Assembly: GCA_903929035.1 (NCBI GenBank)
Contig: CAIYTF010000057.1
Location: 1 to 48,709 of the forward strand
Origin: an uncultured Ignavibacteriales bacterium
Lineage (GTDB): Bacteria; Bacteroidota; Ignavibacteria; Ignavibacteriales; Ignavibacteriaceae
DNA length: 48,709 nucleotides
Direction of reading: 5' to 3'
In this document: positions 1 to 48,709 of the stretch, piece by piece
Layout of the letters: each line of letters starts with the position of its first letter
Position numbering within the stretch: the first letter of the stretch is position 1
Translations under genes and position numbers: made by a program
The notes under the pieces: generated by a model
Seen by the model: only the letters and a program-made list of their open reading frames with translations
The model's database searches: none
Told to the model about the DNA's origin: nothing

Positions 1-203
1 ATCCGGTATAATCAGTAACTTTTTGGCAATATTGAGTGGTAAGTTCGCCTCCTACGGAGACGAGAGAGTAAACTCTGCACGTTTTACCGTGAGCATCGCG
101 CCGCTTCTCGCGGCACTTGCTCACGGTTATTCAAATTATACTCCTTTGGAGTATCGCCGTGAGCATTCCATTTACTTTGTATCGGCATACTATTCAACTA
201 ACG
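1..203. repeat. Modular palindromic intergenic repeat, copy A (cut by window start)
   Basis: This stretch is an inverted copy of much of the element at 44822-45198. The shared parts are the 'cgcctcctacgga' segment (about 46-60), a nested hairpin at 87-126 (CCGTGAG ... CTCACGG enclosing a CCGC/GCGG inner stem), 'ttattcaaat' directly after it, and the small palindrome ACTCCTTTGGAGT at 140-152. The right edge becomes unlike copy B near 200. It lies just beyond the 3' end of the minus-strand chemosensory operon, so it could also act as a transcription stop (inference). No credible protein is encoded. Confidence 0.75.
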
Positions 204-234
204 GAAAATTGTTAGAGTACCAAAACTGTTACAA

Positions 235-2433
235 TTATTCACTCAATAGTATTTCATTTTCTTTGAGGGCATCCATCATAATATTTATTAACTCACTTTT
301 TATGAATGGCTTTGATAAATAATGCGTACACCCGGCAGCCAAAAAATGATCTTTATCTCCTTTCATAGCATAGGCTGTAATTGCTATGATTGGTATCTGC
401 TTATAAGAAGGTATTTGCCTTATATTTCTAGTTGTTGCAAGACCATTTGGCGAATTAAAACCCAAATATATATCCATCAGTACCGCGTCATACTGTTTTT
501 GTTTCACCTTTTCTAAAGCCTCGTTTTGGTTTGATACTATATCAATATTGCAAAAGTCATTAAGAATTCGCTTGACCAAATCAACAGACACCGGATCATC
601 CTCAACATATAGTACTTCTGCAAGTTTATGATTCGGAGGAAAAGTAATAGAAGGTATTCCAGGTTCCGGACTTTTGCATTTCGGAATATTTTCATCTTCA
701 GCCGATGTTTTGACGGGTATCCGGATAATGAAAGTAGAGCCAACTCCCACTTCACTCTCTAAAGAAATATCTCCATTAAGTTTTTCAATAAAACTTTTAG
801 TTATTGTTAATCCAAGCCCTGTTCCCTCATAACTTCTTGTAAAGCCTTCACTTACTTGACGAAACTCATCCCAAATAATTCCCTGGTTTTCTTTGGCTAT
901 ACCTATCCCTGTATCTATTATCTTAATAATTATGTAACTCTTTGAACCCGAAAACTCAGTGGTGACCTTGATCCTAATTCCACCTTGTTCTGTATATTTA
1001 ACGGCATTGTTAATTAAGTTATTTATTATTTGTCGAAACAACCTTTTATCCGAGATAATTTCCGGTATATTCAAGTCGGTTTCAACAGAAAGAAATAATG
1101 ATTTCTTTTTAGCCGCTTCCATAAATAATTCAGCTATATCATATATTTCCGAAATTATATTTACTTTTGACGCCAGATAATTAAGTTTACCTGCTTCAAT
1201 AACTGATAGATCAATAATAAGATCGAGAGTTTCCATAAGCCTGTGTCCGCTCTTCTTTATTACATTAAGATTATGTATAACTTCTGAATCAGTAACTTCT
1301 TCAAGCAGCATTTCCGAATATCCCAAAATACCTATCATTGGAGTACGTAATTCGTGACTCATATTCGCTAAAAAACTCGATTTTAATCTATTCATTTCTT
1401 CCGCCTGTTCTTTGGCGGCAATTAATTGCATCTCGGATATTTTTTCTTCGGTTATATCTTTAATAATGGCACTGTAATACACTGTATCATCTATTTCCCA
1501 ATATGAAAGGGACACTGCTATCGGGAAAATTGTCCCATCTTTTCTAAGTCCATCTAACTCCACGGTACGTCCCATCATAGTAGATGATAGACTTTTCATA
1601 AATTGAGCATTTTTTTCGTGTAATGATTCAGGCAAAATCACAGATGCAGGCTGGAAAAGGATTTCATCTTCAGTGTAGCCGAATATTTTCTGAGCTGCTC
1701 CATTCCATAAGATGATTTTACCATTAGAATTTCCAATAACAACGGCATCGATTGCCGTCTCAATAATTGAGCGGAACTTAATTTCTGATTTTCTTATATT
1801 TTCTTCGGCAGTTTTCCTGGTTTCAACTTCACGTAACAATAATTCTGTCCGCTCTTCTACCCTTTTATTTAGATGATCATTTAATGTTTCTAATTCGTCC
1901 TGAGTGATTTTGAGAATGCGGTTTTGCTCAATCGCGTTCTCATAAGTTGACATTAATAAGCGAATAAGCTGTTTCTTGCCGGTAGTAAAAATATTCAGCT
2001 TTCCATCCCCTATGCTATAGGCAAACTGTTCTTTTTCATTGCTGTCAAACCTTTCCTCTTGGAAGATAGCAGAGATACGAGTGAGCATATATTCCTTGGA
2101 ATAGGGTTTGGTTAAATAATAGTCGGCTCCAACTTCTAAAGCGCGTAGAATGTTTTCCGATTCGGAAAGAGTGGTTAGAAGTACTACGGGGATTTCACTT
2201 AGTTCAGGGTCTTTTTTAATAGCACTGCATAACCCAAAACCGTCCAATTCCGGCATTACTATATCGCTAATAATAAGATCAGGCTTCATATTACGGCTAA
2301 CCTCTTGGGCTTGTATTCCATTAGCCGCTGTTATGACTTTATAGTTTGCAGATTCGAGTAACTGTTTCAATTTAAGTGCCTGCGTTAAACTATCCTCTAC
2401 AATGACGATAGTTTTCGGATTTTCATTAATCAT
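235..2433 (-). CDS. Hybrid sensor histidine kinase REC-PAS-HisKA-HATPase-REC, last gene of chemosensory operon
   Basis: A cytoplasmic hybrid histidine kinase of 732 residues. There is no signal peptide or membrane segment. Domains in order: N-terminal receiver (about 8-125, phospho-acceptor Asp near 57 in 'DLIISDIVMPELDGFG'), linker with a coiled coil (about 155-215), PAS (about 218-332), HisKA with the phospho-His in 'SHELRTP' (near 360), HATPase with 'DTGIGI' and 'GTGLGLTI', and a C-terminal receiver (about 610-730, 'VLMDIYLG'). The start is placed at ATG 2433, behind AGGAG, rather than the GTG at 2445, which would overlap the Shine-Dalgarno. It lies 17 bases after cheB in the same direction, so it is probably the output or partner of the CheA encoded upstream. 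In Wsp clusters this slot holds the diguanylate cyclase WspR; here there is no GGDEF domain. The final output is not visible in the window. Confidence 0.93.
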   Translation of the reverse strand: MINENPKTIVIVEDSLTQALKLKQLLESANYKVITAANGIQAQEVSRNMKPDLIISDIVMPELDGFGLCSAIKKDPELSEIPVVLLTTLSESENILRALEVGADYYLTKPYSKEYMLTRISAIFQEERFDSNEKEQFAYSIGDGKLNIFTTGKKQLIRLLMSTYENAIEQNRILKITQDELETLNDHLNKRVEERTELLLREVETRKTAEENIRKSEIKFRSIIETAIDAVVIGNSNGKIILWNGAAQKIFGYTEDEILFQPASVILPESLHEKNAQFMKSLSSTMMGRTVELDGLRKDGTIFPIAVSLSYWEIDDTVYYSAIIKDITEEKISEMQLIAAKEQAEEMNRLKSSFLANMSHELRTPMIGILGYSEMLLEEVTDSEVIHNLNVIKKSGHRLMETLDLIIDLSVIEAGKLNYLASKVNIISEIYDIAELFMEAAKKKSLFLSVETDLNIPEIISDKRLFRQIINNLINNAVKYTEQGGIRIKVTTEFSGSKSYIIIKIIDTGIGIAKENQGIIWDEFRQVSEGFTRSYEGTGLGLTITKSFIEKLNGDISLESEVGVGSTFIIRIPVKTSAEDENIPKCKSPEPGIPSITFPPNHKLAEVLYVEDDPVSVDLVKRILNDFCNIDIVSNQNEALEKVKQKQYDAVLMDIYLGFNSPNGLATTRNIRQIPSYKQIPIIAITAYAMKGDKDHFLAAGCTHYLSKPFIKSELINIMMDALKENEILLSE

Positions 2434-2450
2434 ACTATTCTTCACTCCTA

Positions 2451-3533
2451 TTATATTTTCTCGGGCAATGGTTCTTTACCGTTTATTAGGGATATTAAAG
2501 TTGCAGCTATTTTATCAACCGGAAGTATCATCACTGCACCTCCAAGTTGTATCGCTTCATTAGGCATTCCAAAAACAACACAACTTTCACTATCTTGAGC
2601 AATAGTTACAGACCCTTGTTCTCTCATTAATTTCAACTCTTTCGCGCCGTCATTTCCCATACCGCTTAGTATCACTCCAACAGCATTGCCGCCTATTACT
2701 TTAGCTACATTCTCAAAAAGATGCGATACGGAAGAAATGCCTAAATCATCTTTACACTTAACACATAAAATTCTTTTCCCTGTAATATCAACTCCTAAAT
2801 TAAATCCATCCGGTGATAAATACGCGATACCGGCACTGATGTATTCATTGTTATAAGCTACCTTAACAGTAAAACCGGTTGTCGATGTTAACCATTCAGC
2901 AAATCCGTTAATAAATCCATAAGCAATATGCTGTATAATTAAAATCGGTACCCTTAAATTCTTTGGTAATCCAAAAAGTATTTTTTGAATAGCACCAGGA
3001 CCTCCTGTTGAGGCTCCAATCGCGATAAGCCGAACATCTGCATTATTATATCTTGTCCCAATATTTTCAGATACCGGATTCGAAAGAAGCCCATTTTTTG
3101 CAAAACGCTCTTTTTTTGCAATTTTTTTCTCAACCTTTATCGCCGCCATAAGTTTTATTGTTACCCTGAGATCTAATGAAAGCCTGTCAAAATCCGGATG
3201 TGTTGGTGCAGGAGGTCTGTTAACCGCTGTTAATGCACCAGCCTCGATTATCTTGAATACAACAGAAATCTCTTTGGTATTTGTTGTTCCGCTTACAACA
3301 ACAATAGGTGTTGGGCGTGTTTCCATAATTCTGCGGGTAGTTTCATATCCGTCCATTTCCGGCATTTGAAGATCCATTGAAATCACATCCGGTTTGTTCC
3401 GAAGTGTTAATTCAACTGCCTCCGCGCCATTGTTGGCAATTCCAACTACCTGAATTTCCTTATCCTGACTATAAATATGATTGAGTAACTTTTGAGCTAC
3501 TATCGAATCATCCACTATAAGTACCCTTACCAC
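2451..3533 (-). CDS. cheB: Chemotaxis response regulator protein-glutamate methylesterase CheB
   Basis: A receiver fused to a CheB methylesterase domain, 360 residues, the normal length. The receiver has the acidic pocket 'VDDS' (8-9) and phospho-acceptor Asp54 in 'MDLQMPEMDG'. The catalytic triad of the esterase is visible as Ser175 ('GASTGGPG'), His202 ('IIQHI') and Asp295 ('SGMGNDGA'). In the family it removes methyl groups from receptor glutamates and is activated by phosphorylation from CheA. The start is a GTG at 3533 with GGAG five bases upstream. The gene follows cheA after 13 bases and fills the WspF position of a Wsp-like operon. The linker between domains (about 120-165) is long and lysine-rich. 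Confidence 0.96.
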   Translation of the reverse strand: MVRVLIVDDSIVAQKLLNHIYSQDKEIQVVGIANNGAEAVELTLRNKPDVISMDLQMPEMDGYETTRRIMETRPTPIVVVSGTTNTKEISVVFKIIEAGALTAVNRPPAPTHPDFDRLSLDLRVTIKLMAAIKVEKKIAKKERFAKNGLLSNPVSENIGTRYNNADVRLIAIGASTGGPGAIQKILFGLPKNLRVPILIIQHIAYGFINGFAEWLTSTTGFTVKVAYNNEYISAGIAYLSPDGFNLGVDITGKRILCVKCKDDLGISSVSHLFENVAKVIGGNAVGVILSGMGNDGAKELKLMREQGSVTIAQDSESCVVFGMPNEAIQLGGAVMILPVDKIAATLISLINGKEPLPEKI

Positions 3534-3546
3534 TAAGACTCCTTTT

Positions 3547-5829
3547 TTAAATTAATCTGCTTACAATTTCAAGCAGGTTGTCCTGATCAAAACCTTTTTT
3601 AACTAAATACGCGTTCGCGCCAGCGTCAATTCCTCTTTCTCTATCTTCCCGGGACTCAAGAGATGTTACTAGAACAACGGGAATCCCTGTCAGCCTTTTA
3701 TCACTCCGTACTTTTTCTGTTAAAATAAACCCGTTCATCCTGGGCATATCCACATCAGAAACAAGCAGATTGAAGTCTCCATATACTAATTGTTCAAAAG
3801 CATCCGCGCCGTTCATAGCCGTCTTAACATCATAGCCGGCGGATTCTAAAATATTCTTTAGCAGCAGGCGGGATGTAAGCGAATCTTCCGCGACAAGAAT
3901 TTTTCTTTTTTTTGCAAGGCTTTCATTTCCATCAATATATTTATTAATTCCAACATTATACTTTGTATGGACTGCTGTATTCAGTAATCCTAAAGCGTCA
4001 AGTATAAGCACCAGTTTACCGTCACCAAGTGCTGCCGCGCCAATCACATCCTTGACTTGAAGTAATTGACGACCAAGATTTTTAACCAATAATTCTTGCT
4101 CTCCAATAATCTCATCCACTATAAAAGCAATTTTCACGCCCGATGAATGCAAAATAACGATATTTCTTTTATCAGACACATCAACAAAGTGCTTTGACCG
4201 CGGGGAACTTATTACATCGCAGAGATTAACGAGTGAAATCATCTCTCCGTTTACATTGATAACCTCGCGGTTTTCCATCGTGGTTATATTATCAATTTTG
4301 ATAAGTAATACGCGTTCAATATTTGCCGAGGGAAGAATATATAATTGCTTATTGGTACTTACCAAGACACCTCTAAACGCGGCCAGTCGAATGGGTAATG
4401 TAAGAGTAAATGTTGTTCCAATATCTTTTTTAGTCTCAAAAGTTATGTTCCCCCCTAGTTTTTCCGCAGTCTCCCGCACTATTGCCAGCCCTAAACCCCG
4501 CCCCGATATATCGGTGATCATTGTTTTGGTTGATATTCCGGAAAGGAAAATAAAAGGTAATAATTCAATATCGGAAAGCTTATCTAATTTTTCATCAGGA
4601 ATAATCTTATTTTTCTTAAAGGTTTCCCTTAATTTGTTTGCATCAATACCAGAACCATTGTCAGCTAGTTTTATTTCAACATACTGACCGCTTTTCTGAG
4701 AAACGCTTATTTTAATAGATGCATTGGGAGATTTACCTTTATTAATTCTCACTGTCGGGGTCTCAATCCCGTGATCAATACAGTTCCTGATAAGGTGTAT
4801 GAGGGGTGCCTTGATCTCGTCAAGAATGCGCTTATCAACATCAATTTCATCAACATCAAACTCTATGTCAATCTGCTTGCCTTGATCGTTGGAAAGATCC
4901 CTCACAATTTTTGGGAGACCATCCATTGCAGAAGAAAATGGCAGCATTAACAATTTTTTTACTCCCCAAAATAAACTATCTACCTGCATACCAACTGTTT
5001 GTGCATAGTGTTCCGAGAACCGTGAAAGATTTGATATTCTATTATTTATGGACTTAATAAAGGTGAAATTATTCTCGTTCGATTGTACAATTTTTTCCGT
5101 AATTGGAGTAAAATTTGTAAGTCCTGCTTTGTTTTCAGATACTTTTTGTTTTTGCGACCGCCGAACGTATCTTACGAATTTTTGATGTTTTTGCACTTCT
5201 TTTTGATAGAAAGAAATATCTCTGCATAAATTTATTAATTCCAAATTCTGCTGATGCGCCATCAATTTTATCGCGCGTAGTTCCTCTACCTGATTCATTA
5301 GGTTATCCAGAGTTGCTAAAGAAACCCTAATTGTATTATTTCCACCGGACAATTCGGGTAATTCTTTTTTATTATCTTCCTTTATTGGAGCCGGTATTGG
5401 AGCAACCGGTGTAAATATTCCGGTTGCTGCCTTGTTCAAGGCTTCCAATAAAATCGCGGAACTTGATTTTGCTTGTATTGCTGCTTCAGCGGTTGCCGCG
5501 TGAATAAGATTTTTTATACAATCAACACTCCCGAACAAGATTTCAATTAGTTCAGGTACCGGATTCAATTCTTTTCTTTTTAAAAGCCCGAATATACTTT
5601 CCGCTGAATGACAAATTCTCTCTACATCAGTCCTGTCTATACTTCTAGCCGCCCCTTTTAGACTATGGTATTCTCTGAATAAAGCTTCAACTATTGAATC
5701 GCGATTTATGCCGGCATCGACCTTTTCAAGCTGCATTAAGCCATCGGTTAACCGCTGTATTCTTTCTGCAGATTCAATATTAAATGCTTCAACAAGTTCT
5801 TTAAGAAGCATTTCCTGTTTTGTTGCCAC
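3547..5829 (-). CDS. cheA: Hybrid chemotaxis histidine kinase CheA with C-terminal receiver (WspE-like)
   Basis: A kinase of 760 residues with Hpt, HATPase, CheW-like and receiver domains. The Hpt domain has phospho-acceptor His55 in 'EYHSLKGAAR'. A linker and helical dimerisation region (about 160-290) comes next, then the ATPase domain ('HLIRNCIDHGIE', 'LADNGSGID', 'GRGLGLAIV'), a CheW-like coupling domain (about 480-620) and a C-terminal receiver ('KILVAEDS', phospho-acceptor in 'SDVDMPRMNG'). This architecture is typical of WspE/FrzE-type kinases rather than flagellar CheA, which lacks the fused receiver. No separate P2 CheY-binding domain is obvious. The start is GTG at 5829, two bases before the end of the receptor gene, so the two are probably translationally coupled. 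Likely phosphate targets are its own receiver, CheB and the hybrid kinase downstream (inference). Confidence 0.95.
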   Translation of the reverse strand: MATKQEMLLKELVEAFNIESAERIQRLTDGLMQLEKVDAGINRDSIVEALFREYHSLKGAARSIDRTDVERICHSAESIFGLLKRKELNPVPELIEILFGSVDCIKNLIHAATAEAAIQAKSSSAILLEALNKAATGIFTPVAPIPAPIKEDNKKELPELSGGNNTIRVSLATLDNLMNQVEELRAIKLMAHQQNLELINLCRDISFYQKEVQKHQKFVRYVRRSQKQKVSENKAGLTNFTPITEKIVQSNENNFTFIKSINNRISNLSRFSEHYAQTVGMQVDSLFWGVKKLLMLPFSSAMDGLPKIVRDLSNDQGKQIDIEFDVDEIDVDKRILDEIKAPLIHLIRNCIDHGIETPTVRINKGKSPNASIKISVSQKSGQYVEIKLADNGSGIDANKLRETFKKNKIIPDEKLDKLSDIELLPFIFLSGISTKTMITDISGRGLGLAIVRETAEKLGGNITFETKKDIGTTFTLTLPIRLAAFRGVLVSTNKQLYILPSANIERVLLIKIDNITTMENREVINVNGEMISLVNLCDVISSPRSKHFVDVSDKRNIVILHSSGVKIAFIVDEIIGEQELLVKNLGRQLLQVKDVIGAAALGDGKLVLILDALGLLNTAVHTKYNVGINKYIDGNESLAKKRKILVAEDSLTSRLLLKNILESAGYDVKTAMNGADAFEQLVYGDFNLLVSDVDMPRMNGFILTEKVRSDKRLTGIPVVLVTSLESREDRERGIDAGANAYLVKKGFDQDNLLEIVSRLI

Positions 5830-5830
5830 T

Positions 5831-7765
5831 TTAAGCCTTAGACTGATTTATTTGTTCTATAATATTCTGGCCTAAGATAGATAGATTTTTTGCCGCGGTT
5901 TCAGCCTGTTGAGTGCCTATCACATTCTGCATCATTGCCTGTTTGATACTATCAAAAGCTATTGCAACCTGATCTATGCCAGCGAGCTGTTCTTCGCTTG
6001 TGGATAAAATTTGTTCCGCTGCACTTGCTGTTTCAACAATACTCTCAGCTAATGACCGAATAGCCTCGCGTGATAGCTGAGACTGCTTAACTCCAATATC
6101 CACCGTTTTCATTACCTGTTCCGTTCCCAAAACAGTGCTGTTAATCGTTTTTTGAACATCCATTAATATTGTTCTGGTTTGTGCTGAAGCCTGTTTAGCC
6201 TGCAGAGCTAAACTTTTTACCTCTTGGGCTACCACGCCAAATCCCTTACCGTATTCACCTGCTTTTGCAGCTTCAATACCGGCATTTACGGACAGCATAT
6301 TGACTTGTTCGGCAATATCGTTAACTGTAGCAGCAATTTCGCCAATAGCCTGACTTTGTTCGCTTAATTGAACAACAGTTTCATCTATTGTTTCCATTTG
6401 TTCTTTTACTAAATTCATCCCGTCAATGGTCTGCTCAACGGCTTCCTTACCTTTGGCAGATATTTGCGCGGCACTTTGGGCGGTTTCAGTAACAGTCTTT
6501 GCCATTTTAGCAGCAAGATGAGATGTCTGTCTAACCTCACTCATAGATGCTGATGTTTCGCTAATGGCAGATGCTGTTTGAGTTGAGCCGGCAGCAACTT
6601 CTGTGGTAGTGGCTAATATTTGGTTTGCAGAAGAAGCAAGAATACTTGCAGCTTCGAGAAGCTGCTGATTTTTACCAATCAATTCTTTGGCACGATCCTC
6701 AACTCTTAATTCAAGAGTATTATTCAATTCTTTCATTTCCTCGTCCAAACGCTTCTGAATAGTAACATCGCGGGCAGCAGCAAAGCTGCCGATTACTTTT
6801 CCATCCTTATCTTTATAAACATTCGCGTTATAAAGCACGTGGGTGATTTGACCTCCGGCTCCGCGAATCGAAAGCGGATAATCGGTTACCGAACCTTCAT
6901 CAAAAACTTTTTTATAACCTGCTCGCGCTTTCTCCGGATCCGTAAAATAGTCTGAAAAATTTGTACCAATAAGAGTTTCAATGGACCTGCCCGTTATCCT
7001 TAGTGTTGCTCCGTTAACATCGGTAATTTTTCCTTCGGGGCTGATTGTTAGAAGCGGGTCTTGGCTTGCCTCGATTAAATTCCGCGTATATATTCTTGTT
7101 TGGTCGTTTTCTCTTATAAGGCGGCTCATTGAAACAGCAACATACAGCCCCATCCCTAAGGAAAATATTCCTGATAGTATAAGAACAGTAAGAGCTATTG
7201 ATTTCTGCTCTTCAATATTTTGCAGGTTATTATTAAATGTCTGCTGCGAATGTGACTGATTTTCAACAAGAATCTCCCGTATTTTTTCATATCGAATTTT
7301 CAATTCACTGAACATTGCAAGATTCGCTTTTCTCCCTGTACCTCGAAATATGAACTTAAGTTCTTCATCGCGAGCTTCTGTATAATTACTAAACTCAGTC
7401 CAAAAATTTGAAAGGAGCTTTATCCCGATAGTGTCGTGTTCTGTTTCATTTATTTTTTGAGCCTCTTGCCATAGTAATTTGGTAAACTGAGTCTTTTCCT
7501 CGATACTCTTAATAATCTTGTGAGCATTTGTTAAATCCTCGATAACCAAAAGGCTAAGCAAATCGCCCTGCATTTTATTCATCGCGGCTTTTAATTCAAT
7601 TGTACCTGTTACCTCTCTGAAGGTTAATTCGGTATTTTTCTTGTATGAATTGGATATGGATAACAAGGTAACAAATCCCGTTAAAGTAAGAACCACGATT
7701 AGTACAATTAGCGCGCCAAATCCAATATAAACTCTTGTGTTTAAGTTGAAATTTCTTTTTTTCAT
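5831..7765 (-). CDS. Methyl-accepting chemotaxis protein with periplasmic sensor and cytoplasmic PAS
   Basis: A 644-residue membrane chemoreceptor. Transmembrane segments are at about 13-36 and 189-212, enclosing a mostly helical periplasmic domain of about 150 residues (four-helix-bundle type). The PAS domain at about 225-340 replaces the usual HAMP; I see no HAMP between the second membrane segment and PAS. A coiled coil (about 335-375) leads to the signalling domain, whose hairpin tip is 'NMLSVNAGIEAAKAGEYGKG' near 489-508, close to the canonical receptor tip. It is the only receptor gene in the operon and presumably clusters with the two CheW proteins and CheA encoded around it. The ligand is unknown. 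It fills the WspA position, though in Pseudomonas wspA is the first gene and here the receptor follows the CheW-CheR-CheW genes. Confidence 0.95.
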   Translation of the reverse strand: MKKRNFNLNTRVYIGFGALIVLIVVLTLTGFVTLLSISNSYKKNTELTFREVTGTIELKAAMNKMQGDLLSLLVIEDLTNAHKIIKSIEEKTQFTKLLWQEAQKINETEHDTIGIKLLSNFWTEFSNYTEARDEELKFIFRGTGRKANLAMFSELKIRYEKIREILVENQSHSQQTFNNNLQNIEEQKSIALTVLILSGIFSLGMGLYVAVSMSRLIRENDQTRIYTRNLIEASQDPLLTISPEGKITDVNGATLRITGRSIETLIGTNFSDYFTDPEKARAGYKKVFDEGSVTDYPLSIRGAGGQITHVLYNANVYKDKDGKVIGSFAAARDVTIQKRLDEEMKELNNTLELRVEDRAKELIGKNQQLLEAASILASSANQILATTTEVAAGSTQTASAISETSASMSEVRQTSHLAAKMAKTVTETAQSAAQISAKGKEAVEQTIDGMNLVKEQMETIDETVVQLSEQSQAIGEIAATVNDIAEQVNMLSVNAGIEAAKAGEYGKGFGVVAQEVKSLALQAKQASAQTRTILMDVQKTINSTVLGTEQVMKTVDIGVKQSQLSREAIRSLAESIVETASAAEQILSTSEEQLAGIDQVAIAFDSIKQAMMQNVIGTQQAETAAKNLSILGQNIIEQINQSKA

Positions 7766-7835
7766 TTTCCATTCTTTTCTAATTTATTAATAAAATAAAA
7801 ATTTATTATTACTGTTATGTATTTATTCGTAATCA

Positions 7836-8471
7836 TCAAGCCATCTCTCTTTTGGAATTGATTAACATTTTTGGGTCATCGAGTAATTTACCGGCATTGA
7901 GAACTACCATCGGGTCATTAGTTACACCAAGTAAATACTGTTCCCTTAGTCCTGTAAGGGTTGGAAGTGCTTTTTGTAATCGACTGCTGTCAATTTCCTT
8001 TATTCCCTCAACAGTATCAACAAGAATACCAAATTCCAAATGATCTTTCCGTAGAATTATGACTTTATTCAATTCTGTTAAGCCCTTCTCTGCCAAATCA
8101 AAAAACTTTTTCAATTCAATAACCGAGACTATCTTTCCGCGAACACTTATTATACCCAAAACAAAATCAGGTGTATTTGGTACGGGAACAATATCTGTAA
8201 GCGGGTAAACTTCACTGACATAGCAGGACTCTACTGCATAAGTTTCATAGGCAAGCGTAAAAATTACAAGTTCAATAAGCTCAACCGCCGAACTGCTTAC
8301 AGGCAGTTTGGCAAATTTTTCAGCCCTCTCTGCAAGTATTTTATTCTTTTCATCAATGGAGGGTTCCCACCCGTGTTCCAATGATTTTAATACAGAATTG
8401 GTATAGGCATAAACACTTTCCCAATCTGTTCTTTTTGCTTTTAATGATTTAGGTTCAAATTTATTTTTCAT
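7836..8471 (-). CDS. cheW: CheW-like coupling protein, long form (211 aa)
   Basis: A chemoreceptor-kinase adaptor. The CheW domain occupies about residues 60-205 ('ELVIFTLAYETYAVES', 'VLGIISVRGKIVSVIELKKF', 'GILVDTVEGI'). The N-terminal extension of about 60 charged residues is longer than in classical CheW (about 150-165 residues). The ATG at 8471 lies just after the cheR stop and is preferred. A TTG at 8486 in the same frame would overlap cheR by 11 bases and cannot be excluded. It is the second of two cheW genes in the operon, as in Wsp clusters (WspB and WspD). A 70-base gap separates it from the receptor gene downstream. Confidence 0.92.
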   Translation of the reverse strand: MKNKFEPKSLKAKRTDWESVYAYTNSVLKSLEHGWEPSIDEKNKILAERAEKFAKLPVSSSAVELIELVIFTLAYETYAVESCYVSEVYPLTDIVPVPNTPDFVLGIISVRGKIVSVIELKKFFDLAEKGLTELNKVIILRKDHLEFGILVDTVEGIKEIDSSRLQKALPTLTGLREQYLLGVTNDPMVVLNAGKLLDDPKMLINSKREMA

Positions 8472-8475
8472 TGTT

Positions 8476-10029
8476 TCATATAGCAATTTTATTTCTAAGT
8501 GACAAAACTATTGCACGTAATTGCCAAGCTGAAATGCCTTCGGAATCATCGACAATCTCATCCTTTTCGCGTTTATGTAGAATTTCTAAAGTATTCTCCA
8601 AATATTTTTTTGATTCACGTTGTTCGCCCCTGTTAAACATCAGTAAACCCAGTGTAAAATGGACAATAGCATAATCCGGATCCAAATATATTGCTTTTTT
8701 ATATAATTTAATGGCTTCATTTATTTTTCCAATTTCCTGCATAATAACACCGTGATAAAAATGATAGATTTTATTGGATTTGTTAAGACAAACAGCTTTG
8801 CGGATATATTCAGCCGCGCTTTCAAGTTGACCAAGGTTCGCGTATGACCTGGCAAGTAACAGCATTAAATCCGGATTTGCGGAAAAATCGCTGCTCCCTG
8901 AAGAAGAACCGGATTGCAGATTTGACAAAAGGTGGACAGTCCTAATATAATCACCCTGTTCAAATGACAGTCTTCCTTTATTATAAATAGAATTTTCTTC
9001 TCCCGATGGTTCTTTGGTCGATAATTGAGGAACAATTACTTTATTTGATAACAAGGCTTTTGTGCTTATTTCTTGATAGAATTTTGTCGGTTTTGATATT
9101 TCTTTTAGCAATGGTCCCTTTTGAAATGTTTCAATTTGGACATTCCTATTATTTTTTACGCGAATGTTATCTTTTCGATAAAAATTACTTTGTCCATATT
9201 TAACTGGTGTAAAGGCTGATTGATTAACAAGATTTGATTCTACCAGACTGACAATGAGCCACCCGCTATCTGTTAAACAGTTGTAAAAATCGTTTACTAT
9301 TCGTTTAATCGAAATTTCTCCAAAATACATCAACACATTCCTGCAAAAGATGATATCAACCGCGTTTCCCCGCGCGAATTGCTCCGCGAATTTATTATTT
9401 GCAAGATTAAGATGAGAAAATGTAACCATTCTTTTTATTTCCCCATTTAGTTCGAATTGATTATTTGAAAGCCTCTTGAAAAACTCAAGTTTGAAAGAGT
9501 TAGAATTTCCCCTGAAAGACCAGCTGCCATATACCCCTTTCCGCGCGCGCTGAAGCACCTTTGGATTAATATCGGTCGCGAGAATTGTAATATCCCATTT
9601 TTCAATATCAGGAATTAGTTTCTTTAATAGTATAGCAATAGTATAAGGTTCTTCACCGCTGCTACATCCGGCGCACCATATCCTGATTTTTCGACCGGAG
9701 TCTTTTCTCTGCTCGATTAGTTGGGATAGTATCCTGCTCTCAAATTCAACTAATCGCTCGGGTTCTCTGAAAAAATATGTCTCTCCTGTTGTTAAATATT
9801 TTGCAAAGACTTCAATTTCTTCGTGGCATAGTTCTTTGGCACTAATATTAGAAAGACATTCTGATGAATCTTTAAAACCCATATCTCTTGCAGCAAGAGA
9901 AAACCCCGTTTCAAGATCCTTGAATCGTTCAGGAGGAAAATGCAGCCCCATCTTAGTTTCGATTATCGTGCTTAATTGCTGTAATTCGGCAAAAGCCAAA
10001 CTGGTTTTAATAGCCACGGACGTTAACAT
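8476..10029 (-). CDS. cheR: Chemotaxis methyltransferase CheR with C-terminal TPR repeats (WspC-like)
   Basis: An SAM-dependent receptor-glutamate methyltransferase of 517 residues. The N-terminal CheR helical domain and methyltransferase core fill about the first 275 residues: 'LTTGETYFFREPERL', SAM motif 'IWCAGCSSGEEPYTIAI', and 'DIIFCRNVLMYF'. A variable linker of about 90 residues follows. At least two to three TPR units then occur around 385-465 ('LLARSYANLGQLESAAEYIR', 'HGVIMQEIGKINEAIKLYKK'). CheR with TPRs is typical of Wsp-type systems. The start is ATG 10029 because a strong GGAGG lies seven bases upstream; an in-frame ATG at 10050 has no such site. The start overlaps the end of the first cheW by seven bases, implying coupled translation. 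Confidence 0.93.
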   Translation of the reverse strand: MLTSVAIKTSLAFAELQQLSTIIETKMGLHFPPERFKDLETGFSLAARDMGFKDSSECLSNISAKELCHEEIEVFAKYLTTGETYFFREPERLVEFESRILSQLIEQRKDSGRKIRIWCAGCSSGEEPYTIAILLKKLIPDIEKWDITILATDINPKVLQRARKGVYGSWSFRGNSNSFKLEFFKRLSNNQFELNGEIKRMVTFSHLNLANNKFAEQFARGNAVDIIFCRNVLMYFGEISIKRIVNDFYNCLTDSGWLIVSLVESNLVNQSAFTPVKYGQSNFYRKDNIRVKNNRNVQIETFQKGPLLKEISKPTKFYQEISTKALLSNKVIVPQLSTKEPSGEENSIYNKGRLSFEQGDYIRTVHLLSNLQSGSSSGSSDFSANPDLMLLLARSYANLGQLESAAEYIRKAVCLNKSNKIYHFYHGVIMQEIGKINEAIKLYKKAIYLDPDYAIVHFTLGLLMFNRGEQRESKKYLENTLEILHKREKDEIVDDSEGISAWQLRAIVLSLRNKIAI

Positions 10030-10469
10030 AGAGCTGCCTCCAACAAACATTCCTCATTAATCGAAAGAAATCTATCAATGTCATGAATCAAAATAATTTG
10101 ATCTTCAAGTGCCATAACGCCGTCAAAATATGGAAGCACCGGAAGAAACTCTTTACTTGGAATTAGTTTTTCTTCCTCATACTCAACTACTCCGGCAACA
10201 TCATCAACAACGATGGCAACTCTTTGTTTTGCTGTATACGCGATAATAATTTTATCATACAGATTTAATTCTTTCTCTTGAAGTCCAAACCGTTTTCGTA
10301 TATTGAGTGTCGGAATAATATTACCTTCAATATTTATTACTCCCATAACAATTTCCGGAGCACTTGGCAGCGGTGTTATTCTCATTACCGGTATAATTCT
10401 TTCAACTTTACTAAGTCGGAGAGCATACTTATTTTTCTCTACGAAAAATACAAAAAGATGGATTTTCAT
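10023..10469 (-). CDS. cheW: CheW-like coupling protein, short form (148 aa), first gene of the operon
   Basis: A single CheW domain covering the full length: 'FFVEKNKYALRLSKVERIIP', 'VMGVINIEGNIIPTLNIRKR' and 'VAIVVDDVAGVV'. It would link the receptor to CheA. It heads the minus-strand chemosensory operon, and the promoter should therefore lie in 10470-10600. I see no convincing promoter box there. The length is ordinary for CheW. The gene overlaps the next one (cheR) by a few bases. Confidence 0.93.
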   Translation of the reverse strand: MKIHLFVFFVEKNKYALRLSKVERIIPVMRITPLPSAPEIVMGVINIEGNIIPTLNIRKRFGLQEKELNLYDKIIIAYTAKQRVAIVVDDVAGVVEYEEEKLIPSKEFLPVLPYFDGVMALEDQIILIHDIDRFLSINEECLLEAALC

Positions 10470-11068
10470 AATGTTGCCTTGCTATTGTTTGCTTTGTGTT
10501 AATCTATTTTTATAATATTAATAAATCATCAGTTTTCTTAAGTTAACGTGCAATTTGTTCTCTCTTTGAGAATTCAGCTTCAAACTTTTTTATCTTTTAA
10601 ATCAATAGCAAATTAATTCATAACCTTAAATAGCGAAACAGAAATGCGGCAAGCGATAACATAGCGCGATAAACGATGACAAAGCGAGCTGAATAAGGGA
10701 GGGCAGAAGAACTAAAGATTGAAAGATGTTTGAATAATATCTTCGTGCATATTAATTTAAGAACATACATAAAAAAAATTGCAGAAACCCGCGATAATCT
10801 TACTGAAATCAGATACAAAATAATTGAAGTCACTGCAATCCATTTAATACTTGATTCAAAACAATTGTAAAATTCTTCCTGATATTTTTGAATCTTTTCT
10901 TCATACCAAACCAAATTTTTCGTAAATTCTTGTTTGGATAGATTTCTTTTGGACTTTTGTTTCTAATCACCCTTTAGATAATCATTCCTTACATAAATAT
11001 TCGCTTTCTAAAAACATTAATAACAAAAAATTATTCCTGACAGAATAGAACTTTAAGAAAATCGGAAA
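10470..11068. other. 599-bp intergenic region between divergent chemosensory and threonine operons
   Basis: This AT-rich region separates the minus-strand chemosensory operon from thrA and must hold both promoters. A minus-strand reading frame at 10618-10914 (98 codons, hydrophobic middle, no recognisable family, no good ribosome-binding site) is the only frame of note; I do not call it a gene. There is no hairpin followed by a T tract and no obvious leader peptide or riboswitch fold before thrA. The stretch 10620-10700 is richer in G and C than its surroundings and may be decayed coding sequence. Confidence 0.6.
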
Positions 11069-13465
11069 ATGAAAGTATTAAAATTCGGCGGTTCGTCCGT
11101 TGGTAATGCTGCTGCAATAAAACAGTCGGCTCAAATAATAATTGACTCGAAAGATGCCATCGCGGTTGTTCTCTCTGCTATACGCGGAGTTACAGATAAG
11201 CTCATTGATATGGCACGGCTCGCGGGTGAAAAAGATATACGGTATGAAGACATTCTTCGTTCACTCGAATTGATTCATCACGATACTTTAGATGATCTTA
11301 TTCCTGATTCAAAGGAACTTTATCACTCAACAAAAAATCAAATTCAAAAACTCTTCACCGAGATTAAAGAAGTTCTGTTCGGTATTTATTTAGTAAAGGA
11401 ACTTTCCGGTAAATCCTTAGATTATATTTCAGGATACGGCGAAAGGCTTTCCTGCACGATAATGTCCGCCTACCTGTCATCGCTTGGTATAAAAAACGAA
11501 TTGCTGGATGCCCGCGATATTATTAAAACCAATTCGGATTTTACCGGTGCGAAAGTGCTTTTTGGAATAACAAATAAGAACATTACCGAATATTTTTCAA
11601 AACATACTGAACTGCAAATCGTTACAGGGTTCATTGCTTCAACCGAATCAAATGAAACAACCACGTTAGGACGCGGCGGTTCGGACTATACTGTTTCTAT
11701 TATAGGCGCGGCTCTCAAAGTGAATGAAATAGAAATTTGGACAGACGTTGACGGTGTTCTTACCGCTGACCCGCGCCGCGTGAATGAGGCTTTCGTTGTA
11801 GAATCGCTCTCCTATGAAGAAGCAATGGAACTCTCCTATTTTGGCGCGAAAGTAATTTATGCTCCAACCGTTCAGCCGGTTTATGAAAAAAAGATTCCTC
11901 TTAGAATAAGGAATACTTTCAACCCTTCATTTCAGGGAAGTATTATTTCATCCGCCGCGGCAAACACTAAATACGGTATCACCGGCATAGCAAGTGTTGA
12001 AGACATCGCTGTCATACGCGTTGAAGGCAGCGGGATGGTTGGAATATTCGGAATTGTTTCCCGGTTCTTTAAGGCACTTGCCGAAAAGAAAATCAATATA
12101 ATTCTTGTAACGCAGGCTTCATCCGAGCACGCTATTTGTTTCGCTGTCAAAGCGGAAGCTGCCGAATCTGCTAAACTGACGATTGAAAATGAGTTTAGCT
12201 TAGAGATAGCAAATCACCTGATAACCAATATCCATATTGATAATAATCTTTCAATTGTTTCGGTGGTTGGCGAAAATATGCGGCGTGCGCCCGGTGTCAG
12301 CGGTAAAATTTTTGGGTCTCTCGGCAAATATAAAATTAATATCATCGCTATCGCCCAGGGATCTTCCGAGCTGAATGTTTCTTTCGTTATTGAACAAAAA
12401 GACCTCGCGAAAGCTCTTAATGTTATTCACGATGAATTCTTTTTTGCATATCGGCGGAAAGCCCACCTCTACATCATTGGAGCAACCGGTAATGTCGGAG
12501 GCAGTCTCATAAAAATTGCCCGGCACTTCGAACGGGAAGACGTGGAGCTCTCAATATGCGGTGTTACCAATTCAAAAGGTATAAGTTATAACTATCAGGG
12601 ACTTGATCTCGATATAGTAAAATATGAACTTCCTCCTGACTTGGATGAGTTTATTAAAATCGCGGTAAACGATCGGCACCCGTTAAAAATTGTCGCCGAC
12701 TGCTCCGCAAGTCCTTTTGTTACTTCAAAATATTTATCAATTTTATCTAATGGACTAAACCTTTCTGTTGCAAACAAGATTGGTAATTCTATCGATATGG
12801 GGACATACAAAGCACTTCGCGAAGCCGCTATGCAATCTAACGTGAAATTCAGGTATGAAACTAATGTTGGCGCATCACTGCCGATTATCAGGACATTGCA
12901 GCACTTTGTCAAATCAAAAGACGAAGTTCTGAAAATAGAAGCCGTATTATCCGGTTCGGTAAACTATATTTTAACAAAAGTTCACGAAGGAATGCCTGCA
13001 AAAGATGCCATCAACGAGGCGCGTGCACTTGGCTTTACTGAACCAAACCCGGCGATTGACCTTTCAGGGTTAGATGTAGCGAGAAAAATTCTGATTCTCG
13101 CGCGGGAAACCGGCGGACAGCTGAACCTCGAAGACTTAGAGATTAGCAGTCTTATAAAAGGAAATCCTTTAAAAGTTGATCTTAACAACTGCGAATTCTT
13201 GGATATTGATGCGCTGTCCCGTGAAGCCAAATCGGAAGGAAAGAAATTAAAACTGATTGCCGGTTATGAAAGCGGTAAAGCGTGGGTAAAATTGGAATCT
13301 ATTGCTCAGGAACATCCTTTCTATAATATAGATGGCGCGAACAACGCGGTAAGATTTTTCACATCGCGATACAATAAATATCCCTTGGTTATTTCAGGAC
13401 AAGGGGCAGGCGGAGAATTAACCGCGTCAGGAATACTTGATGACATTCTCTCAATTATTAACTAA
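11069..13465 (+). CDS. thrA: Bifunctional aspartokinase / homoserine dehydrogenase
   Basis: A fused enzyme of 798 residues that phosphorylates aspartate and reduces aspartate semialdehyde to homoserine, the first and third steps towards threonine. The aspartokinase domain starts with 'KFGGSSVG' (5-12) and includes 'TTLGRGGSDYT' and 'WTDVDGVLTADPR'. Two ACT regulatory domains follow (about 315-460), which in the family bind threonine. The NAD(P)-binding homoserine dehydrogenase domain begins at 'IIGATGNVGGS' (about 467-477) and continues to the end, including 'TNVGASLPII' and 'GLDVARKILILARE'. The length is slightly below that of E. coli ThrA (820). It is the first gene of thrABC. No attenuator-type leader peptide is visible upstream. 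Confidence 0.97.
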   Translation: MKVLKFGGSSVGNAAAIKQSAQIIIDSKDAIAVVLSAIRGVTDKLIDMARLAGEKDIRYEDILRSLELIHHDTLDDLIPDSKELYHSTKNQIQKLFTEIKEVLFGIYLVKELSGKSLDYISGYGERLSCTIMSAYLSSLGIKNELLDARDIIKTNSDFTGAKVLFGITNKNITEYFSKHTELQIVTGFIASTESNETTTLGRGGSDYTVSIIGAALKVNEIEIWTDVDGVLTADPRRVNEAFVVESLSYEEAMELSYFGAKVIYAPTVQPVYEKKIPLRIRNTFNPSFQGSIISSAAANTKYGITGIASVEDIAVIRVEGSGMVGIFGIVSRFFKALAEKKINIILVTQASSEHAICFAVKAEAAESAKLTIENEFSLEIANHLITNIHIDNNLSIVSVVGENMRRAPGVSGKIFGSLGKYKINIIAIAQGSSELNVSFVIEQKDLAKALNVIHDEFFFAYRRKAHLYIIGATGNVGGSLIKIARHFEREDVELSICGVTNSKGISYNYQGLDLDIVKYELPPDLDEFIKIAVNDRHPLKIVADCSASPFVTSKYLSILSNGLNLSVANKIGNSIDMGTYKALREAAMQSNVKFRYETNVGASLPIIRTLQHFVKSKDEVLKIEAVLSGSVNYILTKVHEGMPAKDAINEARALGFTEPNPAIDLSGLDVARKILILARETGGQLNLEDLEISSLIKGNPLKVDLNNCEFLDIDALSREAKSEGKKLKLIAGYESGKAWVKLESIAQEHPFYNIDGANNAVRFFTSRYNKYPLVISGQGAGGELTASGILDDILSIIN

Positions 13466-13559
13466 TTGTAAGTTGTTAATGGTTAGTTGTTAATGATAAA
13501 TTTACAATTAACCATTTACACCTTACAATTAACCATTTACAATTAACAACTTACAATTA
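13463..13559. repeat. Perfect 18-bp inverted repeat filling the thrA-thrB gap, with internal direct repeats
   Basis: Arms 13463-13480 (TAATTGTAAGTTGTTAAT) and 13542-13559 (ATTAACAACTTACAATTA) are perfect reverse complements. The left arm includes the thrA stop codon and the right arm ends against the thrB ATG. Between them the 19-base unit TTACAATTAACCATTTACA occurs twice (13502-13520 and 13524-13542), with a looser complementary part at 13478-13496. The transcript could fold into a long AU-rich hairpin covering the thrB ribosome-binding region. Similar TTAACAATTAAC tracts occur before nuoG (35590-35615). Confidence 0.85.
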
Positions 13560-14513
13560 ATGAAAAAGTTCAAACATAGCTATGCCAAGGCAACTGCTCC
13601 CGCGTCAGTTTCAAACGTTGGTCCCGGTTTTGATGTTTTCGGGTTTGCAATCGATCACGTTGGCGATGAAGTCGAAGCACGTCCAAGAAAAGAATCCGGC
13701 GTGATAATAACAGGAATTTCCGGAAATAGCGAAATATCCCTTGACCCTGAGCAGAACACGGCGGGAAAAGCAGTTCTATCATTTCTCGAATCATTGAATA
13801 TAACCCAAGGTGTTGAATTATATATTCACAAGAATATTCCGGCAGGAAGCGGTATTGGTTCAAGTGCATCCAGCGCGGTAGCGGCAGTAGTCGCGGTGAA
13901 TGCCTTAATGGAAAATCCTTTACCAAAAGAGGAATTGATTGACGCTGCTCTTGCAGGCGAAGCAATTGCTTCCGGCGGATCAATCCACGGTGATAATGTA
14001 CTCCCCTCTTTAATGGGCGGATTCTTAATTATTAAAGATGTTGAGCTAAAAAAATTCCATAAGATTGAAATTCAAAATTATTTGCATTTTGTTGTACTGC
14101 ATCCTGATATAGAAATAAAAACATCTTATGCCCGCGGCATACTGCCAAAAGAATTACCTATTAAAAGTATTGTTGAGCAAGTCGCGAACTCGTCCTATTT
14201 AATTGCAGGACTGCTGCTTGGCAATGCCGAATTAATACGCGAAGGTGTACACGATTTGATTGCCGAGCCTTACAGGAAAGGACTTATTCCCGGCTATGAT
14301 GAAGTAAAGACAATCGCGCTTGCAAATGGGGCTCTTGGTTTTAATATTTCAGGTTCAGGACCGTCATTGTTTGCTATCTGCGATTCACTTAAATCAGCAC
14401 AAAAATTATCCGTTCTGATGGCAGAACCTTTCAATGAACGAAATATAAAAGTCGATCGCGTTATTACCCGCATAAATCATAACGGCGCGACAGTTTTGGA
14501 TGTAAGGTTATGA
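13560..14513 (+). CDS. thrB: Homoserine kinase
   Basis: A GHMP-family kinase of 317 residues that phosphorylates homoserine with ATP. The N-terminal motif 'APASVSNVGPGFDVFGFAID' and the glycine/serine-rich ATP loop 'PAGSGIGSSASSAVAA' (about 94-109) are clear. The C-terminal GHMP motif 'FNISGSGPSLFAI' is also present. The length is that of E. coli ThrB (310). It follows thrA after the inverted-repeat gap and overlaps the thrC start by four bases (ATGA), so thrB and thrC translation is probably coupled. The ATG lies directly against the right arm of the inverted repeat and has no purine-rich Shine-Dalgarno. Confidence 0.97.
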   Translation: MKKFKHSYAKATAPASVSNVGPGFDVFGFAIDHVGDEVEARPRKESGVIITGISGNSEISLDPEQNTAGKAVLSFLESLNITQGVELYIHKNIPAGSGIGSSASSAVAAVVAVNALMENPLPKEELIDAALAGEAIASGGSIHGDNVLPSLMGGFLIIKDVELKKFHKIEIQNYLHFVVLHPDIEIKTSYARGILPKELPIKSIVEQVANSSYLIAGLLLGNAELIREGVHDLIAEPYRKGLIPGYDEVKTIALANGALGFNISGSGPSLFAICDSLKSAQKLSVLMAEPFNERNIKVDRVITRINHNGATVLDVRL

Positions 14514-15805
14514 AATATTTCAGCACGCGTGATAAGTCAACAGCATTTTCATTCTCTGAAGCAGTCTTATCTGGATTAGCTCCTGATGGAGGATTATTTT
14601 TACCGGAATGCATTCCCTCTTTTAAAGATTCACTTGCAGAACTTGAGAAACTTTCTCTCCACAACCGAATAGCACGCATCATAAGCCCATTTACCGAAGA
14701 TGAAATTCCATTTGATGTACTGCATTCAATGATGGAAGATGTTTTCAATTTTCCTATTACCACTAAAACTTTTGATGAAAATTATTCTGTTCTTGAGCTG
14801 TTTCACGGACCGACTCTTGCATTCAAAGATTTTGGCGCGAGATTTCTTGCTCGAATGCTCTCGCGCTTCGCGCGGAAACAAAGTAAAAAATGCGTTATTC
14901 TTGTCGCGACATCAGGGGACACAGGGAGCGCGGTAGCGAACGCGTTTTACAATATCCCGGGAATAGAAGTTATTATTCTTTACCCGAGCGGTAAAGTAAG
15001 CCTCAACCAAGAAAAACAATTGACTACTTTTGATAAGAATATTATCGCGTTCGAAGTCGATGGCGTGTTTGACGATTGCCAGCGATTAGTGAAAGCGGCG
15101 TTCTTAGATAAATCTTTAACGGAAAAATATTTTCTCACTTCGGCAAATTCTATAAATATCGCGAGGCTGCTGCCTCAATCCATTTACTATGTCGAGGCAT
15201 ATTTATCCCTTTACAAAAAGTACAAATCAATCGGGTTTACCGTGCCGAGCGGCAATCTTGGCAATTTATCCGCGGGATTACTTGCCCGCGGTTTCTTGGG
15301 ATTAGAAACACGATTCACCGCCGCGTTAAACAGTAATAATATGTTCGAGGATTTCCTTTCATCGGGTTCCGCGGTAACCCGCCCAAGCGTGGAAACACTT
15401 TCAAACGCGATGGATGTTGGCAACCCGAGTAATCTTGAACGAATTACCGCGTTGTTTCCTAAATTAGAAGATCTGAAAAAAATAATAACCTCTTATCACT
15501 TTAGCGATATCGAAACCGCCGAATCCGTAAAAGAATTTTATTCTTCATATCAATATATTATCGATCCTCATACTGCAGTTGGTTATTTGGGAGCAAAAGC
15601 AGCGCGTAGTGAAAACCCGGGGATACATCAAGTAATCCTTTCAACTGCTCACCCTTCTAAATTTCCGGATGTGATTGAGAAATCACTTGCAATAATCCCT
15701 GAAACACCGGAGAGATTAGCAAAAGTGCTTAATAAAGAGAAGAAAAGCACTTTAGTAGGAAAAGACTTTGATTCATTCAAGGAAGCATTGCTTAATAACA
15801 TCTAA
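14510..15805 (+). CDS. thrC: Threonine synthase
   Basis: A PLP-dependent enzyme of 431 residues that converts O-phosphohomoserine to threonine, the last step of the pathway. The PLP lysine is Lys106 in 'HGPTLAFKDFGARFLARML'. 'ATSGDTGSAVANAF' and the phosphate-binding 'VPSGNLGNLSAG' are visible. The N-terminal 'FSTRDKSTAFSFSEAVLSGL' matches the long bacterial/fungal type of threonine synthase. It ends the thrABC operon. No terminator hairpin is visible in the 91 bases before the next gene. Confidence 0.97.
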   Translation: MKYFSTRDKSTAFSFSEAVLSGLAPDGGLFLPECIPSFKDSLAELEKLSLHNRIARIISPFTEDEIPFDVLHSMMEDVFNFPITTKTFDENYSVLELFHGPTLAFKDFGARFLARMLSRFARKQSKKCVILVATSGDTGSAVANAFYNIPGIEVIILYPSGKVSLNQEKQLTTFDKNIIAFEVDGVFDDCQRLVKAAFLDKSLTEKYFLTSANSINIARLLPQSIYYVEAYLSLYKKYKSIGFTVPSGNLGNLSAGLLARGFLGLETRFTAALNSNNMFEDFLSSGSAVTRPSVETLSNAMDVGNPSNLERITALFPKLEDLKKIITSYHFSDIETAESVKEFYSSYQYIIDPHTAVGYLGAKAARSENPGIHQVILSTAHPSKFPDVIEKSLAIIPETPERLAKVLNKEKKSTLVGKDFDSFKEALLNNI

Positions 15806-15896
15806 GTTTATTACCTCAGTGCCCTGAAATTTTCAAATCTAATTCTCAACTTGTATTTGTATATTTCGCAGGTTATTTAAAAAATTAGGATTCAAC

Positions 15897-16514
15897 GTGT
15901 TTAAAAAATTATTACCTAAAGAAGAAAAATATTTTGATGATTTTAAAGCTATTATATCGCACATACAAGAAATGGCGAAAATAACTCAAAACTTTTTCTC
16001 TGCTCCTGAATATGACAAAGATATATATCTTAAACTAAAACCGCTTGAGCAAAGATGCGAAGAAATCACTTCCCGTGTAGTTAAGAGGCTAAACAAGAAT
16101 TTCATCACCCCTTTTGACCGCGAAGACATTTTCGCGCTGATCAAGAAAATTGATACGATTGGAGATATACTACTTGGTGTAACTGCCCGGGTTGATATGT
16201 ATAACCTAACCCAGCCAATTGAAAGTGCTGATAAACTTGCTTCGATTATTCTTCAGCAAACCAAGGAACTCGAGATTGTTCTGCAAGATCTCCAAACACC
16301 TGTAAAGCATATTAACGAATGTAAAGCAGTTAAAGTATTAGAGTCTGAAGCCGATACAGTCTATCGTACAGCGGTAAAGAAACTTTTCACCGAAGAAACC
16401 GATGCATTAGTTATATTCAAGAAAAAAGAAATACTTGATATGCTGGAAAATGGTGCCGACAAGTGCCAAACTACTGCTAATATTATTATCTCCATACTCA
16501 TTAAGTATTCCTAA
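15897..16514 (+). CDS. DUF47 family (PhoU-like) protein paired with phosphate transporter
   Basis: A helical protein of 205 residues of the DUF47/PhoU-like family. In many bacteria these are encoded next to PiT phosphate transporters and are thought to regulate them. The sequence is helical throughout, with the family-typical 'LEQRCEEITSRVVKRLNKNF', 'TPFDREDIFALIKKIDTIGD' and 'VLESEADTVYR'. The start is GTG 15897, preceded by 'ttagga' about six to eight bases upstream. It ends 17 bases before the PiT gene, forming a two-gene operon. A possible -7 box (TATATTTC, 15860-15867) lies upstream but lacks a clear -33 partner. Confidence 0.92.
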   Translation: MFKKLLPKEEKYFDDFKAIISHIQEMAKITQNFFSAPEYDKDIYLKLKPLEQRCEEITSRVVKRLNKNFITPFDREDIFALIKKIDTIGDILLGVTARVDMYNLTQPIESADKLASIILQQTKELEIVLQDLQTPVKHINECKAVKVLESEADTVYRTAVKKLFTEETDALVIFKKKEILDMLENGADKCQTTANIIISILIKYS

Positions 16515-16531
16515 GTGAGAAAACGAATATT

Positions 16532-17527
16532 ATGATAATGGTTATATTTATAATTTTTCTTGCTCTTGCTTTCGACTATATTAACGGTTTTCACGATGCG
16601 GCAAATTCAATTGCCACCGTTGTAGCTACCCGTGTTCTAACTCCAAGACAAGCGGTTATGTGGGCGGCTTTTTTCAACTTTATAGCGTTCGTGGTGTTTG
16701 GCACTCACGTTGCCAAAACAATCGGGAAAGGTCTTGTTCATACCAGCATTGTAGATTTAACAGTTGTTGGCGCGGGCCTAACCGCGGCAATTATTTGGAA
16801 TCTATTCACCTGGTGGAAAGGTATTCCTTCAAGTTCTTCTCACACGATGGTTGGAGGGTTTGTTGGAGCGGCGGTAGCAAAAGCAGGATTTAGCGCGGTA
16901 TATTTCGATGCAGTGTTCAAAATTATTTCATTCATTTTTCTCGCGCCTATTCTCGGAATAATTATTTCGTTAATTTTTTCAATTATTGTTCTGCATATCT
17001 GCAAGAATATGTCCCCCGCGAAAGTTGACAAGAATTTTCGCGTGCTGCAATTGGTTTCTTCTGCCGCGTATAGTTTGGGACACGGTGCAAACGATGCCCA
17101 GAAAATGATGGGAATAATTTTTGTGACTTTGGTTTCTCAAAATATGATTACAGGAGGAATAAATGCAGAAATTCCTGTATGGATTGTTATTTCCTGTCAC
17201 GCTGCAATCGGATTGGGGACACTTTCCGGCGGTTGGAGAATAGTTAAAACTATGGGACAAAAAATAACTAAGCTCCGCCCATTTGAAGGTTTCAGCGCGG
17301 AAACCGCAGGTGCAATAACATTATTTGGCACTGCTGCACTCGGCATTCCTGTAAGTACAACTCACACGATTACAGGATGTATAATAGGTGCGGGCATAAC
17401 AAAAAGACTCTCCGCTGTAAAGTGGAAAGTTACCATTGACCTTGTCTGGGCTTGGATAATAACCATTCCTGTTTCGGCAGCTATGGCTGCACTCATTTAT
17501 GTCGGATTAGTAAAATTCGTACTATAA
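16532..17527 (+). CDS. PiT family inorganic phosphate transporter
   Basis: An inner-membrane low-affinity phosphate (metal phosphate) transporter of 331 residues. Both halves of the PiT signature are present: 'DYINGFHDAANSIATVVATR' near the N-terminus and 'SLGHGANDAQKMMGI' in the second half. About ten hydrophobic segments are predicted by eye, with a short central cytoplasmic loop. This is the compact PiT type that co-occurs with a DUF47 partner, the gene 17 bases upstream. A proton or sodium coupling ion cannot be read from the sequence. Confidence 0.95.
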   Translation: MIMVIFIIFLALAFDYINGFHDAANSIATVVATRVLTPRQAVMWAAFFNFIAFVVFGTHVAKTIGKGLVHTSIVDLTVVGAGLTAAIIWNLFTWWKGIPSSSSHTMVGGFVGAAVAKAGFSAVYFDAVFKIISFIFLAPILGIIISLIFSIIVLHICKNMSPAKVDKNFRVLQLVSSAAYSLGHGANDAQKMMGIIFVTLVSQNMITGGINAEIPVWIVISCHAAIGLGTLSGGWRIVKTMGQKITKLRPFEGFSAETAGAITLFGTAALGIPVSTTHTITGCIIGAGITKRLSAVKWKVTIDLVWAWIITIPVSAAMAALIYVGLVKFVL

Positions 17528-17639
17528 TGCGAAAGTGCTTTACATAAAACAGAAACATAATAACAATTTGGATATTTTGTTACAAGAGCAAATCTCGAAA
17601 GATTCTATTCGGAAATCGCTTCTAAAACACCGCGAATAT

Positions 17640-20600
17640 ATGCTTTGCATAATTAATAAAACTATTGTCTTTTTATTACTTGTTTGTTCAATAACATTTG
17701 GCCAAAAAGTTTATTTTGTTAAGTTTGCTGAAAGTGTTTCTGTTGAGCAAATTAAACAAGCATTTATTGCAAAAAAAGTTGTCAATCTTCCTGTAAAAAA
17801 GAGTTTTGCCGCGAGTGACAGCCTGCAATTCCGCGGTCTTGGTCAGAAATTCAAAATATCCGATTCACGCGTCTCGCGTATCTATAAAATTATTTTGCCG
17901 GAAGATATTTCGCCGGCTCAATTTCAATCCGCTCTTAATACAGCACTTCCGATTGAATATGCTGAGCCGGCGCATACTTATAAAACTGATGGTTCATTTA
18001 ATGATAGTCTTTTATCTCAACAATGGGCATTAAATAAAATGGATGCATTTTCCGCGTGGAATCTGACACAAGGCAGCGATACCGTGTTAGTTGGAATAGT
18101 TGATACAGGTATCGATTACACCCACCCTGACTTAAGAAATAAAATATTTATGAATCAAGGGGAAATTGGTTTGGACGCGAATAACAGAGATAAAAGTTCT
18201 AACGGAATAGATGATGACGGCAACGGTTTTATTGATGATTATATGGGATGGGATTTTACTAACCGTGTAGGGTTTCCTTTTGATTCTACCGGAGGGGACT
18301 ATCTAAATTGGGATAACAATCCTTTTGATGATAACAGCTATTCACACGGAACTTCAGTGGCAGGAATTATTGGAGCGGAGGCTAACAATTCAATCGGCAT
18401 CGCCGGTGTTGCCCCCGGAGTGAGGCTTCTCAATTGCAGAGCATTTGATCCCGAAGGGTATGGAAATGAAGAAGATGTTGCTTCGGCAATTCTTTATGCC
18501 GCGTCAATGGGTGCCAAAGTAATTAATATGAGTTTTGGCGATAACTCATTTTCTTATGTTCTGCGGGATGTTATCCGCTATGCATATTCAAAAAATATCG
18601 TGCTTGTTGCAAGCTCCGGTAATGATGGTTCTGACCTTCCTCATTATCCATCGGGTTATAGTGAAGTTATAAGTGTAGGAAATTCTACTAATGAGGATTA
18701 TGTTTCCTCAAACTCAAGTTATGGTTCAACGCTTGATCTTATTGCCCCCGGCACTAATATTTTGACAACTTTCAGGGGAAATCAATACTATGAGTTTAGC
18801 GGCACATCTGCATCTGCTCCGTTTGTAAGTGCTGCTGCAAGCCTAATTCTCTCCAAAGGAAATTTCTCGAATGAGGAGGTTAAACAAATTATTAAATCTA
18901 CTTGCGATGAAAATGGAGCTTCCGGCTGGGATATACACAGCGGCAGCGGCAGATTAAATGTCGGAAGGGCTTTACGGGTTTTAGCACCGGCAATTATCAA
19001 ATTTAATTATCCCTTTCAGGATTTCTCTACTTCTTCAGATACAGTGCAAATTTCCGGTACAATTCTTTCGGCATATTTTCGGAATTACTCGATATATTAC
19101 GGAATAGGGTATAGCCCCGAAAATTGGATGCCGATACTGACAGATCAAAAATCACAGTTGGAAAACGGTTCATTAGGAACACTTTCCATCAGTCATTTAC
19201 CGGATACAATAGTAACTTTTCGAATTGTTGTAGAACAATCAAATGGTACTGTACTTGAAGAACGAATAAACATTCACAAGGTTACCAAAAAACCTGATTT
19301 GTATCTAATTTCATCATTACCTGCAATGTACGGGAACAAACCAACTATTGTCAGCGCGATATACTCTACTCAATCGGGAATTGGAAAGATGTACTACCGC
19401 GAATTAGGCACGCGGGAGTTTAGTGTTATTTCTATGGATGGCATTTCAATGAACACCTCCTTTGTCCAAAATGCGCATTACGGTTTTATTCCTGCATCTA
19501 TTGCTAAACCGAATACTGCATATGAAATTTACTACGAATTTGAAAATTTAGCTGGATTAAAAACAAAATTATTTGACACATACGGTAATTATTTTTTAAG
19601 CACAACTCCAAAAGCAGTTTATTCACTCCCTACAGAAACTTTACCTTATAGTTTACCGCGTGGGCTGCTGTTTGGAAATACAGCTAATCTTACCGGAAAT
19701 AATTCAAAGGAGCTTCTTCTTAATAAATTATTCGATTACACAACTACATATATTTATTCCCTGAACAATAATTCTTTATTATTGAAAGATTCCATAGCGG
19801 AACGTATTCCCAAAGATGTGGGGGATTTTAATGGTAATGGAAAAATTGATATTGCGGCAAATTGGGGCAGGAACCTTTATATCCTTGAACAGGATTCTAT
19901 ACACTCCACAAAATTTGTTGAAAAATATAAAAAAGAAAATTCTACATCGTGGCCCGTAATGGTAAATGATTTGAGTAATGACGGGAAAATGGAAGCATTG
20001 GTAATAACGGATGATTCAACGATTTCGGTATTTCACGTGAATAGCGATTTGTCTTTAGATTCTTTGGGATATTCCCGAAACTTCATTCCTATATCAGGGA
20101 GAGGGGTTTTTAATTATCCCAAAGCAGTTCTCACGGATGTAAACAAAGATTCTAAAAACGAATTGTTTTTAGCAGATACTTACGGAAATGTTTTATGTTA
20201 TAATGTTAACCCTGATAATTCGTTAACTCCCGATACCGTAAAAACATTTTCAAAAGATTTTTATTCCTCAACTTCGAGTATCGCGGCGGGAGATTTTAAC
20301 GGCGATGGTTATCCGGATATTGCCGTTCTTCTACATTCAATAGACCAATATGATATTGCTAAATATTATCTGCTTGCAGTAGTAACATTTGTCCATAGTC
20401 AGCCTGAAATAATTTTCTCGAAAGTGTTTATAGACCCTGCAGCCGAATTTGACAATTTCACGAGAAAAACATATAACTCGATTAAATTTGTTGATGTTGA
20501 CAGCGATGGGGCGGATGAATTAGTCCTTTCAGCTTTCCCGTTCGCGTATATATTAAAATACAACCCTCTCAACGGCAATAATGTTATTTATTATAAAGAA

Positions 20601-21881
20601 AACGTAAATGCGAACTCGGTGCTTGCCGAGGATTTAAATGGTGACGGCAAGATCGAGATTGGGATTCCCGATAATTCGGGCATTAACTTTTTTCGGTTTT
20701 CATCAGATACTTTACAGATTGTGCCCTCAGATGTTTCAGGCTATAGTATAGATCCTTTGTCGGTACAGCTCAAATGGCGCGGTAATTCAGCAAATTATTA
20801 TATTTACAGGTCCACGGATAGTTTAAACTATAGCTTAATAGATTCAACGGTTTTTACGACAATTAAAAACAACACTATAGTTCTTGGTAAATCGTACTAC
20901 TACAAAATAGCTATACACTCTACGATTGGAACGGAATTATTCTCAGCTCCATTTAAGGTTTTTCATCATAGACCTGCCTCGCTAAAAAAATATTTTGTTA
21001 CTTCACAGAATCGATCTATCAGACTTGAGTTTAGCGAACAGATTACCACATCTATAGATAATCTTACAAATTTTCACTTGAGTGATTCTTTGGGCGCGGT
21101 TTATTACCCAACATCAATTTCACCTGCATCTCAATATGCATATCAAGTTACTTTTAATTCCGCTTTGAAAACCGGAAGTTACAAATTATATATTACAGGA
21201 ATGAAAGACTATTATTTGTCACCAATAAAGGCTGATTCGGTTTCGGTTTCCTTTACGGACAGTGTATTGCAAAAAGAATTTTATATAGAAAAATTTAGCA
21301 TCGTCAATCCATATCTAATTAGTTTAAAAATGAATTTACCCATAGACAGTGCTTCATTTCTCAATACCGCGAACTATAAATTTACTCCCGTAAATGCTGT
21401 TAGCACCATTGTTTTCGATAAAAATGACCCTGCAACGGTTTTTCTATCACTCAAAGGAGGCAAACCGGTTGGATCAGTTGGAATAGAGTATGTGATGCAG
21501 GTAAATTCAGTATATTCATCTCTTTCAACGGGAAAAATTGCTATCAAAAGCGGTGCAGGCAGTGTTTTGCAGCTTTCAACTTTCGCCTCAGGTGTAGAAG
21601 CGGTGTATGTATATCCAAATCCAGTAAGGGGTAACAGCGGTGCGGCTAAGATGACTTTTGCAAATTTGCCAAAACACGCGGAGATAATTATTTTCTCCCT
21701 GCAAGGGAAAAAGATGAAGACTTTAGTTGAACAAGACGGCAATGGTGGACTTTCTTGGGATATTTTGGATGAAAGCGGTCATAAATTATCCTCCGGAATT
21801 TACCTATATTTAGTGCGTCAATTAGATGGAAATAATGAAGAAATTAATACAAAACTTGAAAAATTTACGGTGATCCGATGA
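17640..21881 (+). CDS. Secreted S8 (subtilisin-like) peptidase with VCBS/FG-GAP repeats and T9SS sorting domain
   Basis: A large exported serine protease of 1413 residues. The start is ATG 17640, which gives a signal peptide ('TIVFLLLVCSITFGQ'); an in-frame GTG at 17535 would bury it. The subtilase triad is Asp155 ('IVDTGIDYTHPDL'), His236 ('SHGTSVAG') and Ser390 ('SGTSASAPFVSAA'). A middle beta-rich part follows. About six FG-GAP-like units come next, each with a D-x-[ND]-x-[ND]G-type loop ('DFNGNGKIDIA', 'DFNGDGYPDIAVL', 'DVDSDGADELVLS', 'DLNGDGKIEIGI'). After fibronectin- and Ig-like parts, the C-terminus is a type A type IX secretion sorting domain ('VYVYPNPVRG ... SSGIYLYLV'). It is probably cleaved and attached at the cell surface or released. 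Its stop overlaps pgsA by four bases. Confidence 0.93.
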   Translation: MLCIINKTIVFLLLVCSITFGQKVYFVKFAESVSVEQIKQAFIAKKVVNLPVKKSFAASDSLQFRGLGQKFKISDSRVSRIYKIILPEDISPAQFQSALNTALPIEYAEPAHTYKTDGSFNDSLLSQQWALNKMDAFSAWNLTQGSDTVLVGIVDTGIDYTHPDLRNKIFMNQGEIGLDANNRDKSSNGIDDDGNGFIDDYMGWDFTNRVGFPFDSTGGDYLNWDNNPFDDNSYSHGTSVAGIIGAEANNSIGIAGVAPGVRLLNCRAFDPEGYGNEEDVASAILYAASMGAKVINMSFGDNSFSYVLRDVIRYAYSKNIVLVASSGNDGSDLPHYPSGYSEVISVGNSTNEDYVSSNSSYGSTLDLIAPGTNILTTFRGNQYYEFSGTSASAPFVSAAASLILSKGNFSNEEVKQIIKSTCDENGASGWDIHSGSGRLNVGRALRVLAPAIIKFNYPFQDFSTSSDTVQISGTILSAYFRNYSIYYGIGYSPENWMPILTDQKSQLENGSLGTLSISHLPDTIVTFRIVVEQSNGTVLEERINIHKVTKKPDLYLISSLPAMYGNKPTIVSAIYSTQSGIGKMYYRELGTREFSVISMDGISMNTSFVQNAHYGFIPASIAKPNTAYEIYYEFENLAGLKTKLFDTYGNYFLSTTPKAVYSLPTETLPYSLPRGLLFGNTANLTGNNSKELLLNKLFDYTTTYIYSLNNNSLLLKDSIAERIPKDVGDFNGNGKIDIAANWGRNLYILEQDSIHSTKFVEKYKKENSTSWPVMVNDLSNDGKMEALVITDDSTISVFHVNSDLSLDSLGYSRNFIPISGRGVFNYPKAVLTDVNKDSKNELFLADTYGNVLCYNVNPDNSLTPDTVKTFSKDFYSSTSSIAAGDFNGDGYPDIAVLLHSIDQYDIAKYYLLAVVTFVHSQPEIIFSKVFIDPAAEFDNFTRKTYNSIKFVDVDSDGADELVLSAFPFAYILKYNPLNGNNVIYYKENVNANSVLAEDLNGDGKIEIGIPDNSGINFFRFSSDTLQIVPSDVSGYSIDPLSVQLKWRGNSANYYIYRSTDSLNYSLIDSTVFTTIKNNTIVLGKSYYYKIAIHSTIGTELFSAPFKVFHHRPASLKKYFVTSQNRSIRLEFSEQITTSIDNLTNFHLSDSLGAVYYPTSISPASQYAYQVTFNSALKTGSYKLYITGMKDYYLSPIKADSVSVSFTDSVLQKEFYIEKFSIVNPYLISLKMNLPIDSASFLNTANYKFTPVNAVSTIVFDKNDPATVFLSLKGGKPVGSVGIEYVMQVNSVYSSLSTGKIAIKSGAGSVLQLSTFASGVEAVYVYPNPVRGNSGAAKMTFANLPKHAEIIIFSLQGKKMKTLVEQDGNGGLSWDILDESGHKLSSGIYLYLVRQLDGNNEEINTKLEKFTVIR

Positions 21882-22438
21882 AGCTTGGCAGATTTAATAC
21901 AATTTCAAACTATATAAGTTTACTTAGAGTTTTCTTGGCAATTCCTTTTTGGTTTTTGTTAAATACTGACTCACGATCACCAAACTATGTTGCTGCTTTG
22001 CTCGCGCTGTTTGCTGTTGTAACCGATTTAACTGACGGTTATCTTGCCCGCAAGTTCAACCAAGTAACTGAATGGGGCAAAATACTCGACCCTCTGGCTG
22101 ACAAAGTCTGCATTGCTGTTATTGTTACACAATTGTACTTGCATAATGCTATTATACCGGCATTATTTTGGATAGTCATTCTGAGAGACCTGCTCATTGT
22201 TGCTGCCTCCCTGCTTCTTTCAAGCAAAATCAATAAATTTTTACCTTCAAATTACTTAGGCAAAATTACGGTTTTGGTGATTTGTTTTTATTTGCTTTTT
22301 ATTATGCTGAATTTGCAACATTCTTATTCTCAAGTAGATTACTATTTTTCATCTGCAAGTTTGGGGATGATAGTTATTTCAATAATAGGGTACGCGATAC
22401 GAGCTAAAGAATTTATAACAGGTAATAATAACAAATGA
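21878..22438 (+). CDS. pgsA: CDP-alcohol phosphatidyltransferase, probable phosphatidylglycerophosphate synthase
   Basis: An integral membrane enzyme of 186 residues. The CDP-alcohol phosphotransferase motif D-x2-DG-x2-AR-x8-G-x3-D-x3-D is intact ('DLTDGYLARKF', then 'GKILDPLADK'). 'NYISLLRVFLAIPFW' at the N-terminus is typical of PgsA, which joins glycerol-3-phosphate to CDP-diacylglycerol for phosphatidylglycerol synthesis. Four to five membrane segments are visible. It overlaps the subtilase gene by four bases and ftsY by four bases (ATGA both times). A cardiolipin synthase of the same family is the main alternative. Confidence 0.9.
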   Translation: MKLGRFNTISNYISLLRVFLAIPFWFLLNTDSRSPNYVAALLALFAVVTDLTDGYLARKFNQVTEWGKILDPLADKVCIAVIVTQLYLHNAIIPALFWIVILRDLLIVAASLLLSSKINKFLPSNYLGKITVLVICFYLLFIMLNLQHSYSQVDYYFSSASLGMIVISIIGYAIRAKEFITGNNNK

Positions 22439-23373
22439 AATTATTTAAAAATGTTAATTTTGATAAACTAAAAGAAAGTTTATCAAAAACCAGAGATAAA
22501 ATAGTTAACCGAATCACTGAAACTATCAGCGGAAAAGTTAAAATTGATTCAGAAATATTAGATGAAATTGAAGAAATTCTACTAACTTCAGACATTGGGT
22601 TCGACACCTCCTATCAAATCATCGAGGATGTAAAAAAACGTTTAACAGGTGAAAAAGATAGGGGGGAAGCGGCTATTATGAATATTGTTAAAGATGTTAT
22701 CTACGATCTTCTCATTTCAGGCGGTTCCAGAGATGAATATCAGCCCGCGATTGAAACTAAGAAACCATTTGTCATTTTAGTAATCGGCATCAATGGAGTA
22801 GGGAAAACAACCACTATTGGGAAGCTCGCCCATAATTTCAAATCTTCAGGATTAAAAGTGATTATTGGGGCGGGAGATACATTTCGTGTTGCAGCTAATG
22901 AGCAGTTAGAGGTTTGGGCACAAAGAGCGGGAGTGGAAATTGTCAAAAAAGATAAGGGCAGCGATCCATCTTCAGTTGCTTATGAAACAGTTCAAACAGC
23001 AGTTAAAGGTAATTATGATGTCGTAATTATTGATACTGCCGGCAGATTGCACACGAAACACAATTTAATGGAAGAGTTAAAGAAAATTAACCGTGTTATT
23101 CAAAAAGTTGTACCTAACGCGCCTCACGAAACTTTTCTTGTGTTGGATGGAGCCACGGGTCAAAACGCGGTCGCGCAGGCTCAAGAATTTTCTAGTTCAG
23201 TTCCAATCACGGGATTAGTTATTACTAAATTAGACGGCACTGCAAAGGGCGGGGCGGTTATTCAAATATGCGCCAAACAAAAACAACCGGTTAGATTTAT
23301 AGGCGTGGGAGAAGATATTCAAGATTTGCAGACTTTCTCGCCGCGTGAATTTGTCAACGCGCTGTTTGATTAA
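22435..23373 (+). CDS. ftsY: Signal recognition particle receptor FtsY
   Basis: An SRP-receptor GTPase of 312 residues that docks ribosome-SRP complexes at the membrane. Only the N and G domains are present; the long acidic A domain of E. coli FtsY is missing, as in many bacteria. The P-loop 'GINGVGKTTTIGKLA', 'GAGDTFRVAANEQLEVW', 'DTAGRLHTKHNLMEELKKI' and 'TKLDGTAKGG' are all intact. It overlaps pgsA by four bases, and 15 bases separate it from the end of the convergent minus-strand gene. Confidence 0.97.
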   Translation: MKLFKNVNFDKLKESLSKTRDKIVNRITETISGKVKIDSEILDEIEEILLTSDIGFDTSYQIIEDVKKRLTGEKDRGEAAIMNIVKDVIYDLLISGGSRDEYQPAIETKKPFVILVIGINGVGKTTTIGKLAHNFKSSGLKVIIGAGDTFRVAANEQLEVWAQRAGVEIVKKDKGSDPSSVAYETVQTAVKGNYDVVIIDTAGRLHTKHNLMEELKKINRVIQKVVPNAPHETFLVLDGATGQNAVAQAQEFSSSVPITGLVITKLDGTAKGGAVIQICAKQKQPVRFIGVGEDIQDLQTFSPREFVNALFD

Positions 23374-23388
23374 TTTTCTTTTGAGTTC

Positions 23389-24117
23389 CTAAAAGCTGAC
23401 CTTGCAATTGGCAGTTAGAGAGTTAATGTTTTCCTGATAAAATGTAATCTCAAACTTCGATAAAACGTCTGTATTACTTCCCGTATCTTCACTGTTATTA
23501 TAAGCCTTGACACTTCGCACTGCATTAATAATACTAAACAGCCTGTTTAAGAGCATTCCGCCGACTACAAAACGAAGATTATTATTCGCGTGCTGCGATG
23601 CTACCCACATTGCGCGGTATTCCTTTCGCGCGGTTTCAGTACCCCAACTCCAATAATCATTATTTACATCATACAATTGATTATACTGCTGATTTGCTGC
23701 CTTTTCATTGTTATATTGAGTGATGTTACTGTAGTTGCCAATATTCGCGTAATAGTCGTCATTAAAATTTGTTCCTTTTGATCCGCCTTTTGAAATCGCG
23801 AAAGACTTGTAGCTTTCTTTCTGCCATTTAGCATAAGTGTTGATTCCAATGTAGCAGGCAAGAAAACCGGATTCTGCTATGGTAAAGTATTTCCCGCTCG
23901 TTGAAAATGTACCCGCGTAATATTCACCCATCCCTGGCAAAATTGCTGAAAGCAGAAGTGCAACACCTGAACTTTTTTTGGCTGCAGCATCTTTTTCAAC
24001 CGGCAATAAACTAACAGATTTATCTAACTCAAATTTAGACTGTTTTAATTCAAACAAACCTTGGGCTGAAATACAATTCGTCATAATAAAAACCAAAACA
24101 ATAAACACGGCTCTCAT
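23389..24117 (-). CDS. Exported DUF5683-like protein of unknown function
   Basis: A 242-residue protein with an N-terminal signal peptide ('MRAVFIVLVFIMTNCISAQG'). The central region 'VALLLSAILPGMGEYYAGTF' through 'ESGFLACYIGINTYAKWQKE' resembles the DUF5683 family of Bacteroidota cell-envelope proteins (small hydrophobic segments after a 'LPG-G-Y' motif). The middle is rich in Asn, Tyr and Gln. It follows mtaB after 24 bases and is probably co-transcribed with it. Its molecular function is not known. Assignment to DUF5683 is by eye only. Confidence 0.8.
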   Translation of the reverse strand: MRAVFIVLVFIMTNCISAQGLFELKQSKFELDKSVSLLPVEKDAAAKKSSGVALLLSAILPGMGEYYAGTFSTSGKYFTIAESGFLACYIGINTYAKWQKESYKSFAISKGGSKGTNFNDDYYANIGNYSNITQYNNEKAANQQYNQLYDVNNDYWSWGTETARKEYRAMWVASQHANNNLRFVVGGMLLNRLFSIINAVRSVKAYNNSEDTGSNTDVLSKFEITFYQENINSLTANCKVSF

Positions 24118-24141
24118 AGATTCCTCAAATAAATAACTATA

Positions 24142-25446
24142 CTAAATAACATCGGTGCAGCAATGTGTTAAGCAACTCTCTGTTATTTTTACTTTGTGCA
24201 TTGAATTGACACGTAAACTATCATAGTTCGAGTGTACACGAATATAATTAGAGGTAAATCCTTTCATTATGCCGTCAGAGTTTTCTTTCTCATAAAGCGG
24301 CTCAACAACTGCTCCAACTTGAGACTTGTAAAACTCCGCGCGTTTTTTTTCACTCAATACCCGTAAAATACGATTTCGTTCTTTCCTATCAAAGATATCA
24401 ACTTTATCCGGCAAAATAAATGCCTTTGTATTTGGTCTTTCTGAATATGTAAAAACGTGCAAATAAGATACATCAATAGCTTGTAAAAATTCATAAGTTG
24501 TTACAAAATCTTCTTCACTTTCGCCCGGGAAACCTGCTATAACATCAACCCCGATACCCGCTTCAGGTATCTCCAACTTAATTTTATTAATCAATTTTTT
24601 ATAGAACTCCGCGGTATATCGTCTCTGCATTAATTTCAAAATTTTGGCACTGCCGCTTTGCAAAGGAATATGGAAATGTTTACATATTTTATTCGATGTT
24701 TTTGCTAACTGTAAAATTTCATCTGTAAGCAAATTTGGTTCAATTGAACTGATTCGAAGTCTAAAATCTCCTTCAACAGCAATTAATTTCAAAAGTAGTG
24801 AATAAAAATCTTCACTTTCATAAAGGTATTCACCCACGTTGACACCTGTCAATATTATTTCTTTGAATCCCGCTAAAAGTAGAATTTGTAAATTCTCAAC
24901 AGCTTTTGCAGGTTCAATACTCCTACTGCCGCCCCGCGCGAGCGGAATAGTGCAAAATGAACACTTGTAATCACAGCCGTCCTGTATCTTCAAAAATGCT
25001 CTGGTGCGTGAATCAGATTCCGAGGAATAGGCGAAATGAAATTCTTTTTTCATCTCATCAGCTGGCGAAACGAAAATACAGGAATGTTCTCGTTTTTCAA
25101 AAGACTCGATAAGAGAAAATAGTCGGAATTTTTCGTTACTTCCGAGAACCGCATCCACCCCGGGTATCTTCACAATTTCATCCGGAGAAAGCTGCGCGTA
25201 ACAACCCGTTACTATAATATACGCTCCCGGATTAGCTTTTAAAGCCCGCCTGACTACCTGCCGGCATTCCTTTTCAGCGTTTACTGTTACAGTGCAGCTA
25301 TTTATTACATATACATCTGCCGTTTTATCAAATTCAATTATATCAAAACCATTCTCTGAAAAAGCCTTTCCTAGTAAAGATGTTTCTGAATAATTGAGTT
25401 TACAACCGAGTGTATAGAATGCTGCTGTTTTTTTCGCGGTAATCAT
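24142..25446 (-). CDS. mtaB: tRNA (N6-threonylcarbamoyladenosine-C2)-methylthiotransferase MtaB
   Basis: A radical-SAM methylthiotransferase of 434 residues that adds a methylthio group to t6A37 of tRNAs reading ANN codons. The N-terminal UPF0004 domain carries three cluster cysteines ('TLGCKLN', 'NSCTVTV', 'VTGCYAQ'). The radical-SAM CxxxCxxC is in 'DGCDYKCSFCTIP'. A C-terminal TRAM-like domain follows ('EPLYEKENSDGIMKGFTSNY'). The pattern fits MtaB better than MiaB or RimO. Its start codon lies only ten bases from the inverted repeat of an IS66-type remnant, so promoter and ribosome-binding sequences probably lie in or beyond that element. The downstream gene is a DUF5683-like protein. Confidence 0.94.
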   Translation of the reverse strand: MITAKKTAAFYTLGCKLNYSETSLLGKAFSENGFDIIEFDKTADVYVINSCTVTVNAEKECRQVVRRALKANPGAYIIVTGCYAQLSPDEIVKIPGVDAVLGSNEKFRLFSLIESFEKREHSCIFVSPADEMKKEFHFAYSSESDSRTRAFLKIQDGCDYKCSFCTIPLARGGSRSIEPAKAVENLQILLLAGFKEIILTGVNVGEYLYESEDFYSLLLKLIAVEGDFRLRISSIEPNLLTDEILQLAKTSNKICKHFHIPLQSGSAKILKLMQRRYTAEFYKKLINKIKLEIPEAGIGVDVIAGFPGESEEDFVTTYEFLQAIDVSYLHVFTYSERPNTKAFILPDKVDIFDRKERNRILRVLSEKKRAEFYKSQVGAVVEPLYEKENSDGIMKGFTSNYIRVHSNYDSLRVNSMHKVKITESCLTHCCTDVI

Positions 25447-25455
25447 TGTAAATAC

Positions 25456-25675
25456 GTAACTGTTTAGGTCGTATTAGAGAAATCAAATTTTGGAAATGCC
25501 GATTTTTTTCTTCAATAGCATCACTTGACGGCGGTTTGCTGATATTTCCTGAATAGACCTTTAAGCGTGTTTCTATTTCATTTATCTTTTCTAACAGCAG
25601 CTTATTTTGCTCTTTTAGCTCTATATTTTCAGAGGATAATTCTTCTATTATCCTTTTCTTTTCCGTGATGTTCAA
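25456..25675 (-). pseudogene. IS66 transposase (TnpC) N-terminal fragment
   Basis: The frame starts at ATG 25675 with a leucine-zipper-like coiled coil and then 'LKVYSGNISKPPSSD', close to the 'NSSKPPSSD' signature at the N-terminus of IS66 TnpC transposases. Similarity stops soon after residue 50; the rest of the frame reads through the other inverted repeat into mtaB and is not transposase. The catalytic DDE core is absent, so it is non-functional. Full-length proteins of this family are about 450-550 residues. Confidence 0.8.
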
Positions 25676-25763
25676 TTCAATATTTTTTCATCTATTTCAA
25701 AAATACGAAATATTTTTATCTTGCAATCACTGTTGCTCGGTTTTTTTTAACCTAAACAGTTAC
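25456..25763 (-). mobile_element. 308-bp MITE-like, internally deleted IS66-family element
   Basis: Perfect 14-bp terminal inverted repeats bound the element: GTAACTGTTTAGGT at 25456-25469 and its reverse complement at 25750-25763. IS66-family ends characteristically start with GTAA. The interior encodes only the N-terminus of an IS66 TnpC-type transposase (25675 downward). No 8-bp target duplication is seen: the flanks are gtaaatac and cttttttc. The copy is therefore old, recombined or a chimera. It cannot move on its own but might be mobilised by a complete relative elsewhere. Confidence 0.8.
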
Positions 25764-25916
25764 CTTTTTTCGCTTAAATCACATTACGCGAGTCAGGCAA
25801 AAAAAAGCGACATTTGGGCTGTTTGGACTTCGCTCAACAACAGCTTCATTGGAATTTAGCTCATTTTGCTGCGATGGGAAAACCCTCAAAAATAGCATAT
25901 TTTCGATGGTTTTTAG

Positions 25917-25990
25917 TACCGCTGTCGGGATTTGAACCCAAGACCTCTAGATCCACAATCTAGCGCTCTAACCAGCTGAGCTACAACGGC
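25917..25990 (-). tRNA. tRNA-His (GUG), without encoded G-1 and with A73
   Basis: A complete cloverleaf: acceptor GCCGTTG pairing with CAGCGGT (G1:U72 and U5:G68 wobbles), D arm GCTC/GAGC, anticodon arm CTAGA-TTGTGGA-TCTAG with anticodon GTG, five-base variable loop, T arm TTGGG-TTCAAAT-CCCGA, discriminator A73. The CCA end is not encoded. Normal bacterial tRNA-His has G-1 paired with C73; here the base before position 1 is T and position 73 is A. It lies in the intergenic region between the IS66 remnant and rnr. Confidence 0.95.
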
Positions 25991-26005
25991 AAATATTATC
26001 AATTG

Positions 26006-26039
26006 TAAATATAAGAAAATTCGTTAAATAATCTTCAAA
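26006..26039 (-). promoter_or_regulatory. Possible Bacteroidota-type promoter of tRNA-His
   Basis: On the minus strand TTTG (26036-26039) and TATATTTA (26006-26013) are spaced by 22 bases and lie 15 bases before the tRNA 5' end. They resemble the TTTG / TAnnTTTG promoter of Bacteroidota, with the last base of the -7 box off consensus and a slightly long spacer. Confidence 0.4.
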
Positions 26040-26152
26040 TATTAACCAAAAATAAACTAAATTGCTTATAGTTTTGGTTATGTCCTGCAAAGTACAGGTT
26101 ACTGTTCATTGCTAATGAACTCCATTCAGAGTTTTAGTATAAGGACTCGTTC

Positions 26153-26232
26153 AGAAATAACATTAACACTTTCTCACGCGAAGGTTACATTTAGAAGATG
26201 CAAAGGTTATTTCTTTACAAGGACTAAGTAAC
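26153..26232 (+). repeat. Dispersed intergenic repeat 'ctcacgcgaag', copy 1
   Basis: About 80 bases that align with 30517-30612. The first 31 bases are identical (agaaataacattaacacttt, then ctcacgcgaag), followed by a similar 'gatgcaaaggttatttctttacaag' part. The copy here lacks about 15 bases present in the other. It lies in the leader region of rnr. Positions 26040-26152 and 26233-26296 hold nothing else that I recognise. Confidence 0.75.
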
Positions 26233-26296
26233 CTACATCAATTTTTCGCAGCCGTATAGCTCATTATCAAAGTTTAGTAAATTATGAGAAAATCTA

Positions 26297-28429
26297 ATGA
26301 AAAAAGAAATCATAGCGCATTTCAAAAAAAATCCAGGTACCGGTTTAAAGTCAAAGAAGCTGGCTCATCTTCTCAATATCACCGAAGAGCACGATTATGA
26401 ATCATTAAAAGCACAACTTCACAGCCTCGTGGAGGAGGGCGTATTAATTCGAGATGGTAAACGATATTTAATGTTCACACCTGCATTAAATTCATCTGTT
26501 GTAGGAACATTGAAGATAGCACGTGAAGGCTATGGCTTTGTAATCCCAGATTCTAAAAAAATGACGGATATATTTATTCCGGAAAGGAATTTGCATTCTG
26601 CAATGACCGGCGACCGTGTTGAGGTTGCAATCAGCAAAAGTCAAAAACGTAAAGCTAAGAATCTTGAAGGCGAAGTTGTTAAAATTGTCAAACGGAAGAT
26701 AGAGGTATTAGTCGGAGTATTACGCCAAACAAAGAGCGGATGGACTCTTATTCCCGACCGCAGGGAGATTACTAATAAAATAATTATTTCTGAAGAACAT
26801 CTTGGTGGTTGTGCAGATGGCGACAGAGTTATTGTTGGCGAATTAACCTGGGAAGCTTCTATATCGGGATTCTCAGGAGTGGTTTTGAAGAGCGCGGGAG
26901 CAGGGATGACTCTTGAAGATGAATATATGACAATTTTTAGCGAATACGGATTGAATCCTAATTTCCCTGCGGAAGTTGTGAGTGAAGCTGATTCGGTAAA
27001 GATTGTCATTAATGAAAATGAACTGAATAACCGTGAAGATTTTCGAAACGAAGTGGTAGTAACCATTGATCCCGTGGATGCCAAAGATTTTGATGATGCG
27101 CTTTCCATAAAGAAAATGGAGTCCGGTAATTATGAAATAGGCATTCATATTGCCGATGTTTCACACTATGTTACCCCCGGGAGTGCTTTGGATACGGAAG
27201 CGGATAAACGCGGCAATAGTGTTTATCTATGCGGGAAAGTGGTGCCGATGTTGCCGGAAGTTTTATCTAATGGCATTTGTTCTCTGAAACCAAATGAAGA
27301 CAGGTTAACCTATTCTTGTATTGTTGAAATGACTCCGCGTGGAAAACTTGTGGATTATCGTTTTTCAAAAACTATTATCAACAGCAAACGCCGCTATACT
27401 TATGCAGAAGTTCAGGAAATAATAAAAAGCAAGAAGGGGGATTATGCTGAACAAATTACTACACTAAATAAGATTGCTAGAATCCTCCGGAATAAGCGAA
27501 TGACCGCCGGCAGTATAAACTTCAAGTCGGCAGAAATAAAAATATTTTTAGATGAAAAGAACCAGCCGGTTAAGATTCAGCAAGAACATTCTGACGAGAG
27601 TCACGAACTTGTTGAGGAATTTATGTTAATGGCAAATAAACTAACAGCCGCGTTCATAAAAGAAAAATCATTGCATAAAGATGAAACAGCATCCATTTAT
27701 AGAATCCACGACAAGCCGGACCCTGAAAAACTCGCGAATTTTATTAACTTGTTAAAAACTTTAGATTATAAGAATTTACCGGCGGCGGATAAATTAAAGC
27801 CGAAAGATTTAAATCTGATTATCCAAACTGCAGAAGGAAAGCCTGAAGAAACCCTCATAAATGGTTTGGCAGTTCGTGCAATGGCGAAAGCAGTTTATTC
27901 CCCGCACAACATTGGTCATTATGGACTTGGCTTCAAATTCTATACACATTTTACTTCTCCAATTAGAAGATATTCCGATTTATTAGCACATCGTGTTCTT
28001 CACGCGGTGCAAAAGAAAGAACGAAAACTGCCCTATACATATTCTCAAATTGATGCTATATGTAATCGATTGACATTTACTGAACGTAATGCTATGGAAG
28101 CAGAACGCGCAACAGTGAAGATGAAGCAGGTTCAGTTTATGAAATCTTTTGTCGGCGAGGAATTTGAGGCTGTTATTTCCGGTGTAACAGGTTTTGGAAT
28201 TTTTGTTGAAGTCGCGGATTATCACTCCGAAGGACTTATAAGAATGTCCGATCTTGAAGATGACTACTATGTTTTTGATGAAAAAAAATATTCCTTAATC
28301 GGGAAGCGTCATAAACGTGCCTATCGTCTGGGTGATCCGGTTCGTGTGAAATTAGTGAGAGTCGATGAATTAAAACAGGTGCTTGATTTTGTATTGGCAG
28401 CACCGGCAAGCGAAGATGAACCGTTTTAG
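26297..28429 (+). CDS. rnr: Ribonuclease R
   Basis: A 3'-5' exoribonuclease of 710 residues that degrades structured RNA. An N-terminal winged-helix part (1-60) is followed by cold-shock-type RNA-binding domains (about 65-210) and the RNB catalytic domain, with the metal-binding aspartates in 'DPVDAKDFDDALS' (about 257-269). 'IHIADVSHYVTPGS', 'YRIHDKPDP' and 'HFTSPIRRYSDLLAHR' are typical. A C-terminal S1 domain starts near 620 ('FEAVISGVTGFGIFVEV'). It is slightly shorter than E. coli RNase R (813) and lacks its long basic tail. It has its own leader, which includes a dispersed repeat. Confidence 0.96.
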   Translation: MKKEIIAHFKKNPGTGLKSKKLAHLLNITEEHDYESLKAQLHSLVEEGVLIRDGKRYLMFTPALNSSVVGTLKIAREGYGFVIPDSKKMTDIFIPERNLHSAMTGDRVEVAISKSQKRKAKNLEGEVVKIVKRKIEVLVGVLRQTKSGWTLIPDRREITNKIIISEEHLGGCADGDRVIVGELTWEASISGFSGVVLKSAGAGMTLEDEYMTIFSEYGLNPNFPAEVVSEADSVKIVINENELNNREDFRNEVVVTIDPVDAKDFDDALSIKKMESGNYEIGIHIADVSHYVTPGSALDTEADKRGNSVYLCGKVVPMLPEVLSNGICSLKPNEDRLTYSCIVEMTPRGKLVDYRFSKTIINSKRRYTYAEVQEIIKSKKGDYAEQITTLNKIARILRNKRMTAGSINFKSAEIKIFLDEKNQPVKIQQEHSDESHELVEEFMLMANKLTAAFIKEKSLHKDETASIYRIHDKPDPEKLANFINLLKTLDYKNLPAADKLKPKDLNLIIQTAEGKPEETLINGLAVRAMAKAVYSPHNIGHYGLGFKFYTHFTSPIRRYSDLLAHRVLHAVQKKERKLPYTYSQIDAICNRLTFTERNAMEAERATVKMKQVQFMKSFVGEEFEAVISGVTGFGIFVEVADYHSEGLIRMSDLEDDYYVFDEKKYSLIGKRHKRAYRLGDPVRVKLVRVDELKQVLDFVLAAPASEDEPF

Positions 28430-28440
28430 CGAGTTTTCTT

Positions 28441-28469
28441 ATGAGATTCTTCATTTTGATGATTCTCAT
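28441..28469 (+). other. Imperfect hairpin between rnr and pgeF
   Basis: ATGAGATTCTTC and GATGATTCTCAT pair at 10 of 12 positions around a five-base loop. No T tract follows, so a rho-independent terminator is unlikely; it could be a processing or partial stop signal between the two genes. Confidence 0.35.
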
Positions 28470-28477
28470 TAGACAAT

Positions 28478-29224
28478 ATGATGATTATTATCCGTTCAAA
28501 ATTGCTGGAATCATTTCCAAATATTGTTTGTGGTTTCAGCACAAAGATTGGGCGAAATTGCACTGCTCCATACTATTTTAATCTATCGATGTCAGTCGGT
28601 GACAATCCAGATATTGTTCAAAAAAACAAGGAAGATTTTGCTTCAGAAATGGGCATTTCGTTGAACAATGTGGCATTACAAAAGCAAACACACGGTGATA
28701 TAGTTAGCATTATCGATTTTCCGGGTTATACCGGTGAGAGTGATGCCTTAATTTCCAGTCAGCCTTGTATAGGACTCGCGATTAGCAGCGGTGATTGCTG
28801 TGCAATATTTCTTTACGATAAAGAACAAGAAATTATTGCCGGTGTTCATAGCGGATGGCGCGGAACCGAGAAACGAATATTGGAAAAAACATTGATAAAA
28901 ATGCAAAATAGTTTTGGGACTATCCCGAATAATATTTTCGCGTTTATTGCCCCCGCTATCAGTCAAGCTAATTACGAAGTTGGGCCTGAATTTGCAGATA
29001 GATTTTCAAGGGATTACATATTAGAGAAAGAAGGAAAATTGTTTTTAGATGTTACCGGGACAAACCGCGATATGCTTAGAGCATTCGGAATACCAAATTC
29101 CCAAATTGAAATATCAGATTTGTGTTCTTATGAAATGAAAGATTTACTTCATTCATATAGAAGGGACGGAGCTGTTTCAGGGAGAGCATTAGGCATTATT
29201 TACCGTAGGAGAGATAATGTCTGA
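28478..29224 (+). CDS. pgeF: Multicopper-oxidase-like (laccase-domain) purine nucleoside phosphorylase / YfiH
   Basis: A 248-residue member of the YfiH/PgeF (DUF152, Cu-oxidase_4) family. The metal-binding His/Cys positions are visible in 'KQTHGDIV', 'SGDCCAIFLYD' and 'GVHSGWRGT'. Members have been described as purine nucleoside phosphorylase/adenosine deaminases and, in E. coli, as an editing enzyme of peptidoglycan precursors. Which role applies here cannot be read from sequence. The end overlaps the next gene by eight bases. Confidence 0.92.
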   Translation: MMIIIRSKLLESFPNIVCGFSTKIGRNCTAPYYFNLSMSVGDNPDIVQKNKEDFASEMGISLNNVALQKQTHGDIVSIIDFPGYTGESDALISSQPCIGLAISSGDCCAIFLYDKEQEIIAGVHSGWRGTEKRILEKTLIKMQNSFGTIPNNIFAFIAPAISQANYEVGPEFADRFSRDYILEKEGKLFLDVTGTNRDMLRAFGIPNSQIEISDLCSYEMKDLLHSYRRDGAVSGRALGIIYRRRDNV

Positions 29225-30116
29225 GCGGTTCAAAATTGTTTTTGTATATATTACAGTATGCCTTATCTGGGGGACAACGTGGTTTGCAATTAAATTGGGT
29301 TTAGATTCATTTCCTCCGTTTTTCGCTGCAGGTGTTCGATTTGTGGTCGCGGGCATAGTGTACGCGCTAATCATTTTAATAAACAATATTCCTTTCCCAA
29401 AAGATTCTCGTTCGTTAAAGATATATTTATTTATAGGAATCTTCTCTTATATTATACCTTTCGGATTAGTTTACTGGAGCGAGCAATATATTGCATCAGG
29501 ACTGGCTTCTGTTATTTTTGCCATATATCCGTTCGCGGTTGCAATATTCTCAACAATGTTTCTAAAAAGTGAAGAAATTACAAAAAGTAAAATTGTTGGT
29601 ATGACGATAGGATTTGCAGGCATAGTAATTTTATTTTCTGATTCGCTGAAGTTTGACAGGTCTATGCAGTTTATGGGTATGCTCGCGGCAATACTTAATG
29701 CGCTATTTCAGTCGTTCGTATTAGTGATGGTAAAAAAACACGGTAAAAACATTCATCCGGTCAGTTTGAATTTCATTCCGGTAATTATTGGTTCAGTCGG
29801 GCTATTGATGCTGTCTCTTTTCCTTGAAGATTCTGCTAAAATACACTTTACTGCTACAGGTATTATGACATTGTTATACCTTGGAATATTTGGTTCGGTA
29901 GTTGCATTTACTGCATATTATTGGCTTCTGAAGAAAATAAAAATTCTACTTCTTTCATTTTTTTCCTTTATTACTCCTGTGGTTGCAATATTTACCGGAT
30001 ATATCCTGCTTAATGAGAAACTGACGAAGTATCAATTAATAGGGAGTACAGTTGCGTTGGCAGGTGTGTTAGTTGGTAGTGTGCCAAAGCAAAAAATTTT
30101 AAGAAAACTTAAGTAA
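29217..30116 (+). CDS. EamA/DMT family transporter
   Basis: An integral membrane protein of 299 residues with about ten hydrophobic segments arranged as two EamA repeats. The first opens with 'FVYITVCLIWGTTWFAIKLG' and the second contains 'LYLGIFGSVVAFTAYYWLLK' and 'FITPVVAIFTGYILLNEKLT'. The family exports metabolites such as amino acids; the substrate is unknown. It overlaps pgeF by eight bases, so translation is coupled. A dihydroneopterin aldolase gene begins 10 bases downstream. Confidence 0.92.
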   Translation: MSERFKIVFVYITVCLIWGTTWFAIKLGLDSFPPFFAAGVRFVVAGIVYALIILINNIPFPKDSRSLKIYLFIGIFSYIIPFGLVYWSEQYIASGLASVIFAIYPFAVAIFSTMFLKSEEITKSKIVGMTIGFAGIVILFSDSLKFDRSMQFMGMLAAILNALFQSFVLVMVKKHGKNIHPVSLNFIPVIIGSVGLLMLSLFLEDSAKIHFTATGIMTLLYLGIFGSVVAFTAYYWLLKKIKILLLSFFSFITPVVAIFTGYILLNEKLTKYQLIGSTVALAGVLVGSVPKQKILRKLK

Positions 30117-30126
30117 AATTTGAATT

Positions 30127-30501
30127 ATGGAAAATATAATTAGAATTAAGAAAATATCCTTTTATGCTTACCACGGGGTGTTTAAACAGGAACAAAGTAT
30201 GGGAGGAAAATTTGAAGCAGATATAGAGCTGCATACTGATTTTTCATTAGCGGCTGAAAAAGACTCCCTGCATCATACAATTGATTATGAAAAAGTATAT
30301 AGCACGATTATTGAATTATCTGAGCAGAAGAAATATCATTTGATAGAATCACTCGCGATAAAGATAGTTGATAATTTACTAAACCGCTTTGAACAAATTT
30401 CAAAAATTGCACTCCGCATCCGTAAAAATAATCCGCCCATTGGGGGAATTACCGATGCAGTTGAAGTGGAAGTGATAAAGTCGCGAAGTGAACTCATTTA
30501 A
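30127..30501 (+). CDS. folB: Dihydroneopterin aldolase
   Basis: A folate-pathway enzyme of 124 residues that splits dihydroneopterin to 6-hydroxymethyl-dihydropterin and glycolaldehyde. The family motifs are 'KKISFYAYHGVFKQEQ', 'HTIDYEKVYSTI' (active-site Tyr region), 'LIESLAIKIVDNLL' and the closing 'IRKNNPPIGGITDAVEVEV'. Normal length. The next pathway enzyme, folK, follows after a gap holding a dispersed repeat. Confidence 0.95.
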   Translation: MENIIRIKKISFYAYHGVFKQEQSMGGKFEADIELHTDFSLAAEKDSLHHTIDYEKVYSTIIELSEQKKYHLIESLAIKIVDNLLNRFEQISKIALRIRKNNPPIGGITDAVEVEVIKSRSELI

Positions 30502-30516
30502 TTAATGGCTTGTGTA

Positions 30517-30612
30517 AGAAATAACATTAACACTTTCTCACGCGAAGATGCAAATACCGCAAAGGTTAGATATTAGAAAATGTAAAGGTTATTTTTTTAC
30601 AAGAATTAAGTT
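30517..30612 (+). repeat. Dispersed intergenic repeat 'ctcacgcgaag', copy 2
   Basis: About 96 bases matching 26153-26232, with an extra 'caaataccgcaaag' section. It resembles the 'cacgcaaagacgcaaag' type intergenic repeats seen in many bacteria. It separates folB and folK, which would otherwise be adjacent. Confidence 0.75.
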
Positions 30613-30632
30613 AGTAGTTGGTATAGTTTGAA

Positions 30633-31127
30633 ATGATTTCTGTTTTTATAGGGCTTGGAACAAATGTTGAGCCAAGGGAAAAATACCTGCAATGCGCACT
30701 TTCTGAAATTGCAACCAGCGGGAGCATAAAAATCGTCCGCATTTCGTCCATTTATGAAACAAAACCATTAGGAGAAACTGCAAGTGGAAATTTCCTAAAT
30801 ATGGTTATAGAAATTATAACAGAATTATCTCCAAAAACGCTATTTTTGATGTTGCAAAATGTAGAGATTAAAATGGGGCGGCAGCAAAGAGAGCGATGGG
30901 GAGATCGGGAGATTGATTTGGATATTTTACTCTATGGCGATGAAGTAATATTGGAAAGTTATTTGCAGATTCCTCATCCGCGAATAGCTGAGCGTGATTT
31001 CGTGATCGTCCCATTATCAGAGATTAATCCCGATCAAACACTCCCGGGTGACGGAAGAAGTCTTTCAGAAATTGAGCTATTGCTCAGAGAAAGATTTATT
31101 ATTTGTAAACGAAAAGAAAGTTTGTGA
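30633..31127 (+). CDS. folK: 2-amino-4-hydroxy-6-hydroxymethyldihydropteridine diphosphokinase
   Basis: HPPK of 164 residues, normal length. It transfers pyrophosphate from ATP to 6-hydroxymethyl-dihydropterin, the step after FolB. 'VFIGLGTNVEPREKYLQ', 'YETKPLG', the metal/ATP-binding 'RERWGDREIDLDILLYGD' and 'IPHPRIAERDFVIVPL' are all intact. It is followed after 13 bases by a deoxynucleoside kinase. Confidence 0.96.
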   Translation: MISVFIGLGTNVEPREKYLQCALSEIATSGSIKIVRISSIYETKPLGETASGNFLNMVIEIITELSPKTLFLMLQNVEIKMGRQQRERWGDREIDLDILLYGDEVILESYLQIPHPRIAERDFVIVPLSEINPDQTLPGDGRSLSEIELLLRERFIICKRKESL

Positions 31128-31140
31128 GTGTAACAACTCT

Positions 31141-31791
31141 ATGGAAGCATTGAAATATATAGCCGTTGAAGGAGTTATCGGTGCCGGCAAAACATCATTG
31201 GCAAAAAAACTCGCCGCTAAATTCAAAGCAAATTTAGTGCTTGAACAATATGATATTAACCCATTTTTAAAGAGCTTTTACATAGATAGAGGACTGTTTG
31301 CTTTTCAAACACAAATGTTTTTCCTCGTGAACAGGCATAAACAGCAGCAGGGTTTGTTTCAAGGGAACATTTTCTCTGATATGCTGGTTTCTGATTATAT
31401 CTTTGAGAAAGATAAGATATTTGCTTATCTTAACCTGACTAAAGATGAATTGAGTTTATACTATGCAATTTTTCCAGTGTTGGCGCGTGAGATTCGTAAG
31501 CCTGATTTGGTCATCTATTTGCAATCTACTCCGGAACGTGTTATGTATAATATACAGAAACGCGGCCGCGATATTGAAGTGAATCTAAAGAAAGAATATA
31601 TTGAGGAATTATCTGAGGCTTACAATACTTTCTTCTTTAATTATAATGCATCACCGCTGTTAATTGTTGATACATCCGAGATTGATTTTTTGGAAAACGA
31701 GAAAGATTTTGATGATATATATTATCAAATTACGCGGGTTGATAGAGCAAAAACCGAGTATTACATCCCTGAAAAGAAAGGACTGCTATAA
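31141..31791 (+). CDS. Deoxynucleoside kinase (deoxyadenosine/deoxyguanosine type)
   Basis: A salvage kinase of 216 residues. ATG 31141 is chosen because the conserved P-loop 'VEGVIGAGKTSLAKKL' then begins near residue 8, as in the family; the in-frame start at 31048 lies inside folK. 'LEQYDINPFLKSFY', 'FQTQMFFLVNRHKQQ' and 'MLVSDYIFEKDKIFA' match dAdo/dGuo kinases, including the ERS-like lid region further on. The exact deoxynucleoside is not determined by sequence. folK-dNK neighbourhood is common in Bacteroidota (general knowledge, not checked). Confidence 0.93.
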   Translation: MEALKYIAVEGVIGAGKTSLAKKLAAKFKANLVLEQYDINPFLKSFYIDRGLFAFQTQMFFLVNRHKQQQGLFQGNIFSDMLVSDYIFEKDKIFAYLNLTKDELSLYYAIFPVLAREIRKPDLVIYLQSTPERVMYNIQKRGRDIEVNLKKEYIEELSEAYNTFFFNYNASPLLIVDTSEIDFLENEKDFDDIYYQITRVDRAKTEYYIPEKKGLL

Positions 31792-31793
31792 TT

Positions 31794-32027
31794 ATGTTTA
31801 CCATAATTTTTTACTTCTTTTTATTCTTGGTTATTAGGAGTATTTACCGCTTTTTAACTAAAACTGAGGGGCAGACTCGCGAAAACTACCCTCCCGCGCA
31901 TCAGACAGGAAATTATAAACCTTATCAACATCAAAATACACCAAAGGAACCGGAACGGAAACCTTATGACAATGCCAATATTGTCGATGCACAATTTACT
32001 GATCTGCCTGATGACAAAGGAAAATAA
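31794..32027 (+). CDS. Small DUF4834-like membrane protein
   Basis: A 77-residue protein with one N-terminal hydrophobic helix ('FTIIFYFFLFLVIRSIYRFL') followed by a polar, proline- and glutamine-rich tail ending in 'NIVDAQFTDLPDDKGK'. This layout fits the DUF4834 family of Bacteroidota. It starts two bases after the deoxynucleoside kinase and ends seven bases before the glycosyltransferase, so it is inside the operon. The function is unknown. Confidence 0.75.
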   Translation: MFTIIFYFFLFLVIRSIYRFLTKTEGQTRENYPPAHQTGNYKPYQHQNTPKEPERKPYDNANIVDAQFTDLPDDKGK

Positions 32028-32033
32028 TAAACC

Positions 32034-33119
32034 TTGGCGAATGAGATTTCTCAATCCATCTTTCGCACCCTATTAAGATTTTTTTTACGGGTACCGGAAC
32101 AAGAATTTTTTATTGACCGGCAGATTCGTTCAATAATTATTGTCAGGCAGCACAACCAATTAGGAGATATGCTAGCCGGGTCTTCCCTTATTACTGCATT
32201 GATAGAATCTTACCCTGAAGCTTCAATTACTTTTGTAGCATCTCCACAAAACGCGATTGCATTAGAGGCTAATCCCTATATCAATGAGCTAATAATTTTT
32301 GACAAGAAAAAATTATCAGACCCTGAGTATTTGCTCCGGCTTTTTTCAAAACTACGAAAGGGATATGACCTTTGTATTGCACCGGCTACAGTATCATTAT
32401 CCTTCACAAATGATTTTATTTCGCGTCTTACTCGAAGCAAATTCAGAATAGGCATTGAAGAGTTAGACGGCACACTAAACAAATTTTCATTTTTCTTTAA
32501 TAACAGAGTGCCGGTTGATTTTAGAAAAAACAACGACACGCATATCGCGCGGAGAATTTTGAAAATTCTTGAACCGCTAAATATTTCAAATGACAAACTC
32601 TCACCGGTAATTATTCCGGCTGATAACGATGTTAAATACTCTGACGAATTTTTGATCGCGGCAGGATTTTATCCGGATAAAAAAATTATAGGTATTCATA
32701 CAGGTGCCGGAAAGCCTGCCAATAGATGGGACTTTAATAAATTTATTGACCTAATCCATCGATGCAGGAAAGAATTAACGGTAAATATATATCTGACAGC
32801 AGGCACTGCTGATATGGATATTGTGGAAAATATAAACTCTTCTTTCGAGGAAAAGTTGCCTGTATTTCTCAATCAGTCTTTAGGAAGTGTTGCTGCTTTG
32901 ATTGCGAAATCAAGCTTGTTTATTACTAATGATACCGGAATAATGCACGTAGCTGCAACAACAAAAACACCGCAAATATCTCTATTTGGGCCTACTAATC
33001 CGCGAGTATGGCAGCCTATGGGTACCGGAAAATTTTCGTTACGTAATAGTGATGATATTAATTCCATTAGCGTGGACGAAGTATTTGGCTTAGCTGAAAA
33101 ACTGTTAGGCCGAAAATGA
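32034..33119 (+). CDS. Glycosyltransferase family 9 (heptosyltransferase-like)
   Basis: A GT9 enzyme of 361 residues related to LPS heptosyltransferases. The N-terminal motif 'IIVRQHNQLGDMLAG', the donor-binding 'IGIHTGAGKPANRWDF' and 'ITNDTGIMHVAATTKTPQIS' followed by 'LFGPTNPRVWQP' are all present. The start is TTG 32034, with a purine-rich 'aaagg' upstream; the N-terminal 35 residues precede the core. It probably adds a sugar to LPS or another envelope glycan; donor and acceptor are unknown. It overlaps the ppx gene by four bases. Confidence 0.9.
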   Translation: MANEISQSIFRTLLRFFLRVPEQEFFIDRQIRSIIIVRQHNQLGDMLAGSSLITALIESYPEASITFVASPQNAIALEANPYINELIIFDKKKLSDPEYLLRLFSKLRKGYDLCIAPATVSLSFTNDFISRLTRSKFRIGIEELDGTLNKFSFFFNNRVPVDFRKNNDTHIARRILKILEPLNISNDKLSPVIIPADNDVKYSDEFLIAAGFYPDKKIIGIHTGAGKPANRWDFNKFIDLIHRCRKELTVNIYLTAGTADMDIVENINSSFEEKLPVFLNQSLGSVAALIAKSSLFITNDTGIMHVAATTKTPQISLFGPTNPRVWQPMGTGKFSLRNSDDINSISVDEVFGLAEKLLGRK

Positions 33120-34051
33120 TTCAAAATCGATTCGCGGTACTGGATATAGGGTCAAACACGTTTAATTTTGTAATATCGGAAATTGATTCTTCCGGAACTC
33201 TCAGGGTTATTTTCCAAAACAGGATAGTTTTACGATTAGGAAACTACGATTGGAATGGAATAACTGTAATCCTGCCTGAAAAGTTTAGTCCTGCATTACA
33301 TATTATCAAGGAATGCCTGAATTCAGCAAAAACATTTGGCATTGATATACACATATTTGCTACCAGTGCAGTGCGGGAAGCTGTTAATAGAAATATGTTT
33401 ATTTCTAAAGTGAAAGAAGAAACAGGGCTTGAAGTAAATCTAATATCGGGCGAGCAGGAGGCTGAATTAGTATTTAAAGCTATTTCACGAAAATTAATGA
33501 TTCCTCCAAATCCTTTAATAGCGATAGATATTGGCGGAGGAAGTACTGAAATTATCTTCGGAAAATCCGGAATAATTGAAAGCAGCCACTCGTTAAAACT
33601 TGGAACTGTCCGTTTGAAAGAGCATTTCTTCAAAGAAACATCTGATTTATCGCGATCGGTATCGCTTGCGAATAAGCATATCAGCGATACTCTTAGTGCT
33701 AATGGACTAAAAAGGACCGAAGATAGCACGTCAATATGTTCCGGTTCATCCGGCGTGATAAAAATTGCTATGGAATACATTTCATCACTTAGGAAACCGG
33801 CATCCATTTTAGGAATGCTTAAAGTTGAGCATCGTGATTTTGAAAAACTATTACAAGATGCTGCAGAGCTTGGCTCAATTGAAAATATCGCGAAAGTATA
33901 TCAATTAGAATATTCAAAGGCGGATGTATTGCTGCCCGGACTGGCAATTCTCGCGCAAACACTAAAAGCTCTTGGTTTAAAAGAAATTATCTTCTCTGAT
34001 TATGGATTGCGCGAAGGTATCGTGTTTGAATTGCTCTATAATAAATCCTGA
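33116..34051 (+). CDS. Ppx/GppA exopolyphosphatase family protein
   Basis: A 311-residue ASKHA-fold phosphatase. The phosphate-1 loop 'AVLDIGSNTFNFVISEID', 'FATSAVREAVNR' and the phosphate-2 loop 'AIDIGGGSTEIIFG' are intact. Members hydrolyse polyphosphate or pppGpp. Only the catalytic N-terminal two domains are present; the C-terminal extension of E. coli Ppx/GppA is absent, as in many short homologues. Overlaps the glycosyltransferase gene by four bases (ATGA). Confidence 0.93.
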   Translation: MIQNRFAVLDIGSNTFNFVISEIDSSGTLRVIFQNRIVLRLGNYDWNGITVILPEKFSPALHIIKECLNSAKTFGIDIHIFATSAVREAVNRNMFISKVKEETGLEVNLISGEQEAELVFKAISRKLMIPPNPLIAIDIGGGSTEIIFGKSGIIESSHSLKLGTVRLKEHFFKETSDLSRSVSLANKHISDTLSANGLKRTEDSTSICSGSSGVIKIAMEYISSLRKPASILGMLKVEHRDFEKLLQDAAELGSIENIAKVYQLEYSKADVLLPGLAILAQTLKALGLKEIIFSDYGLREGIVFELLYNKS

Positions 34052-34159
34052 ATCTAAGGGAGAACTAAGAAATAACTTTTTGCGATACACGGAATAAGAG
34101 AAATCAAAATCATAGTTGCTCACGGATATTGCCAAATAACTGTATTTTCGGTATCTTTA

Positions 34160-35452
34160 GTGTTTAGAAATTATTTCTCAAATAGAGTGGCTATTCAGGA
34201 CTTACAAAGCTTTAAGTTGACAGAACTTTCCGGCGGGATTAAAATCATAAGTGAGTTTATTCCCCGTATAGAATCATTTTGTCTTGGTTTCCGGATAAAT
34301 ATTGGAGCGCGTGATGAACAACGCGCGCAAAGCGGTATCTGCCATTTTATCGAGCATATGCTCTTTAAAGGAACAAAAAAAAGGTCAGCAAGGAAAATCT
34401 CTGAGGATGTTGAGTCTATTGGAGGCTATCTGAATGCTTACACTTCAAAGGAAAGTACTTGTTATTATGGACGAGGTCTTGCTAATCATATAGATAAAAC
34501 ATTTGATGTGATTGCTGATATGGTGCAAAATCCGCTGTTCAAGGAGAACCACATTAAAAAGGAATCCGGTGTTGTTCTTGATGAGCTTTGCGATATTGAA
34601 GATAATCCGGAAGAATTGATTTTTGATAAATTTGAAGAATTAATATTTAAAGGAAACTCTCTTGCTTTTCCTATTATTGGGAATGAAAAAACAATCACTT
34701 CATTTAATCACGAGATATTGAGTAATTTTCATAAAGCACATTACGGGCAAAAGAGTTTGTTGATATCAGCCGCGGGGAATGTAAATCACGAACACCTTGT
34801 TAAATTGACAGAAAAATATTTTCAGTCTGTGGGTAAAGGTAAAAGCAAAAACCGGTCTTTGGTTGATTCAGTACATAACGCGGACAGGGTGGTGATTAAA
34901 AAAGAAATTTCCCAGGTACACAGCATTATTGGCAGAAAGTCTTATGGATACACAAATCCAAAGAGACTCACGCTGAATATGCTTTCAAACATTCTTGGTG
35001 AAGGAAGTTCATCGCGGTTATTTCAGGCAGTTCGTGAACGGAACGGTATTACATACCAGATTAATTCGTTCGTTAATTCTTATCAGGATGTATCTGCTTT
35101 CGGAGTATATTTTTCAACAAACGAAAAAAATTCTGATAAAGCAATGGCTATTATTAAAAAGGAATTTGAAAAATTGAGAACAGATAGTGTTTCTAACCGT
35201 GAACTGAAACGGGTTAAGGAATATATGAAAGGTTCAATCATACTTGGTTTGGAAAACACATCAAGCAGAATGATTCGACTTGCCGATAATATGGTCAATC
35301 ACGGTAGATTTATATCAGTGGATGAGGTGGTGGGGCGGATTGATGCCATAACAGCAGATATGATTCTTGAGATTGCACACGAAGTTTTAGATGACTCTAC
35401 GCTGACACAAATGGTACTCTTCTCAAAAAATGCAACGCTAATTAATGCTTAA
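34160..35452 (+). CDS. M16 family zinc peptidase (processing peptidase-like)
   Basis: A 430-residue insulinase-superfamily peptidase. The inverted zinc motif HxxEH is His62-Glu65-His66 in 'CHFIEHMLFKG', and the third ligand is Glu142 in 'VVLDELCDIE', 76 residues after His66 as in active members. The second-half motif 'GEGSSSRLFQAVRERNG' is also present. There is no signal peptide, which suggests a cytoplasmic enzyme of the YmxG/PqqL-like type. The start is taken at GTG 34160; the true start may be slightly downstream. The 108-base gap before it shows no clear element. Confidence 0.92.
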   Translation: MFRNYFSNRVAIQDLQSFKLTELSGGIKIISEFIPRIESFCLGFRINIGARDEQRAQSGICHFIEHMLFKGTKKRSARKISEDVESIGGYLNAYTSKESTCYYGRGLANHIDKTFDVIADMVQNPLFKENHIKKESGVVLDELCDIEDNPEELIFDKFEELIFKGNSLAFPIIGNEKTITSFNHEILSNFHKAHYGQKSLLISAAGNVNHEHLVKLTEKYFQSVGKGKSKNRSLVDSVHNADRVVIKKEISQVHSIIGRKSYGYTNPKRLTLNMLSNILGEGSSSRLFQAVRERNGITYQINSFVNSYQDVSAFGVYFSTNEKNSDKAMAIIKKEFEKLRTDSVSNRELKRVKEYMKGSIILGLENTSSRMIRLADNMVNHGRFISVDEVVGRIDAITADMILEIAHEVLDDSTLTQMVLFSKNATLINA

Positions 35453-35483
35453 ATCAAGTATTATTAAAAATATATCATTAACA

Positions 35484-35515
35484 ATTGATGCGTCCACTAT
35501 AAAAATGTATATTTG
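35484..35515 (+). promoter_or_regulatory. Probable Bacteroidota-type promoter of nuoGHI
   Basis: ATTG at 35484-35487 and TATATTTG at 35508-35515, spaced by 20 bases, match the TTTG / TAnnTTTG promoter (the -7 box perfectly). This would give a 5' leader of about 100 bases before nuoG, ending in an AT-rich TTAACCATTAACAATTAA tract. Confidence 0.55.
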
Positions 35516-35623
35516 ATGGATAAATGTTTTTTTTGAGCCAAAATCAAACTTTAAAAATTGTTTTTGTGCTTTTTTTAGTGAACTCATTGATAATTAACCA
35601 TTAACAATTAATAATAAGTACTT

Positions 35624-37294
35624 ATGCCCAAATTTACTCTTAACGGTAAAGAAGTTCAATTTACGGAAGGACAGACAATTATTCAGGCTGCTGCTAATGC
35701 CGGAGTAGATATCCCGCATTTTTGCTGGCACCCTTCCCTCTCCGTTTCCGGCAATTGCCGAGTCTGTATGGTTGAAGTTGAAAGAATTCCGAAACTTGTT
35801 ATTGCCTGTTCAACCATAGCCGCGGAAGGAATGGTAGTAAACACGCGATCAGAAAAAACACTTGCTGCAAGAAATGCGGTTATGGAGTTTTTATTAATTA
35901 ACCATCCCCTTGACTGCCCTATTTGCGATGAAGCCGGAGAATGCAAGCTGCAGGATTACGCCTATAAATACAGTGCCGGTGAAAGCAGATTTACAGAAGA
36001 AAAAAATAACAAGAAAAAACGTGTTGCACTTGGACCGGCTGTTATGTTCGATGGTGAGAGATGTATTTCCTGTTCCCGATGCATCCGCTTTTGCGATGAA
36101 ATTGCAGGAAAGAATCAACTCACCTTGGTTAAACGCGGCGATCGTGTAACAATCACCACCTTTCCGGGCAAAGAACTTGATAACCCATACTCATTGAATG
36201 TTACCGACATTTGCCCCGTTGGCGCGCTAACTAATCGCGATTTCAGGTTTAACTCCCGCGTATGGGATATGTCATCTACTAAAACTATATGCTCAGGCTG
36301 CTCACGCGGTTGTAACACTGATGTTTGGGTAAGAAGCAACGAGATACTTCGTATAACTCCGCGTTCAAATCCGGATGTAAACAACTTCTGGATGTGTGAT
36401 GAAGGAAGATTAAAAACATTTAGGAATGTTAATGCAGAAGACCGTGTAAGCGGTCCTCAAGTGCGCCGAGAGGGGAAACTTCAAAAAGTTACCTGGGATG
36501 AGGCATACTCCGCGGCAGGTGAATTAAAGTCATATACTAAGGAAGATATTGCTTTCATCGGCTCACCTGAAGCTACGGTGGAAGATAATTATCTATTGGT
36601 AAAATTTGCTAAAAGCGTGTTTGGTATTAAACATCTATCAATGTTAGATCACTCCGTAACCGGTTCCGGTGATGAAATTCTTATCAGGGAAGATAAATCT
36701 CCAAATGCAGTCGGTGCAAAAATGGCGGGAATTGCATCCGAAAATGACGAACTTGATTTTGCAGGAATACTTAATGGAATTAAGAACGGCAAAATACGGG
36801 CACTCTACATATTAGAAGATTCAAAACTTTCAGAATATCCCCAATTGATAGAACTGCTTTCCAAACTTGATTTTCTTGTTGTCCACGCGGTAAACTATTC
36901 TCCACTGACAAAATATGCCAATATTGTATTCCCCGCCGCGTCATACACGGAAAAGAACGGTGTTTGGGTTAACTTCCAAGGACGCGCGCAACGTATTCGA
37001 CCTGCAATAACTACTCACGAAACCGACCGAAGTATTGACGGAATGTCTATGAGCAGGTTAGATAAATTCGGAACAAAGTTTGATAGCTGGGGTAATGTAA
37101 ATAAAGTTGAAGCTCGCCCAAGTTGGAAAATTATCGCGGGTTTAATGACTATTTTCGGACATAAACAGAAATTTTCTATGGCTGAAGAAGTCTTTCGCGA
37201 GATGAGTGATATTATCCCTGCATTTAAGGGCGAAAACTATGATAAGATTGGTGAATCAGGAGCATTTATTGCCGGCAAACCGACAGCTATTTAA
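35624..37294 (+). CDS. nuoG: NADH-quinone oxidoreductase subunit G
   Basis: The iron-sulfur subunit of complex I, 556 residues, shorter than E. coli NuoG (908). Cluster ligands in order: [2Fe-2S] Cys34, Cys45, Cys48, Cys62; His-Cys3 cluster His94, Cys98, Cys101, Cys107; [4Fe-4S] Cys147, Cys150, Cys153, Cys197 with Cys157 nearby; and an extra N7-type set Cys223, Cys226, Cys230, Cys258. The molybdopterin-oxidoreductase-like C-terminal domain is shortened, yet 'IVFPAASYTEKNGVWVNFQG' remains. It passes electrons from NADH towards the quinone module. It is followed by nuoH and nuoI, but nuoEF and the remaining subunits are not in the window. Confidence 0.94.
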   Translation: MPKFTLNGKEVQFTEGQTIIQAAANAGVDIPHFCWHPSLSVSGNCRVCMVEVERIPKLVIACSTIAAEGMVVNTRSEKTLAARNAVMEFLLINHPLDCPICDEAGECKLQDYAYKYSAGESRFTEEKNNKKKRVALGPAVMFDGERCISCSRCIRFCDEIAGKNQLTLVKRGDRVTITTFPGKELDNPYSLNVTDICPVGALTNRDFRFNSRVWDMSSTKTICSGCSRGCNTDVWVRSNEILRITPRSNPDVNNFWMCDEGRLKTFRNVNAEDRVSGPQVRREGKLQKVTWDEAYSAAGELKSYTKEDIAFIGSPEATVEDNYLLVKFAKSVFGIKHLSMLDHSVTGSGDEILIREDKSPNAVGAKMAGIASENDELDFAGILNGIKNGKIRALYILEDSKLSEYPQLIELLSKLDFLVVHAVNYSPLTKYANIVFPAASYTEKNGVWVNFQGRAQRIRPAITTHETDRSIDGMSMSRLDKFGTKFDSWGNVNKVEARPSWKIIAGLMTIFGHKQKFSMAEEVFREMSDIIPAFKGENYDKIGESGAFIAGKPTAI

Positions 37295-37327
37295 TTTATA
37301 CCGAAAAGAATTTTATGGAATATATTT

Positions 37328-38359
37328 ATGAATGATTTTTTGTTTTATATCATTGTTGCCTTGGTTAAGATTGTTATCATAGCAAATATGATTCTTATAA
37401 CGGTCTCCTATCTTGTTTATTTCGAGAGAAAAATCAGCGCGTGGACACAAAACAGAGTCGGCCCCAATCGGGTTGGCTATCTGGGTCTCTTGCAGCCGTT
37501 CGCGGATGTTTTAAAACTCCTCCTGAAAGAGGACATAGTTCCTAAGGTTGCCAATAAATTTATTCACTCGATGGCACCGTTTATAGCGTTATTCGTTGCA
37601 TTTACTACCTACGCGGTGATACCTTTCGGACCTTCAATCACTCTTTGGGGTAAGGAAATACCATTAATGATGGCAGATGTAAACATAGGTATTCTCTACG
37701 TGCTGGCACTCACTTCAATAGGTGTATACGCGATTACTTTCGCGGGCTGGTCATCCGGAAGTAAATATTCGCTTTTAGGCGGCATCCGCTCCTCGGCGCA
37801 AATGATCTCTTATGAAATTTCAATGGGCTTCTCTATTGCCGGTGTGCTAATTTTTTCACAATCGCTGAGACCAATGGAGATTGTTATCGCGCAGCACGGG
37901 TGGATGTGGAACGCGGTATTGCAGCCGGTAGGCTTTCTTACATTCGTGGTTGCAGCATTTGCAGAAACAAATCGTCTCCCTTTCGATTTACCAGAAGCCG
38001 AACCCGAATTAGTAGGCGGTTATCATACCGAATACAGCAGTATGAAATTCGCGGCCTTTTTTCTTGCAGAATACGCGAATATGATTATCGGAAGTGCAAT
38101 GATTGTTACTTTATATCTAGGAGGCTGGCAATTCCCCTACGTTGAAACATTCGGATTCTCACCTGCAGTAACAATCGGGCTTCAGGTTGGTGCATTTTTC
38201 GTCAAGATGGGAGCATTGCTGTTTTTCTTCATCTGGGTTCGGTGGAGTATTCCCCGCTTCCGTTATGATCAATTGATGAATATCGGGTGGAAAGTAATGT
38301 TCCCGCTTTCACTGCTCAACCTTATATGGGCAGCAATACTTGCAATGATAATGAAATAG
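37328..38359 (+). CDS. nuoH: NADH-quinone oxidoreductase subunit H
   Basis: A 343-residue membrane subunit forming the quinone-entry site of complex I, with about eight membrane segments. Family motifs 'ERKISAWTQNRVGPNRVG', 'LLKEDIVP', 'ETNRLPFDLPEAEPELVGGY' and 'HTEYSSMKFAAFFLAEY' are present. Normal length. It lies between nuoG (33 bases) and nuoI (12 bases). Eleven Ala codons are GCG; nine of these follow a C. Confidence 0.97.
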   Translation: MNDFLFYIIVALVKIVIIANMILITVSYLVYFERKISAWTQNRVGPNRVGYLGLLQPFADVLKLLLKEDIVPKVANKFIHSMAPFIALFVAFTTYAVIPFGPSITLWGKEIPLMMADVNIGILYVLALTSIGVYAITFAGWSSGSKYSLLGGIRSSAQMISYEISMGFSIAGVLIFSQSLRPMEIVIAQHGWMWNAVLQPVGFLTFVVAAFAETNRLPFDLPEAEPELVGGYHTEYSSMKFAAFFLAEYANMIIGSAMIVTLYLGGWQFPYVETFGFSPAVTIGLQVGAFFVKMGALLFFFIWVRWSIPRFRYDQLMNIGWKVMFPLSLLNLIWAAILAMIMK

Positions 38360-38371
38360 GTTAAAAGAATT

Positions 38372-38878
38372 ATGAGCGGCACTGTACCCAAAAAGCGATT
38401 GAAAGATTTATCTTTCTGGCAAAAAATATATGTTCCGGAAATTATTAAGGGGCTGAGTCAAACACTTAAACAGATGTTCCAGCCAAGTTTTACAATGGAA
38501 TATCCTGAAGTAAAATTTGATCCGCCTGCATCGTATCGCGGAAGACCTGTATTAGTGCAGGAAGAAAACGGAATAGAAAGATGCGTGGCGTGCGGCTTAT
38601 GTTCGCGTGTTTGCCCAGCCCTCGCGATTGAAGTGCAGGCAGGAGAAACAGAAAGAGAAAAAGAACGCTATCCTGAAAAGTTTGAAATAAATATGCTCCG
38701 TTGCATCTTCTGCGGATTATGCGAAGAAGTATGCCCTGAAGAAGCGATTGTTATGAGCAAAGACTATGAAATTGTCTTCACCAACCGCGCAGACGCTTTG
38801 TACGGCAAAGATAAACTTCTCACTCCAATAGCTAAACTGCAGGATAGAATCAATTTCCTTCGGCAATATAAGGGCTGA
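38372..38878 (+). CDS. nuoI: NADH-quinone oxidoreductase subunit I
   Basis: A 168-residue ferredoxin-like subunit carrying clusters N6a and N6b of complex I. Two CxxCxxCxxxCP motifs are present: Cys71-74-77-81 ('[12 protein letters not shown]') and Cys111-114-117-121 ('[12 protein letters not shown]'). An N-terminal amphipathic part ('[20 protein letters not shown]') is normal for the family. It is the last nuo gene here; nuoJKLMN do not follow, which is unlike the usual order. Confidence 0.96.
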
Positions 38879-38936
38879 TCTTTAGCAATAATATTTAAAT
38901 GCTATTTTTACTAAACGTATTTTTCAGGAGTAATAG

Positions 38937-40457
38937 ATGCTGATGCATCAACAGTTCGTTCGGATAGCAAAGAAGTATGAAAATAAAATAGCTATCGAAG
39001 ACAGAACATTAAACCGTAAGGTCACATACAAGAAAGCTTTGCTTGGTTCACTGTTGCTCGCGAAGAGATTCAGGCAGTTTGACGAGGGCTTTGTCGGTAT
39101 TATGCTGCCTAACTCCGCGGTTGCAGTGATAGCCATTCTTGGTACTTTAATGAGCGGACGTGTTCCGGTAATGATTAACTATTCGACAGGTGCTGAATCT
39201 AATTGTGAATTTGCCCGCGATAAATGTGCTTTCAAGACAATTATAACCACGAAAAGTCTATTAGAAAAACTCAATTGCCCTCGTATGGAGGGTATGCTAT
39301 TTCTTGAAGACATTATGAAATCACTTTCTTTTATTGATAAAATCAAAGCATCTGTAAAGGCTGCTTTACCTGTTGATCTTTTATTAAAGAGTATCCACGA
39401 AGGAAATGAAGATGACACTCTGCTCATTCTCTTTACAAGCGGAAGTGAAAAAGACCCAAAAGCTGTCCAGCTTACTCACCGCAATATTTTTTCTAACTAT
39501 AAGGCATTGGTCAAGGCGTTTTCATTTACAGCCGATGATATTTTCCTCGCGAATCTGCCATACTTTCACGTTTTTGGACAAACAGCCAATCTTTGGGTTC
39601 CTTTTTGTCTTGGGATGACAATCGTTACTTATGCTAACCCGCTTGATTTTAAAACGATATGCGATATTGTCCGCGAAGAAAAGGTTACGATAATAGCAGG
39701 AACCCCCACTTTCTTCCGGGGATACCTGAGAAATTCAAAACAGGGCGATTTTGAATCGGTTAGAATTATGCTTTCCGGTGCGGACAAATGTCCTGACGCG
39801 CTCCGAGACGGATTCCTTGAAAAACACAACAAAGTTTTATTGGAGGCTTACGGCACTACCGAAACAAGTCCTGCTATAACTCTTAATACGCTTGAGTCAA
39901 ACCGGCCGGGAAGTGTTGGTATGCCGATTGATGGAGTACAGGTGATTACTGAGAATTTCGAGACAGGCGAGCTTTGCAAGCCGGGAGAGATAGGAAAAAT
40001 ATTAGTAAAAGGCGACAACGTGATGAAAGGTTACTTTGATGATTTTGAACAAACCTCTTTAAGCCTGCGGCACGGATGGTATGACACGGGGGATATGGGC
40101 TTTTTGGACGCGGATGGTTATTTGTGGCACGTTGGAAGATTAAAACGATTCCTTAAGATTGGCGGGGAGATGGTGTCATTAATTAGAATTGAAGATGTAC
40201 TCGAGAAACTGCTGCCTCCTGAAATTGAATGTTGTGTTGTTGAAATTCCGGATGCAGTACTTGGAGCAAGAATTATCGCCGTTGTCACGGAGCCGATAGA
40301 CGAAAAGAATATTTTACGTAAAATGTCTAAACAACTTCCAAATATAGCATTACCTTACAAATTTGTAGTGATCCCCGAAATGCCGAAGTTAGGCAGCGGC
40401 AAAATAGATTTCAAGACAATCAATGGCGGAGTAAGGGATATTCTGCAAAAAAAGTGA
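38937..40457 (+). CDS. AMP-dependent acyl-activating ligase, Aas-like
   Basis: An adenylate-forming enzyme of 506 residues. The P-loop-like 'LFTSGSEKDPKAVQLTHRN', 'EAYGTTETSPAITLN', 'HGWYDTGDMGFLDADGYLW' and hinge 'GRLKRFLKIGGEMVSL' are present. The last motif is closest to the acyl-ACP synthetase half of Aas (2-acylglycerophosphoethanolamine acyltransferase/acyl-ACP synthetase); the acyltransferase half is absent. It probably loads fatty acids onto ACP or CoA for membrane lipid repair. The start at ATG 38937 has an AGGAG six bases upstream, a strong site. It follows nuoI by 58 bases and may be independent. Confidence 0.88.
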   Translation: MLMHQQFVRIAKKYENKIAIEDRTLNRKVTYKKALLGSLLLAKRFRQFDEGFVGIMLPNSAVAVIAILGTLMSGRVPVMINYSTGAESNCEFARDKCAFKTIITTKSLLEKLNCPRMEGMLFLEDIMKSLSFIDKIKASVKAALPVDLLLKSIHEGNEDDTLLILFTSGSEKDPKAVQLTHRNIFSNYKALVKAFSFTADDIFLANLPYFHVFGQTANLWVPFCLGMTIVTYANPLDFKTICDIVREEKVTIIAGTPTFFRGYLRNSKQGDFESVRIMLSGADKCPDALRDGFLEKHNKVLLEAYGTTETSPAITLNTLESNRPGSVGMPIDGVQVITENFETGELCKPGEIGKILVKGDNVMKGYFDDFEQTSLSLRHGWYDTGDMGFLDADGYLWHVGRLKRFLKIGGEMVSLIRIEDVLEKLLPPEIECCVVEIPDAVLGARIIAVVTEPIDEKNILRKMSKQLPNIALPYKFVVIPEMPKLGSGKIDFKTINGGVRDILQKK

Positions 40458-40506
40458 GTTGCCTGAATTATGGATTTTGTTTAAATATAAAACAGGATGT
40501 TCCAGT

Positions 40507-42138
40507 TTAAATGTTTATCGTGGTGGCGTGATATACCGATGTATGAACATTTTTAATATTCTCATCCGACAGGTATTCATCAAATGTCATTCGTTTATCA
40601 ATAATTCCGTTTGGAATGATTTCAATAATTCGGTTAGCTATTGTCTGAATGAACTGATGATCGTGCGAAATGAACATCATCGTTCCTTTGAAATCTATAA
40701 GACCGTTATTCAGTGCAGAAATTGCTTCAAGGTCAAGATGATTAGTCGGCTCATCAAGCAGGAGAACATTTGCACCGGTGAGCATCATTCTCGCGAGCAT
40801 ACAGCGTACACGCTCGCCTCCGGAAAGTACATTTGCTTTTTTTAACGATTCTTCTCCGCTAAAAAGCATCCTGCCAAGAAATCCGCGGATATAAGTTTCT
40901 TCTTTTTCCTTTGAGTATTGACGAAGCCAGTCAATCAGGTTTAAATCAACATCAAAATAACGTGCATTATCTTTTGGGAAATAGGCACAGGAAGTTGTAA
41001 TACCCCATTCGAACGAGCCTTCATCGGGGTTTTCTTCCTCCATTAAAATATTGAATAACGTGGTCTTCGCCTGATCATTTGGACCAACGAATGCTATCTT
41101 ATCGCCTTTTTCAACTTTAATTGAGATATTATTTACTATTATTTCTTCACCTCGCAGCTTAGAAATATTTTTAATTTCAAGAAGATTGTTGCCCGCTTCG
41201 CGGTTTGGCTTGAATGCCACGTACGGCATTTTTCTAGAGGATGGTTTAATATCTTCGAGTGTAAGATTTTCAAGCTGCTTTTTGCGTGAGGTTGCTTGTT
41301 TGGATTTGGAAGCATTAGCACTGAATCTGGAGATAAATTCCTGCAGTTCCGCGCGTTTCGCTTCAATTTTTTTATTGGCATCCTTTGCCTGTTTCAGCGC
41401 GAGCTGGCTGCTTTCGAGCCAGAAGTCATAATTGCCGGTGTACATCTGAATTTTACCATAATCTATATCGGCAATATGCGTGCAAACCTTATTAAGAAAA
41501 TGGCGGTCGTGGGAGATAACAATAACTGTATTCTTAAACTTATCGAGAAAATCCTCTAACCATCCTATTGAAATAATATCAAGATGGTTTGTTGGTTCAT
41601 CAAGGAGAAGAATATCCGGGTTGCCAAATAATGCCTGAGCAAGCAGCACCTTGACCTTTTCATTGCCGGAAAGATCACTCATTAACTTGTAATGACTCTC
41701 ATCCGGAATTCCCAATCCGCTTAAAAGCATAGCAGCTTCAGATTCAGCTTCCCATCCATTCAGCTCGGCAAATTCAGATTCAAGTTCCGAAATTCGGATG
41801 CCGTCTTCATCCGTAAACTCAGGTTTCGCATAGAGAGCGTCTTTTTCTTCCATAATAGTGTATAGCCGTTTATGACCGACCATAACTGTACGAATAACCT
41901 CAAAGCTGTCAAATTCAAATTGATCCTGCTTCAGTGTTGCAAGCCGCTCACCCGGAGTGATTGCTATTTCACCGGATGAAGGTTCAATATCTCCGGATAA
42001 AATTTTTATAAATGTCGATTTCCCCGAACCGTTCGCACCGATAATCCCATAACAGTTTCCCGGAGTAAATTTTAAGTTTACTTCTTCAAATAGTGTACGT
42101 TTCCCAAATCTGAGTGTAATATTGCTTGTGCTAATCAT
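40507..42138 (-). CDS. ABC-F family ATPase (YbiT-like)
   Basis: A cytoplasmic translation factor of 543 residues with two ABC domains and no membrane segments. First Walker A 'GANGSGKSTFIKIL' and signature 'LSGNEKVKVLLAQALF'; the inter-domain linker is charged and helical; the second domain has 'LSGGERVRCMLARMML' and 'LLLDEPTNHLDLEAI'. The second Walker A is altered: 'VGPNDQAKTTLFNIL' (no G-K-[ST] with the usual glycine, as the lysine is preceded by Ala). ABC-F proteins act on ribosomes. It converges with the Aas-like gene. Confidence 0.93.
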   Translation of the reverse strand: MISTSNITLRFGKRTLFEEVNLKFTPGNCYGIIGANGSGKSTFIKILSGDIEPSSGEIAITPGERLATLKQDQFEFDSFEVIRTVMVGHKRLYTIMEEKDALYAKPEFTDEDGIRISELESEFAELNGWEAESEAAMLLSGLGIPDESHYKLMSDLSGNEKVKVLLAQALFGNPDILLLDEPTNHLDIISIGWLEDFLDKFKNTVIVISHDRHFLNKVCTHIADIDYGKIQMYTGNYDFWLESSQLALKQAKDANKKIEAKRAELQEFISRFSANASKSKQATSRKKQLENLTLEDIKPSSRKMPYVAFKPNREAGNNLLEIKNISKLRGEEIIVNNISIKVEKGDKIAFVGPNDQAKTTLFNILMEEENPDEGSFEWGITTSCAYFPKDNARYFDVDLNLIDWLRQYSKEKEETYIRGFLGRMLFSGEESLKKANVLSGGERVRCMLARMMLTGANVLLLDEPTNHLDLEAISALNNGLIDFKGTMMFISHDHQFIQTIANRIIEIIPNGIIDKRMTFDEYLSDENIKNVHTSVYHATTINI

Positions 42139-42172
42139 TTTTGCTTTTATTTCCGGTAAATAAGGTAGAATG

Positions 42173-42180
42173 CAAAAATA
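42173..42180 (-). promoter_or_regulatory. Possible -7 box of the ABC-F gene
   Basis: TATTTTTG on the minus strand fits TAnnTTTG and lies 35 bases before the start codon. A TTTA at 42200-42203 could be a weak -33 element (spacer 19). Confidence 0.35.
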
Positions 42181-42279
42181 CGAAGAAAGTAGATATCTTC
42201 TAAATATAACCTTTAATTATATTAGCAGTATATTTATTATTTTATATACCAAACACTTTTAAATTTTCAAAATGTACGC

Positions 42280-42287
42280 TATATTTG
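42280..42287 (+). promoter_or_regulatory. Possible -7 box of the L,D-transpeptidase gene
   Basis: TATATTTG is a perfect TAnnTTTG match 51 bases before the start codon; TTTA at 42258-42261 may serve as a weak -33 box (spacer 18). Confidence 0.45.
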
Positions 42288-42338
42288 ATTTTGGGAACTG
42301 CTTTCTGCTGAAGCAAAGAACCTTTCCCCATAATAATA

Positions 42339-44132
42339 ATGATTAAATTTTTTCTATTCCTGATTGGGGTAAAATTGTTTTTTTCGACATTTTCTTGCCA
42401 AGAAAGCAATTTATCTATTGATATGGATAAAACAACCGCGCAACTTAAAGAGTTAATTGAAAAAAACAAATTTCGCGGGCAGGGAGTAATAAATCCGTTT
42501 GCCGACACATTAGCTTATCTTTATCGCCAAAACAATTATATGCCTTTTTGGATTATCGCGGCTAAGGATACCCAAAATGTCAAGGAGTTATTGACCTTTC
42601 TGCAAAATGCTGATGCGCACGGTATTAATCCGGAACGTTATTGCTGCTCTAAGTTAGAAAAGGATTTTCAGACTCTTTGGCTGAATAAAGCAAATAGCGG
42701 TGATTTTGATTATACGGCACTTTGTCAATTCGAATTTTCTCTTTCAGCTTCTTATTTGTTATACCAGCACGATATACTTTACGGTGTTGTTAATCCACGT
42801 GAATTAGACCCTGTTAACTATGACATTCCTTTGCCAAAACACTTTACCGATGGAATAATTAACCTCTTTTCAATAGATAGAGTAAAGGCACTCGAAATTA
42901 TTCAGCCAAAGAATGAACGCTATATAAAATTGCAGCAGGCTTTAGTTTCTTACAGTCATTTTGCCGGAACAAAAAAATGGACAAAAGTACCCCTAATTGA
43001 CGGGAAGATTAAAAAAGGTGAAAAATCTAAAATTATTTCATTAATTGCCAGGAACCTAAAAGAAGAAGGCTTACTTGACTCCTGCTATAATGTTTCCGAA
43101 TCGGGCGTATATGATACAAGTCTTTTTAATGCAGTTGTTGCTTTTCAATCGCGATTTGGTATTGCTAACGATGGAGTGATCGGGAAGAACACGATTGAGC
43201 AAATGAATATTTCTCCAAAAGACCGCGTGGAAATTATTAAAATTAACCTTGAACGATTTCGATGGACAACCTATTCGGATTCAAGTCGTTATATCTTGGT
43301 TAATATCCCCGATTTTCACGTTTACACCTACTCTGACGGAAAAGTTTTCGACAAAATAAAAGTTTGTACCGGTCAAAAGAGAGAAAATGATTTTGATCGA
43401 AAGAACGAGCTATTTCGCAAAACAAAAAACATTTTAATAAAACCAAAAAATCACGAGACGCCTCAAGTGGCAAGCAGGATTGGATTAATCATTACAAACC
43501 CTTTGTGGGGAGTGCCGGAAAGCATCGCGAAAAATGAAATGCTTGGCGATATATTAAAAGAGCCTGAATACCTGCAGGAACATAATTATAAAGTTTATAA
43601 AAGCGGGAAAGAAGTTGATGCTTCAAAAATTGACTGGAAAATATATTCGAGGCTTAAACTGCCGTTCACCTTTGTTCAGGACGCTGGTCCCGGTAACGCG
43701 CTTGGCAAAATAAAGTTTATATTTAAAAATAAATTTTCTATTTACTTGCACGATACGCCAACCAGGCTGCCGTTTAGCAGCGCGGTTCGAGCTGTCAGTC
43801 ACGGCTGCGTCCGCGTGGAAAAACCACTGCAGCTTGCTGAATTTATTTTACTGCCAAGTGCAAAATTTTCAATGGACGATATAAAATCCGAGATTGGCAT
43901 TAAACCGGAAAATGAGAAAAAAATAGCACGATACAAGGCAAACCTTGGAAAGAAACCACATACCCGTGATTTTTCTTTAGATGTCTCTGTTCCGGTTTAC
44001 GTGGATTATTTTACCGCTTGGGTTGATGCAGGCGGAATACTACAATTCAGGGCTGATATTTACGAGAAAGATAAACTTCTCGCGAAAGCACTTTTCTCTG
44101 AAGGCGACAAGAAAATTTCAAATAACAAATAA
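42339..44132 (+). CDS. L,D-transpeptidase, YcbB/LdtD-like
   Basis: A periplasmic peptidoglycan cross-linking enzyme of 597 residues. An N-terminal signal ends in 'FFSTFSCQE'; the Cys may be lipidated, though the lipobox is not canonical. A scaffold domain (about 35-200) precedes a peptidoglycan-binding domain (about 230-290, 'VVAFQSRFGIANDGVIGKNT') and a YkuD catalytic domain whose motif 'SHGCVRV' places His488 and Cys490 in the active site. Such enzymes form 3-3 cross-links. The gene has its own likely promoter and is divergent from the ABC-F gene. Alternative: anchoring of other molecules to the wall. Confidence 0.93.
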   Translation: MIKFFLFLIGVKLFFSTFSCQESNLSIDMDKTTAQLKELIEKNKFRGQGVINPFADTLAYLYRQNNYMPFWIIAAKDTQNVKELLTFLQNADAHGINPERYCCSKLEKDFQTLWLNKANSGDFDYTALCQFEFSLSASYLLYQHDILYGVVNPRELDPVNYDIPLPKHFTDGIINLFSIDRVKALEIIQPKNERYIKLQQALVSYSHFAGTKKWTKVPLIDGKIKKGEKSKIISLIARNLKEEGLLDSCYNVSESGVYDTSLFNAVVAFQSRFGIANDGVIGKNTIEQMNISPKDRVEIIKINLERFRWTTYSDSSRYILVNIPDFHVYTYSDGKVFDKIKVCTGQKRENDFDRKNELFRKTKNILIKPKNHETPQVASRIGLIITNPLWGVPESIAKNEMLGDILKEPEYLQEHNYKVYKSGKEVDASKIDWKIYSRLKLPFTFVQDAGPGNALGKIKFIFKNKFSIYLHDTPTRLPFSSAVRAVSHGCVRVEKPLQLAEFILLPSAKFSMDDIKSEIGIKPENEKKIARYKANLGKKPHTRDFSLDVSVPVYVDYFTAWVDAGGILQFRADIYEKDKLLAKALFSEGDKKISNNK

Positions 44133-44173
44133 ACTATTTACCGAGTATGCAAACTTTGGAAAGGAAGTCATTA

Positions 44174-44812
44174 ATGAACGAAAAAAAGTATCTGATTATT
44201 TATGCAATTCTCTTTATAGCGGCAATTGTAGGGCACAGCATCCCTTCTGTTCTCCCTTATATGCTCAAACTAACACCATTTTTTCTACTGGCAATAAATG
44301 GGCTGGCTCTCTTTTCAATAAGAGAGGAAAAGAATTTGCGGCTATTGGGCTGGTGCATATTGTTTTTTACCGTTTCCATTTTATTTGAAATATTAGGTGT
44401 GAAAACAGGGTTCGTTTTCGGGCAATATATCTATGGCAATACATTAGGCTTTAAATTATTTGGAGTACCGCTGATAACAGCACTAAATTGGACATTGGTA
44501 ATTGCAGGAATAGCCAATATTTTTGAGGAACGGAATATGGGAAGCCTCGAAATGTTTATGATAGCAGTTGGGGTATGTGCTGTATTTTTCGATTCCATCC
44601 TCGAGCCGGTCGCGGTAAAATGCGGCTATCGGCTTTGGTTAGACAGCATAATTCCAATGCATAATTATTATTCAAGGTTTATTATCAGCGCACTTGGGGC
44701 AATGCTTATAAAATTGCTGAAAGTTAAATTTAATTCCGGTTTGTTGTGGAAGTATATTGCTATGCAGACAATCTATTTTATCTGTTTGAGAATAATCTTG
44801 GTGCCGCGGTAA
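44174..44812 (+). CDS. Carotenoid biosynthesis protein, DUF422 (CruF-like) family
   Basis: An integral membrane protein of 212 residues with about seven hydrophobic segments. 'LGVKTGFVFGQYIYGNTLG' followed by 'KLFGVPLITALNWTLVI' is characteristic of the DUF422 family, which includes CruF-type carotenoid hydratases. ATG 44174 is preferred over the in-frame ATG 44147 because 'ggaaaggaag' lies nine bases upstream. No other carotenoid genes are in the window, so the substrate cannot be stated. It follows the L,D-transpeptidase by 41 bases and may share its transcript. Confidence 0.85.
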   Translation: MNEKKYLIIYAILFIAAIVGHSIPSVLPYMLKLTPFFLLAINGLALFSIREEKNLRLLGWCILFFTVSILFEILGVKTGFVFGQYIYGNTLGFKLFGVPLITALNWTLVIAGIANIFEERNMGSLEMFMIAVGVCAVFFDSILEPVAVKCGYRLWLDSIIPMHNYYSRFIISALGAMLIKLLKVKFNSGLLWKYIAMQTIYFICLRIILVPR

Positions 44813-44821
44813 ACTGAAACT

Positions 44822-45198
44822 CATACCAAACCGATAACAAGTTAAATAAAATATACCGCGTTATTCCGAGTACTCTGAAAGAGTTCAATTTGAATAACCG
44901 TGAGCGAGTGCCGCGAGAAGCGGCGCGATGCTCACGGAAAATGCATAGAACTTACTCTCTCGTATCCGTAGGAGGCGAACTTACCACTCACTATCGCCAA
45001 AAAGTTACTGATATTACACCGGATTTTGGTTGTCCCCTTGCAGGGAACAGGCTCTTGTTCGTTTCCTTTCCGTGAGCTTCTACCGCTTCGCGGCTCGAAA
45101 CTCACGGTTATTCAAATTTTACTCCTTTGGAGTATCGCCCCGAGCATTCCATTTACTTTGTATCGGCATAATACTCAACTTGTTGTCGGTTTGGTATC
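44822..45198. repeat. Modular palindromic element with 23-bp terminal inverted repeats, copy B
   Basis: The ends 44822-44844 and 45176-45198 are reverse complements at 20 of 23 positions. Further in, 'caatttgaataaccgtgag' (44886-44904) matches 'ctcacggttattcaaattt' (45101-45119). Each arm carries a nested hairpin (44898-44937 and 45070-45107), CCGTGAG ... CTCACGG around a GCCGC/GCGGC or CCGC/GCGG stem. The small palindrome ACTCCTTTGGAGT lies at 45121-45133. The core (44938-45069) matches copy A in the opposite direction. Reading frames in it are short and lack family resemblance. Confidence 0.85.
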
Positions 45199-45279
45199 AA
45201 TATTTGTAGCCGTGACAAAAAAAATTGAAAATCACAAAATATACCGATAAAAGAATGATATGATTGATGAATATATATT

Positions 45280-45307
45280 GTAAGGGCGACCAGCCGGTCG
45301 CCCTTAC
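45280..45307. repeat. Perfect 12-bp hairpin, possible terminator downstream of the outer-membrane gene
   Basis: GTAAGGGCGACC and GGTCGCCCTTAC pair perfectly around AGCC. Such GGGCGACC...GGTCGCCC palindromes are common intergenic repeats. It lies 80 bases past the end of the minus-strand gene ending at 45387 and could terminate it; there is no clear T tract. The rest of 45199-45386 has nothing I recognise. Confidence 0.7.
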
Positions 45308-45386
45308 GAGTCCCAAAAAGATATGTTTGTTAGAAGATGTTACAAAAAAAAAATTAATATTGAATCATTTCAATGGAATTCTGTTA

Positions 45387-47219
45387 TCACCATTTAACCA
45401 CAAAAGAAAGTCTAAGTGCTTTTACGTATTCGAGCAAAGTTACATTGTTATTTACATCAAAGAATCCGATCAAATCGATCTGCAGATTTTCAGAAGGAAC
45501 ATATCCAAGTCCATAGGTAAATGTAGTGTTTGACACAGAAGTGATTCTTTGGTATGAAGATGAACTATAAGCATTCGGATCAATATTAATTGTTGTATTC
45601 CCACTTTGCTCTGTTTTTGTTATCCTCGGATTTGAACGAGTAGCCTGCAGCGTATTATCATAAACGGACTTCGTATATCGGAAGATTGAACCAAACCGAA
45701 TTGCCCAGTTCTTGCTTTCAGTAAATCTATACTCTATGCCAACCGGAGCAATAAATTCAGTGACACTGTTTTTCCCCTTAGTATCTTCATCAGCTTGCCA
45801 ATCAATAGTCGTTGTAGATGAAAGGGTTGGAATATGAGCATTATCTAGAGAGCTTAATTTAGAAATATTGGTATAGCCATTCGAATTCTTTGAGTTAATA
45901 TCGCGTGTTTGATATTTAATAATAAATCCTAAACCAAAATAAGCTCCATCTGCAAGAGGAGTATTGACATTGGTTGAAAATTTCCAATTGTTATCATTAC
46001 CGGTTCCCGCATTATCGGAGTTGGAAATATTTGAAGAATTTTTCAAATATTTGCTTGTCGATGATGGGTCATATTGTTTGTCTATGGTGAAATAAGAATC
46101 GAATGAATTTTCGGAATAATCAAAAGATGAATGAATATATTCAACTCTCGCTTTCACAAAACCTTCATCGATTCTATTTGTCTGCCGATTAAAAACAAAC
46201 CGTACTTCTCCAGCTAAGCCGTACCAATAGCCGTTTTCCTTTGAATTATATGCGTTGCTTCCATCGGCACCATAGTTCAGAAGATACGAATCTACTGACG
46301 GTTTGAATCCGGCATAAGACCCTGTATAGGTATTGTTTCGCGAATTATCTTGCTTATATTTTGAATACAATAAATCGCCTCGCAATTCAAAAACCGTAAT
46401 ATCAGATTGGTATAAATTTACGGAAGTTGATAAATCCAGAGAAGCGTAAGGATTATCGGAATTTGAATTAAAAGCTCCTTTCTCGCTGAACTGCTTTAGC
46501 GTAGTATTCAAATTAATATCAGTCAAGGTATAATTCCTTTGGAAAGACGGATCCCCATAATCAGCTCCGCTAAGAGAGTAATTGCTTTCCGAGAACGGGG
46601 ATGAATTTAAAGTATTACCTGACTTTGAATCGCCGGCACTAACTTTCAACCCGAATATAATATCACTAATAATAATACTGTTGTTCAATACAAAGTTATA
46701 ACCGCTGTTTTCTCTATAAAAGGTTTTTTCCTGATAAATAGATTCGCGATTGTCATAGAGTCCATCAGAACCGATATCGTAATATTTTGAGAACATATTT
46801 TCCAAAAAACCTTGTCCCGTTATATCGGAAGATGAACCCGACAATCCGGAGTTTATTCCAACACTACCGGGATTTTTAGCTTTTTGAAAACTGAATAATA
46901 TGGAATGCGTCAGATTGGAAACAAAGGGATTCTGTCGCGAAACACCAATAAAATACATATTATCGCTTTGATTGTTAAATATCTTTTCATTTGTGCTTGT
47001 AAGATTACTAAGGTTAGTGTAAACCCTTAGATTTCTAACATAATTAAGCTCGATTGGATCATAGATTAAATCAAGATCGTCATTAATAATTCCGCCGAGT
47101 GCTCTATTTCTGAATGAAGCAGTTTCTTCGGTATTAGCAATTGAGCTGTTTTGGCTATAACTGCACGGGACAACTACTACTAATAGTAGTATAGTCAAAG
47201 TTAATAATCGTTTATACAT
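45387..47219 (-). CDS. Probable outer-membrane beta-barrel protein
   Basis: A 610-residue exported protein with a clear signal peptide ('LLTLTILLLVVVVPCSYSQ'). The mature part is rich in Asn, Ser, Tyr and alternating hydrophobic residues, as in beta strands, and the C-terminus ends in 'ALRLSFVVKW', with an aromatic last residue typical of outer-membrane barrels. It begins with 'FRNRALGGIINDDLDLIYDP'. I cannot name a family; a transporter-like or DUF5723-like barrel is possible. It starts 27 bases after the lipoprotein gene in the same direction, so the two form an operon and may act together at the outer membrane. Confidence 0.75.
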   Translation of the reverse strand: MYKRLLTLTILLLVVVVPCSYSQNSSIANTEETASFRNRALGGIINDDLDLIYDPIELNYVRNLRVYTNLSNLTSTNEKIFNNQSDNMYFIGVSRQNPFVSNLTHSILFSFQKAKNPGSVGINSGLSGSSSDITGQGFLENMFSKYYDIGSDGLYDNRESIYQEKTFYRENSGYNFVLNNSIIISDIIFGLKVSAGDSKSGNTLNSSPFSESNYSLSGADYGDPSFQRNYTLTDINLNTTLKQFSEKGAFNSNSDNPYASLDLSTSVNLYQSDITVFELRGDLLYSKYKQDNSRNNTYTGSYAGFKPSVDSYLLNYGADGSNAYNSKENGYWYGLAGEVRFVFNRQTNRIDEGFVKARVEYIHSSFDYSENSFDSYFTIDKQYDPSSTSKYLKNSSNISNSDNAGTGNDNNWKFSTNVNTPLADGAYFGLGFIIKYQTRDINSKNSNGYTNISKLSSLDNAHIPTLSSTTTIDWQADEDTKGKNSVTEFIAPVGIEYRFTESKNWAIRFGSIFRYTKSVYDNTLQATRSNPRITKTEQSGNTTINIDPNAYSSSSYQRITSVSNTTFTYGLGYVPSENLQIDLIGFFDVNNNVTLLEYVKALRLSFVVKW

Positions 47220-47246
47220 TTAAATTTCCTTTCAATTTTTTTAATA

Positions 47247-48398
47247 TTATTGGATAACTATATCATCAACATACGCGGCACCAGAGGAGGACGATGCTTG
47301 ACGATACATAATCATAATTTGTATGGTTGCATTTGTTACACTCGGCAATGTACCTGTATAATACACCCAAGAACTTGTAGTCCCATAGACCTGAGTTAAT
47401 GTAATCCAACCATTATTATTTATCTGATAAGAGACAGTGAAATAATCTGAAGATGTCGGACAAACCGTTTTATAATAAAAAGAAACTTTTTTCTGTCCAC
47501 TTACATTAGTCAACGTAGTATAACTGTAGCTGTAATTTGAAGAACTCATAATCCCTGATTTAAGCGATTTCGTACCATTGTGTGAAAAAGCACTGCTGAC
47601 TGTCCATACAGGATAACCGGAATAATAACCGGACCATTCAGATGGTGTTGAACCTGCTGCAAATGATTCAAAACTGCCGTCAGTTAGTAAATTTGCTGAA
47701 GTTGAATAGCCGGGCTTTGTAGCCTCAAATGAATTTTTTGCAGAAATTCTATAGCTATAAGATTTTGAGCTGACTACTGATGTGTCCAAATAGGAATATA
47801 CAGCCGGTAAGCTATCGCTAACTGCAGGTCCTTTCGTTTCATAAGTATAACCATCCGATGTTCTCTCTATATTAAACTCACTCGCGCTTTCCGCATTGTT
47901 TGTCCACGTTACCTTTATTCCTCCCTTTGTACTAGGAAGAGCGACAATATTTGATGGAGGTAAAAATTTGGGAGTTTTAATAGTGAAAGTGTCAATAGTT
48001 GACATTCCGGAGCGGGTAATAGTGGCAACCTTGAACTGATAGTATGTATTTTGATATAGTGAAAAAATTGTGTCAGTATTAACTGCCGGATTGGTAATTG
48101 TCGCGATTGGATCAGAAAATGTATCGTACAAAGCATATTTCCCATATATTTTGTAGCAAACAAAATTCAAATCATTGGATTTATTCCAAGAAATTATTGC
48201 TCTGTCAGAACGGATATTCCCGTTAAGATATCCAGCACCATAATTTCCCAAGCTGCCTAACGGTGCTTGATTTATTGATGGTGTATTTGAAGGAGAAGGC
48301 AAACCATACTCCGTTACATTAATAGGGTTATCATTTTTGCAAGAATAAAATGTCATAACCACGAACACGAACAAAAGAACTGAAAAGTACTTTCTCAT
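47247..48398 (-). CDS. Fibronectin type III domain lipoprotein with C-terminal jelly-roll-like domain
   Basis: A 383-residue surface or periplasmic lipoprotein. The signal 'VLLFVFVVMTFYSCKND' gives a probable lipidated Cys20; the lipobox is loose, as is common in Bacteroidota. Two fibronectin type III-like parts follow (about 50-145 and 150-238, 'PSNIVALPSTKGGIKVTWTN'). The C-terminal region (about 240-383), 'TDGSFESFAAGSTPSEWSG' to 'GAAYVDDIVIQ', looks like a carbohydrate-binding or MAM-type jelly roll. There is no T9SS sorting domain. It is first in a two-gene operon with the barrel protein. A glycan- or surface-binding role is inference only. Confidence 0.78.
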   Translation of the reverse strand: MRKYFSVLLFVFVVMTFYSCKNDNPINVTEYGLPSPSNTPSINQAPLGSLGNYGAGYLNGNIRSDRAIISWNKSNDLNFVCYKIYGKYALYDTFSDPIATITNPAVNTDTIFSLYQNTYYQFKVATITRSGMSTIDTFTIKTPKFLPPSNIVALPSTKGGIKVTWTNNAESASEFNIERTSDGYTYETKGPAVSDSLPAVYSYLDTSVVSSKSYSYRISAKNSFEATKPGYSTSANLLTDGSFESFAAGSTPSEWSGYYSGYPVWTVSSAFSHNGTKSLKSGIMSSSNYSYSYTTLTNVSGQKKVSFYYKTVCPTSSDYFTVSYQINNNGWITLTQVYGTTSSWVYYTGTLPSVTNATIQIMIMYRQASSSSGAAYVDDIVIQ

Positions 48399-48506
48399 TT
48401 TTTATTTCCTTATTTATTTAGTAAATAGTAAAAACCGATCAGTGTATCAAAATTCACAACAATAATAAAAACCTCTTTTGTAACTACTCAGCCTGTTCTT
48501 GAATTT

Positions 48507-48709
48507 GTCCTAACGGGACTAAATTTGAATAACCGTGAGTGCTAACTCACGGAAAAGTAAGCCCAAACAAATAACGTCCCCGAAAGGGGCGAACTAATGC
48601 GGCATAAATTTGCCCCCTTCGGGGACATAGATGCTTTTTATCATTCTCCCGTGAGTTGTCACTCACGGTTATTCAAATTTAGTCCCGTTGGGACATAATA
48701 TCCGTACCA
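48507..48709. repeat. Modular palindromic element, copy C (runs to window end)
   Basis: The same plan as copies A and B with different modules. Outer palindromes GTCCTAACGGGAC (48507-48519) and GTCCCGTTGGGAC (48682-48694) flank 'aaatttgaataaccgtgag' and its complement. Hairpins CCGTGAG-TGCTAA-CTCACGG (48533-48552) and the related one at 48649-48668 follow. The core has GTCCCCGAAAGGGGC (48576-48590) and GCCCCCTTCGGGGAC (48612-48626), themselves mutually complementary. The region 48399-48506 before it should hold the promoter of the lipoprotein gene; I see no sure box. Confidence 0.8.

Follow-up and report, generated by a model that had tools for sequence, protein, structure and literature searches.

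Chemosensory clusters of the ACF class of Wuichet and Zhulin encode CheA, CheB, two CheW proteins, a CheR with TPR repeats and a multidomain response regulator. In a survey of cheR-TPR clusters, which were assigned to the ACF family, around 40% of the response regulators contained HisKA-HATPase domains (PMC3447774). The Che3 system of Rhodospirillum centenum comprises a CheA-receiver hybrid (CheA3) and another kinase, CheS3, which has a PAS domain and one or more receivers at its N-terminus. Here, CheA3 phosphorylates REC1 of CheS3, leading to shut-off of CheY3 phosphorylation by CheS3, and the receiver of CheA3 serves as a phosphate sink (PMC3868531). The Wsp systems of Pseudomonas and Burkholderia have the same parts list, ending with a regulator that joins a receiver to an output domain, namely the diguanylate cyclase WspR (structure 3bre). 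No study treating chemosensory CheA in Ignavibacteri* was found in a literature search.

Here, we describe an operon of an uncultured Ignavibacteriales bacterium whose genome (G000; 3.36 Mb, 222 contigs) includes the window, i.e., the whole analysed stretch of 48,709 nucleotides (bases 1-48709 of contig C57), and a second kinase elsewhere in the same genome that shares its input module with the operon kinase.

The seven-gene operon

The operon consists of seven consecutive genes on the minus strand (window 235-10469), separated by 1-70 bp or overlapping, and transcribed in the order CheW, CheR-TPR, CheW, receptor, CheA-receiver, CheB, and a receiver-PAS-HisKA-HATPase-receiver kinase. The first CheW coupling protein of 148 aa (10023..10469; PF01584, 97 bits) is followed by a 524-aa CheR methyltransferase with C-terminal TPR repeats (8476..10050; PF01739, 167 bits; several TPR families), a second CheW coupling protein of 216 aa (7836..8486; PF01584, 95 bits), and a 644-aa chemoreceptor of the type 4HB-PAS-MCPsignal (5831..7765; PF12729, PF00989/PF13426, PF00015). 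CheA (760 aa; 3547..5829) displays Hpt, HATPase_c, CheW, and C-terminal Response_reg domains and a weak match only to the dimerisation domain, and its phosphorylation residues, H55 in the Hpt domain and D692 in the receiver, are invariant in an alignment of 22 sequences. CheB (360 aa; 2451..3533) is a methylesterase (PF01339, 177 bits) with a receiver (PF00072) carrying D54. Finally, the hybrid kinase (736 aa; 235..2445) is composed, in this order, of REC1, a hairpin/helix linker, PAS, HisKA, HATPase, and REC2, and D61 in REC1 (Pfam 13-124), H364 in HisKA, and D658 in REC2 are all present. The seven genes with these positions and domains agree with the earlier note, and all phosphorylation residues were found; its count of three receivers was corrected to four, located in CheA, CheB, and both ends of the kinase.

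CheA, CheB, CheR, CheW, and a receptor are thus all encoded together, and a multidomain response regulator and a CheR-TPR occur in one cluster, two features that, singly or together, mark ACF clusters (PMC3447774). Compared with such clusters, nothing essential differs, and the operon can be classified from its gene content as a plain example of a non-flagellar, ACF-type chemosensory system. None of CheY, CheC, CheD, CheX, and CheZ is encoded among the operon genes visible up to the contig end, and the operon probably controls something other than swimming through the switching of its second kinase. The kinase differs from CheS3 of R. centenum, which is REC-REC-PAS-HWE without a C-terminal receiver, whereas the window kinase is REC-PAS-HisKA-HATPase-REC. 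In addition, R. centenum encodes CheY3 within the Che3 cluster, while the window shows no CheY before the contig end.

The contig end lies close to the kinase, as window base 1 is 234 bp past its stop codon and falls in an interspersed repeat (1..199, minus strand) with 63 matches in the genome. Because the contig stops within this repeat, no gene beyond the kinase is visible, and the kinase cannot be shown to close the operon; the "final slot" assigned to it in the earlier note is therefore not supported. Within the window, copies of this ~200-bp repeat occupy 1-199 and 44871-45180. The repeat often occurs in inverted pairs ~40 bp apart and is strongly foldable as a single strand. The nearest homologous operons break at the kinase too, after kinase residue 313 in a sister species of the same genus (G001) and ~30 residues into a clearly homologous receiver start in a member of the same family (G032). 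On another contig of the sister species (G001:C300; L193 229-3650), a C-terminal fragment of a hybrid kinase, 48% identical to residues 449-731 of the window kinase, is followed by FliL, FliM, and FliN, and this fragment may be the end of the operon kinase of the sister species. A promoter/terminator scan of the region performed no better than chance for promoters.

Terminal regulators in relatives and the comparison with Wsp

The search for the same seven-gene order in relatives, as proposed in the earlier note, was done with CheA across 146 relatives, of which 40 neighbourhoods were read, and the order was found in many of their genomes. Since such synteny recurs in many relatives, the arrangement goes far beyond what chance would produce. 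Among the loci of relatives that fall on the window side of the CheA tree, 25 have a legible terminal slot, and in all 25 it encodes a REC-kinase, in which a receiver at the N-terminus is joined to a kinase core, in some cases with PAS/GAF domains or a C-terminal receiver in addition. Variations include a slot kinase divided between two ORFs (L084), kinases directly after cheA (L072 and L074), and one locus without a regulator in the terminal slot (L091). Furthermore, a single-domain receiver gene follows the kinase in L087, L092, L204, and probably in G032, and the slot holds a GGDEF-EAL regulator at L115, L119, and L122. The earlier note would have taken a homologous cluster with an additional CheY or GGDEF gene shown to be the true target as evidence against its proposal, and this applies in part: homologous operons carry an extra CheY-like receiver or a GGDEF-EAL regulator at these loci, and the window kinase therefore need not be the only target.

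Two further che clusters of the same genome, on contigs C91 and C171, each end in REC-kinase proteins. The C91 operon is interrupted between cheR and the second cheW (L001 6861-10038) by a gene for a C5-cytosine DNA methyltransferase and two ORFs without Pfam matches, an insertion that is possibly a restriction-modification cassette. The C171 cluster (L002 2677-5005) has a fused CheW-CheW and two tandem receiver-kinases after cheB, with HisKA sub-threshold in the first and none detected by Pfam in the second. Beyond these relatives, a scan of the genome collection showed that the order CheW-CheR-CheW-MCP-CheA-CheB-regulator recurs across several phyla. Records from Verrucomicrobia and Nitrospirae have a REC-HK as regulator, as do those from Chloroflexi, where the gene order differs slightly. 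In Nitrosospira, Hydrogenophilales, and Pseudomonas, whose operons belong to the window-side CheA group, the regulator is a REC-...-GGDEF-EAL protein. Common to the terminal regulators of this group is a receiver at their start.

As the earlier note pointed out, the operon resembles Wsp in its parts list, including a regulator that joins a receiver to an output in the last slot, yet the resemblance does not extend to descent. The order in Wsp is MCP-CheW-CheR-CheW-CheA-CheB-WspR, whereas the window operon reads CheW-CheR-CheW-MCP-CheA-CheB-kinase, with the receptor placed between the second CheW and CheA. In the CheA tree, which is unrooted, was made by a quick method, and contains one undisputed Wsp row, a branch with 100% SH-aLRT support divides the 50-row group of the window from the group of Paraburkholderia L159, whose terminal regulator matches WspR (3bre) at 1.6e-134. 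Like Wsp, clusters of this second group begin with the receptor(s), and they mostly end in REC-SpoIIE phosphatases or GGDEF proteins. Receiver-SpoIIE (PP2C) phosphatases end, for instance, the receptor-first clusters at L067 (11784-12965) and L071 (6189-7400), which fall in the same CheA group as Paraburkholderia Wsp. Given the 100% branch, the CheA tree and the gene order indicate a system that is Wsp-like in parts and not Wsp by descent. The statement that the kinase takes the place of a diguanylate cyclase was likewise not upheld, as kinases are the standing occupants of the slot in this lineage and the operon lacks a GGDEF domain. A route through GGDEF and PilZ proteins was considered and rejected, as the single GGDEF match in the genome is degenerate (GRLSER at the motif position), and no PilZ was found in the same genome.

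A shared input module and its copy on a satellite kinase

The first 205 residues of the window kinase (1831..2445, minus strand) are conserved as a unit, consisting of a receiver followed by a predicted beta hairpin and a long helix, and this input module is common to kinase, GGDEF-EAL, and PAS-only terminal regulators of several phyla. The extension behind the receiver ends in a motif like QI..LL.STYE.A...N. AlphaFold2 structural prediction using 18 sequences displayed the receiver, a beta hairpin at residues 138-156, and a single helix of 58 residues (157-214) with a mean pLDDT of 87. The solved structures matching REC1 are plain receiver domains, and none of the matches listed covers the hairpin-helix extension. 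Among the relatives, most matches that include the extension adjoin cheB or cheA, and a minority reside on unlinked kinases, as seen in L200, L201, L202, and L205, where no che cluster lies alongside. A CheA closely related to that of the window is absent from three of the relatives (G022, G042, and G103).

The genome itself encodes such a kinase, here termed the satellite kinase, which is unlinked to che genes (938 aa; contig C127, L195 5910-8726, minus strand) and displays the architecture REC-linker-HisKA-HATPase-REC-REC-Hpt, with H795 in its Hpt domain. Its input module is 72% identical to that of the window kinase, with the C91 kinase as the next best in the genome at 42%, whereas the kinase cores of the two proteins are ~30-35% identical, which argues that the input module alone was copied. 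The copied module has been kept under purifying selection (pN 0.17, pS 0.68). The sister species G001 encodes an orthologous satellite kinase (63% identical overall), and the module tree, {G001 operon kinase, (window kinase, (own satellite, G001 satellite))}, has supports of 99/98, 100/96, and 100/88, indicating that the satellite input derives from the operon kinase of this lineage. In the same tree, the window module is nearer to the satellites than to the operon copy of the sister species, a pattern that may reflect exchange between the operon and satellite loci or their concerted evolution. The satellite kinase is immediately preceded by a further copy of the interspersed repeat (L195 8948-9135, 88% identical). 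It is possible that C127 and C57 are truly adjacent and were mis-joined at this common repeat; bearing on this idea, C127 reads through into tex. The core of the satellite kinase is HK-REC-REC-Hpt, as in Hpt hybrid kinases of the ArcB/BarA type, yet where these kinases have a sensor, it has the CheA-facing receiver module of the che operon kinase. The window genome further differs from R. centenum Che3 in encoding a satellite kinase that bears the input module of the operon kinase.

Two genes lie next to the satellite kinase, encoding a receiver-class III cyclase (REC-Guanylate_cyc) and then a single receiver of 126 aa. The cyclase carries the motifs FLDIVGF, ERIKTIGD, and YDVFGDTVNIASRM, with both metal aspartates as well as the Lys and Asp typical of adenylate cyclases among class III enzymes, and it is thus predicted to be an adenylate cyclase. 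The genome encodes 3 class III cyclases and 5 cNMP-binding proteins. In the sister species, the receiver-cyclase is still beside the satellite kinase, and the single receiver is fused to the kinase C-terminus (60% identical). A related set is found in G032, where a contig opens with a PAS-HK-REC fragment starting at residue 217 and 45% identical to the window kinase. This contig very probably continues the che operon across an assembly gap, and the missing receiver and linker of the kinase fall in that gap. The fragment is followed by a homologous single receiver (68%) and then by a dCache-HAMP-PAS-HK-REC-REC-Hpt kinase. This kinase lies one gene away from the probable operon kinase and shares 61% identity in its core with the satellite kinase. 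Depending on the genus, the same Hpt kinase core is thus found either next to the operon with a periplasmic sensor or joined to a copied receiver that faces CheA. A close match to the REC-cyclase is missing from G032, so that cAMP is not an output that the whole family shares. Elsewhere, the end of a satellite-type REC-Hpt kinase, a single receiver, a receiver-SpoIIE protein, and a receiver-cyclase lie near each other (L210 1-9777; G045:C450) with no che genes alongside, and the output module appears to exist independently of che genes.

Signal flow and alternative explanations

In the signal flow that we infer, the membrane receptor and the two CheW proteins would control CheA, with CheR-TPR and CheB providing adaptation. 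Phosphorylated CheA would pass phosphate to three receivers, namely its own (likely a sink), that of CheB, and REC1 of the operon kinase. REC1 would then, via the hairpin and the continuous helix, switch the PAS-HisKA-HATPase core, which may signal through REC2 to an Hpt protein and on to downstream regulators. CheA would phosphorylate REC1 of the satellite kinase as well, whose C-terminal receivers could pass phosphate through the Hpt domain to the receiver-cyclase and the single receiver. The main reading is therefore that one CheA controls two hybrid kinases, of which one sets cAMP, and we assign it a probability of about 0.5. That the operon kinase itself is a target of CheA is considerably safer, and we regard it as likely. 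The earlier note had proposed that CheA feeds a second kinase, and the anatomy, the synteny, and the precedent of CheA3 acting on REC1 of CheS3 (PMC3868531) agree with this, with the wiring kept at the level of a proposal. The part concerning the satellite kinase is weakened by its lack of linkage to che genes, and a common receiver shows shared ancestry and is no proof that the same CheA is used.

The operon kinase could be the sole CheA target, with the satellite kinase having taken a spare receiver module that is now driven by something else. In R. centenum, Che3 employs a single CheS3 together with a CheY3, and in some relatives the module occurs on kinases whose genomes encode no CheA closely related to that of the window. 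We find this explanation rather unlikely, as the satellite module is under purifying selection and is nearer to that of the window than the operon kinase of the sister species is, and as a related Hpt kinase and single receiver adjoin the probable operon kinase in G032. A more serious possibility, although still short of an even bet, is that REC1 is inhibitory or a sink and thus a brake, with no two-step phosphorelay and with a CheY-like receiver beyond the contig end as output. Here, the R. centenum precedent, in which phosphate from CheA3 on REC1 turns CheS3 off and the CheA3 receiver is a sink (PMC3868531), is matched by the single-domain receivers that follow the kinase in some homologous operons, and control by REC1 may indeed be inhibitory by analogy. 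However, the CheS3 core is of the HWE type without REC2, while HisKA and REC2 in the window kinase suggest a further relay, and the sign of control is not readable from sequence. Such a brake is compatible with the two-kinase model except for the sign and the output gene, and the confidences placed in the two overlap.

The remaining explanations concern the nature of the operon as a whole. If it were a conventional chemotaxis cluster that directs a flagellum or pili, the hybrid kinase would be an accidental neighbour, and the kinase fragment ahead of FliL-FliM-FliN in the sister species, perhaps from its operon kinase, would fit. This is very improbable in view of the kinases in the slot at 25 relatives' loci, the absence of CheY, CheC, CheD, CheX, and CheZ from the operon, the CheR-TPR typical of ACF clusters (PMC3447774), and a separate CheA on contig C79 of the same genome, whose match lacks a receiver. 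We give hardly more than a slight chance to a true Wsp system in which WspR was swapped for a kinase, as the gene order is unlike Wsp, the CheA lies across the 100% branch from that of Paraburkholderia Wsp, and the genome has neither an intact c-di-GMP synthase nor PilZ, even though the parts list is the same and GGDEF-EAL regulators occupy the same slot in the Nitrosospira, Hydrogenophilales, and Pseudomonas operons.

Returning to the two-kinase model, the architecture of the operon is already known, and since the wiring from CheA to a hybrid kinase has been proven in R. centenum, the operon alone adds little. What is new, at moderate confidence, is the shared input module, its copy on a satellite kinase, and a concrete candidate output. 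A tentative extension is that the receiver-hairpin-helix unit might be a portable CheA input module, by which one array could govern several unlinked outputs, including cAMP through a relay from CheA to kinase, Hpt, and cyclase. Most ACF outputs are obscure because the terminal kinase leads nowhere obvious, whereas the sequence here points to a concrete downstream set of an Hpt kinase, a receiver-adenylate cyclase, and a single receiver. Finally, the CheA-facing module is recognisable and can be searched for in any genome, which would allow unlinked CheA targets to be found.
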